Made by a program: the position numbers and the translations under genes. The notes under the pieces are model-generated. The model was not told the DNA's origin. It ran no database searches and saw only the letters and a program-made list of their open reading frames with translations. From Sneathiella chinensis (GTDB taxonomy: Bacteria; Pseudomonadota; Alphaproteobacteria; Sneathiellales; Sneathiellaceae): a stretch of DNA of 64,000 nt. Where the stretch lies: the NCBI RefSeq assembly GCF_012720115.1, contig NZ_VNWN01000002.1:1178001-1242000 (forward strand), read 5' to 3'. Of the stretch, positions 1 to 64,000 are shown one piece after another. Every line of letters begins with the position of its first letter. Within the stretch, counting starts at the first letter, position 1.

Positions 1-229
1 CGCGCTGGGCTTCAAAGATCAACCGGCCTTCGGATTGCAGGCGGCGGAATGCCTCGCGAACCGGGGTGCGGCTGACGTCGAGGCTCTTGGTGATCTCTGT
101 TTCGCGAATCCGTTCGCCGGGGTGGTATTTCCCCTCCCGAATTGCCTGAAGAACCTCCTGATAGACAAACTCGCTCAGGGAAACTGTGGCGTTCCGACTG
201 CTTTCAGGTTTGCTTTTTCTTTCGGCCAT
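1..229 (-). CDS. GntR-family transcriptional regulator (N-terminal part, runs off window)
   Basis: Only the first 76 codons are in the window; the C-terminal effector domain lies beyond base 1. The start is the ATG complementary to 227-229 and the protein begins MAERKSKPESS. Residues about 17-75 form a GntR winged helix: a YQEVLQAIREGKY helix, the PGERIRE turn, then LDVSRTPVREAFRRLQSEG, which is the conserved recognition helix and wing. It is divergent from the tct operon about 200 bp away, so it is probably that operon's local ligand-responsive regulator. Whether the missing part is an FCD or UTRA domain cannot be seen; the operator-like sites nearby fit an FCD type. Confidence 0.9.
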   Translation of the reverse strand, partial: MAERKSKPESSRNATVSLSEFVYQEVLQAIREGKYHPGERIRETEITKSLDVSRTPVREAFRRLQSEGRLIFEAQR

Positions 230-303
230 ACCGTGTTCGATCCCTACTAAGTATTTGTGTTGTTGGAATAAAATTACGTTAGAAGCGGGAGAAATGCAAC
301 TAC

Positions 304-331
304 TTGACTGGATTGTTCTGTTTTGTATACA
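304..331 (+). promoter_or_regulatory. Sigma-70-type promoter of the tct operon
   Basis: TTGACT at 304-309 and TATACA at 326-331 are separated by 16 nt, five of six matches to each consensus box. Transcription would start near 338, about 95 nt before tctC. The -10 box lies inside a perfect palindrome, so a bound repressor would block RNA polymerase. Confidence 0.6.
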
Positions 332-357
332 TTTAAGTACATTGACATCCAAGTCAA
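323..357. promoter_or_regulatory. Two candidate operators between gntR and tctC
   Basis: Site 1 at 324-331 is the perfect palindrome TGTATACA (TTGTATACAT with flanks), resembling GT-N(2-3)-AC cores bound by FCD-type GntR repressors. Site 2 is the inverted repeat TTGAC-N6-GTCAA at 342-357, just downstream of the predicted transcription start. Both lie between the truncated GntR gene and the operon it probably controls. Binding is inferred from sequence and position only. Confidence 0.45.
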
Positions 358-432
358 CAGGTGAACGGCGACCCAAGGGTTTCCATTCTGTTCAATGCAA
401 CAACGATCACCCAAAACAGGAGGTTCAACTTC

Positions 433-1410
433 ATGATCGGAAAAATCAGGTTTGCGGCGCTTGCCATGACGGCAGCACTGACACTTCCCTTCCTTCAGGC
501 CGCTACGGCCACTGCCGGTGAGTACCCGGAAAAACCCGTTTCCATGATTGTCGCGTATTCCCCGGGGGGCGGGACGGATACTGCCGCACGGGTTATTGCG
601 AAATACGTACAGCCGCATCTGGGCCAGCGTCTGATCATTCAGAACAAGCCGGGTGCCGGTGGCCAGATTGGCTTTACCGAACTGGCCCGGTCCCAGCCGG
701 ACGGTTACAAGATCGGTTTCATCAATATTCCGTCCATTTTCATGGTGAAAATGCTGCGGGAAAACGTTCCTTACGAAATGTCCGACTTTGAGGCCATTGC
801 CAACATCCAGCTTGATCCGGTTATGCTGGTGGTCAAGGCGGACAGCCCGCTGAAGACATTCCAGGATTTCCTCGACGCGGCCAAGAAAGCGCCGGGTGAA
901 GTCAATGTGGGCGGTGACGGTCCGCAGTCCAACAACCAGCTTCAGGTCGTCGTTGCCGAAGACAAACTGGGCGTTGACGTGAACTTCGTTTCATTTGACG
1001 GTTCCGGTCCGGCCATTACCGCTACCCTTGGTGATCAGGTTGTGGCTGCGGTTCCCTCCGCAAGTTCCGCAACAACACATATCCTGAACGGTCGCCTGCG
1101 GGCCTTGGCCGTTTTCTCTGAAAAACGGTACAAGTATCTCCCGGATGTTCCGACGATCAAGGAAGCCTCTGGCGTTGATGTTCCGGGCATTGGTGCTTCC
1201 ATGCGCGGTATCGCGGTTCCGAAGGGTGTCTCCCCGGAACAGAAGAAGGTTCTGGAAGCTGCGTTCGCAAAAGTAATGGAAGACCCGGAATTCCTGGCAC
1301 ATGCCGAGAAAATGGGCCTGCCGCTGGATTACATGAACGGCGCGGATTTCGACGCCTACATCCAGTCTGCGGCTGAGGCTGTCGAAGCCTATATTCCGTT
1401 GCTCAAGTAA
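433..1410 (+). CDS. tctC: Tripartite tricarboxylate transporter substrate-binding protein (TctC/Bug family)
   Basis: Encodes 325 residues, the normal Bug/TctC size. A Sec signal peptide (residues 1 to about 29, ending ATATAG) precedes the mature start EYPEKPVSMIVAYSPGGG, typical of this periplasmic family, and the ligand-loop motif NKPGAGGQIG follows. ATG 433 was chosen because AGGAGG sits about 8 nt upstream and the signal peptide starts there; an in-frame GTG at 361 has neither. It captures a carboxylated substrate and hands it to TctBA encoded downstream. The ligand is not predictable; Bug proteins bind many organic acids. It is the first gene of the operon and probably GntR-controlled. 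Confidence 0.93.
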   Translation: MIGKIRFAALAMTAALTLPFLQAATATAGEYPEKPVSMIVAYSPGGGTDTAARVIAKYVQPHLGQRLIIQNKPGAGGQIGFTELARSQPDGYKIGFINIPSIFMVKMLRENVPYEMSDFEAIANIQLDPVMLVVKADSPLKTFQDFLDAAKKAPGEVNVGGDGPQSNNQLQVVVAEDKLGVDVNFVSFDGSGPAITATLGDQVVAAVPSASSATTHILNGRLRALAVFSEKRYKYLPDVPTIKEASGVDVPGIGASMRGIAVPKGVSPEQKKVLEAAFAKVMEDPEFLAHAEKMGLPLDYMNGADFDAYIQSAAEAVEAYIPLLK

Positions 1411-1447
1411 CGCCACCCTAACCAGATAGCAGAGAGGAATTATTCCA

Positions 1448-1915
1448 ATGCGACAAATTTCGTTGGACCGGGCATTCGCCCTTCTTGTGGTCGTTGTAGC
1501 TCTGGCCAGTGGCCTGGCAGCATTCGGGTACTCGGTGGAATCTTCGTACTTCCCGCGTCTCCTCTCTGCCTTTTTGGTGGTGGTTGCCGGGATGCTGCTG
1601 TTCCGGCTTGCCCGGACAAAAGCAGATGCCGGGACCGAGGATGACGAGGCACGGGCGCTGGAGCGAGAGGAGCAGAAAGAGCAAATCCGTTCTGCCCTGC
1701 TCGTGTTCGGGGCGATCGCGGCCTATATCGGCGCAATTCATATCGTCAATTACGAGATTGCCACTGTCCTGTTTGTATCGATTTTTATTCGGTACCTGGG
1801 ATATCGCAATCTGCTTGTTACGGGGATTGCCGCCGTTGCCCTCACGGCCCTGCTGTACGGGGTGTTCTTCGAGTTTCTTGCGGTTGCCCGGCCTGAAAGC
1901 CTGTTCTTCAGCTAA
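1448..1915 (+). CDS. tctB: Tripartite tricarboxylate transporter small membrane subunit (TctB family)
   Basis: A 155-residue membrane protein with about four hydrophobic segments (roughly residues 8-27, 36-52, 82-100 and 106-145) and a charged cytoplasmic loop rich in Asp, Glu and Arg near residues 56-80. This is the size and topology of TctB, the poorly conserved small subunit. The assignment rests on position between tctC and tctA as much as on sequence. It starts 37 nt after tctC with AGAGAGGAAT upstream, and ends 28 nt before tctA. Confidence 0.85.
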   Translation: MRQISLDRAFALLVVVVALASGLAAFGYSVESSYFPRLLSAFLVVVAGMLLFRLARTKADAGTEDDEARALEREEQKEQIRSALLVFGAIAAYIGAIHIVNYEIATVLFVSIFIRYLGYRNLLVTGIAAVALTALLYGVFFEFLAVARPESLFFS

Positions 1916-1943
1916 GGCCGGCGAAACCGCCAGAGGATAATGT

Positions 1944-3449
1944 ATGTTTGAAAATATTTTAATAGGCCTGTCGTCCCTCAGTGATCCCATCATGCTGGCG
2001 GCGATTGCGGCCGGTGTTTTTGGCGGGGTGCTGATTGGCATTCTGCCGGGCCTGACCAGCACCATGGGCGTTGCCCTGCTTATTCCCGTTACTTTTTCAA
2101 TGCCGCCGCAGGTGGGGCTCGCCATGTTGGGCGGTATCTATCTTGCCTCTACCTATAGCGGGGCGATCAGTGCCGTATTGCTGAATATTCCCGGGACACC
2201 GGCGGCTGTCGCAACCCTGCTGGACGGGCATCCCATGTCCCGCCGCGGACAGTCCACACGGGCCCTTGCTCTTGCCACATTCGGCTCCAGCATCGGTGGT
2301 TTGCTAAGCGTCGTTGCCTTGCTGTTCATTGCACCGCCACTGGCGGAATTCTCCCTGCGTTTCGGATCGCCGGAATATTTCCTGCTGGCGGTTTTCGGGA
2401 TTACCGTTATTGCCTCGCTTTCTGCCGGGGCCATGGAAAAAGGGATCATTGCGGGCGCTCTTGGCCTGCTGCTGAGCACCATCGGCAACCATCCGCTGAC
2501 CGGCGAGATGCGCTTCACCATGGACCTGCCATCCCTCTATGACGGTATTCCGCTGGTGGTGTCCCTGATCGGCCTGTATTCCGTGCCGGAAGTCATTTCC
2601 ATGATTTCAAAGCGCAAGCAGTCCAACAAGCCTGTCTTCAATGCGGATAAAACCAACCCGATGGCGTTCATGCCGGAAATGTTCAAGCAGAAGGTCAATG
2701 TTCTGCGCTCCAGCCTGATCGGGATTATTGTCGGTATCATTCCCGGTGTGGGATGCAGTGTGGGCGGCTTCCTTGCCTATGACGCGGCGAAACGCTCTTC
2801 CAAGAAACCCGAAGAGTTCGGAAACGGCTCTCCTGAAGGGGTGGTTGCCAGTGAAACCTCCAACAATGCGGTTACGGGCGGAACCCTTATTCCGCTGCTG
2901 ACCCTTGGCGTTCCCGGAAATCCGGTGACGGCGGTTCTGCTTGGCGGCATCATGATCCACGGGCTGCGTCCCGGACCGGACCTGTTCACCCTGAATGCAG
3001 ACATTACCTATGGCTTTATCCTCAGTCTGTTCGTTGCCAACCTTCTGTTTGTTCCTGTCGGGTTGTTCGTTGCGAAATACTGTGTCCGGGTTATCCAGAT
3101 CCCGCGGTCCATTCTGGCACCGTCCATTCTGGCACTGGCGGCAATTGGTTCCTACTCGATCCGGGGATCACTGGACGACGTGGTGATCATGCTGTTCGTC
3201 GGGGCTATTGGTTTCCTGCTGCAGTTCTTCTCCGTGCCGCGGGCACCGCTGGTTCTTGGTCTTGTTCTGGGCACACTGGCCGAAGGGGAACTGGCCCGTT
3301 CACTGGCGCTGGTCCATGGCGATCTTGGCGCGTTTGCCGCGCAGCTTGTGACCCGTCCGATCTCTGCCGTGATCCTGCTGCTGTGCTGCTATGCGCTGTA
3401 TCAGGGCATCGTGCAGCACCGGAAAAACTCAAAAATGCTGGACGAATAA
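1944..3449 (+). CDS. tctA: Tripartite tricarboxylate transporter permease (TctA family)
   Basis: Encodes 501 residues, the standard TctA length, with about 11-12 hydrophobic segments. Family signatures include GILPGLTSTMGVALLIP near residue 32, the related second-half motif IIPGVGCSVGGFLAYDAAKR near residue 265, and IMIHGLRPGPDLF near residue 335; together they reflect the internal duplication of TctA. It is the large channel-forming subunit that couples uptake of the TctC ligand to an ion gradient. AGAGGATA lies just upstream of the ATG. The same operon continues after about 120 nt into a beta-propeller gene. Confidence 0.93.
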   Translation: MFENILIGLSSLSDPIMLAAIAAGVFGGVLIGILPGLTSTMGVALLIPVTFSMPPQVGLAMLGGIYLASTYSGAISAVLLNIPGTPAAVATLLDGHPMSRRGQSTRALALATFGSSIGGLLSVVALLFIAPPLAEFSLRFGSPEYFLLAVFGITVIASLSAGAMEKGIIAGALGLLLSTIGNHPLTGEMRFTMDLPSLYDGIPLVVSLIGLYSVPEVISMISKRKQSNKPVFNADKTNPMAFMPEMFKQKVNVLRSSLIGIIVGIIPGVGCSVGGFLAYDAAKRSSKKPEEFGNGSPEGVVASETSNNAVTGGTLIPLLTLGVPGNPVTAVLLGGIMIHGLRPGPDLFTLNADITYGFILSLFVANLLFVPVGLFVAKYCVRVIQIPRSILAPSILALAAIGSYSIRGSLDDVVIMLFVGAIGFLLQFFSVPRAPLVLGLVLGTLAEGELARSLALVHGDLGAFAAQLVTRPISAVILLLCCYALYQGIVQHRKNSKMLDE

Positions 3450-3457
3450 TTCCTTTC

Positions 3458-3483
3458 GGGGGCCGGACTTCTGTCTGGTCCCC
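3458..3483 (+). terminator. Intercistronic hairpin after tctA
   Basis: GGGGGCCGGAC, a TTCT loop and GTCTGGTCCCC can fold into a stem with one bulge and one G-U pair. There is no T tract. It is more likely a processing, stabilising or partial-attenuation element between tctA and the next gene than a full terminator. Confidence 0.3.
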
Positions 3484-3570
3484 GGTCGGTGTCCGCACCT
3501 TTTAGAAAAGGCCGTCCGGGCAAAGCGCCGGGGCCTGTTCCTGTTAAATTCAGTATTGGAAAGAAATGCG

Positions 3571-4851
3571 ATGTCTTCAGTCAACGCAATCAAGCATTAT
3601 TGTCCGATCCGTCGTGTCGGTTCAGGCGAACTGCACCACTTCTTTGGCTATTACAACAAGAATGTCTGGGATCGGTCCGGGCGTTACTTCCTGTCCAACC
3701 GGGTGCCGGTGATGACACAGGACCTGACCGGCAAGGAAGTTGCCGAGGTTGGGTATTTCGACCTGCAGGACGGGGATACCTATCACCCGATCGGAACGAC
3801 AACCACATGGAACTGGCAGATGGGCTGCCAGTTGCAGTGGCTGGAAGGGGAAGAAGACCGGCAGATCATCTATAACAGCCGCGCTGAAAATGGTGAGGGA
3901 ACGGTTTACCCCGATTTCTGCTCCACCGTCTTTAATGTGGAAACCGGCGAAGAGCGGAAACTGCCCCTGCCGGTGTATGTTGTCGCGCCGAACAGCACTT
4001 ATGCTCTTTGTGTCAACTATTCCCGTTTTCAGGTGACCCACCGCACCATCGGATACAGTGCCACCCATCAGGAACCGGCGCTGCCGCTGGCCCCGGCCGA
4101 TGACGGCATTCACCGGATGGACATCAAGACAGGCGAAAGCGAACTGATCATCAGCCTTGAAGATCTTCGGAACTTCCAGCCGGTCCCGTCCATGGACAAG
4201 GCAATCCATTGGGTCACCCATCTGGAAATCAACCCGAGTTCCAGCCGCTTCCTGTTCATCCATCGCTGGACAGAACGGGTCGAGGACGAGTTCTGCTTCC
4301 TGCACCGCCTGTTCACCATGAACCCGGATGGCAGCGATCTGCGCCTTCTGGAATGCACGGATCACCCGATCCCGCAGTTGATGGAAGATTTTGACCCGGA
4401 TGCCCTTGGCACGTTCGATTACGAAAAATCCGAATATCAGATTTCCCATCCGGTCTGGAAGGACGATAGCGCTGTCATCGTCTGGGGGCCGCATAAAGGC
4501 AGCATCCATTATCACCTGTATGATGACGCTACCGGCGAGGCCGAAGTGGTTGGTGCCGATTGTCTGACTGAAAATGGTCACATGACCTATTCCACGGACG
4601 GGCGCTGGCTGCTGTCAGATACCTATCCAGACGATCAGACCAACGAGCGGTTCCTGATCCTCTACGATACGGTTGAGGGCAAGCGCTACAATATCGGTAG
4701 CTTCTATACGGACCCCAATCTTGGCAAGGAAAACCGCTGTGACCTGCATCCGCGCTGGAGCCCGGATTGCAAGGAGGTCTGCATGGATTCCGTTCATGAA
4801 CATATGCGTCAGCGCTACATCATTGATGTGCGTGAACTTGTCGGGAACTGA
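3571..4851 (+). CDS. Putative TolB/PD40-like beta-propeller protein
   Basis: Encodes 426 residues from ATG 3571 (GGAAAG upstream). There is no signal peptide or membrane segment, so it should be cytoplasmic. Recurrent blade-like motifs occur: SGRYFLSNRVPV, FNVETGEERKLPLP, HRMDIKTGESELI, FTMNPDGSDLRLL, STDGRWLLSDTYPD and HPRWSPDCKEV, as in six- or seven-bladed TolB or oligogalacturonate-lyase-like propellers. The N-terminal GSGELHHFFGYYNKNVWD is probably family-specific. I cannot assign a reaction. Its place at the end of tctCBA, before a strong terminator, suggests it acts on or senses the imported substrate. Alternatives are a lyase with a propeller fold or a binding protein. Confidence 0.7.
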   Translation: MSSVNAIKHYCPIRRVGSGELHHFFGYYNKNVWDRSGRYFLSNRVPVMTQDLTGKEVAEVGYFDLQDGDTYHPIGTTTTWNWQMGCQLQWLEGEEDRQIIYNSRAENGEGTVYPDFCSTVFNVETGEERKLPLPVYVVAPNSTYALCVNYSRFQVTHRTIGYSATHQEPALPLAPADDGIHRMDIKTGESELIISLEDLRNFQPVPSMDKAIHWVTHLEINPSSSRFLFIHRWTERVEDEFCFLHRLFTMNPDGSDLRLLECTDHPIPQLMEDFDPDALGTFDYEKSEYQISHPVWKDDSAVIVWGPHKGSIHYHLYDDATGEAEVVGADCLTENGHMTYSTDGRWLLSDTYPDDQTNERFLILYDTVEGKRYNIGSFYTDPNLGKENRCDLHPRWSPDCKEVCMDSVHEHMRQRYIIDVRELVGN

Positions 4852-4870
4852 TCAATCCCGAACCGAAAAG

Positions 4871-4899
4871 AAAAAGGGGGGCTTCGGCCTCCCTTTTTT
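4871..4899 (+). terminator. Strong intrinsic terminator of the tct operon
   Basis: A 12-bp stem (AAAAAGGGGGGC paired with GCCTCCCTTTTT, one G-U pair) closed by a TTCG tetraloop and ending in TTTTTTG. It starts 20 nt after the propeller gene. The A run on the left makes it potentially bidirectional. Confidence 0.9.
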
Positions 4900-5048
4900 G
4901 TTGGGCCGGACAATAGCGGGCGATCCTGATTGTATTTTCGCCCACCATCTTTATTGTTTGCCGCTTGTTTATGAAGGCAGTCCGGTTTTCCTGATTTTCA
5001 GAAATGCAGGCGGGTGCCCCGGTGAAGTTACAGGTCTTGAGGTCGGGT

Positions 5049-6398
5049 ATGGGTCAGTATTGGGAAGAGCGTCGTAGTGGATGGGTCAAGCAGGACGACG
5101 ACGTCCGTTCCTCATGGGATGTGGATTATTCGCGGGTGGTGCATTCCTTCTCGTTCCGGCGGTTGCAGGGCAAGACGCAAATCCTCAATCTGGGGGATAG
5201 TGACTTTTACCGGACGCGCCTGACACACTCTCTTGAGGTCGGGCAGATTGCCTCCGGGCTGGTGCAACAGTTGCGGCATGACCATCCCGACCATCCCGCG
5301 TTTCGCTGGTTGCCCGAAACTCCCCTGATACAGGCGGTCAGTTTTACCCATGATCTTGGTCATCCCCCGTTTGGGCATGGCGGGGAAGTGGCCCTGAATT
5401 ACTGCATGCGGGATCATGGCGGGTTTGAGGGCAATGCCCAGACCCTTCGTATCCTGAGCCGGCTTGAGAGAATGTCACAGGACAGCGGATCTGACCTGAC
5501 TCGCCGGGCGTTGCTGGCGGTCCTGAAATACCCGGTGTCCTATTCCATGGCGCGGGACATTGAAACACCGCCTTCTTTGGCGAAAAGCATCAACACCATT
5601 CGGGTCATTGACCGGCAGAACTCTGTCCCCCCGAAATGTTACCACGATGATGAAAGCGATGTGGTGGACTGGGTCCTGAAAGATATTACATCGGCGGAGC
5701 GAGAGCGGTTTCAGGCCGTGGCGCGGGACAGGGCGGGACATGGAAAATCCCTTCACAAGTCATTTGATTGCACGATCATGGATCTTGCGGATGATATTGC
5801 CTACGGCGTTCATGATCTGGAGGATGCTATCTCCCTTGGATTGATCAGTCAGGAACAGTTCCGCGAAGGTGTCCCGGAAAAAGCGCTTGGCCCCTTTCTG
5901 GAGAGCCTGACGGACAAATATCCGAACGAGGCCAGTCACGATGCCTACGAAAAATTTGTCTCGGAACTGTTTAACAAGGAAGGACAGCGCAAACGCTATA
6001 TCGGCCGGATGGTGCATCACTTCATCACGGCGGTACAGATTGTTGAGGCCGAGGGGTTTGAGGAAAGCCTGCTGAGGTACCGCGTCACCATGCCCGCCGA
6101 ACAGAAGGCGTTCCTGAATGCGCTGAAAGGCCTTGTGTTCAAAAAAGTGATAAAGAGCGCTAACGTCCAGCATCTGGAATTCAAGGGCCAGACAATGGTG
6201 GTGTCCGTGTTTGAGGCATTTGAAAGTGACCCCGAGGCGTTGCTACCGGATAGCGTCTTCCGGCAGTTCCAAAAAGCAGGGGACAACCCGTCCCGTGTTA
6301 TTTGCGACTATGTGGCGGGGATGACAGACGGGTTCCTTCTGAAAACCTACGAGCGACTTTTCAGCCCGCGCATGGGATCGGTTTTCGATCGGCTGTAA
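5049..6398 (+). CDS. dgt: dGTP triphosphohydrolase, HD-domain dNTPase family
   Basis: Encodes 449 residues and should hydrolyse dGTP (perhaps other dNTPs) to nucleoside and tripolyphosphate. The HD metal site is visible: TRLTHSLEV (His60), SFTHDLGHPPFGHGGE (His101-Asp102) and MDLADDIAYGVHDLEDA for the distal Asp. The N-terminus QYWEERRSG followed by FRRLQGKTQI and FYRTRLTHSLE is, from memory, closest to the dGTPase group shown to deplete dNTPs in phage defence rather than the short housekeeping type. Start 5049 has TTGAGG upstream; an in-frame ATG at 5004 lacks a ribosome site. It stands alone between a terminator and a convergent gene. Confidence 0.9.
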   Translation: MGQYWEERRSGWVKQDDDVRSSWDVDYSRVVHSFSFRRLQGKTQILNLGDSDFYRTRLTHSLEVGQIASGLVQQLRHDHPDHPAFRWLPETPLIQAVSFTHDLGHPPFGHGGEVALNYCMRDHGGFEGNAQTLRILSRLERMSQDSGSDLTRRALLAVLKYPVSYSMARDIETPPSLAKSINTIRVIDRQNSVPPKCYHDDESDVVDWVLKDITSAERERFQAVARDRAGHGKSLHKSFDCTIMDLADDIAYGVHDLEDAISLGLISQEQFREGVPEKALGPFLESLTDKYPNEASHDAYEKFVSELFNKEGQRKRYIGRMVHHFITAVQIVEAEGFEESLLRYRVTMPAEQKAFLNALKGLVFKKVIKSANVQHLEFKGQTMVVSVFEAFESDPEALLPDSVFRQFQKAGDNPSRVICDYVAGMTDGFLLKTYERLFSPRMGSVFDRL

Positions 6399-6402
6399 GG
6401 AG

Positions 6403-6424
6403 GGGCCGGTCTTTTCTCCGGCCC
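6403..6424. terminator. Hairpin between convergent dgt and MAPEG genes
   Basis: GGGCCGG at 6403-6409 and CCGGCCC at 6418-6424 form a 7-bp perfect stem with an 8-nt loop, immediately after the dgt stop. It has no T tract on either strand, so termination efficiency is doubtful. Confidence 0.4.
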
Positions 6425-6430
6425 ATCGGA

Positions 6431-6841
6431 TCAGATCACGCCCAGCAGGACGAGGGCGAGGACAACTTCTGCGCCGAACCCGACTGCAAATGCCAATGTC
6501 CGCAGCACGGGAATGCCCGCCACATAGATGGCAAAATGCGCCAGTCTGGCCCAGAAATAGACCTGTGCGGCCATGGCGGTGAGGGGGGAGGCGTTGCCGG
6601 TTATGGCAATGGCCAGGATCAGGGGCGCGAAAATAACCAGATTTTCAATGGCGTTCTTGTGGGCGCGTTCATTTCGATAGGCCCAGTCCGCTTCGGGTGT
6701 TCGGCCGGGCTCTGGCGTTTGCATGGCCTTCAGAAGGCCCAGTTCCATAACCCGGTTCAGGATATAGGGAACCCACATCAGAACGGTGAGAAATGTTGTG
6801 AGGACCAGCCAGTAAATTTCCGGTGATAATGTATTGGTCAT
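6431..6841 (-). CDS. MAPEG-family membrane protein
   Basis: Encodes 136 residues with four hydrophobic helices, as expected for MAPEG (membrane-associated eicosanoid/glutathione metabolism). The RNERAHKNAIENLVIFAP segment near residues 56-73 is the signature around helix 2, and YFWARLAHFAIYVAGIP follows in helix 3. Bacterial members are often glutathione-dependent or of unknown function, so the substrate cannot be named. It is probably monocistronic; about 165 nt with a hairpin separate it from the next gene on the same strand. Confidence 0.85.
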   Translation of the reverse strand: MTNTLSPEIYWLVLTTFLTVLMWVPYILNRVMELGLLKAMQTPEPGRTPEADWAYRNERAHKNAIENLVIFAPLILAIAITGNASPLTAMAAQVYFWARLAHFAIYVAGIPVLRTLAFAVGFGAEVVLALVLLGVI

Positions 6842-6955
6842 GATCGTAAACCCCCAGATAGCAAGTCATGATGCAATGTCTATCTATTGAAATAGTATTC
6901 TGTTTTGCGGTTTTATTTAAGAAAATGAATATTTTCTGGTCCGGGGGGATTTTAT

Positions 6956-6993
6956 CCCACCCTTGCCGAAGGAAAATTCCCGGCAAGAGTGGG
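6956..6993 (-). terminator. Long imperfect hairpin downstream of the LprI-like gene
   Basis: CCCAC-C-CTTGCCG (6956-6968) pairs with CGGCAAG-A-GTGGG (6981-6993), a 13-position stem with one mismatch and a 12-nt loop. It begins 16 nt after the stop of the leftward gene. No T tract follows, so it may be a weak terminator or a 3'-end stabiliser. Confidence 0.45.
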
Positions 6994-7008
6994 TTGGTCG
7001 TATCTTTA

Positions 7009-7938
7009 TCAGGAGGCGGCGGGCGTACAGGTGATATCTGTCCCGTCATTGCCGCGAGAGAGCGAAAGGCCTTCTTCATTCAAGGTAACACTGAGGCCGA
7101 AGGGACCGGTGAAAGGGCCATCGAAAGCTGTTTCGTCGGTCTGTTCCTGTTCGGTGGAAGGGCTGATCCAACGGACAAGAATGTCGCGCCGATCTCCCTG
7201 TTCCAGTGCCATCGCAGGCCACGGGGTTGTATTGAAAAGAGAGACGGCGATTTCATTGGCAGGCTGACCGCACTGATAAAAGGTCACGGCTTCGGACGGT
7301 TGCAAGGCCCATTCTGCCTCAAGGCTTGAAATGCGCTGAAGATACTGGTCGCGGGTGCAAGTCTTGATGTTCTCTCCTGCTTTCCAGCAGTCATTGCGGC
7401 CCTTGATCCAGCCTCGCTGTGTGGCTCTCAGGGTGTTGACGGCCTTGCCAGGGAAGGCGTCAAGGCCTTTCGCTCTGGCCAGCGCCCCCTGATAGGTATG
7501 GGTCAGGGTTTGGTCAAGGGACATCAATTCCCCATCCTTGCAGATCAGGTTTTCAACGGCCCCTTTGGCCCGGGCACAGTTATAGGTCGGGGTTGCCGGC
7601 AGGCCATATTCCGCCAGATGGATATTCTGAACCCAGCCGGATCGCCCGAAATAATCGATCTGGCACCAGATTTTTGTTTTTGCCTCTTCTTTCTCGGCGT
7701 CGGTCATCTGGCTCCATTCCCCAAAGGGGGTGATGCCGATGCACCCGCGATTTTTAAGACCGGTCCGACCTTCGGTCAGGGTGAACAGAAGAGGCGCGTT
7801 CAAATCCGCCGTTTCATGGACAGGGGCGGTATGGCCCGCCCGGATTTGAAAATGGTCCGGCCCGCTGGCGTCGCTCAAGGCGTTGGCCACCGGGAGCGAG
7901 GACAGGGCAAGGATGAGAAGCAGCAGTTTCTTGTTCAT
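7009..7938 (-). CDS. Secreted LprI-like protein with SH3-like and MliC-like regions
   Basis: Encodes 309 residues from MNKKLLLLILALSSLPVANA, a clear signal peptide; an in-frame ATG three codons upstream (7945-7947) is an alternative start. Three regions follow. Residues about 30-105 resemble a bacterial SH3 domain with two cysteines. Residues about 110-205 match the LprI/DUF1311 pattern: YNCARAKGAVENLICKD, LDQTL and CTRDQYLQRI. The end (YQCGQPANEIAVSLFN, then ALEQGDRRDILVRW) resembles MliC, the c-type lysozyme inhibitor. It is probably a periplasmic protector of peptidoglycan against lysozyme. The gene lies about 100 nt downstream of, and on the same strand as, a C45 hydrolase gene. Confidence 0.75.
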   Translation of the reverse strand: MNKKLLLLILALSSLPVANALSDASGPDHFQIRAGHTAPVHETADLNAPLLFTLTEGRTGLKNRGCIGITPFGEWSQMTDAEKEEAKTKIWCQIDYFGRSGWVQNIHLAEYGLPATPTYNCARAKGAVENLICKDGELMSLDQTLTHTYQGALARAKGLDAFPGKAVNTLRATQRGWIKGRNDCWKAGENIKTCTRDQYLQRISSLEAEWALQPSEAVTFYQCGQPANEIAVSLFNTTPWPAMALEQGDRRDILVRWISPSTEQEQTDETAFDGPFTGPFGLSVTLNEEGLSLSRGNDGTDITCTPAAS

Positions 7939-8035
7939 GAGGCGCATCCAGTTGGGCAGAGGGTAAAAGGGGTACGGTTTCGCAAGCTGCACCCTGCGAC
8001 AGGAAAATGTCCGCTTTGTGACGGCCAGCCCCGTC

Positions 8036-9118
8036 CTAGGATACGGGCGCAGGCTCCAGAATAAGGCGACTGGTATAGGCGTTTTGATGATCGGGGCCAA
8101 GATGAACGGAAATTCGCACTTCCTCTGGTGACAATTCAAAAATACCGGTGCCCAGCGTCTGGCCATAATCATCGCCGCCGTCTTTCGGGCGCCGCAGGAT
8201 TTCATGGCCGGGCAGGTTGTCAAACAGGATGTCCGAAGCTGTCGTCGCAGACAGGTCCGCCTCCCGGAGCAACTGATCCGCCCGATCCTGCCGCACATTG
8301 GACGAATGGGTAATGGTTTGGGGAATATCCCGAAGGTTTGGTCGGATCAGGTGGTTGGCATGGGCGGACGGGGAACCCGTTATGGTCTCGATATGGCAGG
8401 TGCTTGCCGGGGCCTCGACCGAAGCAAGCCGGTTTTCCGCAGCCGATCCCAGATTATGATGAAAACCGGAGGCCCGGTCCGGGCGCTTCAGAAGGTTCAG
8501 GGCCTCATCCAGTGTTCGGGCGGACAGGATAGCGCGGCAGATGAAATGGCGCGGCAGTCCCGGTTTCAGGTCATGGACACGAACGTTATTGATGGTTTGC
8601 ACCAGCCCGGCGGCGTTGGCCCCCATGGAATGTCCGGGGATCATGCCGGGATAGAGGAAACTTTCAAAGGCTGGCCCGGTATCGGGCTTGGCAACCAGCC
8701 AGAAGCAATTCCCGTCATAATCCGCGGAGCCATCCTCATTGTGGGCAATGGTGGCAGGTTGATCGGGCGTTGCCGGCAGAATGAGGGAGGTGCAGCCTTC
8801 GGTCAGGCCAAAGGCAACGGCAGGCGAGATGTCTTCCGGCCACCGCAAATCCCCCCGGCAATTCCAGAGAAATGCCCGCTCATAGGCAATACCCATCCCG
8901 TCGGCCATCCCTTCAAGTTCGCGGGTTAAATCGGGAAAAATTCTGGCGGTCATGTCCATCATCTGGCGAACATAGTCCGAGCCGGTCCAGCGGTTTTCGG
9001 TTTCAACAAATTCCTCGTTATGGATTGTAACCCGGTGGACGGTGTCGGCAATGGCTTCACCAATGGCGCGGCCCATGTCATAGGGGGCGCCGGACGCGTT
9101 GATAATGTGAAGGGGCAT
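8036..9118 (-). CDS. C45-family autoproteolytic acyltransferase/hydrolase
   Basis: Encodes 360 residues, the usual size of the acyl-CoA:6-aminopenicillanate acyltransferase-like (peptidase C45) family. The likely nucleophile is Cys109 in GLTEGCTSLILP, where self-cleavage would create the N-terminal Cys of the beta chain; the NHLIRPNL and AHNEDGSADYDGN motifs fit the Ntn-hydrolase fold. There is no signal peptide. ATG 9118 was preferred because the conserved N-terminus (MPLHIINASGAPYDMGRAIG) begins there; a GTG at 9175 adds 19 unconserved residues. Substrates in this family are amides or N-acyl compounds; the actual one is unknown. Confidence 0.85.
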   Translation of the reverse strand: MPLHIINASGAPYDMGRAIGEAIADTVHRVTIHNEEFVETENRWTGSDYVRQMMDMTARIFPDLTRELEGMADGMGIAYERAFLWNCRGDLRWPEDISPAVAFGLTEGCTSLILPATPDQPATIAHNEDGSADYDGNCFWLVAKPDTGPAFESFLYPGMIPGHSMGANAAGLVQTINNVRVHDLKPGLPRHFICRAILSARTLDEALNLLKRPDRASGFHHNLGSAAENRLASVEAPASTCHIETITGSPSAHANHLIRPNLRDIPQTITHSSNVRQDRADQLLREADLSATTASDILFDNLPGHEILRRPKDGGDDYGQTLGTGIFELSPEEVRISVHLGPDHQNAYTSRLILEPAPVS

Positions 9119-9226
9119 GACAGGCTCTTTTTTGGGTGACCTTGGGTCAGGGTTATGATGCTTCTTAACCAGCACTATAACTGTTCATGGGGATTGTCCA
9201 ACCGGGAATGGTGCGGGCCCGCAAGA

Positions 9227-9253
9227 AAAGAGCCCCGGCAGGCGAGGCTCTTT
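9227..9253 (-). terminator. Intrinsic terminator of the orphan gene at 9295-11016
   Basis: AAAGAGCC (9227-9234) and GGCTCTTT (9246-9253) form a perfect 8-bp stem with an 11-nt loop. On the minus strand the stem is followed by TTCTTGC, giving a U-rich end. It lies about 40 nt after the leftward orphan gene. Confidence 0.8.
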
Positions 9254-9294
9254 GTTAGCTGTTATCCCCTTCAGCGAGAGGGGGTGTTATCGCC

Positions 9295-11016
9295 CTAGAG
9301 GCGAGACCTCAGGCGGGAGTGCTTTTTTCTAATGGCGCTCTCCAGATAGTATTTGGCCATGGGAAGGCATTTGGCCAGATTTGAGGATTTCTTTACGCTG
9401 CCGACCACGATGAAGCCAAACTCGGTGAGCCGGGGAACCGTTGTCATGCCGTTGGAATAGTCCTGATTGCCGGTGTTCCCGGCTTTGGCATGGTCGGTCA
9501 GAATGGCAGAAACCTCTTGGCGAAACGCCTTCAGTGTTGCCTTGTCCGTGATGCCGAGATGTTTGCTGGCTACCAGAGGAGACAGTGATTTCCACGCCTT
9601 TTGGTTATTCAGGGGATAGATGTCGTACACCCGTCCATCCGCATGCAGGATAGGGCCGGTTTTTTCCGCGCCAACCTTGTTTTCGATGGCGCAGCTATCA
9701 TGAAGCCAGGCTGAAAAGGCGACTTTGTTCAGGCCGTAGCGAGAGATCGTGTCATCAAAGGCCGCCATGGAAATCCGGCCGTTCTCCAGTTTTTCCGGGA
9801 TGGTAATCCCGGTTTTTTGCCGGACCAATGCCCGGTATGTCTGGTAAGCACCTTTGTAGAAATCGACCGACGGGTTGGGGACCTCCTCTCCCGCGTCGCC
9901 TTTCGGGACCGTCGACTGATCAATCTGGTATACGATCGGGAAGGGTTCCACTGTGAAATCCTCATGCAGACCGTCCGGATCCGCGGCCGTATCCGCAAAC
10001 ACCTTGCTGGCGACAAGCTGGTATTCCTTGAGGCGTTCTTCCGGGGCTTCGATCTGCTTGTTGATGGATTTGATCACCAGAAACTTGTCGGTGTGGATCG
10101 TGATCAGGTGATCGGACGCAGGCGTGTGGGTAACCATCTTCTCGGAATAGGCAAGGAGCAGGGCCTCAATCAGGGTGGTGGTCTTGACCCTCGTCCCGTT
10201 TTCCCCCGAAATATAGGCTCCGGTTGCGTCCTTCAGGGTATGAAGATCCTGCCCCTTCACAAACATGTATTGAAGCAGAACGGTCGGTATTTGACGCATC
10301 TGTCCGTGTGGGGCCTTGATGGAATTATAGACGGTGCCAGTAAAAAAGCCGTAGGGGTGTCCGGTTTCATGATTGAAGGTGAAGACCGAAACAATGCGGC
10401 TCGGGATCTCATCGGCGGCAGGTTTATTCGCGTGCCCATCCACAAGACGTTTGACGACCTTGGCGCCATATCGGCCCCGCTTGTTGTAAACATCCAGATC
10501 GGTTTGCTGAAAAATGATGCTGCACATCAGGACGTAGAGGTTCTGGCAAGGCGCAATGTTGTTGCCGCCGGTTACCCCTGCCGGGTCATCCCAGACCATC
10601 ATGCCACGGCGCCGGGTTGAGGTGCCGCCTTTGTCTGACTTGATCGTTGCCTTTTCTACTTCAAAGGACAGGCCGGGAAAGTTCGGGTCCAGAAAACCTT
10701 GCGGCGTAAAGAAATATTGATCCGTGTTCTCGGCGACATTCCGGGTCTGATTTCCAAGAACGATCTGGGTCAGGCTGTAAAGGTCTTCCGTCGTCCGGGG
10801 AAGGGGGACCTGTGTGCGCAGGGCGCCGCCGACCTCAAGAAAAGGATGTATTTTATTGATGGCGGGAATGAACTCTTTATCAAAATGACTTTCCTTGGTC
10901 ATGGAAAGGGAGAGTTTGTGGAGTTCCTTTTCATAATCTGTTTTAGGTGAGAATGACTCTGGAAGAAATCTTTCAATATCAGATCCGAAAAAAGGGTTTT
11001 TAATCGATTTAATCAT
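9295..11016 (-). CDS. Large protein of unknown function
   Basis: Encodes 573 residues with no signal peptide or membrane segment. I do not recognise the family. Local features include LPRTTEDLYSLTQIVLGN near residue 73, GGTSTRRRGMMVWDDPAG near residue 130, FTFNHETGHPYGFFTGTVYN near residue 215 and LHDSCAIENKVGAEKTG near residue 440. HETGH resembles a zinc-protease HExxH core but lacks the second His in register, so I do not call a metalloprotease. The C-terminus is very basic (IRKKHSRLRSRL). The first 60 codons and the upstream 200 bp are clearly more AT-rich than the surroundings, suggesting acquisition by transfer. It has its own terminator and no operon partner. Confidence 0.7.
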   Translation of the reverse strand: MIKSIKNPFFGSDIERFLPESFSPKTDYEKELHKLSLSMTKESHFDKEFIPAINKIHPFLEVGGALRTQVPLPRTTEDLYSLTQIVLGNQTRNVAENTDQYFFTPQGFLDPNFPGLSFEVEKATIKSDKGGTSTRRRGMMVWDDPAGVTGGNNIAPCQNLYVLMCSIIFQQTDLDVYNKRGRYGAKVVKRLVDGHANKPAADEIPSRIVSVFTFNHETGHPYGFFTGTVYNSIKAPHGQMRQIPTVLLQYMFVKGQDLHTLKDATGAYISGENGTRVKTTTLIEALLLAYSEKMVTHTPASDHLITIHTDKFLVIKSINKQIEAPEERLKEYQLVASKVFADTAADPDGLHEDFTVEPFPIVYQIDQSTVPKGDAGEEVPNPSVDFYKGAYQTYRALVRQKTGITIPEKLENGRISMAAFDDTISRYGLNKVAFSAWLHDSCAIENKVGAEKTGPILHADGRVYDIYPLNNQKAWKSLSPLVASKHLGITDKATLKAFRQEVSAILTDHAKAGNTGNQDYSNGMTTVPRLTEFGFIVVGSVKKSSNLAKCLPMAKYYLESAIRKKHSRLRSRL

Positions 11017-11225
11017 TAAGCAAATACCAATTTTTATTTAAATTAGAATTTTCTATATTTAATTGATTTTGCTTTTTTCAATTTTTATTTAATTTTTTAT
11101 TTTCTCATGTTCGCTGCCCTTTTGGGGAAGGGTGTGAATAAATGTTATAAATAAAAACAGTCTTGACTGACTTTTTTTGAATAATATCATAAATATCTGA
11201 TTGAGCTTTAAATCGGGAGAGTGAG
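11017..11225. promoter_or_regulatory. Very AT-rich divergent intergenic region with a TRAP-operon promoter
   Basis: Bases 11025-11110 are almost all A and T, unlike the rest of the window, and look like a UP-element or nucleoid-protein target. For the rightward TRAP operon, TTGACT at 11163-11168 and TATCAT at 11185-11190 are spaced 16 nt, a good sigma-70 promoter about 30 nt before dctP. CCCTT-N6-AAGGG at 11117-11132 is a small inverted repeat upstream of it. No leftward promoter stands out against the AT background. Confidence 0.5.
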
Positions 11226-12251
11226 ATGAAGATGCGTGAAGGCTGTGTAAGGGGGTGGAAATACGGTGTTTTGGGGGCGCTGGCTGTCATGTCCATTGCG
11301 GCTGTCGGAAGCGACAGTGCGGCGGCGGAAAAATGGAATCTGGCCAACGCCTACGGGGCCAATACCCTGCATGTTGAAGGAAACGTCGTTTTTGCCGAGG
11401 CGCTTGCCAAGGCAACTGGCAAGGAAATTGAGGTAACGGTCCATTCCGGGGGATCCCTCGGCTTCAAGTCTGTGGATCACTTTGATGCGGTCGGGGACGG
11501 GGCTGTCCAGATCGCCGATACACCGGGCGGTTTTTTGGGCGGAATTGACCCGCTGATGAACCTGTCGTCCATTCCTTTTCTGGTGAAGTCCGTCGATGAA
11601 GCACGGGTTTTGCTGGAAATCGCACGCCCGGAATATGAGAAGGTGTTTGCGGACAACAACCAGAAACTTCTCTATGCCTCTCCGTGGCCGGCATCCGGCA
11701 TCTGGGCAAAGGTTCCGGTGACGGATGTTGAGAAGCTGAAAGGCGTGAAAATCCGGACATTTGATCCGGGCGGGACCACGGCGTTTAAAAACCTTGGTGC
11801 GGCACCGATCCAGTTGGCATGGGGCGATGTTGTCCCACAACTGGCAACCGGCGGTATTTCAGCCGTTCTGACCTCGGCGGAAGGTGGGGTAACCCAGAAA
11901 TTCGTGGAGCATACGGCGTATTTTACGGAAATCAACTACGCGCTTCCCCTCAACTTTGTGCATATGAACGCGGATGTTTTTGGTGGGTTGTCACCGGAAC
12001 AGCAAAAAGCGGTTCTGGAAGCGGCAAAGACAGCGTCAGACCGTAACTGGCAGGAAGTGACCGGCCGAACCCAGCGAAATTACGAGAAGGTGAAGGCTGA
12101 TGGCGGAACGGTGATCAATACGGGAACTGACACCCTGCTGTCCGACCTGTCCGGGGCCGCAGAGGATGTTCTGAAGGCCTGGGCTGAGAAGGTTGGACCC
12201 CGCGGGGACGCGATCCTCACCGAGTTCCGTTCAAAAACGTCTTCTAACTGA
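11226..12251 (+). CDS. dctP: TRAP transporter substrate-binding protein (DctP family), system 1
   Basis: Encodes 341 residues with an N-terminal signal peptide (hydrophobic core WKYGVLGALAVMSIAAVG, cleavage near SAAAEKW). DctP features: HSGGSLGFKSVDHFDAVGDG around residue 75, the conserved Arg in KLKGVKIRTFDPGG (about residue 178) that normally binds the ligand carboxylate, then GDVVPQLATGGISAVLTS. It is periplasmic and delivers a carboxylate to the DctQM pair encoded next. CGGGAGAG precedes the start. A hairpin follows the stop, as is common after highly expressed binding-protein genes. Confidence 0.92.
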   Translation: MKMREGCVRGWKYGVLGALAVMSIAAVGSDSAAAEKWNLANAYGANTLHVEGNVVFAEALAKATGKEIEVTVHSGGSLGFKSVDHFDAVGDGAVQIADTPGGFLGGIDPLMNLSSIPFLVKSVDEARVLLEIARPEYEKVFADNNQKLLYASPWPASGIWAKVPVTDVEKLKGVKIRTFDPGGTTAFKNLGAAPIQLAWGDVVPQLATGGISAVLTSAEGGVTQKFVEHTAYFTEINYALPLNFVHMNADVFGGLSPEQQKAVLEAAKTASDRNWQEVTGRTQRNYEKVKADGGTVINTGTDTLLSDLSGAAEDVLKAWAEKVGPRGDAILTEFRSKTSSN

Positions 12252-12285
12252 GCCTGTCGGATATCGGTTTAACACAGGCAGGATA

Positions 12286-12310
12286 CCGGTGAAGGCAAGG
12301 CTTTCACCGG
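12286..12310 (+). other. Intercistronic hairpin dctP-dctQ
   Basis: CCGGTGAA (12286-12293) and TTCACCGG (12303-12310) form a perfect 8-bp stem with a 9-nt loop, 35 nt after dctP and about 20 nt before dctQ. It has no T tract. Such stems typically protect the upstream binding-protein mRNA or lower expression of the membrane genes. Confidence 0.55.
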
Positions 12311-12330
12311 ACACCTGAAGGGAGGCGGGA

Positions 12331-12834
12331 ATGCTGATTAATCTGATTGAAGGGGCCGGACGGCTGGCGGCGGTCCTTGCGGGGGTGATCCTCGTGGCGA
12401 TGGTCGGCTTCGTTCTGTACGAGATTGTTCTCCGGTCCTTCTTCGCGTCCTCCACCTATGTGCTGGACGAGTTTGTGGGATATGGCGTGGCAATCATGAC
12501 ATTCCTGTCTTTTTCCATGGCATTGCGGGAAGGCACGTTTATCCGGGTCAACCTGGTTATTGCCAATGTGCCGCCGGGACTTCGCCGAATGATCGAAGTG
12601 CTGTCCTGCGCCCTTGGAACGGCCATTTTCTCGTTCCTTGCGGCCTATTTGTTGAAAATTGTTGTTCGCAATTTCGAGCGTGGGGTTGTCAGCAACTCTG
12701 TCGCAGAAATCCCGCTTTGGGTTCCCCAGTCCCTGATGCTGGTGGGGGTCATGCTTCTGGTCGCGCAGTTCGCTGCCCTGACGGTTCAGTATGTGCAGGG
12801 CGCCCCCATCAGTGATAGCAGCGAAGAGTTATAG
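12331..12834 (+). CDS. dctQ: TRAP transporter small permease (DctQ family), system 1
   Basis: Encodes 167 residues with four hydrophobic helices (about 10-32, 46-66, 86-109 and 128-150), the DctQ pattern. The first loop contains YEIVLRSFFASSTYVLDEFVG, matching the family's R-x-F-x(7)-E/DE region. It anchors the large permease and docks the binding protein. AAGGGAGG lies 9 nt upstream, and the next gene starts 9 nt after its stop. Confidence 0.9.
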   Translation: MLINLIEGAGRLAAVLAGVILVAMVGFVLYEIVLRSFFASSTYVLDEFVGYGVAIMTFLSFSMALREGTFIRVNLVIANVPPGLRRMIEVLSCALGTAIFSFLAAYLLKIVVRNFERGVVSNSVAEIPLWVPQSLMLVGVMLLVAQFAALTVQYVQGAPISDSSEEL

Positions 12835-12843
12835 GAGCGTGAC

Positions 12844-14172
12844 ATGACGGAGCTGGCAACGGGATTGATCGTTCTGTTTCTGATCTTTTTTTATCTGGGG
12901 CTGGGGGTGTGGGTCTTTATTGGCCTGATCAGCGTGTCCCTGACGGTCCAGTTCTTCATTCTGGACATGTCCCCGGATACCATTGGTGCCATCGCCACCA
13001 AGATCATGGTCCGCAGTGCCAGTTCGTGGGAACTGGCCGCGATCCCCATGTTTATCTGGATGGGGGATATTATTTTCAGAACGGATATTTCACGGCGGTT
13101 ATTTGATGGACTGGCCCCGATTGTGAATATTATTCCCGGGCGCCTGCTGCATGCCAATATTGTCGGCTGTACCGTTTTCGCGGCGGTCAGTGGTTCCAGT
13201 ACGGCAACGGCCGTGACCGTTGGCAAGATCTCCTTGGAAGAATTATCCGCCAGAGGATACGACCGGTCCCTTGCTGTGGGGTCACTGGCCGGGGCGGGCA
13301 GTCTGGGGCTGTTGATACCGCCTTCCATTGTGATGATTGTCTATGGCATTCTGGCCGAGGTTTCCATCATTTCCCTGTTCGCAGCGGGGGTTCTGCCGGG
13401 GTTGATGATTGCAGCCCTCTATTCCGGGTATATTTCCCTGCGGGCCAAGACCGGGGACGGGATTGTCCCGCAAGTCGCTGAAGGCGGGGGCGGGAATATC
13501 CCCCGTGTCCGGCTGGCCGATCTGGTCAATCTGCTGCCTGTCGCCCTGTTGATTGTCGTGGTGCTGGGGTCCATTTATTCCGGCCTTGCCACCCCGTCCG
13601 AGGCGGCGGCCATCGGGGTGTTAGCGGCGCTGGTCATTGCCTTTGTAACTGGACAACTCAGTCTGGACCTGCTGACACAGTCCGTCATGAGTTCGGTCAA
13701 GATGTCGGCCATGGTGGTGTCCCTTGTCGTCGCGGCGGCCCTTTTGTCCACAACCATGGGATATCTGCACTTACCCCAGAATGTGGCGACCATGATTTCC
13801 GGGATGGAACTGTCGCCCTATGCGCTGATTGCGCTGTTGGCTGCCTTCTATGTGTTGCTGGGGCTATTTCTTGAAGGCATTTCCATCACCGTGATGAGCC
13901 TGCCCATTACCTTACCCCTGATCGTTCAGGCCGGGTTTGACCCTCTCTGGTTCGGGGTGTTTCTGATCCTGATGGTGGAACTGGCCACCATTACCCCGCC
14001 GGTTGGTTTTAACCTGTTTGTGCTGCAGGGGCTGACAAACATGTCGATCAGCCAGATCGCCCGCGCGTCCATGCCGTTTTTCCTGTTGCTGTGCGTCGGG
14101 GTGGTTCTGTTGACCCTGTTCCCGGAAATTGCCCTGTGGCTGCCGGAAACCATCCGGGGAGGGGGCGGCTGA
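12844..14172 (+). CDS. dctM: TRAP transporter large permease (DctM family), system 1
   Basis: Encodes 442 residues with about twelve transmembrane helices, the sodium-coupled transport subunit. DctM signatures are FAAVSGSSTATAVTVGKI near residue 116, SLAGAGSLGLLIPPSIVMI near residue 146, SGLATPSEAAAIGV near residue 242 and TITPPVGFNLFVLQGL near residue 381. It ends one nucleotide before the GAF-protein gene, so the two are translationally linked. Confidence 0.93.
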   Translation: MTELATGLIVLFLIFFYLGLGVWVFIGLISVSLTVQFFILDMSPDTIGAIATKIMVRSASSWELAAIPMFIWMGDIIFRTDISRRLFDGLAPIVNIIPGRLLHANIVGCTVFAAVSGSSTATAVTVGKISLEELSARGYDRSLAVGSLAGAGSLGLLIPPSIVMIVYGILAEVSIISLFAAGVLPGLMIAALYSGYISLRAKTGDGIVPQVAEGGGGNIPRVRLADLVNLLPVALLIVVVLGSIYSGLATPSEAAAIGVLAALVIAFVTGQLSLDLLTQSVMSSVKMSAMVVSLVVAAALLSTTMGYLHLPQNVATMISGMELSPYALIALLAAFYVLLGLFLEGISITVMSLPITLPLIVQAGFDPLWFGVFLILMVELATITPPVGFNLFVLQGLTNMSISQIARASMPFFLLLCVGVVLLTLFPEIALWLPETIRGGGG

Positions 14173-14173
14173 G

Positions 14174-14731
14174 ATGACGGTTGAGACGGCCAGACTGATC
14201 CGCGCCGCCAACGATCTGGAGGAGGCGGTCGCCAGCACCCGGTCCCTGAAGGACATATGGAGGCAGGCCGATGCGACCTTTTCCGACCTGATCGGCCATC
14301 GCTTGTTCACGGTGCTGTTGCATGACGCGGAGCAAGGGGACGTGGAACGTGTCTATACAAGCCATCCCGAGGCCTATCCGGTGTCCGGGCGAAAAGCCAT
14401 GGGGAGCACGCCCTGGGGCAAACTGGTTCTGCAGGAGGGACAGGTTTTTCTGGGCCGGGATGTTCAGCATATTCGCTGGGCCTTTCCCGATCATGCGGTG
14501 ATTGAGGGATTGGGCCTTGGGTCTGTGATCAACCTTCCGCTCCGCTGTCTTGGGCGGACTTATGGAACCATTAACCTGCTGCATGAGGCCGGGTTTTACC
14601 GGCAGGAGCAGATCGGGGTGGCCAGATGCCTTGCGATCCCGCTGGTGCCTCTCGGTCTTCATCTGGCTTCTGCAGCGAACGCCAATCAACAATCTGGGAA
14701 AGAGCATGCCGACAACGACAATTACCATTAA
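14174..14731 (+). CDS. Small GAF-domain protein
   Basis: Encodes 185 residues. The ATG starts one base after the dctM stop (TGAGATG). Most of the protein looks like one GAF fold: TFSDLIGHRLFTVLLHD strand-helix-strand, then ERVYTSHPEAYPVSGRK, TPWGKLVLQEGQ and SVINLPLRCLGRTYGTINLL near residue 128. No output domain follows, so it may bind the transported compound as a small sensor or storage protein. Similar stand-alone GAF proteins occur next to amidohydrolases and TRAP transporters. Its end overlaps the amidohydrolase start by 26 nt, indicating tight co-expression. Confidence 0.8.
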   Translation: MTVETARLIRAANDLEEAVASTRSLKDIWRQADATFSDLIGHRLFTVLLHDAEQGDVERVYTSHPEAYPVSGRKAMGSTPWGKLVLQEGQVFLGRDVQHIRWAFPDHAVIEGLGLGSVINLPLRCLGRTYGTINLLHEAGFYRQEQIGVARCLAIPLVPLGLHLASAANANQQSGKEHADNDNYH

Positions 14732-15932
14732 TAACGCAAACCTGCTGGACGTGCGGACCGGGAACCTGCGCGGGGCCCGGAACCTGTTCATTGAAGACGG
14801 GGTTATCCGGGAAATATCGGCCAGCCCGGTCGCGGTCGGCGATGAAAGGCTTGATCTGGATGGCATGGTCCTGATGCCGGGGCTGTGCGATGCCCATGTT
14901 CATGTGGTGGCGGCCACGGCCAACTTTAATTCCCTGATGCGCTGGTCCCCCAGTTATGTTGCGGCACGGTCGGGGCAGATCCTGTCGGGAATGCTGTCCC
15001 GCGGCTTTACCACGGTTCGCGATTGCGGGGGCGCGGATTATGGCCTTGTCCAGTCGATCGAGGAAGGGTACCTGATCGGTCCCCGCGTGCTGTTTGCAGG
15101 GCATGCCATTTCCCAAACCGGCGGCCATGGCGACATGCGGGAGAAGGGCGAGCATTGGGAAAGCTGTACCTGTTGTGCCGGGCTTGGCCGGATCGCCGAC
15201 GGTGTTCCCGAGGTTCGCCGCGCCTGCCGGGAGGAACTTCGTAAGGGGGCCAACTTCATCAAGATCATGGCGTCGGGCGGTGTTTCCTCCCCAACCGATC
15301 GCATTGGCAATACCCAGTTTTCCATCGACGAGATTACCGCCGCCGTGGAAGAGGCGGAAGCCGCCCAGACTTACGTGGCTGCGCATGTCTACACGGCCCG
15401 GGCGGCCAATCGGGCGCTTCGCTGCGGGGTTCGTTCCATCGAGCATGGCAACCTGATCGACGATGAAACCATTGACCTGATGCTGGAGAAAAACGCGTTT
15501 CTGGTGCCGACCATGTCCACCCACGAGGCCTTGAAGGTGGAAGGCCGGGAAGGTGGCCTGACCGATGACATGTATGAGAAAGTGGATCAGGTGGTGGAGG
15601 CCGGATACCGCACCCATGCCCATGCCCACAGTCGGGGCGTTCGCATGGTGTTCGGAACCGACCTTCTGGGCCCCATGCACCGGCATCAACTGACCGAGTT
15701 CAAAATTCGCAGCCGGTTCCAGACCCCGGCGGAACTGATCCGGTCGGCAACCTTGACCGCGGCAGAACTGTTTCAGATGGAAGGGGAAATCGGTGAGTTG
15801 GCCCCCGGTGCCCGGGCGGACATGATTGCCCTGTCCGGGGATCCGCTTGCGGATATCGGGGTCCTTCAGGATCCGGACAGGTATCTGAAAATGGTGATGA
15901 AGGGCGGGCAGATTTTCAAGAATGCATTGTAG
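14706..15932 (+). CDS. Metal-dependent amidohydrolase (imidazolonepropionase / Xaa-Pro dipeptidase-like)
   Basis: Encodes 408 residues. The HxH metal motif is in MPGLCDAHVHVVA (His64, His66); KIMASGGVSSP carries the bridging Lys; AAHVYTARAANRAL and SIEHGNLID give the other metal-site His residues; FGTDLLGP supplies the catalytic Asp. The insert HGDMREKGEHWESCTCCAG, with three clustered Cys, is typical of Sgx9260-type amidohydrolases acting on N-acyl amino acids, dipeptides or hydantoin-like compounds. ATG 14706 has AAAGAG upstream and gives a normal N-terminus; longer in-frame starts would read far into the GAF gene. It probably hydrolyses what the neighbouring TRAP systems import. Confidence 0.9.
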   Translation: MPTTTITINNANLLDVRTGNLRGARNLFIEDGVIREISASPVAVGDERLDLDGMVLMPGLCDAHVHVVAATANFNSLMRWSPSYVAARSGQILSGMLSRGFTTVRDCGGADYGLVQSIEEGYLIGPRVLFAGHAISQTGGHGDMREKGEHWESCTCCAGLGRIADGVPEVRRACREELRKGANFIKIMASGGVSSPTDRIGNTQFSIDEITAAVEEAEAAQTYVAAHVYTARAANRALRCGVRSIEHGNLIDDETIDLMLEKNAFLVPTMSTHEALKVEGREGGLTDDMYEKVDQVVEAGYRTHAHAHSRGVRMVFGTDLLGPMHRHQLTEFKIRSRFQTPAELIRSATLTAAELFQMEGEIGELAPGARADMIALSGDPLADIGVLQDPDRYLKMVMKGGQIFKNAL

Positions 15933-15980
15933 GAAATGAATTTTCTGATGGGATTTAATCAAACAGAGACAGGAGAGGGT

Positions 15981-17117
15981 ATGGGAAATCTTGTTAAAAA
16001 CCTGATCGCAGGAACGCTTGCGGTGTCAACCGTCATGGGGGCCGGCCTTGCCAGTGCCGAAACCATCAAGGGGAATATCTTTTTCCCGGATACCCATCCG
16101 CTGGCGCAATTTGGATATCTGGAATGGGCCAAAATCCTTGAACAGGAAAGCAAGGGCGAACTGACGGCCAAGGTCTATACGGGCACGGTCCTGTTGCCGC
16201 CCCGTTCCGGCATGTCCGGTGTTCGGGATGGTATTGTGGATGTGGGCTATCATGCCGCAACCTATACCCCGGCAGAACTGCCGATTACCAACGCGGTTCA
16301 GGAAATGGGGCTGAATTACAGCGACCCGCTTGTCATGATCGCGGCGGCAACCGATTTCAACATGACCAACCCGGACGCCCTGTCCCAGTGGCAGAAGGCC
16401 GGGATGGTTTTTACCGGTGGATACAGCACGCCGCCCTATAACCTGATGTGCCGGATGCCGGTGCGCAGCCTCAGTGATCTAAAGGGAAAACGCCTCAGGA
16501 CCGCCGGGGCCGCCATGTCCAGATGGGTGGAGGAGGTCGGGGCCGTCCCGGTCAATATTCCGTCCAGTGAAATGTATCAGGGGGTTGAGAAGGGGACACT
16601 GGATTGTGCGGTCAACGTGGCCAATGACCTCAAGTCCCGAAGCCTTTGGGATGTGGCAAAACACACCACCATGGCGCCTTTGGGGTTGTTCTGGTCCGGG
16701 CCCATGTGGGGCTTTAATCAGGAACGCTGGGACGGGTTGAGCGCCGAACAGCGGGCTGCCGTTCTCAGGACCAACGCCAAATCCATGGCCATGCTGTATG
16801 TGGGGTATCAGGCCTCTATCCAGCAGGCGCTGGACGAAGCGGAAAGTCATGGGGTGACCATTTACCAGCCTTCGGGGGATATGCTTTCCTCCATTGAGAA
16901 ATTCGCCGAGGCGAACCTTGGGCAGGTCTACGCAACAGCGAAAGAAAAATACGGTGTGGAAAATCCCGAGGAAGTTCTGGGCCGGTTTGATCAGAAAGTG
17001 AAGAAATGGGAAAGCCTGTTTGCTGCGGTGGACCGCAAGGATGCGGATGCCATTGCGGCGATTATTCAGACAAATCTGTATGACGGAATTGATACGTCCA
17101 CTTATGGTGTAAGGTAA
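15981..17117 (+). CDS. dctP: TRAP transporter substrate-binding protein (DctP family), system 2
   Basis: Encodes 378 residues. ATG 15981 has AGGAGAGGGT just upstream and opens a signal peptide (MGNLVKNLIAGTLAVSTVMG, cleavage after SAE). An ATG at 15936 would put 15 polar residues before it. Core motifs: FFPDTHPLAQFGYLEW, the ligand-binding Arg in LSDLKGKRLRTAGAAMSRW (about residue 172), and SSEMYQGVEKGTLDCAVN. It is longer than usual because of C-terminal helices. Its likely membrane partners, dctQ2 and dctM2, lie on the far side of a TetR gene, an unusual split. Confidence 0.9.
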   Translation: MGNLVKNLIAGTLAVSTVMGAGLASAETIKGNIFFPDTHPLAQFGYLEWAKILEQESKGELTAKVYTGTVLLPPRSGMSGVRDGIVDVGYHAATYTPAELPITNAVQEMGLNYSDPLVMIAAATDFNMTNPDALSQWQKAGMVFTGGYSTPPYNLMCRMPVRSLSDLKGKRLRTAGAAMSRWVEEVGAVPVNIPSSEMYQGVEKGTLDCAVNVANDLKSRSLWDVAKHTTMAPLGLFWSGPMWGFNQERWDGLSAEQRAAVLRTNAKSMAMLYVGYQASIQQALDEAESHGVTIYQPSGDMLSSIEKFAEANLGQVYATAKEKYGVENPEEVLGRFDQKVKKWESLFAAVDRKDADAIAAIIQTNLYDGIDTSTYGVR

Positions 17118-17131
17118 TTCTGTTTCAATCG

Positions 17132-17152
17132 GAAGAGGGCGCGGCCCTCTTC
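17132..17152 (+). terminator. Hairpin after dctP2
   Basis: GAAGAGGGC (17132-17140) and GCCCTCTTC (17144-17152) form a perfect 9-bp stem with a 3-nt GCG loop, 15 nt after the stop. It is very stable but has no T tract. It could end or attenuate the first part of the island before tetR. Confidence 0.5.
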
Positions 17153-17220
17153 CCCTGTATCTGGTGTAAGGGAAGTGATGTTTGTAAAATTGTCAGGGAA
17201 ATTGCCGGGGGGAGGACGTC

Positions 17221-17832
17221 TTGACTGAAACTCTCAAGGCAGGGAAAAACGCAGAACGGTCTGCCCGCATGCGCGAGCGTATCTTGTGTGCCACCCTTGA
17301 TCATATCTTTGAATGCGGGTTTGTTGCGGCGTCAACGCCGGCCATCGTCAAGCGGGCCGGTGTCTCTCGGGGGGCCATGCTGCATCATTTTCCAACAAAG
17401 GAACTGCTGATTGCTTCGGCGATTGAAAAACTTCTGGAAGATGAGATTGAGGATTTGCGCCGGGTCGCGGCGGCCTTCGCCGAGCATGAAACGACCATTG
17501 ACGATTTTGTGGATGATATGTGGAAGCGGTTCTCCGGTCGTCTGTTCATGATTACGCTGGACTTCCTGAGCTACGCACGGACGGATGAGAAGATGCGCGA
17601 GGCACTGATCCCGGTCAGCCTCAATTTCCATAAATCCCTGAACGATATCTGGAAGCAGTTCTTCCGATATGAAGAGAAATCCGAGGAACAGGTTCAGATA
17701 TTGCTGAATACCACCCTGTGCCTGATGCGGGGCATGGGGGCGCAAACGGTGATCCGTGAAGATGCCGCCTATTTCGATGCCATCCGCAACAACTGGAAAC
17801 TGATTTTGCACAGCCAACTGGATAGTGCCTGA
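17221..17832 (+). CDS. TetR-family transcriptional regulator
   Basis: Encodes 203 residues from a TTG start supported by GGGGGGAGGA ending 4 nt upstream. The N-terminal helix-turn-helix is clear: MRERILCATLDHIFECGF, then STPAIVKRAGVSRGAMLHHF, and the third helix with KELLIASAIEKLL. The remainder is helical and should form the ligand pocket. It lies inside the TRAP island, between dctP2 and dctQ2, and probably responds to the transported compound or a product. No clear operator could be identified. Confidence 0.9.
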   Translation: MTETLKAGKNAERSARMRERILCATLDHIFECGFVAASTPAIVKRAGVSRGAMLHHFPTKELLIASAIEKLLEDEIEDLRRVAAAFAEHETTIDDFVDDMWKRFSGRLFMITLDFLSYARTDEKMREALIPVSLNFHKSLNDIWKQFFRYEEKSEEQVQILLNTTLCLMRGMGAQTVIREDAAYFDAIRNNWKLILHSQLDSA

Positions 17833-17861
17833 GCGGGGGCAGGGGGCAAATCGGGGGGATT

Positions 17862-18407
17862 ATGGGAGAGAGAATACCGCCACTTCAGCGGTTGGAGCAT
17901 GGTTTGAACAGGGTGACGCGGCTTCTGGCGGTCGTCTGCGGTTTTTTCCTCGTGCTGATGATGGTGCATGTGGGGGCGGATATCGCGCTGAAACTGCTGT
18001 TCAATGCGCCGTTGGTTGGCACGCTGGAGACGGTTTCCTATTACTACATGGTGGGCATTGTTTTTCTGGCCCTGCCCTTTGTGGAACTGCGAAGGGAGCA
18101 TGTGGCGGTTGACCTGTTTTTCGTCAAGCTGCCACAAGGGGCGCAGGTTGTCGTATATGCGGCAGGAATGGTGCTGGCGGCGGGATATTACGGTCTCTTT
18201 TGTTTCCAGACCACGCTTGATGCCCTGAAGGCAACAGCGCAGCGGGAAACGGTCATGGCCAATTTCCTGTTCTATGTCTGGCCAAGCCGATGGGCGCTGT
18301 CTGTCGGGAGCGGGATTTTGTCGCTGATGCTTCTGCTGAAAGCGGTGGCGGCGATCGTCCGGCACAAGGTCGATGACGCCGGCGATGTGGTGGAGGGGAT
18401 GACATGA
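17862..18407 (+). CDS. dctQ: TRAP transporter small permease (DctQ family), system 2
   Basis: Encodes 181 residues with four hydrophobic helices (about 24-45, 52-75, 92-117 and 135-158). The helix-2 region reads TLETVSYYYMVGIVFLALPF and is followed by ELRREHVAVDLFF, a strong DctQ motif. It starts about 30 nt after tetR, and its stop overlaps dctM2 by 4 nt (ATGA), so the two permease subunits are coupled in translation. Confidence 0.9.
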   Translation: MGERIPPLQRLEHGLNRVTRLLAVVCGFFLVLMMVHVGADIALKLLFNAPLVGTLETVSYYYMVGIVFLALPFVELRREHVAVDLFFVKLPQGAQVVVYAAGMVLAAGYYGLFCFQTTLDALKATAQRETVMANFLFYVWPSRWALSVGSGILSLMLLLKAVAAIVRHKVDDAGDVVEGMT

Positions 18408-19759
18408 GCGCCACAATGATCGGGGCATCCGGTATTTTCCTGACCCTGTTTCTGATGGCAGCGCGTGTTCCCATAGCGGTCGCGCTGGGGGCGGTTTCCA
18501 TTGGTGGGATCATGCTGTTGATCGATACAAGGGCCGGGATGGGGATTGTATCCGGGGTTCCGTTCAACTTTATCGGCAACTGGGCATTGACGGCGGTGCC
18601 GATGTTTTTGCTGATGGGCTATATCTGTACAACCACCGGTATGACCAATGGCCTGTTTCGGGCCATGCGTATTCTTCTGTCCCGCTTGCCGGGGGGACTG
18701 GCAATTACCGGCGTTGCCGCCAGCGCGTTGTTCGCGGCAGCCTCTGGCTCCAGCGTGGCAACCTCGTCCGCCATGGCCCGTATCGCCGTGCCGGAGATGT
18801 TGAAATACCGGTATGATCCCGCCTTGGCCAGCGGTGTGATCGCCGCGTCGGGAACGTTGGGATCGCTGATCCCGCCCAGCATCCTGATGGTGCTGTATGG
18901 CATTTATGCCGAGGTTTCCATTGGCAAGCTGTTCATTGCCGGGTTTCTGCCGGGCCTGTTATCAGCGGCCTTGTATATGGGGATGATTGCCCTTCGCTGC
19001 CGCTTGAACCCGGCCTTGGCCGGAGGGGCGGCGGGTGCCGGTGGTGCTGGTGCCGCTGGCGGGGCCTTGGAAAATGTGCATTATTCCCTGAAGGAAAAAC
19101 TGGACGCCTTGAAAGAAGTATGGCCGCTGCCTGTGCTGATTTTTTGTGTTCTCGGCGGAATTTTTACCGGGCTGTTTTCCCCAACAGAGGCGGGGGCCGT
19201 GGGGGCCATTATTGCGGTGGTGATTGCGATCCTGCGGGGGCAGATGTCCCTGTCCGCTTTTCGGGAGGCCGTGGTTTTCTCCATTCTTGGAACCTCCAGT
19301 ATCTTTGCCATTCTGATCGGGACCCTGTTTTTTACCCGTTTTTTGGCGTTAAGCGGGTTGCCATCCGATCTGGCCGATCTGGTTCTGTCGGTTACCGGCG
19401 GGAACCCGTACCTGATCATCGCTGGGGTGGCGGTTATCTATGTGGTTCTCGGGATGTTCGTGGAATCCATCGGTCTGATGCTGCTGACCCTGCCCATTGT
19501 GCTGCCGCTGGTGACAGGGGCGGACATGAACCTGATCTGGTTCGGAATTATTGTCATCAAGCTGCTGGAAATCGGCTTGGTCACGCCGCCGATCGGATTG
19601 AACGTCTATGTGATCAAGGGGGCGCTCGGGACCTCCATTCCCATACAGACCATATTCAAGGGGGTTGCATGGTTCATTGTCATGGATGTTGTTGCCTTGC
19701 TGTTGCTGGTCATGTTCCCGTCCCTGTCCATCTTCCTGCCGGAATTCATGTGGCAGTAA
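18404..19759 (+). CDS. dctM: TRAP transporter large permease (DctM family), system 2
   Basis: Encodes 451 residues with about twelve helices. Motifs include ASALFAAASGSSVATSSAMA near residue 104, ASGTLGSLIPPSILMVLYGI near residue 147, TGLFSPTEAGAVGAI near residue 257 and GLVTPPIGLNVYVIKGALG near residue 393. A Gly/Ala run (GGAAGAGGAGAAGGA) near residue 208 is a flexible cytoplasmic linker not seen in the system 1 protein. This copy presumably works with the dctP2 product. Confidence 0.92.
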   Translation: MSATMIGASGIFLTLFLMAARVPIAVALGAVSIGGIMLLIDTRAGMGIVSGVPFNFIGNWALTAVPMFLLMGYICTTTGMTNGLFRAMRILLSRLPGGLAITGVAASALFAAASGSSVATSSAMARIAVPEMLKYRYDPALASGVIAASGTLGSLIPPSILMVLYGIYAEVSIGKLFIAGFLPGLLSAALYMGMIALRCRLNPALAGGAAGAGGAGAAGGALENVHYSLKEKLDALKEVWPLPVLIFCVLGGIFTGLFSPTEAGAVGAIIAVVIAILRGQMSLSAFREAVVFSILGTSSIFAILIGTLFFTRFLALSGLPSDLADLVLSVTGGNPYLIIAGVAVIYVVLGMFVESIGLMLLTLPIVLPLVTGADMNLIWFGIIVIKLLEIGLVTPPIGLNVYVIKGALGTSIPIQTIFKGVAWFIVMDVVALLLLVMFPSLSIFLPEFMWQ

Positions 19760-19851
19760 CCCTGTGCCGTTCTGGCGAGCCCGGTAAACCAATAGGGCCT
19801 GAACGCCGATTGTGGTAAAATGCCGCTTTCTGCAAGGCGGGGGGCGACTTT

Positions 19852-20529
19852 ATGCGACAGATTTTCTTGTTCCATCAAGGGCGGGAAAAACGCCTGCTTT
19901 TGTTTGCAGGTGTAATTGCCATATCGGTCCTGTTGCAGTGTTTCATCGTCCGGCCGTCCAATGCGGCGGGCACGATGATCGGAACGGTGCTGACCCTGCA
20001 CAAGACCGTATCTGTGGCACGGCGGGGGCGATCCCTGCCCTTGCGGCAGGGGGATCAGGTTTTCCGGGGGGACCGGATTGAAACCGGCACCGCCGCCCGC
20101 CTTGAAATCGGCTTTATTGATGAAACCCGTCTCTATCTTGGGGAACGGACCCGCGTTGATCTCGACGATTTTGACATTGCCCCGGCATCGCGGTCCGGAA
20201 AACTGTTCTTTGATATCCTCAACGGGGCTTTTCGCCTTGTGACAGGCCGGATCGGGAAGGCCGACCGGGCGGATGTGGTAGTGCGGACCCCCTTCGCGCA
20301 TATCGGGGTGCGGGGAACAGACTTTTTTGCCGGACCGGCCCTTGGCCAGTATGGGGTTTTGCTGCTGAAAGGCGAAATTGAGGTGTTCAACACGGCCGGC
20401 CGCCGCCGCCTGACCGGGGAGGGAACCGGTGTAAACCTGATTGCAGAGGACGTACCGCCCAGCCCGGTTGTCCCATGGGGCGCCGCCCGCGCCCAGGCGG
20501 CCTTGGCTTCTGTCCAGCCGCAACCTTAA
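19852..20529 (+). CDS. Exported FecR-domain protein
   Basis: Encodes 225 residues. After a short basic N-terminus, LLLFAGVIAISVLLQCFIV forms a signal-anchor or uncleaved signal. The FecR fold follows: GTVLTLHKTVSVARRG, LRQGDQVFRGDRIETG near residue 65, ARLEIGFIDETRLYLG, and RTPFAHIGVRGTDFFAG near residue 145. It lacks the anti-sigma N-terminal domain and no sigma gene is adjacent, so it is not a classical FecR signal transducer. Proteins of this kind are usually periplasmic structural or binding modules. It follows dctM2 by about 90 nt. Confidence 0.85.
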   Translation: MRQIFLFHQGREKRLLLFAGVIAISVLLQCFIVRPSNAAGTMIGTVLTLHKTVSVARRGRSLPLRQGDQVFRGDRIETGTAARLEIGFIDETRLYLGERTRVDLDDFDIAPASRSGKLFFDILNGAFRLVTGRIGKADRADVVVRTPFAHIGVRGTDFFAGPALGQYGVLLLKGEIEVFNTAGRRRLTGEGTGVNLIAEDVPPSPVVPWGAARAQAALASVQPQP

Positions 20530-20937
20530 GGAACAGCGGAACACCCGGTGCCAAAGGAACAGGATCAACTGTGGAGGGGGCAATGATTCTTTTTACCCTG
20601 TTTCCCTTCGGGCAGAGGCAACTTTTGTTTTTTGAATAGATATTATTTTTTGTTCGGAATGCCGTTCTGGCCTCATGAATCCTCCCTCTTTCTCCCCTTT
20701 GGTTTTGTTGTTGTAATATTTAATTTTATTATATTCGCGGTAAGGGATGATACGTATTTTCCTGCCCGCCAAATACCGCTTCAATGCCACAGGAAGCCGA
20801 TGTCCCCGTTGGAGAAAGGGGCCGGTTTTGCCGGGCAGGGAGCATTTTCATAGTCAGAGTTTCACCCCGTCCGGCCGACAGCGTTGGAAGGTTACCAAGG
20901 CGTAACCCTATTGTTTGGCACGAAGGGAAGGGACAGG
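20530..20937. promoter_or_regulatory. Regulatory region upstream of the dpp-like ABC operon
   Basis: This 408-bp region has no convincing gene; its middle (20635-20760) is AT-rich. Two candidate operators stand out. ATACGTAT at 20750-20757 sits within TACGTATTTT, which recurs identically upstream of the DUF917 operon at 27555-27564. The perfect inverted repeat GGTTAC-N6-GTAACC at 20890-20907 lies 30 bp before the start codon. TTCAAT at 20780-20785 could be a weak -10 box at the same distance from TACGTA as at the DUF917 promoter. These elements could link the operon to the AroM-LuxR regulator encoded at its far end. Confidence 0.5.
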
Positions 20938-22545
20938 ATGGAACTCAGGAAACGAACATCGGGAACAGTGTTGACGATGTGTCTGGCGGCGGGCCTTCTG
21001 CTGTCTGGCGGGACCGCTGGCATGCAGGAAGCGGCGGCCTTTGAACGGGTGAACGGGGAGAAAATACTGGTTGTTGCAGGACGTCAGCCGGTGGATACCC
21101 TTGACCCCAGTATCAAGTATAATGCGTCCATCCGAATGATGCAGCAGGCCCTGTATGACGGCCTTGTGAAATATCAGGGAAGCCCGGCAGAGATCGTTCC
21201 GTGGCTGGCCGAAAGCTGGGACAAAAGTGAGGATGGCAAGGTCTGGACATTCTCGCTGGTGAAGAATGCAACCTTCCATAATGGAGACCCTGTCACCGCC
21301 GCTGCCGTGAAATTTTCCTTTGAGCGTACATTGGGTCTGAAGAAGGGGCCTTCATGGATGCTGGCGGATTTCCTGAAGCCGGAAGGGATCGAGGTTGTGG
21401 ACGATCACACCCTTCGGTTTACTTTGGAAAAACCCTATGCGGCATTTCTATCGTTCCTGCCCTGGTGGTATGTGATGAACCCGGCCCAGATCGCGGCCAA
21501 TGAAGTGGATGGGGATCAGGGCCAGAAGTGGCTGACCACGAATGCCGCCGGAAGCGGGCCGTACAAGTTGAAACGGTTTGAACAGGGCCGCCTTTACGAG
21601 GTCGAACGGGTCAAGGACTACTGGAAAGGGGCCAGCGGCAGCGAAAGCATTGGTGGTATCGTTTATAAGCTGGTTCGGGAAACATCGGCCCAGCGGGCCG
21701 CCCTGCTGCGCGGTGAGGCCGATATTGTCCTGAACCTGTCGCCCGACGAGTTCGAGCAGGTCAAGAAAGCCAAGGGGGTCAAGACATCCACCGACCCGGC
21801 GCTGACCTCGTTCGGTTTGAAGTTCAATACGCAGGGAAAGTATATGTCCGACAAGAACCTGCGAAAGGCGGTGGCCTATGCGTTTGACTATGACTCGCTG
21901 ATTGCCCTGTTCAACAACAATGCGGTGCTGCAGACAAGTCCCTTTACCGATGCGGTGAAAGGCAAGATCAGTGTTGCCGATATCCCGCGTCAGGATCTGG
22001 AGAAAGCCAAGCAATATCTGGCAAAGTCCAACTGGCCGGACGGCGGGATCGAACTTGAATATGTCTTCGTTCAGGGCTTTGAGGCCACCCGGCAGATAGG
22101 GCTTGTCCTGATGGATACCCTGAAAGGCCTGAATATCAAGGTCAAGCTGGTGCCCCTGACTTGGCCGAATATTGTGGCCCGTGGTTCCAAGCCGGAGACA
22201 GCCGCCGATATTACGGCCATCTTCACAACGCCGGTGTCCGTGGACCCGGATGCGGTGGCCTATCAGTATCACCCCAAGTCATGGGGGCAGTATTACGGTA
22301 CTCATTTCTATGACAATCCAAAGGTAAAGGGCCTGATTGAAAAAGCCCGTTACATGACGGACTGGCAACAGCGGGCGCCGATCTATGCGGATATCCAGAA
22401 GATGATCGTGGAGGACCAACCCGAAATCTTTGGCATGATGCGCAACCGCATGGTCGCCTATCGGGATTATGTCACGGGCTTCCAGTACAGCCCGGTCCGA
22501 ATGACGACCGAGATCGACTTCTACGGTCTCGGGATTGGCGAGTAA
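20938..22545 (+). CDS. ABC transporter substrate-binding protein (peptide/nickel, SBP family 5)
   Basis: Encodes 535 residues starting MELRKRTSGTVLTMCLAAGL, a signal peptide ending near QEAAAFE. Family-5 features include LDPSIKYNASIRMMQQALYD near residue 62, AESWDKSEDGKVWTFSL near residue 93, AAVKFSFERTLG near residue 122 and GSGPYKLKRFEQG near residue 205. Periplasmic, it binds oligopeptides or opine- and amide-like compounds. ATG 20938 is used because the signal peptide begins there; an earlier in-frame start at 20884 adds a non-signal stretch overlapping the GGTTAC operator. It is the first gene of a five-gene importer operon. Confidence 0.93.
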   Translation: MELRKRTSGTVLTMCLAAGLLLSGGTAGMQEAAAFERVNGEKILVVAGRQPVDTLDPSIKYNASIRMMQQALYDGLVKYQGSPAEIVPWLAESWDKSEDGKVWTFSLVKNATFHNGDPVTAAAVKFSFERTLGLKKGPSWMLADFLKPEGIEVVDDHTLRFTLEKPYAAFLSFLPWWYVMNPAQIAANEVDGDQGQKWLTTNAAGSGPYKLKRFEQGRLYEVERVKDYWKGASGSESIGGIVYKLVRETSAQRAALLRGEADIVLNLSPDEFEQVKKAKGVKTSTDPALTSFGLKFNTQGKYMSDKNLRKAVAYAFDYDSLIALFNNNAVLQTSPFTDAVKGKISVADIPRQDLEKAKQYLAKSNWPDGGIELEYVFVQGFEATRQIGLVLMDTLKGLNIKVKLVPLTWPNIVARGSKPETAADITAIFTTPVSVDPDAVAYQYHPKSWGQYYGTHFYDNPKVKGLIEKARYMTDWQQRAPIYADIQKMIVEDQPEIFGMMRNRMVAYRDYVTGFQYSPVRMTTEIDFYGLGIGE

Positions 22546-22552
22546 GGGGCGG

Positions 22553-22588
22553 GGCAACCGCCAAGCCTTCCGGGCTTTGGCGGTTGCC
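22553..22588 (+). other. Very strong intercistronic stem-loop after the SBP gene
   Basis: GGCAACCGCCAAGCC (22553-22567) pairs with GGCTTTGGCGGTTGCC (22573-22588): 15 bp with one bulged T and a 5-nt loop. It starts 7 nt after the binding-protein stop and ends 20 nt before the permease start. AACCTTTTGAAAGG follows, with no real T tract. It probably stabilises the SBP message and cuts read-through into the permease genes, as between malE and malF. Confidence 0.8.
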
Positions 22589-22608
22589 AACCTTTTGAAA
22601 GGGTTGTC

Positions 22609-23619
22609 ATGCTGAGTATGTTTTTGAAGCGCAGTGTCCTGATGCTGGGAATGCTGCTCGGGTTGTTGGTCATCACCTTCCTGATTTCCCATGTGACACC
22701 GGGGGATCCGGCGGCGCTCGCTGCGGGGCCGGATGCAACAACGGAGATGATCGAGCAAATCCGGACCGAACGGGGATTTGACAAACCGGTCATCCAGCAG
22801 TTCTTCCTGTATGCCTTTGGCATTCTGCAGGGGGATTTCGGGACCTCCATTCATACAACCCATGAAGTCTTTGACGATATTGTCGCCTTCTTCCCCGCTA
22901 CGTTCGAGCTGGTGGTCTTTTCAATCCTGATTGCCATTCTTCTCGGTATTCCGCTTGGGGTGATCTCGGCGGTTACCCAGAACAGCTGGATTGATAACGT
23001 GATCCGCATTGTTTGCTCATCGGGGGTGGGATTGCCCATGTTCTGGCTGGGCCTGATGTTGCAATTGTATTTCGGCCTGCAACTGGGCTGGTTTCCGCTT
23101 GGCGGGCGGTTGGACCTGATGACCGATCCGCCAATGACCATCACTGGCCTGTATCTGATTGATGCGCTTCTGACCTTGAATTTCCCGGTTTTTCTTGAGG
23201 CGCTGCATCACATCATTCTGCCCGCGGTGGCGCTGTGTTTCCCGGCGCTGGCCTCAATCATTCGGGTGAACCGGGCCGAGATGCTGGAGACCCTGACACA
23301 GGATTATATCGTCAATGCCCGGGCGCAGGGAATTTCGGTCCTGCGCATTATCGGTCTTTACGCCCTCAAGAATTCCATCCTGCCCACGCTGGCGCTGATT
23401 GGCCTGCGATTTGGCTGGATGTTGGGTGGAACGGTGCTGGTTGAGTCGGTTTTCGACTGGCCCGGTATTGGCCTATACACGGTGCAGGCGGCGACCGCAT
23501 CGGATTTTGAGCCTGTCATGGCGGCGACCCTTGTCCTGGGGGCGTGGTTCATGTTCGCCAATTTCCTCATTGATCTTCTTTATGGCTGGATGGACCCGCG
23601 GGTCCTGAAGAAAGGGTAG
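22609..23619 (+). CDS. ABC transporter permease (DppB/OppB type)
   Basis: Encodes 336 residues with six helices. It starts MLSMFLKRSVLMLGMLLGLL and has the DppB motif LISHVTPGDPAALAAGPDA near residue 24. The inner-membrane EAA loop is RVNRAEMLETLTQDYIVNARAQG (only part of the loop is conserved in every homologue), near residues 222-245, followed by LKNSILPTLALIGLRFGWML. It pairs with the next gene's product to form the channel. It begins directly after the strong intercistronic hairpin. Confidence 0.92.
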   Translation: MLSMFLKRSVLMLGMLLGLLVITFLISHVTPGDPAALAAGPDATTEMIEQIRTERGFDKPVIQQFFLYAFGILQGDFGTSIHTTHEVFDDIVAFFPATFELVVFSILIAILLGIPLGVISAVTQNSWIDNVIRIVCSSGVGLPMFWLGLMLQLYFGLQLGWFPLGGRLDLMTDPPMTITGLYLIDALLTLNFPVFLEALHHIILPAVALCFPALASIIRVNRAEMLETLTQDYIVNARAQGISVLRIIGLYALKNSILPTLALIGLRFGWMLGGTVLVESVFDWPGIGLYTVQAATASDFEPVMAATLVLGAWFMFANFLIDLLYGWMDPRVLKKG

Positions 23620-23629
23620 TGCGCGTACC

Positions 23630-24535
23630 ATGACGGCAACGGAACAGACAAACGAGCCCGGCTGGCGGGAGCGTCATGCCAGTACGATCCGGATGGCGCG
23701 GCTGTATGCGCGGACCTTCCGGAATAACGGCTCTGCCATGCTGGGGCTTGGGATCATAACCGTTTTCCTGCTGGCGGTCCTGCTGGGGCCGTGGATCGTG
23801 CCCTATCCTGAGGATGCGACCGGGGCCATTAACCTTGCCAACAAGCTGCAACCGCCCAGTGCCAGCCACTGGTTCGGGACGGATGAGGTGGGCAGCGATG
23901 TCTTTACACGGGTCGTGATCGGCGCACGGGTGTCCTTGCAGATCGGTTTGATCGTCACGGGGATTGCCATGTTCATCGGTGTTCCCCTTGGCATCATCGC
24001 CGGATTTGTGGGTGGCTGGGTCGAGGAAGCGATCATGCGTGTCACCGATGTGTTCCTGTCTGTTCCGGGCCTTATTCTGGCGATTGCGATTGCCGGGGTT
24101 CTGGGGCCGGGTATTTTTAATGCCATGCTGGCCCTGTCGCTGGTGTGGTGGCCGGGATATGTGCGGCTGATCCAGGCGAAGACCCTGTCATTGAAAAGCG
24201 CAATTTATGTGGATGCCGCCCGTTCCATCGGGGCAGGGCGGTTGCGTATCGTGTTTGTTCATATCCTTCCAAACTGCCTGTCTCCCATTATTGTCAAGGG
24301 CAGTATGGATATGGGGATGGCCATACTGGGCGCCGCCAGCCTTGGCTTTTTGGGGCTGGGCGCCCAGCCTCCCTATCCTGAATGGGGTGCCATGATCAGT
24401 GTCGGGCGGAATTACCTTCCCGATTGGTGGTGGTATTCGTTCTTTCCGGGAATGGCCATTTTCCTGACGGTCCTTGGCTTCAATCTGCTGGGGGATGGCC
24501 TGCGCGATATTCTTGATCCGAAGGGGAGGGAATGA
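23630..24535 (+). CDS. ABC transporter permease (DppC/OppC type)
   Basis: Encodes 301 residues. A cytoplasmic N-terminus is followed by FRNNGSAMLGLGIITVFLLA and the DppC motif SHWFGTDEVGSDVFTRVVIG near residue 80. The coupling loop is KSAIYVDAARSIGAGRLRIV near residue 190, and GLGAQPPYPEWGAMISVGRN near residue 242 is also characteristic. It starts 10 nt after the first permease gene, and its stop overlaps the ATPase start (ATGATG), so translation is coupled. Confidence 0.92.
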   Translation: MTATEQTNEPGWRERHASTIRMARLYARTFRNNGSAMLGLGIITVFLLAVLLGPWIVPYPEDATGAINLANKLQPPSASHWFGTDEVGSDVFTRVVIGARVSLQIGLIVTGIAMFIGVPLGIIAGFVGGWVEEAIMRVTDVFLSVPGLILAIAIAGVLGPGIFNAMLALSLVWWPGYVRLIQAKTLSLKSAIYVDAARSIGAGRLRIVFVHILPNCLSPIIVKGSMDMGMAILGAASLGFLGLGAQPPYPEWGAMISVGRNYLPDWWWYSFFPGMAIFLTVLGFNLLGDGLRDILDPKGRE

Positions 24536-25542
24536 TGGAAAAACCACTTCTGGAAATTCGGGACTATCGGCTGAATTTTAATACGTTCGATGGCGTTTAT
24601 CATGCGCTGGATGGGGTTAATTTGTCCGTTGTGGCGGGGCAGAGCCTCGGGATTGTCGGGGAAACCGGCTGCGGAAAATCGGTGACGGTCCGGAATGTGC
24701 TGGGTCTTTTACCCAGCCCGCCAGCCGACGTCATTTCCGGGGAAATCCTGTACCGGGGAAAAGACCTTCTGCGGGTTGACCAGAAAGAGATGCAGCGCAT
24801 CCGCGGCAGCGAAATCGCCATGATCTTTCAGGACCCGATGACTTATCTCAACCCGGTGTTTTCCATCGGCACCCAGATGGTGGACGCCATTATGGCGCAA
24901 CAGAAATCCCTGCCACGGGAACAGCGGAAAAACAAACGTGAAGCCCGGCAGCATGCCATTGCCATGCTGGAAAAGGTTCATCTGCCAAACCCGGAAAAGC
25001 AGATTGACCGATACCCCCATGAACTGTCTGGCGGGATGCGGCAGCGGGTTCTGATTGCCATGGCCCTGTCCGGGGCGCCGAAGCTGTTGATCGCCGATGA
25101 GCCGACAACCGCACTGGATGTCACGATACAGGCCCAGATTTTGGATCTGATTGCCGAACTGGTGGAAGACATGGGGTTGTCCGTGATCCTGATTACCCAT
25201 GATCTTGGGGTCGTTGCCAAGATTTGTGACCGGGTGGCAGTGATGTACGCGGGACAGGTTGTCGAATATGGATCGGTCGATGATGTGTTCACCCGTCCGC
25301 GGCACCCGTATACGGAAGGGTTGTTGCGTTCGATCCCCCATCCGGGGCGACCGCCGGAAAGCCTATCGGGCATTCCCGGATTTCTTCCCAACCTGTTGTC
25401 GCCGCCCAAGGGATGCCGGTTCTTTGAACGCTGTCCCAAGGCGCTGGAAAAGTGCCGGGAAACCCCGCCCCGGATCAGCCGCCCGGAAAAAGGGGCGGAA
25501 GCTCTTTGCCATTTATATTCAGAGGAGAGGGGCGATGCTTGA
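24532..25542 (+). CDS. ABC transporter ATP-binding protein (DppD/OppD type)
   Basis: Encodes 336 residues. Walker A is GETGCGKS (about residues 39-46), the signature is LSGGMRQRV near residue 163, and Walker B is LLIADEPTTALD near residue 183. The C-terminal oligopeptide extension contains the iron-sulphur-type cysteines of this subfamily (CRFFERCPKALEKC). Two consecutive ATGs (24532 and 24535) are both possible; the first overlaps the upstream TGA by two bases and has AGGGGAGGG beside it. It energises the importer together with the next ATPase. Confidence 0.93.
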   Translation: MMEKPLLEIRDYRLNFNTFDGVYHALDGVNLSVVAGQSLGIVGETGCGKSVTVRNVLGLLPSPPADVISGEILYRGKDLLRVDQKEMQRIRGSEIAMIFQDPMTYLNPVFSIGTQMVDAIMAQQKSLPREQRKNKREARQHAIAMLEKVHLPNPEKQIDRYPHELSGGMRQRVLIAMALSGAPKLLIADEPTTALDVTIQAQILDLIAELVEDMGLSVILITHDLGVVAKICDRVAVMYAGQVVEYGSVDDVFTRPRHPYTEGLLRSIPHPGRPPESLSGIPGFLPNLLSPPKGCRFFERCPKALEKCRETPPRISRPEKGAEALCHLYSEERGDA

Positions 25543-26527
25543 TGTAAAGAACCTGACCGTTGGCTTCCCGGTGCGAAACCGGGGAGAGAAAGCCATGCTG
25601 ATGGCGGTCAATGATGTATCCCTGACCTTGAACAAGGGGGATGCCCTGGGTCTTGTCGGGGAATCCGGGTCGGGGAAATCGACCATTGGCCGGACGATCC
25701 TGCATCTAAATCCTTCCACATCGGGGCATATTGCGCTGGACGGCGAAGAGATCACCCGGCTTTCCGCGGCGGGGGAGCGGGCCTTGCGAAAGCGGGCGCA
25801 GATGATCTTTCAGGATCCTCATTCTGCCTTGAACCCCCGCATGACCATCCTGCGCTCGGTGGCAGAGCCGTTGGTTCTGCATACCCGCTTGCGGGGGAGT
25901 GCCCTTCGGGAGAAGGTGGGAGAGTTGCTGGAAACGGTTGGGCTGCAAAAGCAGTTCCTGTATCGCTACCCCCACGAGTTGTCGGGCGGTCAGAAACAGC
26001 GGGTCTGTATTGCCCGGGCCATGGCCCTGAACCCGGAACTTCTGGTTCTGGATGAGCCTACATCGGCGTTGGATGTCTCCGTTCAGGCTCAGATTCTGGA
26101 ATTCCTGAAATCCATCCAGCAACAAAAAAGCCTGACCTATTTGTTCATTTCCCACAATCTTGCGGTTGTCCGGTATATGTGCAACCGGGTTGCGGTGATG
26201 TATCTGGGAAAGATTGTCGAGCAAGGCCCGACCGAGGAGGTTTTCAAGGCTCCCCGTCATCCCTATACCAAAGCACTGCTGGAGGCTGTTCCCTTGCCCG
26301 AGGCAGGGCAAAGCCGCCGCACAGCCCCCCTTGGCGGGGATATCCCAAGTCCGCTCAACCCACCGACGGGCTGTGCGTTCCATACCCGGTGTGACAAGGC
26401 CATCGCCGGGAAATGCGACAGGGTGCCGCCGCCTGAAGTGGATTTTGGTCACGGTCACGTGGCGTCCTGCTTCCTTGGGGTTGAAGGGCAAGGGACAACA
26501 GGCGAAAAAATACGCGAACTGGCCTGA
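25535..26527 (+). CDS. ABC transporter ATP-binding protein (DppF/OppF type)
   Basis: Encodes 330 residues. ATG 25535 overlaps the preceding gene by 8 nt and has AGAGGAGAGG upstream; in-frame codons further upstream lie inside that gene. Walker A is GESGSGKS near residue 46, the signature LSGGQKQRV near residue 150, Walker B LLVLDEPTSALD near residue 171, and the C-terminal motif GCAFHTRCDKAIAGKC near residue 285. It is the last gene of the importer operon, ending 26 nt before the convergent AroM-LuxR regulator. Confidence 0.93.
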   Translation: MLDVKNLTVGFPVRNRGEKAMLMAVNDVSLTLNKGDALGLVGESGSGKSTIGRTILHLNPSTSGHIALDGEEITRLSAAGERALRKRAQMIFQDPHSALNPRMTILRSVAEPLVLHTRLRGSALREKVGELLETVGLQKQFLYRYPHELSGGQKQRVCIARAMALNPELLVLDEPTSALDVSVQAQILEFLKSIQQQKSLTYLFISHNLAVVRYMCNRVAVMYLGKIVEQGPTEEVFKAPRHPYTKALLEAVPLPEAGQSRRTAPLGGDIPSPLNPPTGCAFHTRCDKAIAGKCDRVPPPEVDFGHGHVASCFLGVEGQGTTGEKIRELA

Positions 26528-26552
26528 GGGGGCATCAGGTAACCGGGTAAGG

Positions 26553-27506
26553 TTATATCCGGGCGCGGGACATGTTCTGGACAATCAGGCGCATCAGTTC
26601 GTTTGCGGTGGAGACACCCATCTTGGTCAACATCCTGACCCGGTGAATTTCCACGGTTCTGTGACTGATTTCCAGAACGCGGGCGATTTCCTTGTTACTG
26701 AGTCCTTCGACCACAAGATCGAAAACCTGCTTTTCTCGGTTTGTCAGCCGTTCCCGTCGTTGGCTGAGTGCACTGCCTTCCAGTAGTCGATGCTCCGGTG
26801 TCGGGTCGATACTTTGGCGATACAGGCGGGCAATTTTTCGGGCGACAATGCGCCGTACAGGGATGGCGGGTTGGCCCGAGTGATCCGCGACAACCTGACG
26901 GTCATTTTCGCTGTATCCAAGGGAGTTCAGAATGATCATGTCGCAATCAGCCAACTGGTTGGCGGCGTTGCGAAGTGCCTTGTCGTCCCCGGGGGGCGCA
27001 TATGCTCCGATCAACTCCATGGCGGTCAGTCCCCGGGCCCGGGGCTGGGCAGACAGGGGAAAGATTAACCCGATCCGCAAACCGGACAGGCCAAGCGTTT
27101 CGATGAACTGGTCCAGCACGTTCTGGGCATGGATCACATACTCGCCGGTGGTGCCCACGTCGAAGACGCCGGTTGATGCAATGACAGTCAGGTCCGCGAT
27201 GGATTTGCCGCGCCCTTCGCACATTTCAAGGATGCGGTGCCGCAGCCAGTTTTCGGACAGGGCGATTTTGCGGCCGTCATTCAATTGTGTGGCAATCCCG
27301 ATTTCATTGGCACGGGGTTCCAGTTCCGTGATGTCCGCCGGTGCCATGCCATCCAAGGCGCCATACTCGACGATTTCGCAAAGATCGCCCAGTTGGGATT
27401 TCAGTTCCGCAACCATGTCCCCGCGAGGGGTCTGTCCGGCCGAAATGACCACAAGGCGATGGCCCATGTCGCGTTTTCCATAGTGTTTAAGTTGGGTTTG
27501 TTTCAT
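26553..27506 (-). CDS. AroM-family domain fused to a LuxR-type DNA-binding domain
   Basis: Encodes 317 residues in two parts. Residues about 15-225 are AroM-like: LVVISAGQTPRGDMVAEL (the family's N-terminal loop), VEYGALDGM, ASTGVFDVG, RIGLIFPLSAQP and CDMIILNSLGYSE. Residues about 253-312 are a NarL/LuxR helix-turn-helix: LTNREKQVFDLVVEGLSNKE, then RVLEISHRTVEIHRVRM. AroM proteins resemble the Asp/Glu racemase fold, so the N-terminal half probably binds a small acid as effector and the C-terminal half binds DNA. AAGGG lies 8 nt before the ATG. Neighbouring operons on both sides carry a shared TACGTA motif, making this the likely local activator. I know of no standard regulator with this architecture. 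Confidence 0.85.
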   Translation of the reverse strand: MKQTQLKHYGKRDMGHRLVVISAGQTPRGDMVAELKSQLGDLCEIVEYGALDGMAPADITELEPRANEIGIATQLNDGRKIALSENWLRHRILEMCEGRGKSIADLTVIASTGVFDVGTTGEYVIHAQNVLDQFIETLGLSGLRIGLIFPLSAQPRARGLTAMELIGAYAPPGDDKALRNAANQLADCDMIILNSLGYSENDRQVVADHSGQPAIPVRRIVARKIARLYRQSIDPTPEHRLLEGSALSQRRERLTNREKQVFDLVVEGLSNKEIARVLEISHRTVEIHRVRMLTKMGVSTANELMRLIVQNMSRARI

Positions 27507-27544
27507 GACAATACCCTTAAATGGTGATTTGTGTCGCGGTAAAT

Positions 27545-27560
27545 TACGTACCTGTACGTA
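27545..27560. promoter_or_regulatory. Candidate operator of the AroM-LuxR regulator
   Basis: TACGTA-CCTG-TACGTA is an inverted repeat with extra A/T symmetry outside (AAA on the left, TTT on the right), about 22 bp in all. It lies between the regulator (39 bp from its ATG) and the DUF917 gene, touching the predicted -35 of the latter, a position typical for activation by NarL/LuxR-type proteins. The right half with its flank (TACGTATTTT) recurs at 20751-20760. Confidence 0.6.
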
Positions 27561-27589
27561 TTTTGAGCCTTTTCACCGTCTCCTATAGT
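27561..27589 (+). promoter_or_regulatory. Promoter of the DUF917-hydantoinase operon
   Basis: TATAGT at 27584-27589 is a good -10 box. The -35 is poor (TTTTGA at 27561-27566 with a 17-nt spacer), which fits an activator-dependent promoter. The predicted start near 27596 gives a leader of about 50 nt. Confidence 0.45.
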
Positions 27590-27648
27590 GCCCTCAACCT
27601 CGTGGCAGAAATCTGCCGAGACTGAACCCAATTGGTGCGGAGTATTAA

Positions 27649-28746
27649 ATGGTCAAACCCCGATATGGTGAGCGAACCCTGACATTGGAGGACATTGAGG
27701 CCATGTCCCTTGGGGCCTGGATTCTGGGCACTGGCGGGGGAGGATCGCCCTATGTCAATCTTCTGAATACCCGGCAGCTTTACAAGGCCGGGCGCCGTGT
27801 GCGGCTTATGGATCCGGGAATGCTGGCCGATGAGGCGCTGGTGGCTGTGGTGTCAACGCAAGGTGCCCCGATCGTCGGGCAGGAACGGCTTGCGAACCCG
27901 GAGATTTCGGCCCGGCCCCTGCGTTTGATGGAAGAATTTCTGGGGCGCAAATTCGATGCGGTCATGCCCATTGAAGTTGGCGGCGGGAACGGGTTGCTGC
28001 CACTGATGATTGCCGCGCTATCGGGCCTTCCGGCGGTGGATGCAGATGCCATGGGGCGCGCCTATCCCGAAGCGCAGATGACCAGCTTTTCCGTCGCAAA
28101 CCTGCAATGCTTTCCGTTGGCGATGGCGGATATTCGGGGTAACGAAATCCTGATCAAGCGCGCCGAGGACTGGACATGGATGGAGCGGATCAGCCGGAAA
28201 ATCTGTACGGAACTCGGGTCTACGGCGACAACCTGCAAGGCCCCCCGAACAGGGGCCGAGGTCAAGGCCCACGGGGTCCTTTATACAGCGTCAAAGGCGA
28301 TTGACCTTGGGAAGGCCATTCTGGCCGCCCGGGCCAGCCACAGCGATCCGGTTGCCGCCATTGCGGAAGAATGCGGCGGCAAGCAGATGTTCGCCGGAAA
28401 AATCACGGATATCGAACGGCGAACAACGGAAGGGTTCTTGCGGGGGCGGGCCCGACTGGCAGGGCTTGATGGGGACAGGGGCCATGAATTCGCGCTGGAT
28501 TTCCAGAATGAATATACCGTGGGTTCACGGGACGGACAGCCGGTGGTGATGTCCCCGGACCTGATTTGTGTGGTGGATAGTGTCACCGGGGACGGTGTCG
28601 CAACAGAAAGTATCCGCTATGGGCAGCGGGTCAGTGTGCTGGCCTTGCCTGCCCCCGAAATTTTCCGAACCCCGCGGGGTCAGGAACTGGTGGGACCACG
28701 GGCGTTTGGATTTGATTTTGACTATCAGTCAGTGTTTGAGGGCTAG
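27649..28746 (+). CDS. DUF917-family protein
   Basis: Encodes 365 residues, the normal DUF917 size. Family landmarks: LEDIEAMSLGAWILGTGGGG near residue 10 (Gly-rich turn, possible nucleotide or phosphate site), VMPIEVGGGNGLLPLMIAA near residue 105, PAVDADAMGRAYPEAQMTS near residue 126 and a late PEIFRTPRGQELVGPRAFGF. DUF917 proteins commonly occur beside hydantoinase/oxoprolinase subunits, but their reaction is not established. CGGAG lies 6 nt before the ATG. The next gene starts 6 nt after the stop, so both proteins probably act in one complex or pathway. Confidence 0.88.
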   Translation: MVKPRYGERTLTLEDIEAMSLGAWILGTGGGGSPYVNLLNTRQLYKAGRRVRLMDPGMLADEALVAVVSTQGAPIVGQERLANPEISARPLRLMEEFLGRKFDAVMPIEVGGGNGLLPLMIAALSGLPAVDADAMGRAYPEAQMTSFSVANLQCFPLAMADIRGNEILIKRAEDWTWMERISRKICTELGSTATTCKAPRTGAEVKAHGVLYTASKAIDLGKAILAARASHSDPVAAIAEECGGKQMFAGKITDIERRTTEGFLRGRARLAGLDGDRGHEFALDFQNEYTVGSRDGQPVVMSPDLICVVDSVTGDGVATESIRYGQRVSVLALPAPEIFRTPRGQELVGPRAFGFDFDYQSVFEG

Positions 28747-28752
28747 GGCGGT

Positions 28753-30285
28753 ATGCTGCGAATTGGAATTGATGTTGGCGGAACAAATACAGATGCGGTT
28801 CTGGTCGACAGGGAGGCGGTGTGCGGGGCTGTCAAGACACCGACAACGCGGGATGTAACAACCGGCATTAAAACTGCCCTGAAGGATCTGATTTCCCAGT
28901 GTGGGGATCAGGCCCGCGAGGCCGCCTCGGTCACCATCGGGACCACGCATTTCCTGAATGCGGTTGTGGAACGGCGCCGCTTGAACCGGGTCGCGGCCCT
29001 GCGGATCTGCCTGCCAGCCTCGGCCAGTTTGCCGCCCTTCGTGGATTGGCCCGAGGATATCTCAGGCCCGGTCAATGCGGGCAGTTATATGGTGGAGGGG
29101 GGAAGTGAATATGACGGACGCCCGATCACCCGGCTGGATGAGGCAGGCATTGCCGGTATTGCGCGAAAGCTGAGGCAGGACGGGGTGTCCTCGGTGGGGG
29201 TAAGCTCGGTTTTCTCGCCCCTGAACCCTGGTTATGAGGAACGGGCGCGGGAAATCCTGCAGAATGAATATCCGGATGTGCGGGTGACCTGTTCCCACAG
29301 TCTGGGACGGATTGGGCTTCTGGAGCGCGAGAATGCCACCCTTTTGAATGCCGCCCTGCTGGATTTGGCAGCGGAGACCACCGAAGCCTTCGAGAATGCC
29401 CTGACGGATACGGGAATCCGGGGAAAGCTGTATATCAGTCTGAATGACGGAACCGTGGCCGAAGCTGCGACAGCGCGGCAGTATCCTGTCTATTGTTTTG
29501 CTTCCGGGGCGACCAACAGCATGCGGGGGGCAACATTTCTGACCCGGCTTGAGAATGCCATCGTGTGTGATGTGGGGGGCACGACGACCGATATCGGTTG
29601 TCTTGTGAACGGTTTCCCAAGGGAGGCCAACAGCGTTGTGACCATCGGCGGGGTTCGAACCCTGTTCAGGATGCCGGATATTGTTTCCATCGGGATCGGG
29701 GGCGGTACCCGGGTGCAGGATGCCCCGCTTCGGGTTGGGCCCGATAGCGTAGGGTTTCGCCTGCTTGAGAAAGCCCTTGTTTTTGGCGGCGACGAATTGA
29801 CCCTGACCGATATTGCCGTTGCCGCCGGATTGATGCAGGCAGGAGACAGAAACGCCCTTTCCCACGTGTCAGAAGACCTTGTAGATCGTGTTCTGCACAG
29901 GGTGCGAACGGACATTGCCACGCATGTGGACCGGATGAAGACAAGCGCCGAGGAAGTCCCGCTGATTGCCGTTGGCGGCGGGGCACCCTTGATCCCGGAG
30001 GTGCTGGACGGCATTTCCAGAGTTCATCTTGTGGAGAATGCGTCGGTTGCCAATGCAGTAGGGGCGGCGATTGCACAGGTGAGCGGTGAGACCGATCAGG
30101 TGTTTCAGGGATTGTCGCGAGAGGATGCACTGGCGACGGCCCACCGCCTTGCCAAAGAGAAAGCCTTGGCCGCCGGGGCCATACAGGGCAGCTTGAAGGT
30201 GGTGGAGATGGAAGACATTCCCATTGCCTATCTTCCCGGCCATGCGATCCGGGCGCGGGTGCGCGTCGTCGGCGAGATCGGTTGA
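28753..30285 (+). CDS. Hydantoinase A / oxoprolinase-family ATPase
   Basis: Encodes 510 residues, shorter than full HyuA (about 680) and typical of the group paired with DUF917. The actin-like ATPase phosphate loops are visible: RIGIDVGGTNTDAVLVD at the N-terminus, VTIGTTHFLNAVVERRRLN near residue 60, and VCDVGGTTTDIGCLVNGFP near residue 270. PLIAVGGGAPLIPEVLDGI near residue 400 is the adenosine region. ATP-dependent opening of a cyclic amide (hydantoin or 5-oxoproline type) is the likely reaction class; the substrate is unknown. No HyuB partner is nearby. Confidence 0.88.
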   Translation: MLRIGIDVGGTNTDAVLVDREAVCGAVKTPTTRDVTTGIKTALKDLISQCGDQAREAASVTIGTTHFLNAVVERRRLNRVAALRICLPASASLPPFVDWPEDISGPVNAGSYMVEGGSEYDGRPITRLDEAGIAGIARKLRQDGVSSVGVSSVFSPLNPGYEERAREILQNEYPDVRVTCSHSLGRIGLLERENATLLNAALLDLAAETTEAFENALTDTGIRGKLYISLNDGTVAEAATARQYPVYCFASGATNSMRGATFLTRLENAIVCDVGGTTTDIGCLVNGFPREANSVVTIGGVRTLFRMPDIVSIGIGGGTRVQDAPLRVGPDSVGFRLLEKALVFGGDELTLTDIAVAAGLMQAGDRNALSHVSEDLVDRVLHRVRTDIATHVDRMKTSAEEVPLIAVGGGAPLIPEVLDGISRVHLVENASVANAVGAAIAQVSGETDQVFQGLSREDALATAHRLAKEKALAAGAIQGSLKVVEMEDIPIAYLPGHAIRARVRVVGEIG

Positions 30286-30345
30286 GTTTTTCACGCGTTC
30301 GGGCGTAGGATAGGCGAGACCTGCCACAAACGGAGGGAGCCGCCC

Positions 30346-31728
30346 ATGTCCCGGACGCGTCTTGAAACAGATAGCCTTGGTGAAATTTCGGTCCCGGCGG
30401 ATCGGTATTGGGGGGCGCAGACCCAGCGGTCCCTTGAAAAGTTTCGTATCGGGGCCGAGAAAATGCCGCTCCCCCTCATCCATGCGTTGGGCCTGTTGAA
30501 ACAGGCCGCGGCAGAGGCCAACCGGGATCTTGGCTTGCTGGATAAAAAGATTGCCACAGCGATCATCGCCGCGGCCGGGGAGGTCCGAAAGGGCGCATTG
30601 GACGATCATTTCCCGCTGGTGGTCTGGCAAACCGGTTCGGGGACCCAGACCAACATGAACGCCAACGAAGTGATCGCCAATGCGGCCATCAAACGGCTGG
30701 GCGGTGTCATGGGCAGCAAGACACCGGTTCATCCGCAGGATCATGTTAATTTGGGGCAAAGTTCAAACGATTGTATCCCCACCGCCATGTCGCTGGCGGC
30801 CACACTGGAGATCGAAGCGCAGCTTCTTCCCGCCTTGCGCCATCTTGCTGAGGCCCTGATTGAGAAGGAGAAGGCATTTTCCCATGTGGTGAAGCTGGGG
30901 CGAACCCATACGCAGGATGCGACGCCGATAACGGTGGGGCAGGAATTTTCAGGATATGCCCGTCAGGTGGAACTGGGCATCGAGCGGATCAGGGATGCGC
31001 TTCCCCGTCTGATGGAACTGGCGCAAGGGGGAACAGCGGTGGGGACGGGCCTGAATACCAGCCCCCGATTTGTTGAGCGGTTTACCGAGCGGATCAGGGA
31101 CCTGACCGGCCTGCCCTTCACCAGTGCAAAAAACAAGTTTGAAGCCATCGCCGCCCATGACGCCGAGGTGGAAATGTCCGGTGTCCTGAATGTCATCGCC
31201 ACCAGCCTGATGAAGATCGCCAATGATATCCGCTTTCTGGCCAGCGGCCCAAGAAGTGGCCTTGGGGAATTGGTGCTGCCCGCCAATGAGCCCGGTTCAT
31301 CAATCATGCCGGGAAAGGTGAACCCGACCCAATGCGAGGCCCTGACGCAGGTGGCCGCGCAAGTGATGGGCAATCATGTGACGATCACCATTGCCGGATC
31401 AAACGGGCATTTCGAATTGAACGCGTTCAAGCCGGTTATTCTTTATAACCTGCTTCAGTCTATCCGCTTGCTATCTGATGGGTGCCGCAGTTTTACGGAT
31501 CATTGCGTGGCGGGCATTACGGTAAATGAAGCGCGTATTCAGGACCTGATGGAACGATCCCTGATGCTGGTGACGGCGCTGGCCCCTCATATCGGGTACG
31601 ACAAGGCGGCAGAGATTGCGAAAAAGGCCCATCAGGAGGGGACAACCCTGAAACAGGCGGCCGTTGGTCTTGGACTGGTAACGGTGGAAGAGTTTGAGAC
31701 ATGGGTCAGACCGGAAAACATGGTTTAA
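30346..31728 (+). CDS. fumC: Class II fumarate hydratase
   Basis: Encodes 460 residues, the usual FumC length, for interconversion of fumarate and L-malate. Markers are [19 protein letters not shown] near residue 15, [15 protein letters not shown] near residue 95, [14 protein letters not shown] near residue 130, [18 protein letters not shown] near residue 186 and the superfamily signature [17 protein letters not shown] near residue 317. The iron-free type resists oxidants. GGAGGGAG sits 6 nt before the ATG. The last codons form one arm of a perfect inverted repeat shared with the convergent desaturase region. Confidence 0.96.
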
Positions 31729-31739
31729 CCGGTCTGACC
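31704..31739. terminator. 11-bp perfect inverted repeat spanning the fumC stop
   Basis: GGTCAGACCGG (31704-31714) and CCGGTCTGACC (31729-31739) with a 14-nt loop; the fumC TAA lies in the loop. There is no T tract on either strand. It probably serves as a shared 3' end for the convergent fumC and desaturase transcripts. Confidence 0.6.
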
Positions 31740-31774
31740 GAAGGATACAGTGCCTGATATTGCCGCAGCGGGCG

Positions 31775-32830
31775 TCAGGCTCCGCGGCGAAGGCTGCGGA
31801 ACGAGACAAGCCGTCCGGCGGCATCATCCCAGAGCGCCAGCCGGAAACAGGCAAGGCTTTCCCAAAAGCCGATCCGGTTCAGGGATTTCAGTCTTGGCAG
31901 GGCGGAGAGGCACTGCCCCAGACGATAGCTGGGAATGCGGCAGGACAAATGGTGGATATGGTGAATGCCGATATTGCCGGACAGCCAGCGGAGCGGCTGC
32001 GGCAGGTCGTAAAAACTGCTGGCCAGCAGCGAGGCTTCCCGGAATTCCCATTCCTTGCCAGCCCGCCAATAGGTGCGTTCGAACTGGTGCTGGACAAAGA
32101 AAAGCCAAACACCGATGGCGCTGGAAAGCAGGACAATCGGTCCCTGTACCAGAAAAACTTCCTTGAAACCAAAACCAAGACCGAGGGCGACAATGGTGCC
32201 CACAATTCCCACATTGGTCAGCATGATCCCGGCCAGAAGCTGGGGCTCGCGGCGGATCATGTCAAAGGGAAAACGATATTTGATGACGAACAGGTAAATC
32301 GGTCCGATCCCGAGGAATACCAGTGGGTTCCGATAGAGGCGATAGCCGACGCGCTTCCAGAAGGACAGGTTTTTATATTCCTCGACGGTCAGAAGCTGGA
32401 TGTCGCCAATGCCCCGTTTCCCAAGGTCCCCGCAGGTGGCGTGGTGAATATTGTGGGAACGGCGCCAGTAATTGTGCGGCGTCAGGGTGATCATGCCGAT
32501 CAGGGTGCCCAGAATGTCATTCATTTTCCGGGAATGGAAATAGGAATGATGGCCGCAGTCATGCTGGATGATGAACAGGCGAACCGTGAAGGCCGCTGCC
32601 GGTATGGCCAGAAGCAGGGTCAGCCACAGCGCCTTATCGACAAGCAGCAGCATGGCGACCCAAAGGCCGATCAGGGGAACAAGGGTATAGACCAGTTGAA
32701 GAATACTCTTTGTGGTCTGGGGCTTGGCAAACTGTTTTGCTGTTTGGGACCACTGTTTTGCCTGCTCCCGCGAAATTTCTGCATCGGAAACTGGCGTGCT
32801 GAGCATGGTTGCATCAGCATCATTGTACAT
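31775..32830 (-). CDS. Membrane fatty acid desaturase
   Basis: Encodes 351 residues, a di-iron desaturase of the DesA/Delta-12-like family that introduces double bonds in membrane acyl chains. The three histidine boxes are present and correctly ordered: HDCGHHSYFH near residue 93, HNIHHATCGD near residue 130 and HHIHHLSCRIP near residue 292. Four hydrophobic segments lie between them. The ATG complementary to 32828-32830 is the first Met. The 250 bp upstream are AT-rich and contain TATATAA about 45 nt before the ATG, a possible -10 region. The protein may take part in cold or membrane-stress adaptation. Confidence 0.9.
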   Translation of the reverse strand: MYNDADATMLSTPVSDAEISREQAKQWSQTAKQFAKPQTTKSILQLVYTLVPLIGLWVAMLLLVDKALWLTLLLAIPAAAFTVRLFIIQHDCGHHSYFHSRKMNDILGTLIGMITLTPHNYWRRSHNIHHATCGDLGKRGIGDIQLLTVEEYKNLSFWKRVGYRLYRNPLVFLGIGPIYLFVIKYRFPFDMIRREPQLLAGIMLTNVGIVGTIVALGLGFGFKEVFLVQGPIVLLSSAIGVWLFFVQHQFERTYWRAGKEWEFREASLLASSFYDLPQPLRWLSGNIGIHHIHHLSCRIPSYRLGQCLSALPRLKSLNRIGFWESLACFRLALWDDAAGRLVSFRSLRRGA

Positions 32831-33032
32831 GTCGGTAATAATAATGGGTGCCCTTATATAAACAACGTAAACAGTACCGGATACTGATGCAGGTATATGG
32901 CAGTGTCGTTAGAGTGAACGAAAAAAGGCAAAAAACCGGATCAGCAATACTAGATATGCTATCAAAATATACGGTTTGAATGTTTTAATCAAACTTTCTT
33001 AAAAAAGGGACCGGTTTTGTGCGGCGCCGTGC

Positions 33033-33068
33033 GGCATGGGGGCGGGAAAACCCGAAAATCCCCATGCC
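33033..33068 (-). terminator. Nested hairpin after the RidA gene
   Basis: GGCATGGGG (33033-33041) and CCCCATGCC (33060-33068) enclose a second stem CGGG-AAAA-CCCG (33043-33054). It starts about 20 nt after the ridA-like stop and probably ends the leftward catabolic operon. On the minus strand a run of six T occurs about 30 nt later. The rest of 32831-33086 is AT-rich desaturase upstream sequence with no gene visible. Confidence 0.55.
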
Positions 33069-33086
33069 GACCATGACGGAACTGGA

Positions 33087-33434
33087 TCAGGCCGCAGCAA
33101 TAATGATGATTTCCACATCATATTCCGGTGTGGCCAGATTGGACTCGCCGCACGCCCGTGCCGGCGGGTTGGCCTGATCGACCCACGCATCCCAAACGGC
33201 GTTCATTTCCCCGAAATAATCCATGGAGGACAGCCAGATGGTGGCCTGCAGCAGTTTCGATTTGTCAGAGCCGAGCTCGGCAAGAAGACTGTCGATGGAC
33301 GCCAGAATGGTTTCTGTCTGTTCGGTGACATTCTGCCCCGGCTTGCCGATCTGGCCAGCCAGATAGATGGTGCCGTTATGGGCGACGGCCTGACTCATGC
33401 GGGGGCCGGGATTGATGCGCTTGATATCGGTCAT
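33087..33434 (-). CDS. RidA/YjgF-family enamine/imine deaminase
   Basis: Encodes 115 residues. RidA features: NGTIYLAGQIGKPGQNVTEQ near residue 20, ETILASIDSLLAELGSDKSK, then ATIWLSSMDYFGEMNAVWD near residue 66. The catalytic Arg is not in the usual late position: the C-terminal part reads PPARACGESNLATPEYDVEI, where Arg in PPARA is the expected conserved residue. It should hydrolyse reactive enamines or imines released by amine or amino-acid oxidation. GAGGAAAAA precedes the ATG. It lies 14 nt downstream of the FAD oxidase gene, whose imine product is the obvious substrate. Confidence 0.88.
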   Translation of the reverse strand: MTDIKRINPGPRMSQAVAHNGTIYLAGQIGKPGQNVTEQTETILASIDSLLAELGSDKSKLLQATIWLSSMDYFGEMNAVWDAWVDQANPPARACGESNLATPEYDVEIIIIAAA

Positions 33435-33448
33435 GTTTTTTCCTCAGT

Positions 33449-34552
33449 TCAGGAGAAGAGACGCTCGGGATTGAGCGCAGAAATAATGTTTTGCGGCAGT
33501 GGAGAGCTTTTCCCAAGACACAGGTCCGCTGTCAGTTGCGACAGGGCGGGGGAGGTCTGGATACCGTATCCGCCCTGACCGGCCAGCCAGAAGAAACCAT
33601 CCGCATCCGGCGCAAAGCCAACAACCGGCGATCTGTCCTTCACAAAATTGCGAAGCCCGGCCCAGCTATGCTCCACTCGTGTTACCTCAACGGTTGTGGC
33701 GGTTTCAAAGCGGTGCAGGCCTTCGGCAACGACCATGTCGTCAGGCCATGCGTCATGGGGCTCAACCGGGTCCTCGTCGGCGGGGGAGATCATCAGTTTC
33801 CCGGCCTCTGGCTTTCCGTACCAGCGTTCAGCGCCGGTGATAAACAGTGGCCAGTGTGTGATGTCATAGCCTTCCGGCGCGGGCAGCAGGATGCCGCTGC
33901 GGCGCTTTGGAACAAGCCCAACGGTCTTGACCCCGGCAAGGGTGGCAATGGCATCCGCCCAGGCGCCCGCCGCATTGATGACGATCGGGGCCTTGAAGGT
34001 TCCTGCGGGGGTCTCGGCCACCCATTCCCCGTTTTCACGGGTGAGGGTCTGGACCCGGGCATTGGTGACGATTTGCCCCTTGTTGGAGCGAACCATGCGG
34101 GCAAAGCCCTGCAGCAGGCGGTCCACGTCAATATCCTGCGCGGCACTTTCATAGGCTGCCGCAACGATCAGGTCTTCCCGGAGGATCGGGACCATCTCCA
34201 CCGCTTCGCGGGGGGTGATCCGCTCCATCCCGTCTGACCCTTCCAAATAGGCATCAAGGCTTTCCACTTCGTCCTCATGGGCAAAGTGCAGCTCGCCCCG
34301 CGGGGACAGGATGCTGTGATCGGAAACGCCTTCCGGCTCCAGAAAGAAGGGCTCCGACGCACGGTTCAGCGCGCGCAAGGTCTGGTTGCCATAATTTTTC
34401 AGGTAAATTGCGGCCGTGCGACCGGTGGAATGATAGCTGATGGTCGGCTCGGCCTCGAGCACGGTAACGGAGGCCTCTCCCGAGAGGCGGGCCGCTGCGC
34501 TGATGCCGGCAATTCCGCCGCCAATAATCAGAATATCCGTCCCTGTCGTCAT
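33449..34552 (-). CDS. FAD-dependent amine/D-amino-acid oxidoreductase (DAO family)
   Basis: Encodes 367 residues. The Rossmann FAD site TDILIIGGGIAGISAAARLS is at the N-terminus; HSTGRTAAIYLKNYGN near residue 41 is the DAO-family FAD-contact loop; VINAAGAWADAIATLAGV near residue 190 and the C-terminal FWLAGQGGYGIQTSPAL complete the fold. It resembles DadA, glycine oxidase or sarcosine-oxidase-like enzymes, so it should oxidise a C-N bond to an imine. GGGAGAAC precedes the ATG. RidA follows and a CHMI gene is upstream after 260 nt. The substrate is presumably a nitrogenous intermediate of the island. Confidence 0.88.
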   Translation of the reverse strand: MTTGTDILIIGGGIAGISAAARLSGEASVTVLEAEPTISYHSTGRTAAIYLKNYGNQTLRALNRASEPFFLEPEGVSDHSILSPRGELHFAHEDEVESLDAYLEGSDGMERITPREAVEMVPILREDLIVAAAYESAAQDIDVDRLLQGFARMVRSNKGQIVTNARVQTLTRENGEWVAETPAGTFKAPIVINAAGAWADAIATLAGVKTVGLVPKRRSGILLPAPEGYDITHWPLFITGAERWYGKPEAGKLMISPADEDPVEPHDAWPDDMVVAEGLHRFETATTVEVTRVEHSWAGLRNFVKDRSPVVGFAPDADGFFWLAGQGGYGIQTSPALSQLTADLCLGKSSPLPQNIISALNPERLFS

Positions 34553-34713
34553 CGCTTGTTCTCCCTTGTCTTAACGATGATGGTACTTAGCCTTCCTGAC
34601 CCAACCGATGGCACAAGTCAAGAGGGCCTTTTCGCCATTTAGGGGAGAGAGGGCGGATTTATTCAGTTTTTTTGGATATGGCCATTTGATGGGAAGGCTG
34701 GCATGATGGCCGC

Positions 34714-34756
34714 AAGCCCTGCCCCCAGAGGGGGCAAGAGCAAGGGCGGCAGGCTT
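34714..34756. other. GC-rich nested stem-loops in the 260-bp gap between CHMI and the FAD oxidase
   Basis: TGCCCCC-AGA-GGGGGCA (34720-34736) is a perfect 7-bp hairpin. Flanking AAGCCCTGCC and GGCAGGCTT could pair instead and exclude it. The stem follows the leftward CHMI gene and may end or attenuate transcription before the FAD oxidase. Otherwise 34553-34811 shows no gene. Confidence 0.35.
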
Positions 34757-34811
34757 GAGCGAAACGGGAGAGAAGACTTGTGCCGCTCAAGCTGCCTGTT
34801 CCTCTGTCGGC

Positions 34812-35159
34812 TTATTCCGGCAGAAGACGTTTCTTGTAGGCGACGGCATTCATGTCACGTACATCGATGCTGATACTGGTGACATCGGGAAGCAAGCTGT
34901 CCAGATGGCTGCGCACCAGTACGGAGACCTTTTCCTTCTGTTCATCGGTCCGCCCCTCCAGCAGGGAGGCGGTGATGTGCAGGAAGGTTTCCCCCGCTTT
35001 CCGCAACCGGAAATGATCATAGGGGATGGCCCGAACCTTGATGTCGTCCGGGTTCATGACACCGCTTTCACAGGCGGCCGTGAAGACCGTCTCCATGATC
35101 GCGGTGACATCGGCCGATGCCTCAATCTCGCGGGAATATTCCAGAACAAAATGCGGCAT
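34812..35159 (-). CDS. 5-carboxymethyl-2-hydroxymuconate isomerase-like protein (CHMI family)
   Basis: Encodes 115 residues, close to HpcD/CHMI (about 126). The N-terminal Pro (after Met removal) in MPHFVLEYSREIE is the tautomerase-superfamily catalytic base. RAIPYDHFRLRKAGETFLHI near residue 43 and LLEGRTDEQKEKVSVLV near residue 66 match CHMI. The classical role is keto-enol isomerisation of a ring-cleavage product in homoprotocatechuate breakdown. Here no HPA ring-cleavage partners are present, so the true substrate may be another unsaturated keto acid. It is 9 nt downstream of the GS-like gene, with AGGAAA before the ATG. Confidence 0.85.
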   Translation of the reverse strand: MPHFVLEYSREIEASADVTAIMETVFTAACESGVMNPDDIKVRAIPYDHFRLRKAGETFLHITASLLEGRTDEQKEKVSVLVRSHLDSLLPDVTSISIDVRDMNAVAYKKRLLPE

Positions 35160-35168
35160 GTGGGTTTC

Positions 35169-36632
35169 CTAGAACAGGGAGAAGTATTCGCGCTCTTCCC
35201 ACTCGGATACGGTGGTCAGATAGCGGTTCCATTCTGCTTCCTTCAGGGTGCAGAGATAGTTGACGAAATCCTGTCCAAGCTCACGGGCATAAAAGCCGCC
35301 GTTGCGGAACGCGTTCAGCGCCTCGATCAGGCTGGCAGGCAGGGTTTCCGCTTCGCTGTCATAGGGGTTGGCAACCGGGGCCGGGGCTTCCAGTTTCCGG
35401 TTCAGGCCGTCCATGCCACTGAGAATCTGGGAGGCCAGATACAGATAGGGGTTTGCCGCCGGTTCACCGATCCGGTTTTCAATCCGGCTGGCCGGATCGC
35501 CCGGGTTGGCAAGACAGCGGATCATGGCGCCCCGGTTATCGCGGCCCCACTGGATCCGGTCCGGTGCCAGTGTGAACGGACGATAGCGCTTGTATCCGTT
35601 GATGGTCGGTGTGGACAGGATGCAGCTTTCCTTGGCATGGGCCAGAAGGCCGGCAATCCACTGCCGTCCCAGTTCGGAAATGGGTGCGCCCGGTTCAGGC
35701 GTAAAGACGTTCTTGCCGTTTTCCAGACTGACCAGAGACTGGTGCAGATGCCAACCGCTGGCCATGGATTCGGCAAAGCGGGGGCGGCACATGAAGGTCG
35801 CATGCAGACCGCTGCGGCTGCAGACCTGTTTCACCATGGACCGGAAGGCCACCATATTGTCGGCCTGCTGCAGGGCAGGGGCGGGATCAAAGGTGACTTC
35901 GCACTGGCTGGGGCCAAACTCGACTTCAAGTGAGCGCACTGGCAGGCCAAGTGCCTGTCCGTTCCGCCGGATCAGGTCGAAGATGTCTTCCATCTGGTCG
36001 TACCGGTCTTCGGTCAGGTACTGATAACCCTGCGAGATGAGGCCTGTCTTGGGCGGGGTGCCCGGCTGTCCCGCATCGCTGAGGGCAAGCGGGTTGTCTT
36101 CCATGGTGAAGACATGGAATTCCACTTCCAGACCGGCAATGAATTCCAGGCCCATGTCGTTCAGACGGGACTGGGCTTTCTGCAGGATGGAACGGGTTGA
36201 AATATTGACCGGGCGTCCATCGGCGTGGTGCAGGTCCGCCAGCAACCAGCCGGTATGCGGTGACCACGGCAGAATGCGGAAGGAGGACGGATCCGGAAGC
36301 ATCAGAACATCGCTGGCGCCGGTCATCTCTCCGGCACCAAAGCCGGCATCTTCCTGCCAGACCGGGAAAACTGTCCGGTGGGAGGTATCTTTCAGAAGCA
36401 TGGTCGACGTCATGGTGATACCGCTTTCAAGGGCGGATTTCAGGGCGTCAACAACCACGGTCTTGCCACGCAGGATACCGTGCTGGTCTACGAAGGAGAC
36501 ACGGATCACTTCGAGATCGTTATCCTTCGCCATTTTCAGGGCGTTTTCCGCAGCTTCAAACTGGGCGTCGGTCCACAGGTTGTGGCGCGCCGCAAAGCCC
36601 CGCTGGCGGTCGTTTTTGGAAATGCTTGTCAT
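35169..36632 (-). CDS. Glutamine-synthetase-family ligase (gamma-glutamyl amide synthetase-like)
   Basis: Encodes 487 residues. Catalytic landmarks: GLEVEFHVFT near residue 144 (first metal Glu), EVEFGPSQCEVTFDP near residue 235 (metal Glu pair), SGWHLHQSL near residue 291 (ATP-site His), TINGYKRYRPF near residue 342 and RIENRIGEPAANPYLYLASQ near residue 391. It is a divergent GS of the amine-conjugating type, like gamma-glutamylanilide or gamma-glutamylpolyamine synthetases, rather than a nitrogen-assimilating GlnA: it lacks the adenylylation loop signature. In aniline degradation such an enzyme activates the substrate for a Rieske dioxygenase, and a Rieske gene lies immediately upstream here. 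Confidence 0.87.
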   Translation of the reverse strand: MTSISKNDRQRGFAARHNLWTDAQFEAAENALKMAKDNDLEVIRVSFVDQHGILRGKTVVVDALKSALESGITMTSTMLLKDTSHRTVFPVWQEDAGFGAGEMTGASDVLMLPDPSSFRILPWSPHTGWLLADLHHADGRPVNISTRSILQKAQSRLNDMGLEFIAGLEVEFHVFTMEDNPLALSDAGQPGTPPKTGLISQGYQYLTEDRYDQMEDIFDLIRRNGQALGLPVRSLEVEFGPSQCEVTFDPAPALQQADNMVAFRSMVKQVCSRSGLHATFMCRPRFAESMASGWHLHQSLVSLENGKNVFTPEPGAPISELGRQWIAGLLAHAKESCILSTPTINGYKRYRPFTLAPDRIQWGRDNRGAMIRCLANPGDPASRIENRIGEPAANPYLYLASQILSGMDGLNRKLEAPAPVANPYDSEAETLPASLIEALNAFRNGGFYARELGQDFVNYLCTLKEAEWNRYLTTVSEWEEREYFSLF

Positions 36633-36689
36633 AATGCTTCTCCGTGGAGTGAAAAACCGGGGGCGCGGCGGCGCCCCCGGACATGAGGA

Positions 36690-38012
36690 TCAGAGTTTTG
36701 CGTCCCACTCGCAGGCAGCGCGGCGCTGGGCGTCGCGTTCCTTCCACGCCTCTTCCCACTGTTCGGAAGGTGCAATGGCGTCGACGGCAATCGGACCCTT
36801 GATTTCCTTGGCTTTCTCGGCGTCCACATGCAGCGGAAGCTGGCTGCGATCGCCGCCTTCAGCGACAATGGCCATTGCCTTGCGCAGCTTGCGACGGTGC
36901 TGGATGATCGCCTTGTCCGTTGTGCCCAGATGCTCGTTGGTACGATCCTGAATGGGACCCATGGATTCGCAGGCCCACTGGTCATGCACGTTGATGTCCA
37001 GTCCCATACCGGTATAGGTGAGCGTTTCCTGCTCTTCGCGGTTGTAGCCGTAGTCGTTCCGCTTGTTGCGGATCGGGGCATATTCGGGAAGGGTATGCTC
37101 TTTAATACGCTGGGCGCGCATGGTTTCCTTGTCAACCGGCTGACCAAAGCTGGTGAACATGGAGAACCAGTAGCAGTTTTCATCATCAATCGGGACATGC
37201 CACTGGGTGATGGTCATCTCGTTGGACATGGGAATGGTGATGGCGCACGGGAACACCTGGTTGGTGAGGCGAACGTGGCTGCTGCCGTTGTTCAGGTCAC
37301 GCAGGGCAATGATGCGCATGCCGTAGTCCGTATCCTCGACCTTGATTTCCGGCTGCGGGAATTCGCGCAGGACCTTGGTCATCGGCATTTCGGAATCAGC
37401 GGCGGTATCGCGGAACTGCTTGCCATAGCTGTCCTTCGGGTCTTCGTCCTGAAGGAAGCGGTGCAGGAAGGATGCGTGTGCAGGGTCAATCCCGACTTCC
37501 AGAGCCTGCAGCCAGTTGCATTCCCACAGTCCCTTGAAGGAGAAGACGTGGCTTTCCGGTGCGTTGAAGCAGTCGAAGGCCGGGAAGGCGGGCGGCTCGC
37601 CGCTGCCAAGATAGGCAAAGATGATGCCGTTGGCTTCCTTGACCGGGTAGGAATTGATCTTGATGTTCTTGTGCATTGTGGAACCGTTCGGCTCACCCGG
37701 CTGCTCGGTGCACTGCCCGGATTCGTCGAATTTCCAGCCGTGGAACGGGCAGCGGATGCCCCCTTCCTCGACCCGGCCAAAGCACATGTCTGCGCCGCGG
37801 TGAGGGCAATGACGGTCCATCAGGACCAGTTCGTCATTCTCGTTGCGGAACAGGGCCAGTTTCTCGCCAAGAAGGTTGACGGGAACCACCGGGCGATCCT
37901 GCTCCAGTTCTTCGGTGAGGGCAGCAGGCATCCAGTACTGGCGCAGCATGTCACCGCCGGGAGTACCAGCGCCTACGCGGGTGAGTTCGTCATTCTTTTC
38001 CTGACTCATCAT
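36690..38012 (-). CDS. Rieske non-heme iron oxygenase, alpha subunit (phthalate-4,5-dioxygenase-like)
   Basis: Encodes 440 residues. The Rieske [2Fe-2S] ligands are Cys69-His71 (HCPHRGADMC) and Cys88-His91 (RCPFHGWKF). The mononuclear iron site is in ALEVGIDPAHASFLHRFL near residue 175. The absence of a beta-subunit gene and the overall sequence put it with the alpha3 group (phthalate 4,5-dioxygenase, vanillate demethylase). It hydroxylates or demethylates an aromatic or N-containing substrate using electrons from the adjacent reductase and ferredoxin. GGAGGATA precedes the double ATG. It heads a run of catabolic genes. Confidence 0.92.
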   Translation of the reverse strand: MMSQEKNDELTRVGAGTPGGDMLRQYWMPAALTEELEQDRPVVPVNLLGEKLALFRNENDELVLMDRHCPHRGADMCFGRVEEGGIRCPFHGWKFDESGQCTEQPGEPNGSTMHKNIKINSYPVKEANGIIFAYLGSGEPPAFPAFDCFNAPESHVFSFKGLWECNWLQALEVGIDPAHASFLHRFLQDEDPKDSYGKQFRDTAADSEMPMTKVLREFPQPEIKVEDTDYGMRIIALRDLNNGSSHVRLTNQVFPCAITIPMSNEMTITQWHVPIDDENCYWFSMFTSFGQPVDKETMRAQRIKEHTLPEYAPIRNKRNDYGYNREEQETLTYTGMGLDINVHDQWACESMGPIQDRTNEHLGTTDKAIIQHRRKLRKAMAIVAEGGDRSQLPLHVDAEKAKEIKGPIAVDAIAPSEQWEEAWKERDAQRRAACEWDAKL

Positions 38013-38061
38013 GATAGATATCCTCCAGATTCTTATGGGTGCAGCAGTTGTGCGTTGAAAA

Positions 38062-39309
38062 TCAGCCGAAGTCTTTCAACTTGATATTCACGTCCCGTGC
38101 TGCGTCTTTGGGTAACTTTATGCGTTGGGTGACAAGGCGACGGGCGGCGATGTGATCGATGGCCCGATTGACGGAATCGACCCGTACCAGTTCTTCGCCT
38201 TGATAGTAGAGAAGTGAGAAACGGCCGCTTTCCATTTCCCCGCGGCAGACAATGTCATCTGCATCAAGGGCGGTGCCGACCATTTGCAATTTGACGTCCA
38301 GTTGGTCGGACCAGAACCACGGCGCCACCTGTTCCGGGATGTCGTTTCCGGTCAGTCGGGCGGCGATGATCTTGGCCTGATCCACGGCGTTCTGGACAGA
38401 TTCCGTGCGGGATGTGTTCTGCTCATGGGGAAGCTGCCATGCGGCGCAGTCCCCGGCGGCGGAAATTTCCGGACAGGAGGTAAGGGCCTCGCGGTTGACC
38501 AGAATGCCGTTGTCGCAGTCCAGCCCGATCAGGCGGGCAAGGCCGTCGTTGACCTCGGCGCCGATGCCAACAACAACAAGGTCGGCTTCGCGGCTGTCGC
38601 CATTGCTGAAGTCCACGATCTTGCGGCCATCGGTCTGTTGGCGGATGCCGGAAATTTGTGTGCCGAACAGGAACGCGGTGCCGTTTTCCTTGTGACGGTT
38701 GGTCAGGAAATCGGACATCATGGTTGGGAACAGGCGGGCAAGGACCCGGTCCTGTGCTTCAACTACGGTGACGGACTTGCCAAGTTTGCCAGCGGTTGCG
38801 GCCACTTCAAGGCCGATAAAGCCAGCGCCGGCAATCACCACGTCGCGGGCGGTTTCAAGGCGCGCTTTCATTTGCTCGGCATCCTCGATGGTTCTGAGGG
38901 TCAGAACACCGTCAAGGTCGCCGCCGGGAACCGGCAGCTGCCGGGCGCGGGCACCCGTGGCAATCACAAGATGATCATAGGTCAGGCTGTCCGGCAGGGA
39001 CGTGCCAGCCTGTGCGCCAGGAGCGGCCCGCAGGTCCAGCCGACGGGTGTCCGCGTCGATGCAGTGTACATGAGTGGCGCTCAGCAGTTCGATCCCGCGA
39101 GACGCATAGTAATCCGGGCTGCGCAGGGCCAGACCATCGGCGTTGACGCTGTCCGCCAGATAGGCTTTGGACAGGGGCGGCCGCTGATAGGGCAGGGTTG
39201 CCTCGCCGTGGATCAGGTGGATCGGGGCGTCATACCCCAGATCCCGAAGGGAGGCGGCAACCTGAACGCCCGCATGGGACGCCCCGATGATGCAAACGCC
39301 GTGTGTCAT
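38062..39309 (-). CDS. FAD-dependent ferredoxin reductase
   Basis: Encodes 415 residues, like the putidaredoxin/rubredoxin-reductase family of oxygenase electron-transfer chains. FAD site: VCIIGASHAGVQVAASLRDL at the N-terminus; NAD site: VVIAGAGFIGLEVAATAGKL near residue 145; second FAD motif: EISAAGDCAAW near residue 265. Starting at ATG 39309 gives a 4-nt ATGA overlap with the ferredoxin stop; an in-frame ATG 9 nt upstream is an alternative. It passes electrons from NAD(P)H to the ferredoxin encoded just before it, and on to the Rieske oxygenase. Confidence 0.92.
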   Translation of the reverse strand: MTHGVCIIGASHAGVQVAASLRDLGYDAPIHLIHGEATLPYQRPPLSKAYLADSVNADGLALRSPDYYASRGIELLSATHVHCIDADTRRLDLRAAPGAQAGTSLPDSLTYDHLVIATGARARQLPVPGGDLDGVLTLRTIEDAEQMKARLETARDVVIAGAGFIGLEVAATAGKLGKSVTVVEAQDRVLARLFPTMMSDFLTNRHKENGTAFLFGTQISGIRQQTDGRKIVDFSNGDSREADLVVVGIGAEVNDGLARLIGLDCDNGILVNREALTSCPEISAAGDCAAWQLPHEQNTSRTESVQNAVDQAKIIAARLTGNDIPEQVAPWFWSDQLDVKLQMVGTALDADDIVCRGEMESGRFSLLYYQGEELVRVDSVNRAIDHIAARRLVTQRIKLPKDAARDVNIKLKDFG

Positions 39310-39641
39310 GACTGGCATTCCGGGACGTCGAATGTGTGGCCGTCCATGTCTGCGGTGACAACAATCTGGCAGCTCAGGCGGCTTTCCGGGCGACGCTCGG
39401 CGGCGGTTTCACCCAGCATTTCCTGTTCTTCCTCGGACGCGGTGCCGGTCAGGTTCGCGCTTTCGGCGGGAACATAGATGTGGCAGGTGGCGCACATGCA
39501 GCTTCCGCCGCATTCGGCTTCGATGCCGTCCACATTGTTGAAGATGGCTGCCTGCATGACACTCTGTCCGACAGGGGCTTCGATTTCCTTGATGGCACCA
39601 GAGGGCTGCTTGAAGGAGATTTTTACAGTGTTTTTGGTCAT
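39306..39641 (-). CDS. [2Fe-2S] ferredoxin, adrenodoxin type
   Basis: Encodes 111 residues from ATG 39641 (a TTG at 39650 in the same frame is less likely). The cluster ligands follow the C-x5-C-x2-C...C pattern: ECGGSCMCATCHIYV near residue 42 and RLSCQIVVTADMDG near residue 89. The acidic SEEEQEMLGETA segment is the usual partner-docking helix. It is the electron carrier between reductase and Rieske oxygenase. The TRAP large permease gene ends 46 nt upstream. Confidence 0.94.
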   Translation of the reverse strand: MTKNTVKISFKQPSGAIKEIEAPVGQSVMQAAIFNNVDGIEAECGGSCMCATCHIYVPAESANLTGTASEEEQEMLGETAAERRPESRLSCQIVVTADMDGHTFDVPECQS

Positions 39642-39686
39642 AATATTCAATCCGATAGAATGTTTTTGTGATCAGGGCGGGTCGCG

Positions 39687-40979
39687 TCAGAGCAGGCTCG
39701 GCAGGAATAGCGAGATTGCCGGGAAGGACACGAGGATGATCAGGCGAACGATGTCCGCCAGGACAAAGGGAATGACACCGACCATGGCATCGTTGAGCTT
39801 CAATCCTTTTGCAGCACTTTTCACCACAAACAGGTTCATGCCGACCGGCGGTGAAATCAAGCCGGTTTCCACGGTGACCACGGCGATAATGCCGAACCAG
39901 ATCGGGTCGTAGCCGCTGGCCATGATCAGGGGATAAAAGATCGGCACGGTCAGCAGGATCATGGCAAGGCTTTCCAGAAAACAGCCCATGATCACATAGA
40001 ACACGATAATGGCGGCCATCACCTGCCAGGGTTTCAACTCGTAAACTTCGATCAGGTTCACCATCTCGAAGGAAATCTGGCTGACGGACAGCAGGAAGCC
40101 AAAGACCTCGGCGCCGATCAGGATGATGAAGATGGTGGCGGTAACAGCCACGGTTTCAATAACGGCCGCACGGAAGTCGGCCCATGTGAGGCCGCGCCAG
40201 ATGGCAAAGACGAGGGCAAGACCGGCGCCCACACCGCCCGCTTCGGTCGGGGAGAACAGACCGGCATACAGGCCGCCCATCACCAGACCGAACAGCAGGG
40301 CCACCGGGGCAAACTGCTTCAGGGCGGTGGCAAGGGTGGTGCCGGGTTCCGGCAACTGGTCACCTGTCGGGCGCCAGCGGCGGGCCATGATGGACACAGT
40401 GATCAGATAGAGCAGATAGGCGAGCAAACCGGGCAGGAAGCCGGCAAGGAACATATCGCCCACGGATTGTTCCGTAATGAGAGCGTAAAGCAGTAGGGCC
40501 ACAGACGGCGGGATCATGATGCCGAGTGTTCCGCCAGCCGCAAGAGAACCGGCGGCAAGACGCGGGTTATAACCTTGACGGATCATTTCCGGGTAGGCAA
40601 CGCGGGTCATGGTGGACGCGGTGGCCAGAGAGGAGCCGGAAATGGCAGAGAAGGCCGCACTACTGGTTACCGCTGCCAGAGCCAGACTGCCGTTCCAGCC
40701 CTTGGTGAAGTAGCGGGCAGAGTCGAACAGGTCCTTTGAAAACCCGGCGCGGGCCGCCAGACTTCCCATCAGAAGGAACATTGGAATCAGCGTGAAGGAG
40801 TAGTTGGAGGCAGTTTCAAACGCGGCTGTTTCAAGAACATTGAGAGCCGGTTCTGCACCCACGATGGCGGCAAAACCACCGGCACCGACAATGATCATTG
40901 CCAGCCCGACAGGGCAGCCCAGGGCGAGCAGAACCAATATGACCCCCATACCAATGAGGCCAATCATTAATGGATCCAT
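39687..40979 (-). CDS. dctM: TRAP transporter large permease (DctM family), system 3
   Basis: Encodes 430 residues with about twelve helices. Motifs: SSAAFSAISGSSLATASTMT near residue 105, LAAGGTLGIMIPPSVALLLY near residue 145, AGLFSPTEAGGVGAGLA near residue 242 and GLISPPVGMNLFVVKSAAK near residue 376. It forms an uptake system with the two genes just upstream on the same strand and probably imports the substrate of the Rieske island. It starts 12 nt after dctQ. Confidence 0.93.
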   Translation of the reverse strand: MDPLMIGLIGMGVILVLLALGCPVGLAMIIVGAGGFAAIVGAEPALNVLETAAFETASNYSFTLIPMFLLMGSLAARAGFSKDLFDSARYFTKGWNGSLALAAVTSSAAFSAISGSSLATASTMTRVAYPEMIRQGYNPRLAAGSLAAGGTLGIMIPPSVALLLYALITEQSVGDMFLAGFLPGLLAYLLYLITVSIMARRWRPTGDQLPEPGTTLATALKQFAPVALLFGLVMGGLYAGLFSPTEAGGVGAGLALVFAIWRGLTWADFRAAVIETVAVTATIFIILIGAEVFGFLLSVSQISFEMVNLIEVYELKPWQVMAAIIVFYVIMGCFLESLAMILLTVPIFYPLIMASGYDPIWFGIIAVVTVETGLISPPVGMNLFVVKSAAKGLKLNDAMVGVIPFVLADIVRLIILVSFPAISLFLPSLL

Positions 40980-40991
40980 GGGAAAAGTTCC

Positions 40992-41480
40992 TTAACTGTC
41001 TGAGACTTCAGGCCTTCTTGGGCGAAGGGCCAGCCAGATGCCGGTCAGGGCGATGCAGATGCTGCATACGGTGAGGACGGCATAAATGGTATACAGGGGA
41101 ATGCCGAGATCTTGTGATTTGTCGCCTCGCGCAAACATGGTCAGTGTCTGATGGGAAAACAGCCATCCGACGACACAGGCAAAGGCGGCAAGCAGAAGAT
41201 CCCAGATGCGTTCCAGTGTCCGCCGTACGGTGGCGGGCAAGGAGCCGATTACAAGATCGACACTCACCAGGCCGCTGATCGCTGCGCGGGGCAGCGATGC
41301 AAAGACCATGATGACAAGCGCGTAACTTGCCAGCTCGATAGCCCCGGGGATGAGCAGATTGACCACACCCCCGGTGACATCGAATATGACACGTCCGATG
41401 ACGCTTGATACAACGATGAACAGCATGCCGATCAACGCCGTATAGGCGATCTTGTCAAAGATGTTGATAAGACGCTCCAC
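40992..41480 (-). CDS. dctQ: TRAP transporter small permease (DctQ family), system 3
   Basis: Encodes 162 residues with four hydrophobic helices and the DctQ segment GRVIFDVTGGVVNLLIPGAI near residue 28. SGLVSVDLVIGSLPATVRR near residue 69 is the typical short cytoplasmic loop. It sits 14 nt after dctP and 12 nt before dctM, so the three genes form one transcript with no hairpin between them, unlike the other binding-protein operons in this window. Confidence 0.9.
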   Translation of the reverse strand: MERLINIFDKIAYTALIGMLFIVVSSVIGRVIFDVTGGVVNLLIPGAIELASYALVIMVFASLPRAAISGLVSVDLVIGSLPATVRRTLERIWDLLLAAFACVVGWLFSHQTLTMFARGDKSQDLGIPLYTIYAVLTVCSICIALTGIWLALRPRRPEVSDS

Positions 41481-41494
41481 GTCATCCTCTCCGT

Positions 41495-42529
41495 TTAGTT
41501 AAGCTCGGTACGGCATTCTGCGATATAGCCCTTAACCTTGTTATAGGTTTCGGTGCCAGGCAGGTTCTTACCGTCCAGTTCAGCCAGATAGCCTTTTGTG
41601 ACTTCGTCGGCCACAGCTTCCCAGCGTTTCCGCTCTTCCGGGGCGATGATGTTGATCTGGCCGCCTTCTTCCTTGATCTTGGCAAGGCCAACTTCGTCCG
41701 CAGCGTCATACCCGCCGCCGGCGATGACGGACCATTCCATACCGGAGTTGTCGTCGATAACCTTTTTCAGGTCATCCGGCAGAGAGTCGTACTTGGCTTT
41801 GTTCATGGTGGTGACAAAGGCAAGAGAGTAGAAACCGAAGTCTGTGTGCTGCTTGGACACTTCATAGGCGCGGAAGCTGTTTACAGCGGACCATGGCAGC
41901 ATGTAGCCATCGATTACGCCGCGCTGAACGTTGGCATAGATTTCCGGTGCAGGCATACCAACCGGCTCGGCGCCCAGTTCTGTCAGCAGACCACCGATCA
42001 CTTCGGTCGGACGGCGGATTTTCAGGCCCTTCAGGTCATCCAGAGTGGTGACTGCGGTGTCCTTGGTGTGCAGGTGTCCCGGGCTGTGTGTGTGAACGTA
42101 GAGAACTTTTGTTTCCTTGTACTCTTCATCCAGGGCGCCGCTTTCATACAGCTTCTGGAAAGCACAGGAGCCAACAGCACCGGTGTCAAACAGGTTCGGA
42201 AGTTCCATGATCTGGCTGAGAGGGAAGCGGCCAGCGGTATAGCCCTGCACTGTCCAGGCGATGTCGGCAATGCCGTTCTTGGCGTTGTCGTAGCCTGCGG
42301 GGGCCTTACCCAGTGTCTGGGCCGGGAAAACGGTGACCTTGATGCGGCCTTCGGACTGTTCTTCAACAGCTTTTTTCCATGCCATGAACATCTTGTCGTT
42401 CTGCCAGCTGTTCTGTGGCATGAAGTGCGCCAGGCGAAGTTTGACGTCTGCGGCCTGCGCGGAAACCGCACCGGCAACCAGACCACCCGCCAAGGCGATG
42501 GATGCAATCGTTTTTAAGGTTTTACTCAT
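41495..42529 (-). CDS. dctP: TRAP transporter substrate-binding protein (DctP family), system 3
   Basis: Encodes 344 residues with a signal peptide (MSKTLKTIASIALAGGLVAG, cleavage near AQAADVK). DctP motifs: LRLAHFMPQNSWQNDKMF near residue 32, the ligand Arg in LDDLKGLKIRRPTEV near residue 168, and PAPEIYANVQRGVIDGYMLP near residue 195. It is the first gene of the long leftward catabolic operon and faces the IclR gene across 174 bp, so its expression is probably IclR-controlled. Confidence 0.93.
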   Translation of the reverse strand: MSKTLKTIASIALAGGLVAGAVSAQAADVKLRLAHFMPQNSWQNDKMFMAWKKAVEEQSEGRIKVTVFPAQTLGKAPAGYDNAKNGIADIAWTVQGYTAGRFPLSQIMELPNLFDTGAVGSCAFQKLYESGALDEEYKETKVLYVHTHSPGHLHTKDTAVTTLDDLKGLKIRRPTEVIGGLLTELGAEPVGMPAPEIYANVQRGVIDGYMLPWSAVNSFRAYEVSKQHTDFGFYSLAFVTTMNKAKYDSLPDDLKKVIDDNSGMEWSVIAGGGYDAADEVGLAKIKEEGGQINIIAPEERKRWEAVADEVTKGYLAELDGKNLPGTETYNKVKGYIAECRTELN

Positions 42530-42570
42530 TACGAACCTCTCTGCTCAGTTGTTTAAAGAACCTTATTGAT

Positions 42571-42598
42571 CGATAATCGAACATATGTTTTATTATCG
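42571..42598. promoter_or_regulatory. Candidate IclR operator in the divergent dctP/iclR region
   Basis: CGATAAT (42571-42577) and ATTATCG (42592-42598) form a perfect 7-bp inverted repeat enclosing the 10-bp palindrome AACATATGTT (42580-42589). It lies about 45 bp from the dctP ATG and 105 bp from the iclR ATG. Nested symmetry of this kind suits an IclR dimer or tetramer. The rest of 42530-42703 is AT-rich with no gene. Confidence 0.5.
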
Positions 42599-42703
42599 GA
42601 CGATTTTTGTAATCTTATCGCTTCATATTTGATCTAAGTCAAGGAAGGAAATGGGCTGGAGCTAATAAAATCCCGGCCCAAAAATCCGAATCACGGTAGG
42701 GAA

Positions 42704-43471
42704 ATGCCAGAAAAACTAACAGATAAAGACATTTCGTTGACCTTCGCCAAGGGCTTGGAAGTCTTGGCGGCTTTTGACGCCGAGGACCGGGAATTGACCA
42801 TCCCCGAGGTGGCCCGGAAAACCAACCTGAACAGAACGGTGGCGCGCCGGCTGGTGCTGACGCTTGAGCATTTGAACTATCTTGAGTGCAATAACAGGGT
42901 CTATCGGTTGACCCCGCGAATCCTTCGTCTGGCGGGGGGCTTCCTGCAGGGGCGGGATATCGGCAAGCATGTTTCACCCATTCTGGCGACCTATTCGGAA
43001 AAGCTGAAGGGCAGTGTCTCCTTCGCCATGCTGGATGGCAACGAGGCCGTATATGTGGCCCACTCTCCCGGGGATCCCAGAATGATTACCCTTGGCTTCA
43101 CGGTGGGGTCGCGCTTGCCGCTGCACGCAACGGCCATCGGCCGGGCACTGGTTGCCTTTTCCGGTTGGGAAACCCGGGAACGCCTGCTGGAGGTTGCGCC
43201 GCGGGTCAAATATACCTGTTCGACAAAAATCGATCTCGATGACCTGCGGGATGATCTGGACCTGTCGGTGCGAAACGGTTTTGTTTATGTGCAGGATGAG
43301 TTTGAGCAGGGTGTGGCATCGTTGGCGGTGCCTGTGAAAAGGCCGGATGGCGCGTTGATCGGGTCGCTCGGGATTGTCGGGCCGAATCCCCGTTTTTCCA
43401 ACGAGAAGAACAAGCTGGAGAAGGTGCGCCTTCTTCATGAATGCGCCGGCTCGATCGCGATGATCGTCTGA
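42704..43471 (+). CDS. IclR-family transcriptional regulator
   Basis: Encodes 255 residues. The N-terminal winged helix contains SLTFAKGLEVLAAFD and LTIPEVARKTNLNRTVARR; the C-terminal ligand domain has the family motifs VGSRLPLHATAIGRALVAF near residue 134, GFVYVQDEFEQGVASLAVPV near residue 190 and PDGALIGSLGIVGPNPRF. It is nearest to PcaR/PobR-like regulators of aromatic catabolism. It is divergent from the TRAP-Rieske operon and is the likely controller of it, sensing the substrate or an aromatic intermediate. The start has AGGGA very close by (about 1-2 nt), so initiation may be weak. Confidence 0.92.
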   Translation: MPEKLTDKDISLTFAKGLEVLAAFDAEDRELTIPEVARKTNLNRTVARRLVLTLEHLNYLECNNRVYRLTPRILRLAGGFLQGRDIGKHVSPILATYSEKLKGSVSFAMLDGNEAVYVAHSPGDPRMITLGFTVGSRLPLHATAIGRALVAFSGWETRERLLEVAPRVKYTCSTKIDLDDLRDDLDLSVRNGFVYVQDEFEQGVASLAVPVKRPDGALIGSLGIVGPNPRFSNEKNKLEKVRLLHECAGSIAMIV

Positions 43472-43483
43472 TCCCGAAGGCAA

Positions 43484-43516
43484 CAAAGCCTCGCCCGCGG
43501 GGAGGGCAAGGCTTTG
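43484..43516. terminator. Bidirectional hairpin between iclR and ask
   Basis: CAAAGCCT-C-GCCC (43484-43496) pairs with GGGC-A-AGGCTTTG (43504-43516): 12 pairs with one mismatch and a 7-nt loop. TTTG ends each arm. It serves the convergent iclR and ectABC-ask transcripts. Confidence 0.7.
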
Positions 43517-43538
43517 ATGGCAGGGTGAAGGTCCGGCC

Positions 43539-45017
43539 TCAGGCGGCTTTCTTTCGAGAGGTCGCCTTTTGGGGCGGACTTTCAACCAACGCTTCATGAA
43601 GGGTGGATATGGCCCCGTTGAAGGCCGCTTCTGGCAGGATGAACTGCATATCCACCTTGCGGCTGGGTTGTTGTGCCGCCAGCAGGTCGAGGCCTGCGTC
43701 AGACAGGGCGGACACGGCCTTTGCAAACATATGCGGTGTTCCGAGATTGGAGCCAATCACAGAAACAAGGCAGACCTTTCGGGTGCGAATTCCGGCCGAT
43801 GGCAGGTCCTCCTGAAGGGCGGCGACGATCCGCCTGACCTGTTTCAGCGGGGCCGTCACATAATGGGTCAGGGTGTTCGCGTTTGTATTTCTGGCCACTG
43901 TCCAGACCTTGAAGCGGGAAAAGGCGCGGGTGACCTTTTCCGCTGTCTCAGGAATCCCCACCATATCCTGATCGAAAACCTCAATTTCATAGGCGGTGGG
44001 TATTCCGGTGACGATTTCGGCTTTTGCTTCGTCGCTCTGCCAGTCTTCGGAAATGATCGTTCCCTTGTGGTCCGGTTCGAACGTGTTCATGATCCTGAGC
44101 GGAATTCCCATTTGTCGCATGCCTTTTGCGGCGCGGGGGTGAATGGCTTCCATCCCCATATTGGACAGTTGGTCTGCGACATCATAGTTGGTCTGGCCGA
44201 TGGTGCGGACCTGATCCGTGCCGACAATTTTGGGATCGGCACTGCTGAGGTGGAATTCCTTGTGAATGATGGCCTCCTCTGCATTGGTCAGGCAGGCAAT
44301 GCGGGAAAAGGTCACCTCGCTGTAGCCGCGTCCGTACAGGCCAACCAGTCCTTCCCGGCATTGGGCATACCCGGTCACAATGGGCAGTTCCCGTGTCAGG
44401 TCGATGCTGCTGAAGGCGTCCGTGATCCTGTCATCAAGCGGCTTTGTGTTGGTTTCCCGCCAGCCGGACAGGTCCACGAAAACCGCATTGACCCCCTTGC
44501 GGCGCAGCAGCAGCATGGTGTTGTGGGCGCTGTGGGCCTCGCCGACACCGCTCAGCATTTCGCGGACGGACAGCAAATGCTCTTCCAGTTGGAAATGCCC
44601 GAACGAGCAAAGCCGCTGCAGGTCCAGAAGACAGCTTCTGATGCCCTCAATGCGGTCCTCAACGAACCGGTCGGCAATCTCGATGTCGGCCGTGTCTTCC
44701 AGAATCCGGCGGTTGAGGCCCCGCATGGTTTCATTGACGGCGGACAGGGCCTCGTTCCACGTCCAGTCGTTTTCCGATCCGGCATACAGCGCATATACGC
44801 CCGGCTCATTGGTCTTCTTGTTTTCCAGCAGCAGGTCGGTCATGCCGCCATAGGCTGACACCACAAAGATACGGTTATAATATTCGTCCCCGGTCCGGTT
44901 GCCGATCAGGATATTGTTCAGAACGGCGTCCGTTTCCGACATGGATGTGCCGCCGATCTTGTTGACAGTGTGCCGGGGGCTGGCGTCCTGTGTGAGTGTT
45001 ACTTCAGAGCAGGTGAT
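43539..45017 (-). CDS. ask: Ectoine-pathway aspartate kinase, proposed ATC start
   Basis: Phosphorylates L-aspartate in the first step toward ectoine. The frame contains HTVNKIGGTSMS, the catalytic ATP-site motif of the Ask_Ect group, encoded just upstream of the first ATG (44940-44942). Starting at that ATG (467 codons) would delete the catalytic Lys and the GGT loop. Between the motif and the in-frame TAG upstream there is no ATG, GTG or TTG. ATC at 45015-45017 has AAGGA (45026-45030) 8 nt before it, giving 492 residues, near the family size. VVSAYGGMTDLL near residue 51, the DLSGW and VTGYAQCREG motifs and C-terminal ACT-like regions (VSVIGSNLG) support the family. It is the last gene of ectABC-ask. 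A sequencing error or another start mechanism is possible. Confidence 0.85.
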   Translation of the reverse strand: MTCSEVTLTQDASPRHTVNKIGGTSMSETDAVLNNILIGNRTGDEYYNRIFVVSAYGGMTDLLLENKKTNEPGVYALYAGSENDWTWNEALSAVNETMRGLNRRILEDTADIEIADRFVEDRIEGIRSCLLDLQRLCSFGHFQLEEHLLSVREMLSGVGEAHSAHNTMLLLRRKGVNAVFVDLSGWRETNTKPLDDRITDAFSSIDLTRELPIVTGYAQCREGLVGLYGRGYSEVTFSRIACLTNAEEAIIHKEFHLSSADPKIVGTDQVRTIGQTNYDVADQLSNMGMEAIHPRAAKGMRQMGIPLRIMNTFEPDHKGTIISEDWQSDEAKAEIVTGIPTAYEIEVFDQDMVGIPETAEKVTRAFSRFKVWTVARNTNANTLTHYVTAPLKQVRRIVAALQEDLPSAGIRTRKVCLVSVIGSNLGTPHMFAKAVSALSDAGLDLLAAQQPSRKVDMQFILPEAAFNGAISTLHEALVESPPQKATSRKKAA

Positions 45018-45085
45018 GGTTCTGTTCCTTGTTCTGTTAATCCACTATGAGCGTCCGGTGGTTGCCCCTTTGAGGGGAGCCGGAA

Positions 45086-45104
45086 GGGGCGGGCGGTCCG
45101 CCCC
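45086..45104 (-). other. Hairpin between ectC and ask
   Basis: GGGGCGG (45086-45092) and CCGCCCC (45098-45104) form a 7-bp stem with a 5-nt loop, 12 nt after the ectC stop. A second stem, CCCCT-TTG-AGGGG, lies at 45065-45077. Neither has a T tract. They may reduce ask expression relative to ectABC. Confidence 0.45.
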
Positions 45105-45115
45105 GGTCCGCCGGA

Positions 45116-45514
45116 TCAGGCCGCATTCGCGTCCGGGTCTGCCGGATAGGCGCCGGTTTCGTCGTGAACTTCCTGCCCGGTGACCGGGGGGTTGAAGGCG
45201 CAGGCCAGTTTCAGTTCCGTTTTGGCCCTCAGGATGTGTTTGTCATGTTTGTCGAGGCCGTAAATGGTGCCCGGTGCGATGGGGTACACCTTGCCATCCG
45301 CGATGGATTCGATTTCCCCTTCACCGGAAATGCAGTAAACGGCTTCCAGATGGTTGCGGTACCACATTTCGGTGGTGGTGCCGGCATAAATGGTGGTGAT
45401 GTGAAAGGAGAAACCCATCTGGTCATCCTTCAGGAGAAGGCGCGTGCTCTCCCATGTTTCGGAGGTGACGCGGCGATCTGTTTTTTCTGCTTCAGCCAAT
45501 GTTCTGACAATCAT
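45116..45514 (-). CDS. ectC: L-ectoine synthase
   Basis: Encodes 132 residues, a cupin that cyclises N-gamma-acetyl-diaminobutyrate to ectoine. EctC signatures are [16 protein letters not shown] at the N-terminus, [20 protein letters not shown] near residue 27, [15 protein letters not shown] near residue 55 (cupin metal Glu), [16 protein letters not shown] near residue 82 and [15 protein letters not shown] near residue 106. It lies 60 nt after ectB in the leftward operon. No ectD (hydroxylase) follows, so only ectoine is expected. Confidence 0.97.
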
Positions 45515-45574
45515 TTTCTTCTCTTTCTCTTTTCTTTGTATTGCTTTGTCCTGACGGTGTCAGGGCGGCGGTGT

Positions 45575-47473
<1,899 letters not shown>

Positions 47474-47477
<4 letters not shown>

Positions 47478-47527
47478 TTTTTTGAAAATCTAACTAAGAA
47501 GAACTTTCTTCCCGTTTCCTCCTCCAT
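47474..47527 (-). CDS. Possible 17-codon leader peptide overlapping ectA
   Basis: An ATG complementary to 47525-47527 opens a frame of 17 codons, MEEETGRKFFLVRFSKK, ending in TGA that overlaps the ectA ATG (ATGA). Because ectA has no ribosome site of its own, translational coupling through this frame is plausible. GGAGGAGG lies inside its first codons rather than before it, so the leader itself could be near-leaderless if transcription starts around 47533. This is an inference from sequence alone; the frame may not be translated. Confidence 0.25.
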
Positions 47528-47537
47528 AAGTTTCGTA

Positions 47538-47568
47538 AAATACATAGACATTCGAAGTATTTTGTCAA
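47538..47568 (-). promoter_or_regulatory. ectABC-ask promoter with overlapping inverted repeat
   Basis: On the minus strand a perfect TTGACA -35 (47568-47563) is followed after 16-18 nt by TATGTA or TGTATT as -10. AAATAC (47538-47543 read on plus) and GTATTT (47557-47562) form an inverted repeat filling the spacer, the position for a MarR-type repressor. A second repeat, GAAGAA-CT-TTCTTC, is at 47498-47511. The remaining gap to 47875 is AT-rich and holds no other gene. Confidence 0.55.
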
Positions 47569-47875
47569 CAGGATGTTTCGGTCTTGTTTTGTTAAAATTT
47601 GCGGAATAAGGCCATTATTTGCAGTTTTGTTAGGGGTTTGGGGTGCGGTGCGTCAGGATGCTTTTGGAAAAATAGTTTGAAAATTTAATAATTCTTTCAC
47701 AGAAAGTAGTTTGGGGGCGGAACTGTTCTTTAGGCGGACCGCTCCAGCGCTTGTTTTATTTCTGCAGGGAGGGGGAGGGCCGAAAATGTTTGGTTTACAA
47801 AGGTTTTTTGTTAAAACGTGCAGATCAGAGAGACTGCTCCTGATTTCCCACGGAACCGTTTGATTGAGGGTTGAA

Positions 47876-48358
47876 ATGGATCAATTGAATGATGCGCTTG
47901 TGTCGTTGCGCCAAATTATGCGGGCTGCAGACCTGAACGCCCGGAAACTTGCGAAGGAAACAGGGTTGTCCATCTCGCAGCTTCTGGTGCTGCAGGCTAT
48001 TGAGCAATCCACGGACCTGACCGCCGGGGAGATTGCAAAGGAAGTCAATCTCACACAGGCAACCATCAGCAGTCTTCTGGATCGTCTGGAGCAGCGGGAG
48101 CTGGTGCACCGGGTGCGGGGGGCGGCAGATCGCCGCAAGGTTTATGTGGCCCTGACCGAGACCGGTCGGGCTTTGCTGTCCAGTGCGCCTGAGGCGCTGC
48201 ATGACCGCTTTTCTGACAGGTTCCTGAAACTGGAAACCTGGGAGCAGAGCATGATGGTGGCTGTCCTGCAGCGTGTTACCGGTATGATGGAGGCGTCGGA
48301 TATTGACGCTGCCCCTGTTCTGGATGCGGGCAAGATTGACCGCACCCCGCTATCATAA
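47876..48358 (+). CDS. ectR: MarR-family regulator, EctR-like
   Basis: Encodes 160 residues from ATG 47876 (TTGAGGG upstream). The winged helix is evident: KLAKETGLSISQLLVLQAIE, LTAGEIAKEVNLTQATISSL near residue 52 as the recognition region, and the wing VRGAADRRKVYVALTETGRA near residue 84. It is divergent from ectABC-ask, the arrangement known for EctR repressors of ectoine operons in methylotrophs and other proteobacteria. The name is by context and family, not shown by experiment. Its stop overlaps the end of the convergent SLC13 gene by 6 nt. Confidence 0.85.
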   Translation: MDQLNDALVSLRQIMRAADLNARKLAKETGLSISQLLVLQAIEQSTDLTAGEIAKEVNLTQATISSLLDRLEQRELVHRVRGAADRRKVYVALTETGRALLSSAPEALHDRFSDRFLKLETWEQSMMVAVLQRVTGMMEASDIDAAPVLDAGKIDRTPLS

Positions 48359-50134
48359 AGGCCAGAACCACAGCAGAGCCGGTACGGAGACGGCAACAAT
48401 CAGGATTTCCAGTGGCAGGCCCATGCGCCAGTAATCACCAAAGGAATATCCGCCCGGTCCCATGATCAGGGTGTTGTTGTTGTGCCCGATCGGGGTCAGG
48501 AAGGCGCAGGATGCGGCGACGGCGACGGCCATCAGGAAGGGATCGGAATTAACGCCAAGCCTGTCCGCCACCTCAACCGCGACAGGGGCGGCCATCACGG
48601 CGGTTGCCGTATTGTTCATGATATCGGAGATGGTCATGGTCATGATCATCAGCAAGGTCAGGGCGATCCATGGTGCATATCCTTCGGTCAGGGTCAGAAG
48701 GGCCCCCGCAAGAAGCGCGCTGCCGCCGCTGGTTTCAAGGGCGGCCCCGATGGGGATCAGCGATCCCAGCAGGACAATGATGCTCCATTCGATGGACCGG
48801 TAGACCTCGCGGATGGGAACGATGCCGAACAGCACATAGGCCGCCACCACAAGGCCAAGCGCGATGGGAAGTTGGATCAGGCCAAAGGTCGCCGCAAAAA
48901 TGGCCGCGCCGAAGATACCGACGGACAGCCCGGCCATTTTCCGCTGAACAATTTGCAGGCCCCGCTCCGCCAGCGGCAGGGTGCCAAGGTTGGCGGTTGT
49001 CTCGGTCAGGCTGTTGTCCGACCCCAGCAGCAAAAGAATATCACCGGCATTGATCTGGACATGGGCAATCCGTTGGCGGAACCGTTGTCCCTGCCGGGAA
49101 ATGCCAAGAATACTGACCCCCTGACGGCGGAGGACATCCAGGCTTTTGACCATGCGGCCATCAACGAAGGATCCGGGCGGCACCACCACTTCCCGCAGTT
49201 CAAGGTCCCGGGCAGGGCGCTTCTTGTCCTCGGTGTCGTCATAGGTGACATATTCAAGGGCGAGGGCGCCAAGAAAAGCCTCAATGCCTTCCGGGCCGCC
49301 TTCAACAACCAGCAGGTCGTCTTCGCGGATCGGTGCGCGCCGGGCAATGCCGGGCAGCCGCTGGCCATTGCGGATGATGCCGAGAATCTGGATGTCATGC
49401 TCGTCTGTCAGGTCGTCGAAATCCCCGGCGGTTTTTCCGATGGCTTCTGATTTCTCGCTGACCCGCAATTCTGAAATGTAATCTTCCAGTCCGTGAAGTT
49501 CCGCACTGGCATCGGCCTCGCCGCGGGCCTTGGGGATCAGGCGCCAGCCGATCAGGGCGACAAACAGAACACCGGTCAGGGCAGCCAGTCCGCCAACGGG
49601 TGAAAAATCGAACATGCCGAACGGTTCGCCGGCGGTTTTCTCGCGATAGGCGGCAATGATGATATTGGGCGGGGTCCCGATCAGTGTCAGCATCCCCCCG
49701 AGAATGGAGGCAAAGGCCAGCGGCATGAGGCTGAGGCCGGGGCTGCGTTTTGCTTTCTGGGCGGCTTTCAGGTCAATGGGCATCAGCAGGGCCAGCGCCG
49801 CGATATTGTTCATCACGGCGGACAGGGCAGCGGAAAAACCGGCCATGACACTGATATGAAGGGACAGGGTGCGGGAGGTGTCGATCACCTTGCTGGCCAC
49901 CAGTTCAATCACGCCGCTGTTGGTCAGGCCGCGGCTGATGACGATCACAAAGGCAATGATGATGGTGGCCGGGTGGCCAAAGCCGGAAAAGGCGTTGTCA
50001 AAGGAAACGACACCGACCAAAACAGAGGCCAGAAGAGCCAGAAAAGCAACAAGATCGTATCGCCAGCGCCCCCAGATCAATAAGGCAAAAAGGATGGCAA
50101 GTATTGCAAAAAGGAGGGTCTGGTCCTGTGTCAC
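48353..50134 (-). CDS. SLC13-family permease with two TrkA-C (RCK_C) domains
   Basis: Encodes 593 residues. The membrane part (about residues 1-195 and 395-593, some twelve helices) is of the DASS/ArsB-like ion transporter type: SVMAGFSAALSAVMNNIAAL near residue 93 and the repeat MTISDIMNNTATAVMAAPVA near residue 503 carry the paired Asn-Asn-x-A motifs. Two regulatory TrkA-C domains lie between (about 210-290 and 300-385), for example EREDDLL-like and NAGDILLLLGSDNSL strands. It probably exports or imports sulphate, dicarboxylate or another anion. A GTG start is used; the nearest Shine-Dalgarno is weak. Confidence 0.88.
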   Translation of the reverse strand: MTQDQTLLFAILAILFALLIWGRWRYDLVAFLALLASVLVGVVSFDNAFSGFGHPATIIIAFVIVISRGLTNSGVIELVASKVIDTSRTLSLHISVMAGFSAALSAVMNNIAALALLMPIDLKAAQKAKRSPGLSLMPLAFASILGGMLTLIGTPPNIIIAAYREKTAGEPFGMFDFSPVGGLAALTGVLFVALIGWRLIPKARGEADASAELHGLEDYISELRVSEKSEAIGKTAGDFDDLTDEHDIQILGIIRNGQRLPGIARRAPIREDDLLVVEGGPEGIEAFLGALALEYVTYDDTEDKKRPARDLELREVVVPPGSFVDGRMVKSLDVLRRQGVSILGISRQGQRFRQRIAHVQINAGDILLLLGSDNSLTETTANLGTLPLAERGLQIVQRKMAGLSVGIFGAAIFAATFGLIQLPIALGLVVAAYVLFGIVPIREVYRSIEWSIIVLLGSLIPIGAALETSGGSALLAGALLTLTEGYAPWIALTLLMIMTMTISDIMNNTATAVMAAPVAVEVADRLGVNSDPFLMAVAVAASCAFLTPIGHNNNTLIMGPGGYSFGDYWRMGLPLEILIVAVSVPALLWFWPL

Positions 50135-50267
50135 TAGTCTGTTTCTCTTGTTCTGGACTTTCGGAATATATCTATCAGTTGTTTAGGGGGAACACAATGC
50201 GAGGCCGGGAAAAGTCAGGCCGTAACTTGACGGGAACGCCTCCGGGCGGCTTAAATATCCCCGTATG

Positions 50268-50296
50268 GGGACAATAACAATTTACAAAAGTATAAT
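50268..50296 (+). promoter_or_regulatory. Promoter of the rimB-rimK fusion gene
   Basis: A perfect TATAAT at 50291-50296 with GGGACA at 50268-50273 spaced 17 nt. The predicted leader is about 57 nt. The small palindrome CCCCGTATGGGG (50259-50270) overlaps the -35, and CGACC-N8-GGTCG (50312-50329) could fold in the leader. Confidence 0.5.
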
Positions 50297-50360
50297 TGCT
50301 CTGTAACTGGAGCGACCGATAAAGTGGGTCGGTAAAAAGAATTCTTGTTTGGAGCATGGC

Positions 50361-51743
50361 ATGGCACAGAAAAACCAGTCAATTGTCGTAGGATGGGACG
50401 AGTGGGTCTCCCTTCCGGAAATGGGATTGTTTGCGATCAAGGCCAAGGTGGACACAGGGGCGCGAACCTCTGCGCTGCATGCGGTCAATATCGAACCCTA
50501 CGACAAGGACGGGGTGACACGTGTTCGCTTTGTTGTGCATCCCCTGCCGGACCGTCCGGAGGTGGAGATCAAGTGCGACGCACAGGTTGTCGATGTCCGG
50601 GACATCACCAGTTCCAACGGCGAAAGCGAAGAGCGTTTCATCATTCGCACCCATTTCAGCATCGCCGGTCAGGAATGGCCCGTCGAGATGTCGCTGGCCA
50701 ATCGGGAGGACATGCAGTACCGCATGTTGATCGGGCGCTCCACCATGTCCGGGCGTATGATCATCGACCCGGATCGCTCCATGCTGTGCGGGGAGTTGTC
50801 ACCGAATATCTATGATCAGGTCAATGTCCGTTCCGAAGGGGAGAAGAAGCTTCGGATTGCTATCCTGAGCCGGGAGCCGGAGAATTACTCCACGGCGCGG
50901 CTGGTGGATGCGGCGGTCAACCGCGGGCATTCCGTGGATGTGATCAACACCACCCGCTGTTATATGAACATTACGTCCAAGAAGCCGGATATCCATTATC
51001 AGGGCATGTCCCTGCCGGAATATGACGCCATTATCCCGCGTATCGGTGCCTCCATCACCTTCTACGGAATGGCAATCGTTCGCCAGTTTGAAATGATGGG
51101 CGTCTACACCCTGAATACCGCCGAGGCGATCGGCTGTTCGCGGGACAAGCTGTTTGCACACCAGTTGCTGGCCCGCGCCGGGATTGGCATGCCGGTCACC
51201 GGTTTTGCCCATTCCCCGTCGGATATCCGCGATATGCTGCAATCCGTGGGCAAGGCCCCGCTGGTCCTGAAATTGCTGGAAGGCACACAGGGGCGCGGCG
51301 TGGTTCTGGCGGAAACGCAAAAGGCAGCGGAATCCGTTATTCAGGCCTTCCGGGGCCTGAAGGCCAACATTCTGGTGCAGGAGTTTATTGCCGAATCCAA
51401 GGGTGCGGATATTCGCTGCATCGTGATCGGCAACAAGGTCGTTGCCGCCATGAAGCGTCAGGCCGAAGAAGGCGAATTCCGTTCCAACCTGCATCAGGGC
51501 GGGTCTGCGTCAAAGGTGCGGATCACAGCGGAAGAGCGGACCGCAGCCGTCAAGGCGGCCAAGTCCCTTGGGCTGCGATTTGCCGGTGTGGACTTGCTGC
51601 GCTCCAATGACGGGCCAAAGGTATTGGAGGTCAACTCCTCTCCGGGGTTGGAAGGGGTTGAAACCGTCACCGGCAAGAATATCGCCGGTCAGGTCATCGA
51701 GCATATCGAACGAAGCCTGCAGCGGGCGCCTTCACGGCGATAG
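50361..51743 (+). CDS. rimK: Fusion of RimB-like retropepsin-type protease and RimK ATP-grasp ligase
   Basis: Encodes 460 residues. The first about 145 are the RimB/ATP-dependent zinc protease family (DUF785): [20 protein letters not shown], then [13 protein letters not shown] with the DTGA aspartyl-protease-like motif and [13 protein letters not shown]. From about residue 160 the RimK ATP-grasp part follows: [56 protein letters not shown] near residue 305 and [17 protein letters not shown] near residue 430. RimK adds Glu residues to ribosomal protein S6 and RimB-type proteases trim them. GGAG lies 8 nt before the ATG. Confidence 0.92.
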
Positions 51744-51755
51744 ACCGGAGCGGGC

Positions 51756-52004
51756 TTACCCTGAGATGATTTTCAGGGCGATATAGGGAACGAGGTTCAG
51801 CATCAGAATGGCAATCTTGTAGGTGCCGAGATACTGGACATAAACAAGGGCAAGCTGTTCCTCGTTCGCGCCAAACATCCGGGAATGAAGTGGCACAATC
51901 CAGCCGCGCATGAACATCAGGCACAGGGTGGCCACCAGCAAGAGGCCGATATTGATCAGGGCACTCCAGCCCAGCAGGGCGGTAACCGTTTCCAGTGGGG
52001 TCAT
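51756..52004 (-). CDS. Small membrane protein, DUF6868-like
   Basis: Encodes 82 residues beginning MTPLETVTALLGWSALINIG. Two hydrophobic helices (about 7-30 and 60-80) flank the amphipathic middle RGWIVPLHSRMFGANEEQL, as in the small DUF6868 family often found beside peptidases or ligases. ATG 52004 has GGAAAGG upstream; an earlier in-frame start adds a non-hydrophobic extension. Function is unknown. It is convergent with the RimB-RimK gene, 12 nt apart. Confidence 0.75.
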   Translation of the reverse strand: MTPLETVTALLGWSALINIGLLLVATLCLMFMRGWIVPLHSRMFGANEEQLALVYVQYLGTYKIAILMLNLVPYIALKIISG

Positions 52005-52144
52005 ATCTGCCTTTCCATTGTTGGGGATCAGGCGAATTGTCCATGATCCCGACAATTTCCATAGGACAACCGAATAAAAATCACCTTATACTACATTTAC
52101 GATGCAAAGATGACCTTGATCAAGAAAGTGGATTTTGAACGGCA

Positions 52145-53107
52145 ATGAAACGTTTCTGGCCCTCGTTGCTCAAACCCCGTGCGTGGGTTGCCAAACTTCT
52201 TCTGGTGGTGCTGATCGCCGGAATGGTCATATCGGGGTATCTGGGATATCTTCAACCTGTCATTACGTTTCTGGATTCTGAACCCCTGACCTTCTTTTTG
52301 GGGGCAACACGCCTTTCCGCCTATTCGATCCTGAAGGCATCCTTCACGGTCGTTGTCCTGTTCTGGCTGGCCGGGATCGTTTCCGAATTTGGCGAGCAGC
52401 GGATCAAGGCCATTCACGGGGTCAAGGGAACCAGCAAGGCCCTGTTGACCAAGCTGTCCCAGATCATTGTCTATTTCCTGGCCTTCATTATCGGGCTTGA
52501 TATTCTGGGGATCGACCTGACCGCGCTGGCCATTTTCAGTGGTGCCGTGGGTATCGGTGTCGGCTTTGGCTTGCAGAAAATCACCTCGAACTTCATCAGC
52601 GGCCTGATCCTGTTGTTCGAAAAATCCATCGAAATTGACGATCTGGTGGAGTTGGGAGACGGCATCCTTGGCTTTGTCCGGCATATGGGCGCGCGATATA
52701 CCCTGATTGAAACCTTCGATGGCAAGGAAATCATGGTCCCGAACGAGGATTTCATCACCAGCCGGGTTACCAACTGGACCTATAGCAGCAAACGGGGCCG
52801 GATTGATGTGCATATCGGGGTGTCCTACGAGTCCGATATCGAGCTGGTGCGCGACCTGTTGCTGGAGACAGCGCGGGAGCATCCCCGCTGCCTGACCACG
52901 CCAGAGCCGGTTTGTGTCCTTAGGGCCTTTGCCGACAGTTCGGTTAATTTCATGCTGTCCTTCTGGGTGGATGATGTGTCCTATCGCCGGCTGGAGCCGC
53001 AAAGCGACGTGATGCGGTCCGTCTGGAAGAAATTCAAGCATCACGGCATTGTTATCCCCTATCCGCAGTTGGATCTGCATGTGCAAAGACGCAAGGTCGA
53101 TACATGA
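52145..53107 (+). CDS. MscS-family mechanosensitive channel
   Basis: Encodes 320 residues. Three or four N-terminal helices precede the pore-lining helix region LTALAIFSGAVGIGVGFGLQ near residue 124, then the beta domain signature KITSNFISGLILLFEKSIEI near residue 144 and the EIMVPNEDFITSRVTNWTYS segment near residue 196. The channel releases solutes on hypo-osmotic shock, a useful counterpart to ectoine accumulation. Its stop overlaps the ZntB start by 4 nt (ATGA), so both ion proteins are made together. Confidence 0.93.
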   Translation: MKRFWPSLLKPRAWVAKLLLVVLIAGMVISGYLGYLQPVITFLDSEPLTFFLGATRLSAYSILKASFTVVVLFWLAGIVSEFGEQRIKAIHGVKGTSKALLTKLSQIIVYFLAFIIGLDILGIDLTALAIFSGAVGIGVGFGLQKITSNFISGLILLFEKSIEIDDLVELGDGILGFVRHMGARYTLIETFDGKEIMVPNEDFITSRVTNWTYSSKRGRIDVHIGVSYESDIELVRDLLLETAREHPRCLTTPEPVCVLRAFADSSVNFMLSFWVDDVSYRRLEPQSDVMRSVWKKFKHHGIVIPYPQLDLHVQRRKVDT

Positions 53108-54075
53108 GTGAACATATTTTGAGAGCCTACTGCCTTGACGGACAAGGCGGGGCTGAAGCCGTGGCGCCGTCCGGGATCAGGGCGGCACTGGACGGGGATA
53201 AACCTGTCTGGGTGCATCTGGATGCGGGACATCCGGATACCGAAGACTGGATGAACCGGGAAATCCCCTTTTTGGACCCGCATATCGTGGCAGCACTGGT
53301 GGCCGATGAAACACGCCCCCGCATGGCCGAGGCGGGAGGCGGCACCCTGCTGTTCCTGCGCGGTGTCAACCTGAACGAGAATGCCGACCCGGAAGACATG
53401 GTGTCGATCCGACTGTGGGTTGATGGCAAACGGATCATCAGCGCCCGGCGGAGGCGGTTGAAGGCGGTCACGGATATCGATAACAGCCTGAAAGCCGGGA
53501 AGGGGCCGAAGAATACAGGCGATTTCATATGCGACCTGATTTACCGGCTGTTTGAAAGAATGCAGCCCTTCGTCACCCAACTGGATGACGAGACGGACTT
53601 TGTCGAGGAACGCCTGTTGGATGGTGCTGACCCGTCCCTTCGCGAGGCCATTGTCAATGTGCGGATGCAGGCAATCCGGTTCCGTCGCTATATGGCCCCG
53701 CAACGGGATGCCATCGGGCAGCTTCGCATGAGCGAGCCGGGCTGGATGACCGAAAAGCATCTTCGCCACCTGACGGAAAGCCATAACCATGTCACCCGGT
53801 ATGTGGAAGATCTGGACGCCATTCGGGAGCGGTCCCAGATTATCAAGGACGAAATCGCCAACGTGCTGGCGGATCGTCTGAACAAGAACATGTATGTGCT
53901 GTCGGTTATTGCCGCGATTTTCCTGCCTTTGGGTTTTTTAACCGGTTTATTGGGGATTAACGTTGGCGGCATTCCGGGGGCGGAAAACCAGCTTTCCTTC
54001 TGGATATTCTGCGCCATCCTGATTGCGCTGGTCGGGTTGCAGGTGTGGCTGTTCAGAAAGCTGAAATGGTTCTGA
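53104..54075 (+). CDS. zntB: CorA-family cation transporter, ZntB-like
   Basis: Encodes 323 residues. The cytoplasmic funnel domain (about 1-260) contains KPVWVHLDAGHPDTEDW and RRYMAPQRDAIGQLRMS; two C-terminal helices follow. The pore motif reads GINVGGIPG near residue 282 instead of the GMN of Mg-selective CorA, as in ZntB zinc transporters. It ends with a basic tail (FRKLKWF). Translation is coupled to MscS. Zinc as the ion is inferred from the subfamily motif. Confidence 0.88.
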   Translation: MSEHILRAYCLDGQGGAEAVAPSGIRAALDGDKPVWVHLDAGHPDTEDWMNREIPFLDPHIVAALVADETRPRMAEAGGGTLLFLRGVNLNENADPEDMVSIRLWVDGKRIISARRRRLKAVTDIDNSLKAGKGPKNTGDFICDLIYRLFERMQPFVTQLDDETDFVEERLLDGADPSLREAIVNVRMQAIRFRRYMAPQRDAIGQLRMSEPGWMTEKHLRHLTESHNHVTRYVEDLDAIRERSQIIKDEIANVLADRLNKNMYVLSVIAAIFLPLGFLTGLLGINVGGIPGAENQLSFWIFCAILIALVGLQVWLFRKLKWF

Positions 54076-54079
54076 CGGG

Positions 54080-55165
54080 TCAGTAGCCTGTCATTTCCAG
54101 ATAGCCAACCCCACCAGCGGCCCCGTCAATGCGCACGGGGCCTTCCCAATATCCGAAACTGTTCTCCATCCAGCTTTGCGGGTTCAGGGCCGTGACCGTC
54201 AGGGACAGGCCCTCACCGGGGACGGAGACACGCCATTTTGTCGGGATCTCCCGCCCCGCGACGGTGCTTTTTTCAAGGGGCGTGAAGGACAGGGCTTCCG
54301 GGGCAAGCGGGGCGGCGCTTCCCTCCGTGCTGATCAGGGTGCCGGAAGAATAGGTTTTTCCGTCCGTATGGCGAAGTTGAAACGCCATCAGTTTCCGCCC
54401 ATCCTCCAGATGCAGGGAAAACCAGTCCCACCCGGACTGGTTCTCGGCAAGGGGCTGGGAGCTCCATTCCCGGTCCAGCCATGCCTTGCCCCGAACCGTG
54501 TGTCTTTCGCCGTCAAGGATGATCAGTCCGCTGACCTCATAAAAGGGCTGGCTGTAATAATAGGAAGCCTGACCTTCGTCGGACTTGATGCTGTATCCGC
54601 TGCGCCCGTGACGGATGAGAGGGCCTTTTGCGGTGAGGGTGACATCATATTGATACGTGTCGGACGTGGCCTGTAGCCGGATTTTGTGCAAGAAATCCTT
54701 GGGCGGCACGGACAGCCCGGTCATTTGCCATTGGTCGATCCACGCGGCAAAGGGCGAAAGCGAAACACCAGCTTGCCCCACACCGCCGCGGGCGTACCGC
54801 TCATCGGAATAATGGGTGCTTTTCGTGGTCACGGCACTGTGTCCCAGCCAGAATTGCCGGTTTCCCCATCCCTCTAACGGTTCGGATTGCGGTGTCAGGG
54901 CATTGCGAAACAGGGTCCATTGCAGGCCCATGGGCACACCGTTCTGGTCTTCAAGATTTGCGGTGACATACCACCATTCAATGCGAAAACCGGGATGGGC
55001 GCTGTGATCTTGGGGAAAGGTCAGGGGCTTGTCCGGCAGAACGGTTTCATATCCCGCATCGGGTGTGGTGCCGAGGCCCCCATAGCCTTGCGCGGGCAGG
55101 GACGCCGGTACAAGGGCGACAAGGGTGACAAGGGCCAACAGGACAAGAAGGGGTCTAGCGTTCAT
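54080..55165 (-). CDS. attH: AttH/CrtC-like lipocalin-domain exported protein
   Basis: Encodes 361 residues with a signal peptide (PLLVLLALVTLVALVPA, cleavage near LPAQG). The family motifs are HPGFRIEWWYVTANLEDQ near residue 57, GLQWTLFRNAL near residue 80, FWLGHSAVTT near residue 105, GKAWLDREWSS near residue 228 and GWDWFSLHLEDGRKLMAFQL near residue 247: the AttH / carotenoid 1,2-hydratase fold. The Asp and Trp of LDREWSS are the likely active-site region. It partners the AttEFG-type ABC system upstream and overlaps its permease gene by 11 nt. The ATG at 55165 was used; a TTG at 55171 is possible. Confidence 0.9.
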   Translation of the reverse strand: MNARPLLVLLALVTLVALVPASLPAQGYGGLGTTPDAGYETVLPDKPLTFPQDHSAHPGFRIEWWYVTANLEDQNGVPMGLQWTLFRNALTPQSEPLEGWGNRQFWLGHSAVTTKSTHYSDERYARGGVGQAGVSLSPFAAWIDQWQMTGLSVPPKDFLHKIRLQATSDTYQYDVTLTAKGPLIRHGRSGYSIKSDEGQASYYYSQPFYEVSGLIILDGERHTVRGKAWLDREWSSQPLAENQSGWDWFSLHLEDGRKLMAFQLRHTDGKTYSSGTLISTEGSAAPLAPEALSFTPLEKSTVAGREIPTKWRVSVPGEGLSLTVTALNPQSWMENSFGYWEGPVRIDGAAGGVGYLEMTGY

Positions 55166-57629
55166 CGGCAAAAACCTTCAGCAGTTTTTCAGGTCGGATG
55201 CGATACAGCCTGAGGGCAGGATAGAGGCTGGCGATTAAGGCGGTTAAAAGGGCCAACAGAAATAGGGTCAGCCATTGACCGGGAAACCAGTGCAAGGGAA
55301 GACGCCAACCAAAGGCCTCCACATTGACGATGGCAACCAGACACCACGCCAGCAGCAGACCGAACGGAGCGGCAAAAAGCGCGGTGAAGGCGGCAAGGGA
55401 CAAAGACTTTGCCAGTTCCAGAAAGGCAAGATGTTTTCGCGTTACCCCCATGGCCCAAAGCGGGGCAAGAAAGGGCAACCGTGCCGCACTTAATGACAGA
55501 AGACCTGTCAGCAACGCCGTCCCGGCGACCATCAGGGTCAGGCTGTTCAGGGCGACGGTCACGGCAAAGGTCTTGTCAAAAATGCGCAAGGAATAAGCCT
55601 TGAGGGCGGCCTGATCGGTTATCTGGTCCGGGGTCAGGGCGTATCGGTCGGTGATGTCGGATATCAGCCGGGTATAGCCCTGCCTGTCCGGTTTCGGGTC
55701 CAGATACAGGCCAAACCGGTCCGCCGGAGCATCGGGCCAGAGCGCATCAAAACGATCAATGGCCATCATGATCATGCCCTTCGGATTGCCATAGTCGGGA
55801 AAGATCCCGCTGATTGTGACGGTGCGGGAGCTTGCACCGGGAAGACCGGGAAGCGGGTCGTTCAGGGACAGGTTCATCCGGCGGGCCAGTTGCTCGCTGA
55901 CCAGAACGCCGGTGCCTGCGGCCACCTGTTTCCAATGGTCGGGGGTGGCTTGCAGGAAGGCCCAGTGATCATGGTAGGCCTTGTGATCCTGAAACCCATA
56001 GATTTCCACCGGCCATCCGGCCATAACCTGATCCACCTTTCGAATGGGCAGCAGGGCATTCCCCGCAGAGGTCTGACCAAGGTTCCGTGACAGTTCATTG
56101 GCTTGGTCAGGGTTCAGGCCGTTGATGTACAGATCGGAAACCAGCCTGCTTTCCAGCCAGTCGGTAAAGGTCAGCCGGAAACTTTCAACCATGGTGCCGA
56201 CACCGATATTGACCGAAAGCGCCAGCATCAGGGCCATCAAGGCCATGGACAGGCCCGAAATCTGTTGCCGGCTGTCCGCCCAGAACCATTCCGGCAGGGG
56301 ATGCCGGGCGAGTTTCCCGGCAATGCCCACAAGGATCGACAGAACAAAGGGCAGCAACAGGGCCGCCCCCAGCAGGAGCGCCCCGATCATCACAAAGCCG
56401 CTGACAAGACCGTTAAACAGAAGCGGGACAAGGGCGGCAATTCCGAACAGGAAAACAGACGCCATCGCCTGTCCCCGCAGCCAGTATTTCTGTTGCCGGT
56501 ACCATGTCATGGGGGCGGCAGAGGCCAGAACCGGAAGCCGCCATGCCTTGTGCAGACTGTTTGCAGTTGCCAGAAGGGCACCGGCAAGGCTCATGCCAAG
56601 GCCAAGAAGCCACCAGCCGGGCCCAAGGGACAGGTCGGTGCCGATTGACGCGCCGTAAAGGCCCCGAAGGCTGGCGGCAACATCCGGTAGCAGGGCGGCG
56701 GCGATCAGGTAGCCCATGACCATTCCGATGGCCCCGCCCAAAAGCGCCATGCCCATCAGTTCGGCAATCAGAACCAGTGTCAGTTTTCGGGCCGAAATGC
56801 CGCAGGCGCGCAAGGTTCGGATCAGGGGGCGCCTTTGTTCGAAGGCAAGGCCCGTGGCCGAATGCACCATGAAAAGCCCGACAATGAATGACAGCATCCC
56901 GAAAGCCGTCAGGTTCAGGTGAAAACTGTCTGTCAGGCCATCCATGCTGATCGTTTCCTCGGGCTGGACAATCTTCAAGCCTGCCTCCCTCAGCATGGTC
57001 GGTGAAACATGGGCCAGTGCGGTGGGGTTGGTGGCAACAAGTTTCGAAACAAAGCCCATCCTTTCCAGCACGGCTTGTGCAGGAAACATATCCATGACCA
57101 GAACATCATCCGGCATGGATGGCTGTATTGTCAGGGGGGGAATTCCGTGTTCTGCCAGCATTCGCATGGGGGCAGGCCCGCTGGTCAGAAGGGTGCTCGT
57201 TGCGGGGCTGAGCAAGGTTCGCCCCGGATCAAGGAAGCGGATCAGGTCTTCCGTGGTCTCGCCTACGGTCAGTCCACCCTGATCGCGGGGATAGCTGACA
57301 GGATCAATCCCGATGATGCGAAGGGTTCTGCCTGCAACCTCAATTTTTCCTTCCAGAACGGGGGACACGGAAACACCTGCCCGCCGGAATTCACCAAAGC
57401 GGCTATCGGGAAAATCCGTACCCTTGATGGCCGCAAGGAACGGCAGGGCATCGCCGCCCATCAGGGCCGCGGCCTTGTCATAGCTTTGCCGGGCCTGACT
57501 GTTAATGGCCTGGACCCCGCTCCAGAGGGCGGTGGCGGTAATCAATCCTGCGAACAGGGTCAGGAACTGAAGGGGCCTCCGCCGCCAATAGCCCAGCAGC
57601 GCACGGAGGCACCAGAAGGCGTCCGTCAT
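55155..57629 (-). CDS. FtsX-like ABC permease, fused AttF-AttG type
   Basis: Encodes 824 residues, about twice a single FtsX-domain permease. It starts with one helix (about 17-38) followed by a periplasmic domain; a block of helices between about 235 and 450 contains QRRPLIRTLRACGISARKLT; a second periplasmic domain is followed by helices at about 690-810 with MGVTRKHLAFLELAKSLSLA. This duplicated layout corresponds to AttF and AttG joined, or to the long permeases of LolCDE/MacB-like exporters acting on membrane lipids or lipoproteins. Its start overlaps the ATPase stop by 4 nt (ATGA). Confidence 0.88.
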   Translation of the reverse strand: MTDAFWCLRALLGYWRRRPLQFLTLFAGLITATALWSGVQAINSQARQSYDKAAALMGGDALPFLAAIKGTDFPDSRFGEFRRAGVSVSPVLEGKIEVAGRTLRIIGIDPVSYPRDQGGLTVGETTEDLIRFLDPGRTLLSPATSTLLTSGPAPMRMLAEHGIPPLTIQPSMPDDVLVMDMFPAQAVLERMGFVSKLVATNPTALAHVSPTMLREAGLKIVQPEETISMDGLTDSFHLNLTAFGMLSFIVGLFMVHSATGLAFEQRRPLIRTLRACGISARKLTLVLIAELMGMALLGGAIGMVMGYLIAAALLPDVAASLRGLYGASIGTDLSLGPGWWLLGLGMSLAGALLATANSLHKAWRLPVLASAAPMTWYRQQKYWLRGQAMASVFLFGIAALVPLLFNGLVSGFVMIGALLLGAALLLPFVLSILVGIAGKLARHPLPEWFWADSRQQISGLSMALMALMLALSVNIGVGTMVESFRLTFTDWLESRLVSDLYINGLNPDQANELSRNLGQTSAGNALLPIRKVDQVMAGWPVEIYGFQDHKAYHDHWAFLQATPDHWKQVAAGTGVLVSEQLARRMNLSLNDPLPGLPGASSRTVTISGIFPDYGNPKGMIMMAIDRFDALWPDAPADRFGLYLDPKPDRQGYTRLISDITDRYALTPDQITDQAALKAYSLRIFDKTFAVTVALNSLTLMVAGTALLTGLLSLSAARLPFLAPLWAMGVTRKHLAFLELAKSLSLAAFTALFAAPFGLLLAWCLVAIVNVEAFGWRLPLHWFPGQWLTLFLLALLTALIASLYPALRLYRIRPEKLLKVFADER

Positions 57630-58279
57630 GTGACGCGCCCCCGGTGCAGGGTGACCTGATGGTTCAGGTTGCGGGCCAGGTTGCTGCTGTGAGTGACCAT
57701 CAGCAGGCCGCAGCCGGTTTTCGCAATCAGGTGCAAGGTCAACTCCAGAACCTCATGGGCGGTGGTCTCGTCCAGATTGCCGGTTGGCTCATCCGCAAGC
57801 ACAAGGTCCGGTCTGGCCCCCAATGTCCGGCCAATGGCAACCCGTTGCTGCTGTCCGCCGGAAAGCTGTTCGGGGTAGCGGTCCAGAAGGCCGGACAGGC
57901 CAAGGCTCTCCGCCAGAAAGGCCGACCAGTCGGGGTCATGGCGATTTGACAGGCGGGCCTGAAACGCCAGATTGTCGGCAACGGTCATGCTGGGGATCAG
58001 GTTGAATTGCTGAAAGACGAGCCCCAGCTTTTTCTTGCGAAGGCGGGAGCGTTCCCCATCATTGAACCGGCTAATGTCCTGATCGTCGATGAGGATGGTG
58101 CCGCTATCGGCGCTATCAAGGCCGGCAATCAGATGAAGAAGGGTGCTTTTCCCGCTTCCCGACTCTCCCATCAGGGCCATGCTGTCCCCGCGCTGCAAAT
58201 CCAGATTGACGCCATCCAGAACGATCAGGGGGCCTTGCGGTGTGGGAAAAGTTTTTCGAAGATTGCGAACGGACAGCAT
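57626..58279 (-). CDS. ABC ATPase of the LolD/MacB type (AttE-like)
   Basis: Encodes 217 residues with one ATPase domain: Walker A GESGSGKST near residue 38, Q-loop VFQQFNLIPSMTVADNL near residue 88, signature LSGGQQQRVAIGRTLGA near residue 140, Walker B LVLADEPTGNLD near residue 161 and H-loop VTHSSNLA. This is the phospholipid/lipoprotein-exporter class. It sits 3 nt after the antiporter gene and overlaps the permease gene by 4 nt, so it belongs to the same transcript. Confidence 0.93.
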   Translation of the reverse strand: MLSVRNLRKTFPTPQGPLIVLDGVNLDLQRGDSMALMGESGSGKSTLLHLIAGLDSADSGTILIDDQDISRFNDGERSRLRKKKLGLVFQQFNLIPSMTVADNLAFQARLSNRHDPDWSAFLAESLGLSGLLDRYPEQLSGGQQQRVAIGRTLGARPDLVLADEPTGNLDETTAHEVLELTLHLIAKTGCGLLMVTHSSNLARNLNHQVTLHRGRVT

Positions 58280-58282
58280 GGT

Positions 58283-59476
58283 TTAACCGGTTCCTTCGTC
58301 CGTTTGCGAGGTCTCCGACGGGCTGTCTGCCTTTGACAGGGCAATTTGCGTGACCAGCGGGCCAAAAACCTCAAACAGGATCGTTGTCATGATGGTGACG
58401 GACAGAATGACCTCCCGATAGTCGGGCAGCTTGTTCCCGGCGACCAGTGCCATGCCAACGGCAACCCCGGCCTGCGGCAGCATGGCGGTCCCCATCCAGT
58501 GGCCATAGCTGGCGGGGGCCTTGCCAATCCGGGCGCCAATCCATCCGCCGATAATCCGCGACAAGGTGCGGAGGAAAACAAAGGCCATGATCAGGAAGCC
58601 AAACTCCTGCCAATGCTCCATTTCCAAAGACGCCCCCGCCAACACGAAAAAGAGCATCATGAACGGGCCTTCGATATTCTCGATTTCATGGAAGGGATAG
58701 GTGTGATGGCTGGCGAAGTTGACAACAATCATGCCTGCGACCACACCGGCCAACAGAAAGGAAACACCCAGCCAGACAGACAGGCCCGCACACAGGAAAA
58801 CCACGGCAAGGGCTTCAATCTGCATGGGTTCCCCTTCCTTCAGGCGACCCGTCAGATAGGCAGCGGGAAGCCCGATGCCAGCCCCAACCGCGATGGCCCC
58901 GCCCAGTTCCCACAGCCCTTCCAGAAGAACATCCGTTGTCCCGTTGCCGCCAAGGGCATTGACCCCGACCAGCAGGAAGGAAAAGGCCAGCAATCCCCAC
59001 AGATCGTCAATGGCGACAATCCCCTTGAGGGTGTCGGAAAAGGACCCCTTGTAGCCATATTGCCGGATGACGTCCCGGATGGCTGCGGGGTCTGTGGCCG
59101 CTGCGATCCCGGCCAGCACAAGGGCGAGGGCCGGATCAAACCCGGCAAGGATAAACCCGGCGGAGACCAGAAGAATGGTCACAATGACCACGGAAATTGA
59201 AATGGCCATGATCTGGCGGCCATGGGCCAGCATTTGATCCTTGGTGAGGGAACCGCCCAGCAGAAACGCCACCATGGTGAGGGCGGTTGTGGCCAGCAGG
59301 TCGTACCATCCATCGACTTGCCCGGGAATGATGTTGAAAATGCCGGGGCCTGCCAATACGCCAAACAGGATCAGCAGGGTCACCCGGGGCAGGTGAAAAC
59401 GCCGGGCAATGGCGTCCGTGGCAAGGCCAATTGCGAACAGTCCGCCAAGGGTGAGAAGGGTAATATGTACGTCCAT
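58283..59476 (-). CDS. Cation/proton antiporter (CPA2/KefB-like membrane domain)
   Basis: Encodes 397 residues with about twelve helices. CPA motifs: RRFHLPRVTLLILFGVLAGP near residue 25, LGGSLTKDQMLAHGRQIMA near residue 73, and AGIAAATDPAAIRDVI near residue 120 with the ion-binding Thr-Asp; FFVLAGASLEMEHW near residue 275 follows. It lacks the C-terminal TrkA-N regulatory domain of full KefB/KefC. It is the first protein gene of the leftward operon leading to the AttE-like ABC system; its upstream RNA leader contains a terminator-like hairpin. Confidence 0.9.
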   Translation of the reverse strand: MDVHITLLTLGGLFAIGLATDAIARRFHLPRVTLLILFGVLAGPGIFNIIPGQVDGWYDLLATTALTMVAFLLGGSLTKDQMLAHGRQIMAISISVVIVTILLVSAGFILAGFDPALALVLAGIAAATDPAAIRDVIRQYGYKGSFSDTLKGIVAIDDLWGLLAFSFLLVGVNALGGNGTTDVLLEGLWELGGAIAVGAGIGLPAAYLTGRLKEGEPMQIEALAVVFLCAGLSVWLGVSFLLAGVVAGMIVVNFASHHTYPFHEIENIEGPFMMLFFVLAGASLEMEHWQEFGFLIMAFVFLRTLSRIIGGWIGARIGKAPASYGHWMGTAMLPQAGVAVGMALVAGNKLPDYREVILSVTIMTTILFEVFGPLVTQIALSKADSPSETSQTDEGTG

Positions 59477-59518
59477 TTTAGTGCGCCCGTTGGATGGAAA
59501 ATCGGTAAGTCCCTTTCA

Positions 59519-59547
59519 ACATTACACCCCAGGACAATGAACGGCAA
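59519..59547 (-). promoter_or_regulatory. Possible own promoter of the antiporter operon
   Basis: On the minus strand TTGCCG (59547-59542) and TAATGT (59524-59519) are spaced 17 nt, about 40 nt before the antiporter ATG. It lies downstream of the terminator hairpin, so if real it would let the operon be transcribed independently of the structured RNA. The boxes are only fair matches. Confidence 0.3.
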
Positions 59548-59572
59548 AGGGTTGGGGGATAAATGGACGGGT

Positions 59573-59696
59573 AAAAAGAAGCCCTTGCGGTCCAGGTAAC
59601 GCAAGGGCTTCAGAGTAAGCGCCTGACGGTGCTCACTCGGGGGAGACGGGGGTGCCCGGTGAAAGAGGGAAGGAAACCGGACAAACCCCTTGTCTG
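59573..59696 (-). ncRNA. Candidate structured small RNA or attenuator leader
   Basis: Predicted RNA of about 124 nt starting just after an ECF11-like promoter. Elements in order on the minus strand: (1) GACAA-GGGGT-TTGTC stem (59694-59680); (2) a stem ACCGG/CCGGT-like arm (59680-59656) with a 15-nt C/U-only loop, TTCCTTCCCTCTTTC, able to pair with Shine-Dalgarno sequences; (3) GAGTGAGC/GCTTACTC, 8 bp with one G-U pair and a 10-nt loop (59638-59613); (4) a perfect 12-bp terminator stem GAAGCCCTTGCG/CGCAAGGGCTTC (59611-59578) followed by TTTTT (59577-59573). No ORF with an ATG is inside. It does not match 6S, SRP, RNase P or tmRNA signatures known to me. As it points to the antiporter, a leader role is the alternative. 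Confidence 0.6.
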
Positions 59697-59702
59697 ATAG
59701 TC

Positions 59703-59732
59703 ATATTACGATCAGGTTATGTGTCTGGATCA
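59703..59732 (-). promoter_or_regulatory. ECF11-like (RpoE/ChrR) promoter, leftward
   Basis: TGATCC (59732-59727), an 18-nt spacer, then TAATAT (59708-59703), with CGTAA at 59710-59706. This fits the TGATC-N18-TAA pattern described for Rhodobacter RpoE-dependent promoters. Transcription would begin near 59696 and produce the structured RNA and possibly the antiporter-ABC-lipocalin operon. Confidence 0.65.
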
Positions 59733-59750
59733 CGGATCGCCAAAAATTTT

Positions 59751-59779
59751 TGATCCGATCGCAACTGTCCGGCGTAAAA
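59751..59779 (+). promoter_or_regulatory. ECF11-like (RpoE/ChrR) promoter, rightward
   Basis: TGATCC (59751-59756), an 18-nt spacer, then TAAAA (59775-59779), with CGTAA at 59773-59777. Same architecture and spacing as the leftward promoter 19 bp away. Start near 59785 would leave a leader of about 20 nt containing the GAGG ribosome site of the SDR gene. Confidence 0.7.
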
Positions 59780-59803
59780 GCCATCAAATCAGGTGAGGAA
59801 ACC

Positions 59804-60559
59804 GTGTTGAGCGAGAAACCATCAGTCTGGATCATTGGGGGAAGCTCCGGTATCGGGCGCCATCTGGCGCTGGAACTGGCGGGGCGTGATCAGTCCGTTG
59901 TGGTGAGTGCCCGGCGGCAATCGGCGCTTGAGGAACTGGCGTCCCAAAAGCCGGATCATCTGCGGGCTGTTCCGTTGGACATCGCCGATGAGGAGCAGGT
60001 CCGATCTGTCGCGGACGCCCTGTTCAAGGAGGGGCGCGGCCCGGATTGTGTTATCCTCAATGCCGGGATTTATGAGCCCATGTCCGTGCAAAATTACAGT
60101 GCCGCGCGGGCGAGGAAGGTCATGGATATCAATTATCTTGGCCTCGTGCGGGTGATCGAGGCGGTGCTGCCCCATTTTCAGGCAGAGGGCCGGGGGCATC
60201 TTGTTATCGTGGCATCAGTTGCCGGGTATCAGGGATTGCCGCTGTCCCTTGCCTATGGGCCGAGCAAGGCAGCCTTGATCAATCATTGCGAGGCCTTGCG
60301 GGTGGAACTGGCGGGAACCGATATCCGGGTGCAGGTTGTCAATCCGGGATTTGTGCGGACGCCGCTTACATCAGGGAACCGCTTTCCCATGCCCTTCCTG
60401 ATGGAACCGGAAGAGGCCGCAAGACGGATTGTGCGCGGTATGGCATCCAACCGGTTCGAGATTGCCTTTCCAACACGGTTTGTCTTTCTGCTGAAACTGA
60501 TGAAATTATTGCCATATGCCCTTTCCCTTTATCTTGTAAGGCGAGCGACGAGAAAATGA
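59804..60559 (+). CDS. SDR-family NAD(P)-dependent oxidoreductase
   Basis: Encodes 251 residues from GTG 59804; GAGG lies 5-6 nt upstream, and TTG 59807 is an alternative. The nucleotide loop is VWIIGGSSGIGRHLALELAG; CVILNAGIYEPMS near residue 84 is the NAG motif; the catalytic Ser-Tyr-Lys triad is in VASVAGYQGLPLSLAYGPSK near residue 140. A hydrophobic C-terminal helix (FVFLLKLMKLLPYALSLYLV) suggests membrane association, so the substrate may be lipid-linked. It follows an ECF11-like promoter, and its stop overlaps the next ATG (ATGA). Confidence 0.92.
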   Translation: MLSEKPSVWIIGGSSGIGRHLALELAGRDQSVVVSARRQSALEELASQKPDHLRAVPLDIADEEQVRSVADALFKEGRGPDCVILNAGIYEPMSVQNYSAARARKVMDINYLGLVRVIEAVLPHFQAEGRGHLVIVASVAGYQGLPLSLAYGPSKAALINHCEALRVELAGTDIRVQVVNPGFVRTPLTSGNRFPMPFLMEPEEAARRIVRGMASNRFEIAFPTRFVFLLKLMKLLPYALSLYLVRRATRK

Positions 60560-60999
60560 CCTCTCCGGATATGATTGAAAAGGCCTGTGCAGCCTATGCC
60601 CGGTATTTTGAAACCCTGTCCCCGGAAACGGTTGACGATCTGGATGGGCTGGCCGGTGACGCCCTCTATTTTGAAGACCCTTTCAATCAGGTTCGGGGGC
60701 GGGACAAGGTCAAACAGCTTTTCCGCCAGATGTTCGACCATGTGTCGGACCCGGCTTTTCATGTTTATCCGCCCTATTGGGAAAGCGGCAAAGGGCAGGT
60801 CCTGTTGAAATGGCGCTTTACCGGGCAGAACCGCCATCTTGGCCCCATTGATTTTGTGGGCCTGTCCGAGGTGACGTTCGACGCGGAAGGAAAGATTGTA
60901 TCCCATGTGGATTACTGGGATGCCTCAACCCACTTTTACGCCAAAATCCCCCTGATTGGGGGAATGATCCGGTTCGTGAAACGCCGCATGGCCCTGTAA
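60556..60999 (+). CDS. NTF2/SnoaL-like family protein
   Basis: Encodes 147 residues of the small cone-shaped NTF2 fold: YARYFETLSPETVDDLDGLA, the YFEDPFNQVRGRDKVKQLFR core near residue 37, LLKWRFTGQNRHLGPIDFVG near residue 85, and HVDYWDASTHFYAKIPLIGG near residue 115. This subgroup (often called nuclear transport factor 2 family) is regularly found beside SDR, DUF1365, CFA-like and amine-oxidase genes in ChrR-type stress clusters. Its reaction is not known. It is coupled to the SDR gene by a 4-nt overlap. Confidence 0.85.
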   Translation: MTSPDMIEKACAAYARYFETLSPETVDDLDGLAGDALYFEDPFNQVRGRDKVKQLFRQMFDHVSDPAFHVYPPYWESGKGQVLLKWRFTGQNRHLGPIDFVGLSEVTFDAEGKIVSHVDYWDASTHFYAKIPLIGGMIRFVKRRMAL

Positions 61000-61010
61000 A
61001 GTAAAGGGGG

Positions 61011-61039
61011 CTGACCGGGGCGTCAGTCGTCCCGGTCAG
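61011..61039. terminator. Inverted repeat at the convergent end of NTF2 and CFA genes
   Basis: CTGACCGGG (61011-61019) and CCCGGTCAG (61031-61039) form a perfect 9-bp stem with an 11-nt loop. The right arm covers the stop codon of the CFA-like gene. No T tract on either side. Confidence 0.5.
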
Positions 61040-62292
61040 GACAGTTCGAATATCACCACGTCGATGGATCGGTGGCGAAAGCCCGCCTCGCAATATTGCA
61101 GATAGAATTCCCACATTCTCTTGAACCGATCGTCAAACCCCAAGCTTCGGATTGTCTCCCATGAATTTTGGAAACGCTGGTTCCACTGGCGCAGGGTTTC
61201 TGCGTAATCCTGACCAAACTCGGCGGCGGTCCGGGCGGTTAGCCCGTATTGCCCGGCCTTCTCAATAAAGGCGGATTTGGTCGGCAGGTGACCGCCGGGG
61301 AAGATATATTTCTGGATGAAATCGGGAACCTTCCGGTACCGCTCATACCGGCGCTCATCGATTGTAATGACCTGAACGGCGGCCTTCCCGCCGGGTTTCA
61401 GGCAGTGGCGGACGGTCTGGAACCATGTGTCCCAGTTTTCGGCCCCCACGGCCTCGAACATCTCGATGGAAACGATGGCGTCATAGCTGCCGGTCACATC
61501 GCGGTAATCTTTCAGCAGGATGTTTGCCTGTTCAGGCCGTTCCGCGAGGGAGGGGCGGGCAAGGGCATAATCCCGTTGTTCGCGGGACAGGGTGATCCCG
61601 TCGATATGGACGTTGTGAGCCTGCAGGGCATAGTCAGCGAACCCGCCCCAGCCACATCCGATTTCAAGAACCTTTGACGGACCGTCGATACCGGCTATCT
61701 CTGCGATTTTTCTGTATTTATTCTGTTGGGCCTCAAGCAGGGGGGTGTCCAGACTTGGGAATAGGGCCGATGAATAGGTCATGCTGTCATCAAGCCACAA
61801 TGTGTAGAAGTCATTCCCAAGGTCATAGTGATAGGCAATGTTCCGGCGGCTGCCGGTCCGGGAGTTGCGGTGCCGGAAAAAATGCAGGCCGTTGAGAAGA
61901 CGTGTAAAGACCCGTCCCGCGCCCGAATGGGGCGGCGTGCCAATATTCACAAGGGCAAAGGCGATCAACTGACTGATGTCGGGACTGGACCACAGGCCAT
62001 CCATATAGGTTTCGCCAAGACCGATATCGCCGTGCTTCAGGATATGCTTGAGGGCGGACAGAGTGTGGAACCGGATCACCGCCTTGGGGGTGGTGGCGGA
62101 AATTGTCTTCCCTTCAAACTGATGACAGGTCCCATCGGGCAGAAAGACGGAAAGCTGACCGGTCTGGGTGCGGGCTTTCAAAACGGCGAACAGGCTGCGC
62201 AGCCACGGATCTCTGAAACCGGCCTTTGGGCCGGATAGGGGGCGTGCCGACGGGTGTTTGTTCAGCCCGGATTGGGACGTGGTATCCGACAT
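61036..62292 (-). CDS. Cyclopropane-fatty-acid synthase-family SAM methyltransferase
   Basis: Encodes 418 residues. The N-terminal half (about 1-150) is the CFA lipid-binding region (LKHGDIGLGETYMDGLWSS near residue 93). SAM motif I is VLEIGCGWGGFADYALQ near residue 200, with QRDYALARPSLAERPEQ and YDAIVSIEMFEAVGAENWDT near residue 256 following. It transfers a methyl or methylene to unsaturated acyl chains of phospholipids; the clustered DUF1365 and amine-oxidase genes suggest a methylated or furan-type fatty acid product rather than simple cyclopropane. It directly abuts the DUF1365 gene. Confidence 0.92.
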   Translation of the reverse strand: MSDTTSQSGLNKHPSARPLSGPKAGFRDPWLRSLFAVLKARTQTGQLSVFLPDGTCHQFEGKTISATTPKAVIRFHTLSALKHILKHGDIGLGETYMDGLWSSPDISQLIAFALVNIGTPPHSGAGRVFTRLLNGLHFFRHRNSRTGSRRNIAYHYDLGNDFYTLWLDDSMTYSSALFPSLDTPLLEAQQNKYRKIAEIAGIDGPSKVLEIGCGWGGFADYALQAHNVHIDGITLSREQRDYALARPSLAERPEQANILLKDYRDVTGSYDAIVSIEMFEAVGAENWDTWFQTVRHCLKPGGKAAVQVITIDERRYERYRKVPDFIQKYIFPGGHLPTKSAFIEKAGQYGLTARTAAEFGQDYAETLRQWNQRFQNSWETIRSLGFDDRFKRMWEFYLQYCEAGFRHRSIDVVIFELS

Positions 62293-63096
62293 TTATTTCT
62301 CCAGCGGTTTGCCCGCGAGGGCGGTTTCTTGAGGGGGGGATACCTCGGGGGTTGTGCGGGGAATGACGGGAATACCTTTCCGCCAGATTTTAAAGGCTTC
62401 CCAGTGGATGCCAGCCATGATTTTCAGGCTGGCAAACGGAATGCGGATCAGGGCACCGGCAAGGCTGCGCGAGGTGAGGGGAACCCGCTTTCCGGTGAAA
62501 GAGGCATTGAGGACGGGTTTTCCCTGTCTCGACTGGCGAATACCAAGCGCGAGACGTTCCGCCGGTGGCAGCAGAGAGAAATCATACCGACAGTCCATTT
62601 CCAGAAAGGGCGATACGTAAAACGCCTTGTCGCAGCCATGGCGAAAGGGCGTTTTTCCATTCGGTTCGGCAGGGGAAACCCCTAGGTCAAACACATACCA
62701 GTGGCGTTCGCGAAAGGTATTGCTGACCTCGTAGGTGACAGCCCGAACCCGCCCCGTCTTGTCATGGCCGAAGTAAACACTGATCGGGTTGAAGACATAT
62801 CCAAGAATCCGGGGCAGACAGAGCAGGGAGATGCGTTCGATGGGGGCAGCCGGAGCCCGGCTTTCAAACAGGTCAAGAAGCTGTTGTTTCAGGTCGGTAG
62901 GGCTGCCATCCCCGAAATCGGTGGGGCGAAAGGAAACCAGATTGGGCCGCCCGACGGAAAAGAAACGGACTTTCCGGGACAGGTCCGCCAACTCGTCCAG
63001 ATCGATCAGCATGTAAAAGAGATTGTATTTCAGCAGGTGCGAGGCCGGAAACAGGCGCCGGTGGATGACCGTTCCGAAATAGAGTGCGCTGTTCAT
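62293..63096 (-). CDS. DUF1365-family protein
   Basis: Encodes 267 residues. Family features: YFGTVIHRRLFPASHLLKYN at the N-terminus, LCLPRILGYVFNPISVYFGH near residue 107, TYEVSNTFRERHWYV near residue 140 and KAFYVSPFLEMDCRYDFSLL near residue 172. It is invariably linked with the CFA-like methyltransferase and the amine oxidase, so it probably acts on the same lipid; the reaction is not established. It starts 2 nt after the oxidase gene and ends at the base before the CFA ATG. Confidence 0.9.
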   Translation of the reverse strand: MNSALYFGTVIHRRLFPASHLLKYNLFYMLIDLDELADLSRKVRFFSVGRPNLVSFRPTDFGDGSPTDLKQQLLDLFESRAPAAPIERISLLCLPRILGYVFNPISVYFGHDKTGRVRAVTYEVSNTFRERHWYVFDLGVSPAEPNGKTPFRHGCDKAFYVSPFLEMDCRYDFSLLPPAERLALGIRQSRQGKPVLNASFTGKRVPLTSRSLAGALIRIPFASLKIMAGIHWEAFKIWRKGIPVIPRTTPEVSPPQETALAGKPLEK

Positions 63097-63098
63097 TC

Positions 63099-64000
63099 CT
63101 ATCCCACCTTGGACAGTTTTGTTTCGACATAGTTGTCAGGCAGGCAAATCCGCGATTGATGGGGCCGGGTCTGCCAGGGTCTCAAGGCGCCGCCCAGAGC
63201 TTCCGCGACAGCCAGACCGGATTGCAGGCCGTCTTCATGGAAACCATACCCGAAATAACTGCCACAAAACCAGAGTTTGTTTTGCCCCTGCAGGCTCCAG
63301 AGCAGACGTTGTGCTTCCATCGCCTGCGGGTCAAACACGGGATGTTCATAAGGAAAGCTGCGAAGCACCGTGCCCTCGGCCGGGGCATGGATCGGGTTCA
63401 GGGTGACAAAATAGTCTTTGGGGCCGGTCAGGTCATGCAACCGGTTCATCCAGTAGGTGACACACAGGTTCGTGTCGGGGGCGGCGGCATCGGTTCGGGC
63501 CAGATAGTTCCAACTGGACCAGGCGGCCCGGCGCCGTGGCATCAGGGAGGGGTCGGTATGAAGGATTGCCAGATTTTTCGCGTATCGGAACGCCCCCAGC
63601 AGCTTTCGGTGCAGAGTATCCGGTGTTTCAAGAAGGGACAGGGCCTGATTGGCATGGGTGGCGATTACAACTTCGTCAAAGCGGGCGCTGTATCCGTTCC
63701 GGCATTCAATAAGAACTCCCTTGCGGTCCGGTCTGACCTTGCTGACCGCACTGTTCAGGCGAACGCCATCCCCCAGAAAGTCAGAAATCCGGGACACATA
63801 TTGTTGGCTGCCGCCGGTTACGGTTCTCCAGCGAGGGCGATCTTTCAGGCGCAGCAGACCGTGATTTTCGCAAAATCGGATGAAGCTGACCGCAGGAAAT
63901 TCCAGCATTTCCTGTGCTGGGGTGGACCAGATGGCGGCCCCCATGGGCAGGATATGATCCTGTATGAAGGTCCGGCCATAGCCACCGGCATGAAGATAGT
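63099..64000 (-). CDS. FAD-dependent amine-oxidase-like desaturase/oxidoreductase (N-terminus outside window)
   Basis: The C-terminal 300 codons are present; the frame stays open to the last base, so the FAD-binding N-terminus lies beyond 64000. Visible family features: YLHAGGYGRTF, LPMGAAIWSTPAQEMLEFPA, TVTGGSQQYVSRISDFLG (substrate region), VVIATHANQALSLL and FCGSYFGYGFHEDGLQSGLA (C-terminal FAD contact). This is the oxidoreductase that accompanies DUF1365 and CFA-like enzymes. It probably oxidises the modified acyl chain. The operon promoter must lie outside the window. Confidence 0.92.
   Translation of the reverse strand, partial: YLHAGGYGRTFIQDHILPMGAAIWSTPAQEMLEFPAVSFIRFCENHGLLRLKDRPRWRTVTGGSQQYVSRISDFLGDGVRLNSAVSKVRPDRKGVLIECRNGYSARFDEVVIATHANQALSLLETPDTLHRKLLGAFRYAKNLAILHTDPSLMPRRRAAWSSWNYLARTDAAAPDTNLCVTYWMNRLHDLTGPKDYFVTLNPIHAPAEGTVLRSFPYEHPVFDPQAMEAQRLLWSLQGQNKLWFCGSYFGYGFHEDGLQSGLAVAEALGGALRPWQTRPHQSRICLPDNYVETKLSKVG

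Follow-up and report, generated by a model that had tools for sequence, protein, structure and literature searches.

CcsR1-4, the cuckoo RNAs, are stress-linked sRNAs of the alphaproteobacteria with pyrimidine-rich loops that carry a CCUCCUCCC-type motif. They are processed from the transcript of a DUF1127 gene (ccaF1), which has an RpoHI/RpoHII promoter. In Rhodobacter sphaeroides, Pos19 (RSs0019) is an orphan sRNA gene with an intrinsic terminator and an RpoE/ChrR promoter, published as TGATCC(N15)GCGTA; the gene lies between cxp and fadB, and its 219-nt RNA contains a translated small ORF and has no poly-U tail (PMC5036791). UpsM, a 206-nt sRNA of the same species, is made from the 5' leader of dcw by an intrinsic terminator that lies ahead of the same-strand operon, and has been described as a feature of the Rhodobacteraceae (PMC5089854). 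In Xanthomonas, sX13 (RF02232) is a compact stem-loop RNA whose C-rich loops act on G-rich sites in mRNAs (PMC3771888).

Here we analyse a minus-strand element that, judging from its sequence, is most likely a promoter-to-terminator unit of the singlet-oxygen regulon and an orphan sRNA gene. It lies in a window of 64,000 nucleotides, by which we mean the whole stretch of DNA that was analysed. The minus-strand features that an initial annotation had described, namely an ECF-type promoter, several stem-loops, a 15-nt loop consisting solely of C and U, and a 12-bp terminator stem with five T, are all present. The features of the locus are as follows.

59804-60559, plus strand: SDR oxidoreductase gene, the divergent partner (PF00106, E 3e-41; GTG start chosen from the sequence)
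59751-59780, plus strand: divergent ECF11-type promoter of the SDR-SnoaL operon (TGATCC-N18-TAAAAG)
59703-59732, minus strand: ECF11 (RpoE/ChrR)-type promoter (-35 TGATCC, N18 spacer with CG at its end, -10 TAATAT)
59573-59696, minus strand: predicted sRNA of about 124 nt, from a likely start near 59696 to the T-run of the terminator
59644-59695, minus strand: hairpin 1, with the 15-nt C/U-only loop UUCCUUCCCUCUUUC, the proposed seed
59613-59638, minus strand: hairpin 2, GAGUGAGC..GCUUACUC
59573-59611, minus strand: intrinsic terminator (12-bp stem without mismatches, loop of 10 nt, five T)
59561-59569, minus strand: CGUCCAUUU, fully complementary to AAAUGGACG at the antiporter start (59478-59470)
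58283-59476, minus strand: antiporter of the Na+/H+ exchanger family (PF00999, E 4e-32)

The promoter of the candidate reads TGATCC-N16-CGTA at 59732-59707 (minus strand) and thus has both the motif and the spacing of an ECF11 promoter; the base before CGTA is T, as against G in the published Pos19/RpoE sequence. The pattern TGATCY-N16-CGTA occurs at only 19 sites in the whole 3.55-Mb genome, this promoter among them. Four of these sites form two divergent promoter pairs in the gene cluster of the candidate. In the pair described here, at 59751-59780 (plus strand) and 59732-59703 (minus strand), 18 bp separate the two -35 elements; the intergenic region between the FAD oxidoreductase gene and rpoE (L026:6464-6532) likewise holds two divergent copies, and the same motif therefore stands at the rpoE, FAD oxidoreductase and SDR promoters. 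The remaining 15 sites lie mostly within long ORFs, and the clear intergenic one is upstream of a fasciclin gene. The window ends inside this gene cluster, and the next genes, just past its edge on the same contig and about 5 kb from the candidate, encode a sigma factor of the ECF type together with an anti-sigma factor of the ChrR family (L026:6566-7857). The latter scores 198 bits against TIGR02451 (cut-off 124.5), as expected for the cognate sigma/anti-sigma pair of an ECF11 regulon. The proposal of an ECF-type promoter on the minus strand is thus borne out, by the ECF11 motif as well as by a matching sigma/ChrR pair. Assignment of the promoter to the ECF11 class is very likely correct on the sequence, and is firmer than it had been in the initial annotation because rpoE and chrR lie just outside the window and carry the same promoter motif.

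The start of the predicted RNA was placed near 59696 from its position, 6-8 nt past the -10 element. The 124-nt RNA has a minimum free energy of -60.1 kcal/mol, compared with -36.5 ± 3.5 kcal/mol for dinucleotide shuffles (z -6.7), and none of 200 shuffles folded equally well. When 125-nt segments of both strands were folded across the whole window, the element fell in the lowest 0.4% of 5110 folds. The loop of hairpin 1 spans 59675-59661 (± 1 nt) and coincides with a rare pyrimidine run: only 4 pyrimidine or purine runs of at least 16 nt occur in the 64 kb. Perfect stems of 10 bp or more that run into T4 occur twice in the window, and the terminator (GAAGCCCTTGCG-N10-CGCAAGGGCTTC-TTTTT) has the longer of the two. 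A generic terminator scan listed nothing here, since it accepts loops of up to 8 nt and this terminator has a 10-nt loop.

It had also been stated that the terminator needs another explanation, as no protein-coding gene lies upstream on its strand. This is only partly so, since the Cfa operon ends at 61036, 1.46 kb upstream. Read-through from that operon is nevertheless an unlikely reason for the terminator, because a GC-rich hairpin stands at the operon end. In this region (60960-61080), the SDR-SnoaL and FAD oxidoreductase-DUF1365-Cfa operons converge with 36 bp between their stop codons and have a common GC-rich hairpin with a weak T-tract. Given this short distance and the weak T-tract of the common hairpin, antisense overlap between the two operons is possible.

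We found no usable small ORF in the element and no ORF of the Pos19 type with a Shine-Dalgarno sequence. Its only reading frames start with TTG or GTG, encode 24 and 8 aa, and have no properly spaced ribosome site; the frame that opens with TTG at position 94 of 125 extends beyond the terminator. The element is thus a complete promoter-to-terminator unit lacking a usable ORF, which argues for an orphan sRNA, and the genome encodes hfq. With moderate confidence, we read 59696-59573 (minus strand) as an orphan sRNA gene of the ECF11 (RpoE/ChrR) singlet-oxygen regulon, whose pyrimidine loop would act on ribosome sites. Once ChrR lets go of RpoE, transcription would begin at about 59696, and RNA polymerase would produce three successive hairpins and halt at the strong terminator, releasing a transcript of about 124 nt. 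Through its 15-nt pyrimidine loop, hairpin 1 could then bind purine-rich stretches close to ribosome sites and so reduce the translation of certain mRNAs. We infer that the predicted sRNA would be expressed, induced by stress, stable and active in trans.

The position of the element ahead of another operon suggests a second reading. The antiporter ATG is on the same strand, 96 nt downstream of the terminator, and the antiporter gene is followed by genes for a LolD-like ABC ATPase, an 824-aa FtsX-like permease and a CrtC-type lipocalin protein in what is apparently a single operon (54080-59476, minus strand). The element could then be the prematurely terminated leader of this antiporter-ABC operon, with no specific switch: most transcripts from the ECF11 promoter would be short, partial read-through would feed the antiporter, and trans action of the short RNA would be possible but not required. 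The geometry allows such read-through, UpsM offers a precedent for an sRNA made from a 5' leader by an intrinsic terminator (PMC5089854), and we found no convincing sigma-70 promoter between the terminator and the antiporter ATG. However, so strong a terminator should allow little read-through, and in the RNA that did pass it a 9-bp helix would cover the start codon of the antiporter. This helix is a perfect inverted repeat of CGUCCAUUU and AAAUGGACG that is predicted to pair in the read-through RNA; matches of 9 bp or more arose in 1.3% of shuffles, and the pairing was noticed post hoc. As modelled, only transcripts that start upstream of 59569 would have their antiporter start codon masked by CGUCCAUUU. 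Such masking, if real, would leave the long RNA with little translation and so speaks against antiporter expression from the ECF11 promoter. Further evidence against a terminated leader comes from 80 antiporter homologues, none of which has a strict-motif ECF11 site within 450 nt upstream; the best match of our model of the element at these loci had an E value of 0.64. By analogy with UpsM, we regard a terminated leader as the main rival, though a rather unlikely one.

A more specific form of control had been suggested in the initial annotation, which considered the element as an attenuator or antiterminator leader of the antiporter operon. In a true attenuator or riboswitch, a ligand, an ion or a protein would toggle between terminator and antiterminator to control the operon. 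The location ahead of an ion antiporter would suit such a device, as would a CAAGGG near the 5' end that is able to pair with the 5' arm of the terminator. However, prefix folding, constrained folding and folding of shuffled duplexes revealed no mutually exclusive antiterminator better than chance. First, hairpins 1 and 2 form before the terminator and persist once it has formed: hairpin 1 is intact in all transcript prefixes of at least 54 nt, hairpin 2 is intact after forming, and the hairpins are sequential and do not compete. Second, forcing the 3' arm of the terminator open gave no notable alternative helix, and no fold rivals the terminator. Third, the best upstream partner of the 5' arm reaches -12.5 kcal/mol, compared with a shuffle mean of -11.1 kcal/mol, and 22% of shuffles equal it. 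The element also lacks a leader peptide preceded by a usable ribosome site and matches no Rfam riboswitch, and its leader is not shared by the 7 antiporter homologues of the class or the 80 named loci that were inspected. Since no competing fold, no usable ORF and no leader in the homologues were found, we reject a dedicated terminator/antiterminator switch and keep partial read-through; control by a toggled attenuator is the most improbable of the readings considered.

Returning to the orphan sRNA gene, we looked for relatives with a single-sequence covariance model of the element (self-score 158 bits). Searches of 24 further genomes from the genus and of 289 genomes of the class gave no convincing match, and thus no sign of purifying selection. 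BLAST likewise gave nothing convincing, and plasmids held no match. No match in the window exceeded the gathering cut-off of Rfam 15, and relaxing the search to E values up to 10 added weak matches far below it. These results agree with the suggestion that the sRNA is undescribed, as it has 0 Rfam matches and 0 convincing homologues in the genomes searched. As far as the searched collections show, the element appears lineage-specific, and it is probably a separate, species-specific small RNA gene.

Three weak matches from these searches were considered as homologues and rejected. One (L058) is a plain gene-end terminator, and another (L163) has no T-run. The third (L162), in another family of the class, is a C-rich-loop hairpin with a terminator and has no ECF11 promoter; its E value of 1.7e-4 per genome corresponds to about 0.05 over 289 genomes, which is not clearly above chance. 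At this locus (L162:1501-1650, minus strand), two consecutive hairpins with CUUCCCCCCUU loops precede a strong terminator. It weakly resembles the sX13 and anti-hemB Rfam models, below their cut-offs, and is possibly an undescribed C-rich-loop sRNA.

Comparison of the surrounding genes raises the question of whether the element is an evolutionary remnant, in which the ECF11 promoter of a former gene came to lie beside an unrelated terminator after a rearrangement that introduced the antiporter operon, and now yields a functionless transcript. A homologue of the SDR gene is kept in 14 genomes of the genus, where the upstream DNA differs from that of the candidate's locus. In two sister genomes (L013 and L015), the promoter divergent from the SDR gene is of the ECF11 type and drives a fasciclin gene; the SDR-side ECF11 site is weaker in L013 than in L015. 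In the genome of the window, the fasciclin gene is elsewhere (L065) and has its own ECF11 site, and none of the 24 further congeneric genomes has the antiporter. The fasciclin arrangements and the missing antiporter are compatible with a remnant. Yet the space between promoter and terminator holds two more hairpins and a pyrimidine-only loop, in a fold far beyond chance, and the fasciclin-gene terminators that were inspected differ in sequence from that of the element. We therefore consider a remnant improbable.

If the element is an orphan sRNA gene that acts through its loop, its targets may carry loop complements near their start codons. Complements of at least 7 nt were found near the starts of 63 of 423 sampled genes, compared with 55 ± 16 for shuffled loops, and a search of gene starts for 9-mer loop complements gave 5 sites, against 8 in the control. 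This lack of enrichment would also fit a functionless remnant. At the start of rpoE, two stretches of 7 nt or more, GAGGGAA and AGAGGGAA, are complementary to the loop. This number is reached by 5 of the 423 genes, and by duplex energy rpoE is 17th among 417. In Rhodobacter, the sRNA StsR lowers rpoE mRNA by pairing near its start (PMC8307010). About eight genes of the regulon were looked at, which makes this evidence weak, a lead and not a result; rpoE mRNA is thus a weak candidate target of the predicted sRNA. It is also conceivable, if highly improbable, that the element has a dual role, in which an sRNA made by RpoE feeds back on rpoE through AGAGGGAA and GAGGGAA while CGUCCAUUU silences the antiporter in read-through RNAs. 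In that case, RpoE activity would not raise, or would even lower, antiporter synthesis from a shorter, translatable transcript.

How does the candidate compare with the RNAs already described? A link to Pos19 and the CcsR group had been drawn initially, and the part that stands is the promoter class, which is common to the candidate and Pos19. Like Pos19, the candidate would be an orphan sRNA gene with an RpoE/ChrR promoter and an intrinsic terminator, but its predicted RNA is about 124 nt long and has five T, and its neighbours are different; membership of Pos19 was rejected because the candidate lacks a usable ORF and differs in size and place. The CcsR RNAs are stress-linked, as the candidate would be. 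However, the candidate has an ECF11 promoter in place of an RpoH promoter, its neighbours are the SDR and antiporter genes with no DUF1127 gene alongside, and no CCUCC was found in the element, on which grounds we rejected membership of this group as well. Like UpsM, it would be an sRNA with an intrinsic terminator ahead of a same-strand operon, from which it differs in its ECF11 promoter and in being found in one genome. The compact stem-loop RNA sX13 is of similar size and provides a model for trans action, but the loop of the candidate is U/C-mixed with no CCCC within, promoter class and taxon differ, and the element gave no match to RF02232 even at E 10. Thus, although stress-sigma-driven sRNAs are already known elsewhere, the candidate fits no described family. 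If our reading is correct, fasciclin would have been replaced by an sRNA downstream of a promoter in a similar position, which would offer a tangible example of how sRNA genes originate. Among the sRNAs compared here, only Pos19 has been described as directly driven by a ChrR-controlled sigma factor; the candidate would then be a second, unrelated RpoE/ChrR sRNA, from another alphaproteobacterium, and would indicate that the regulon gains lineage-specific RNA regulators.
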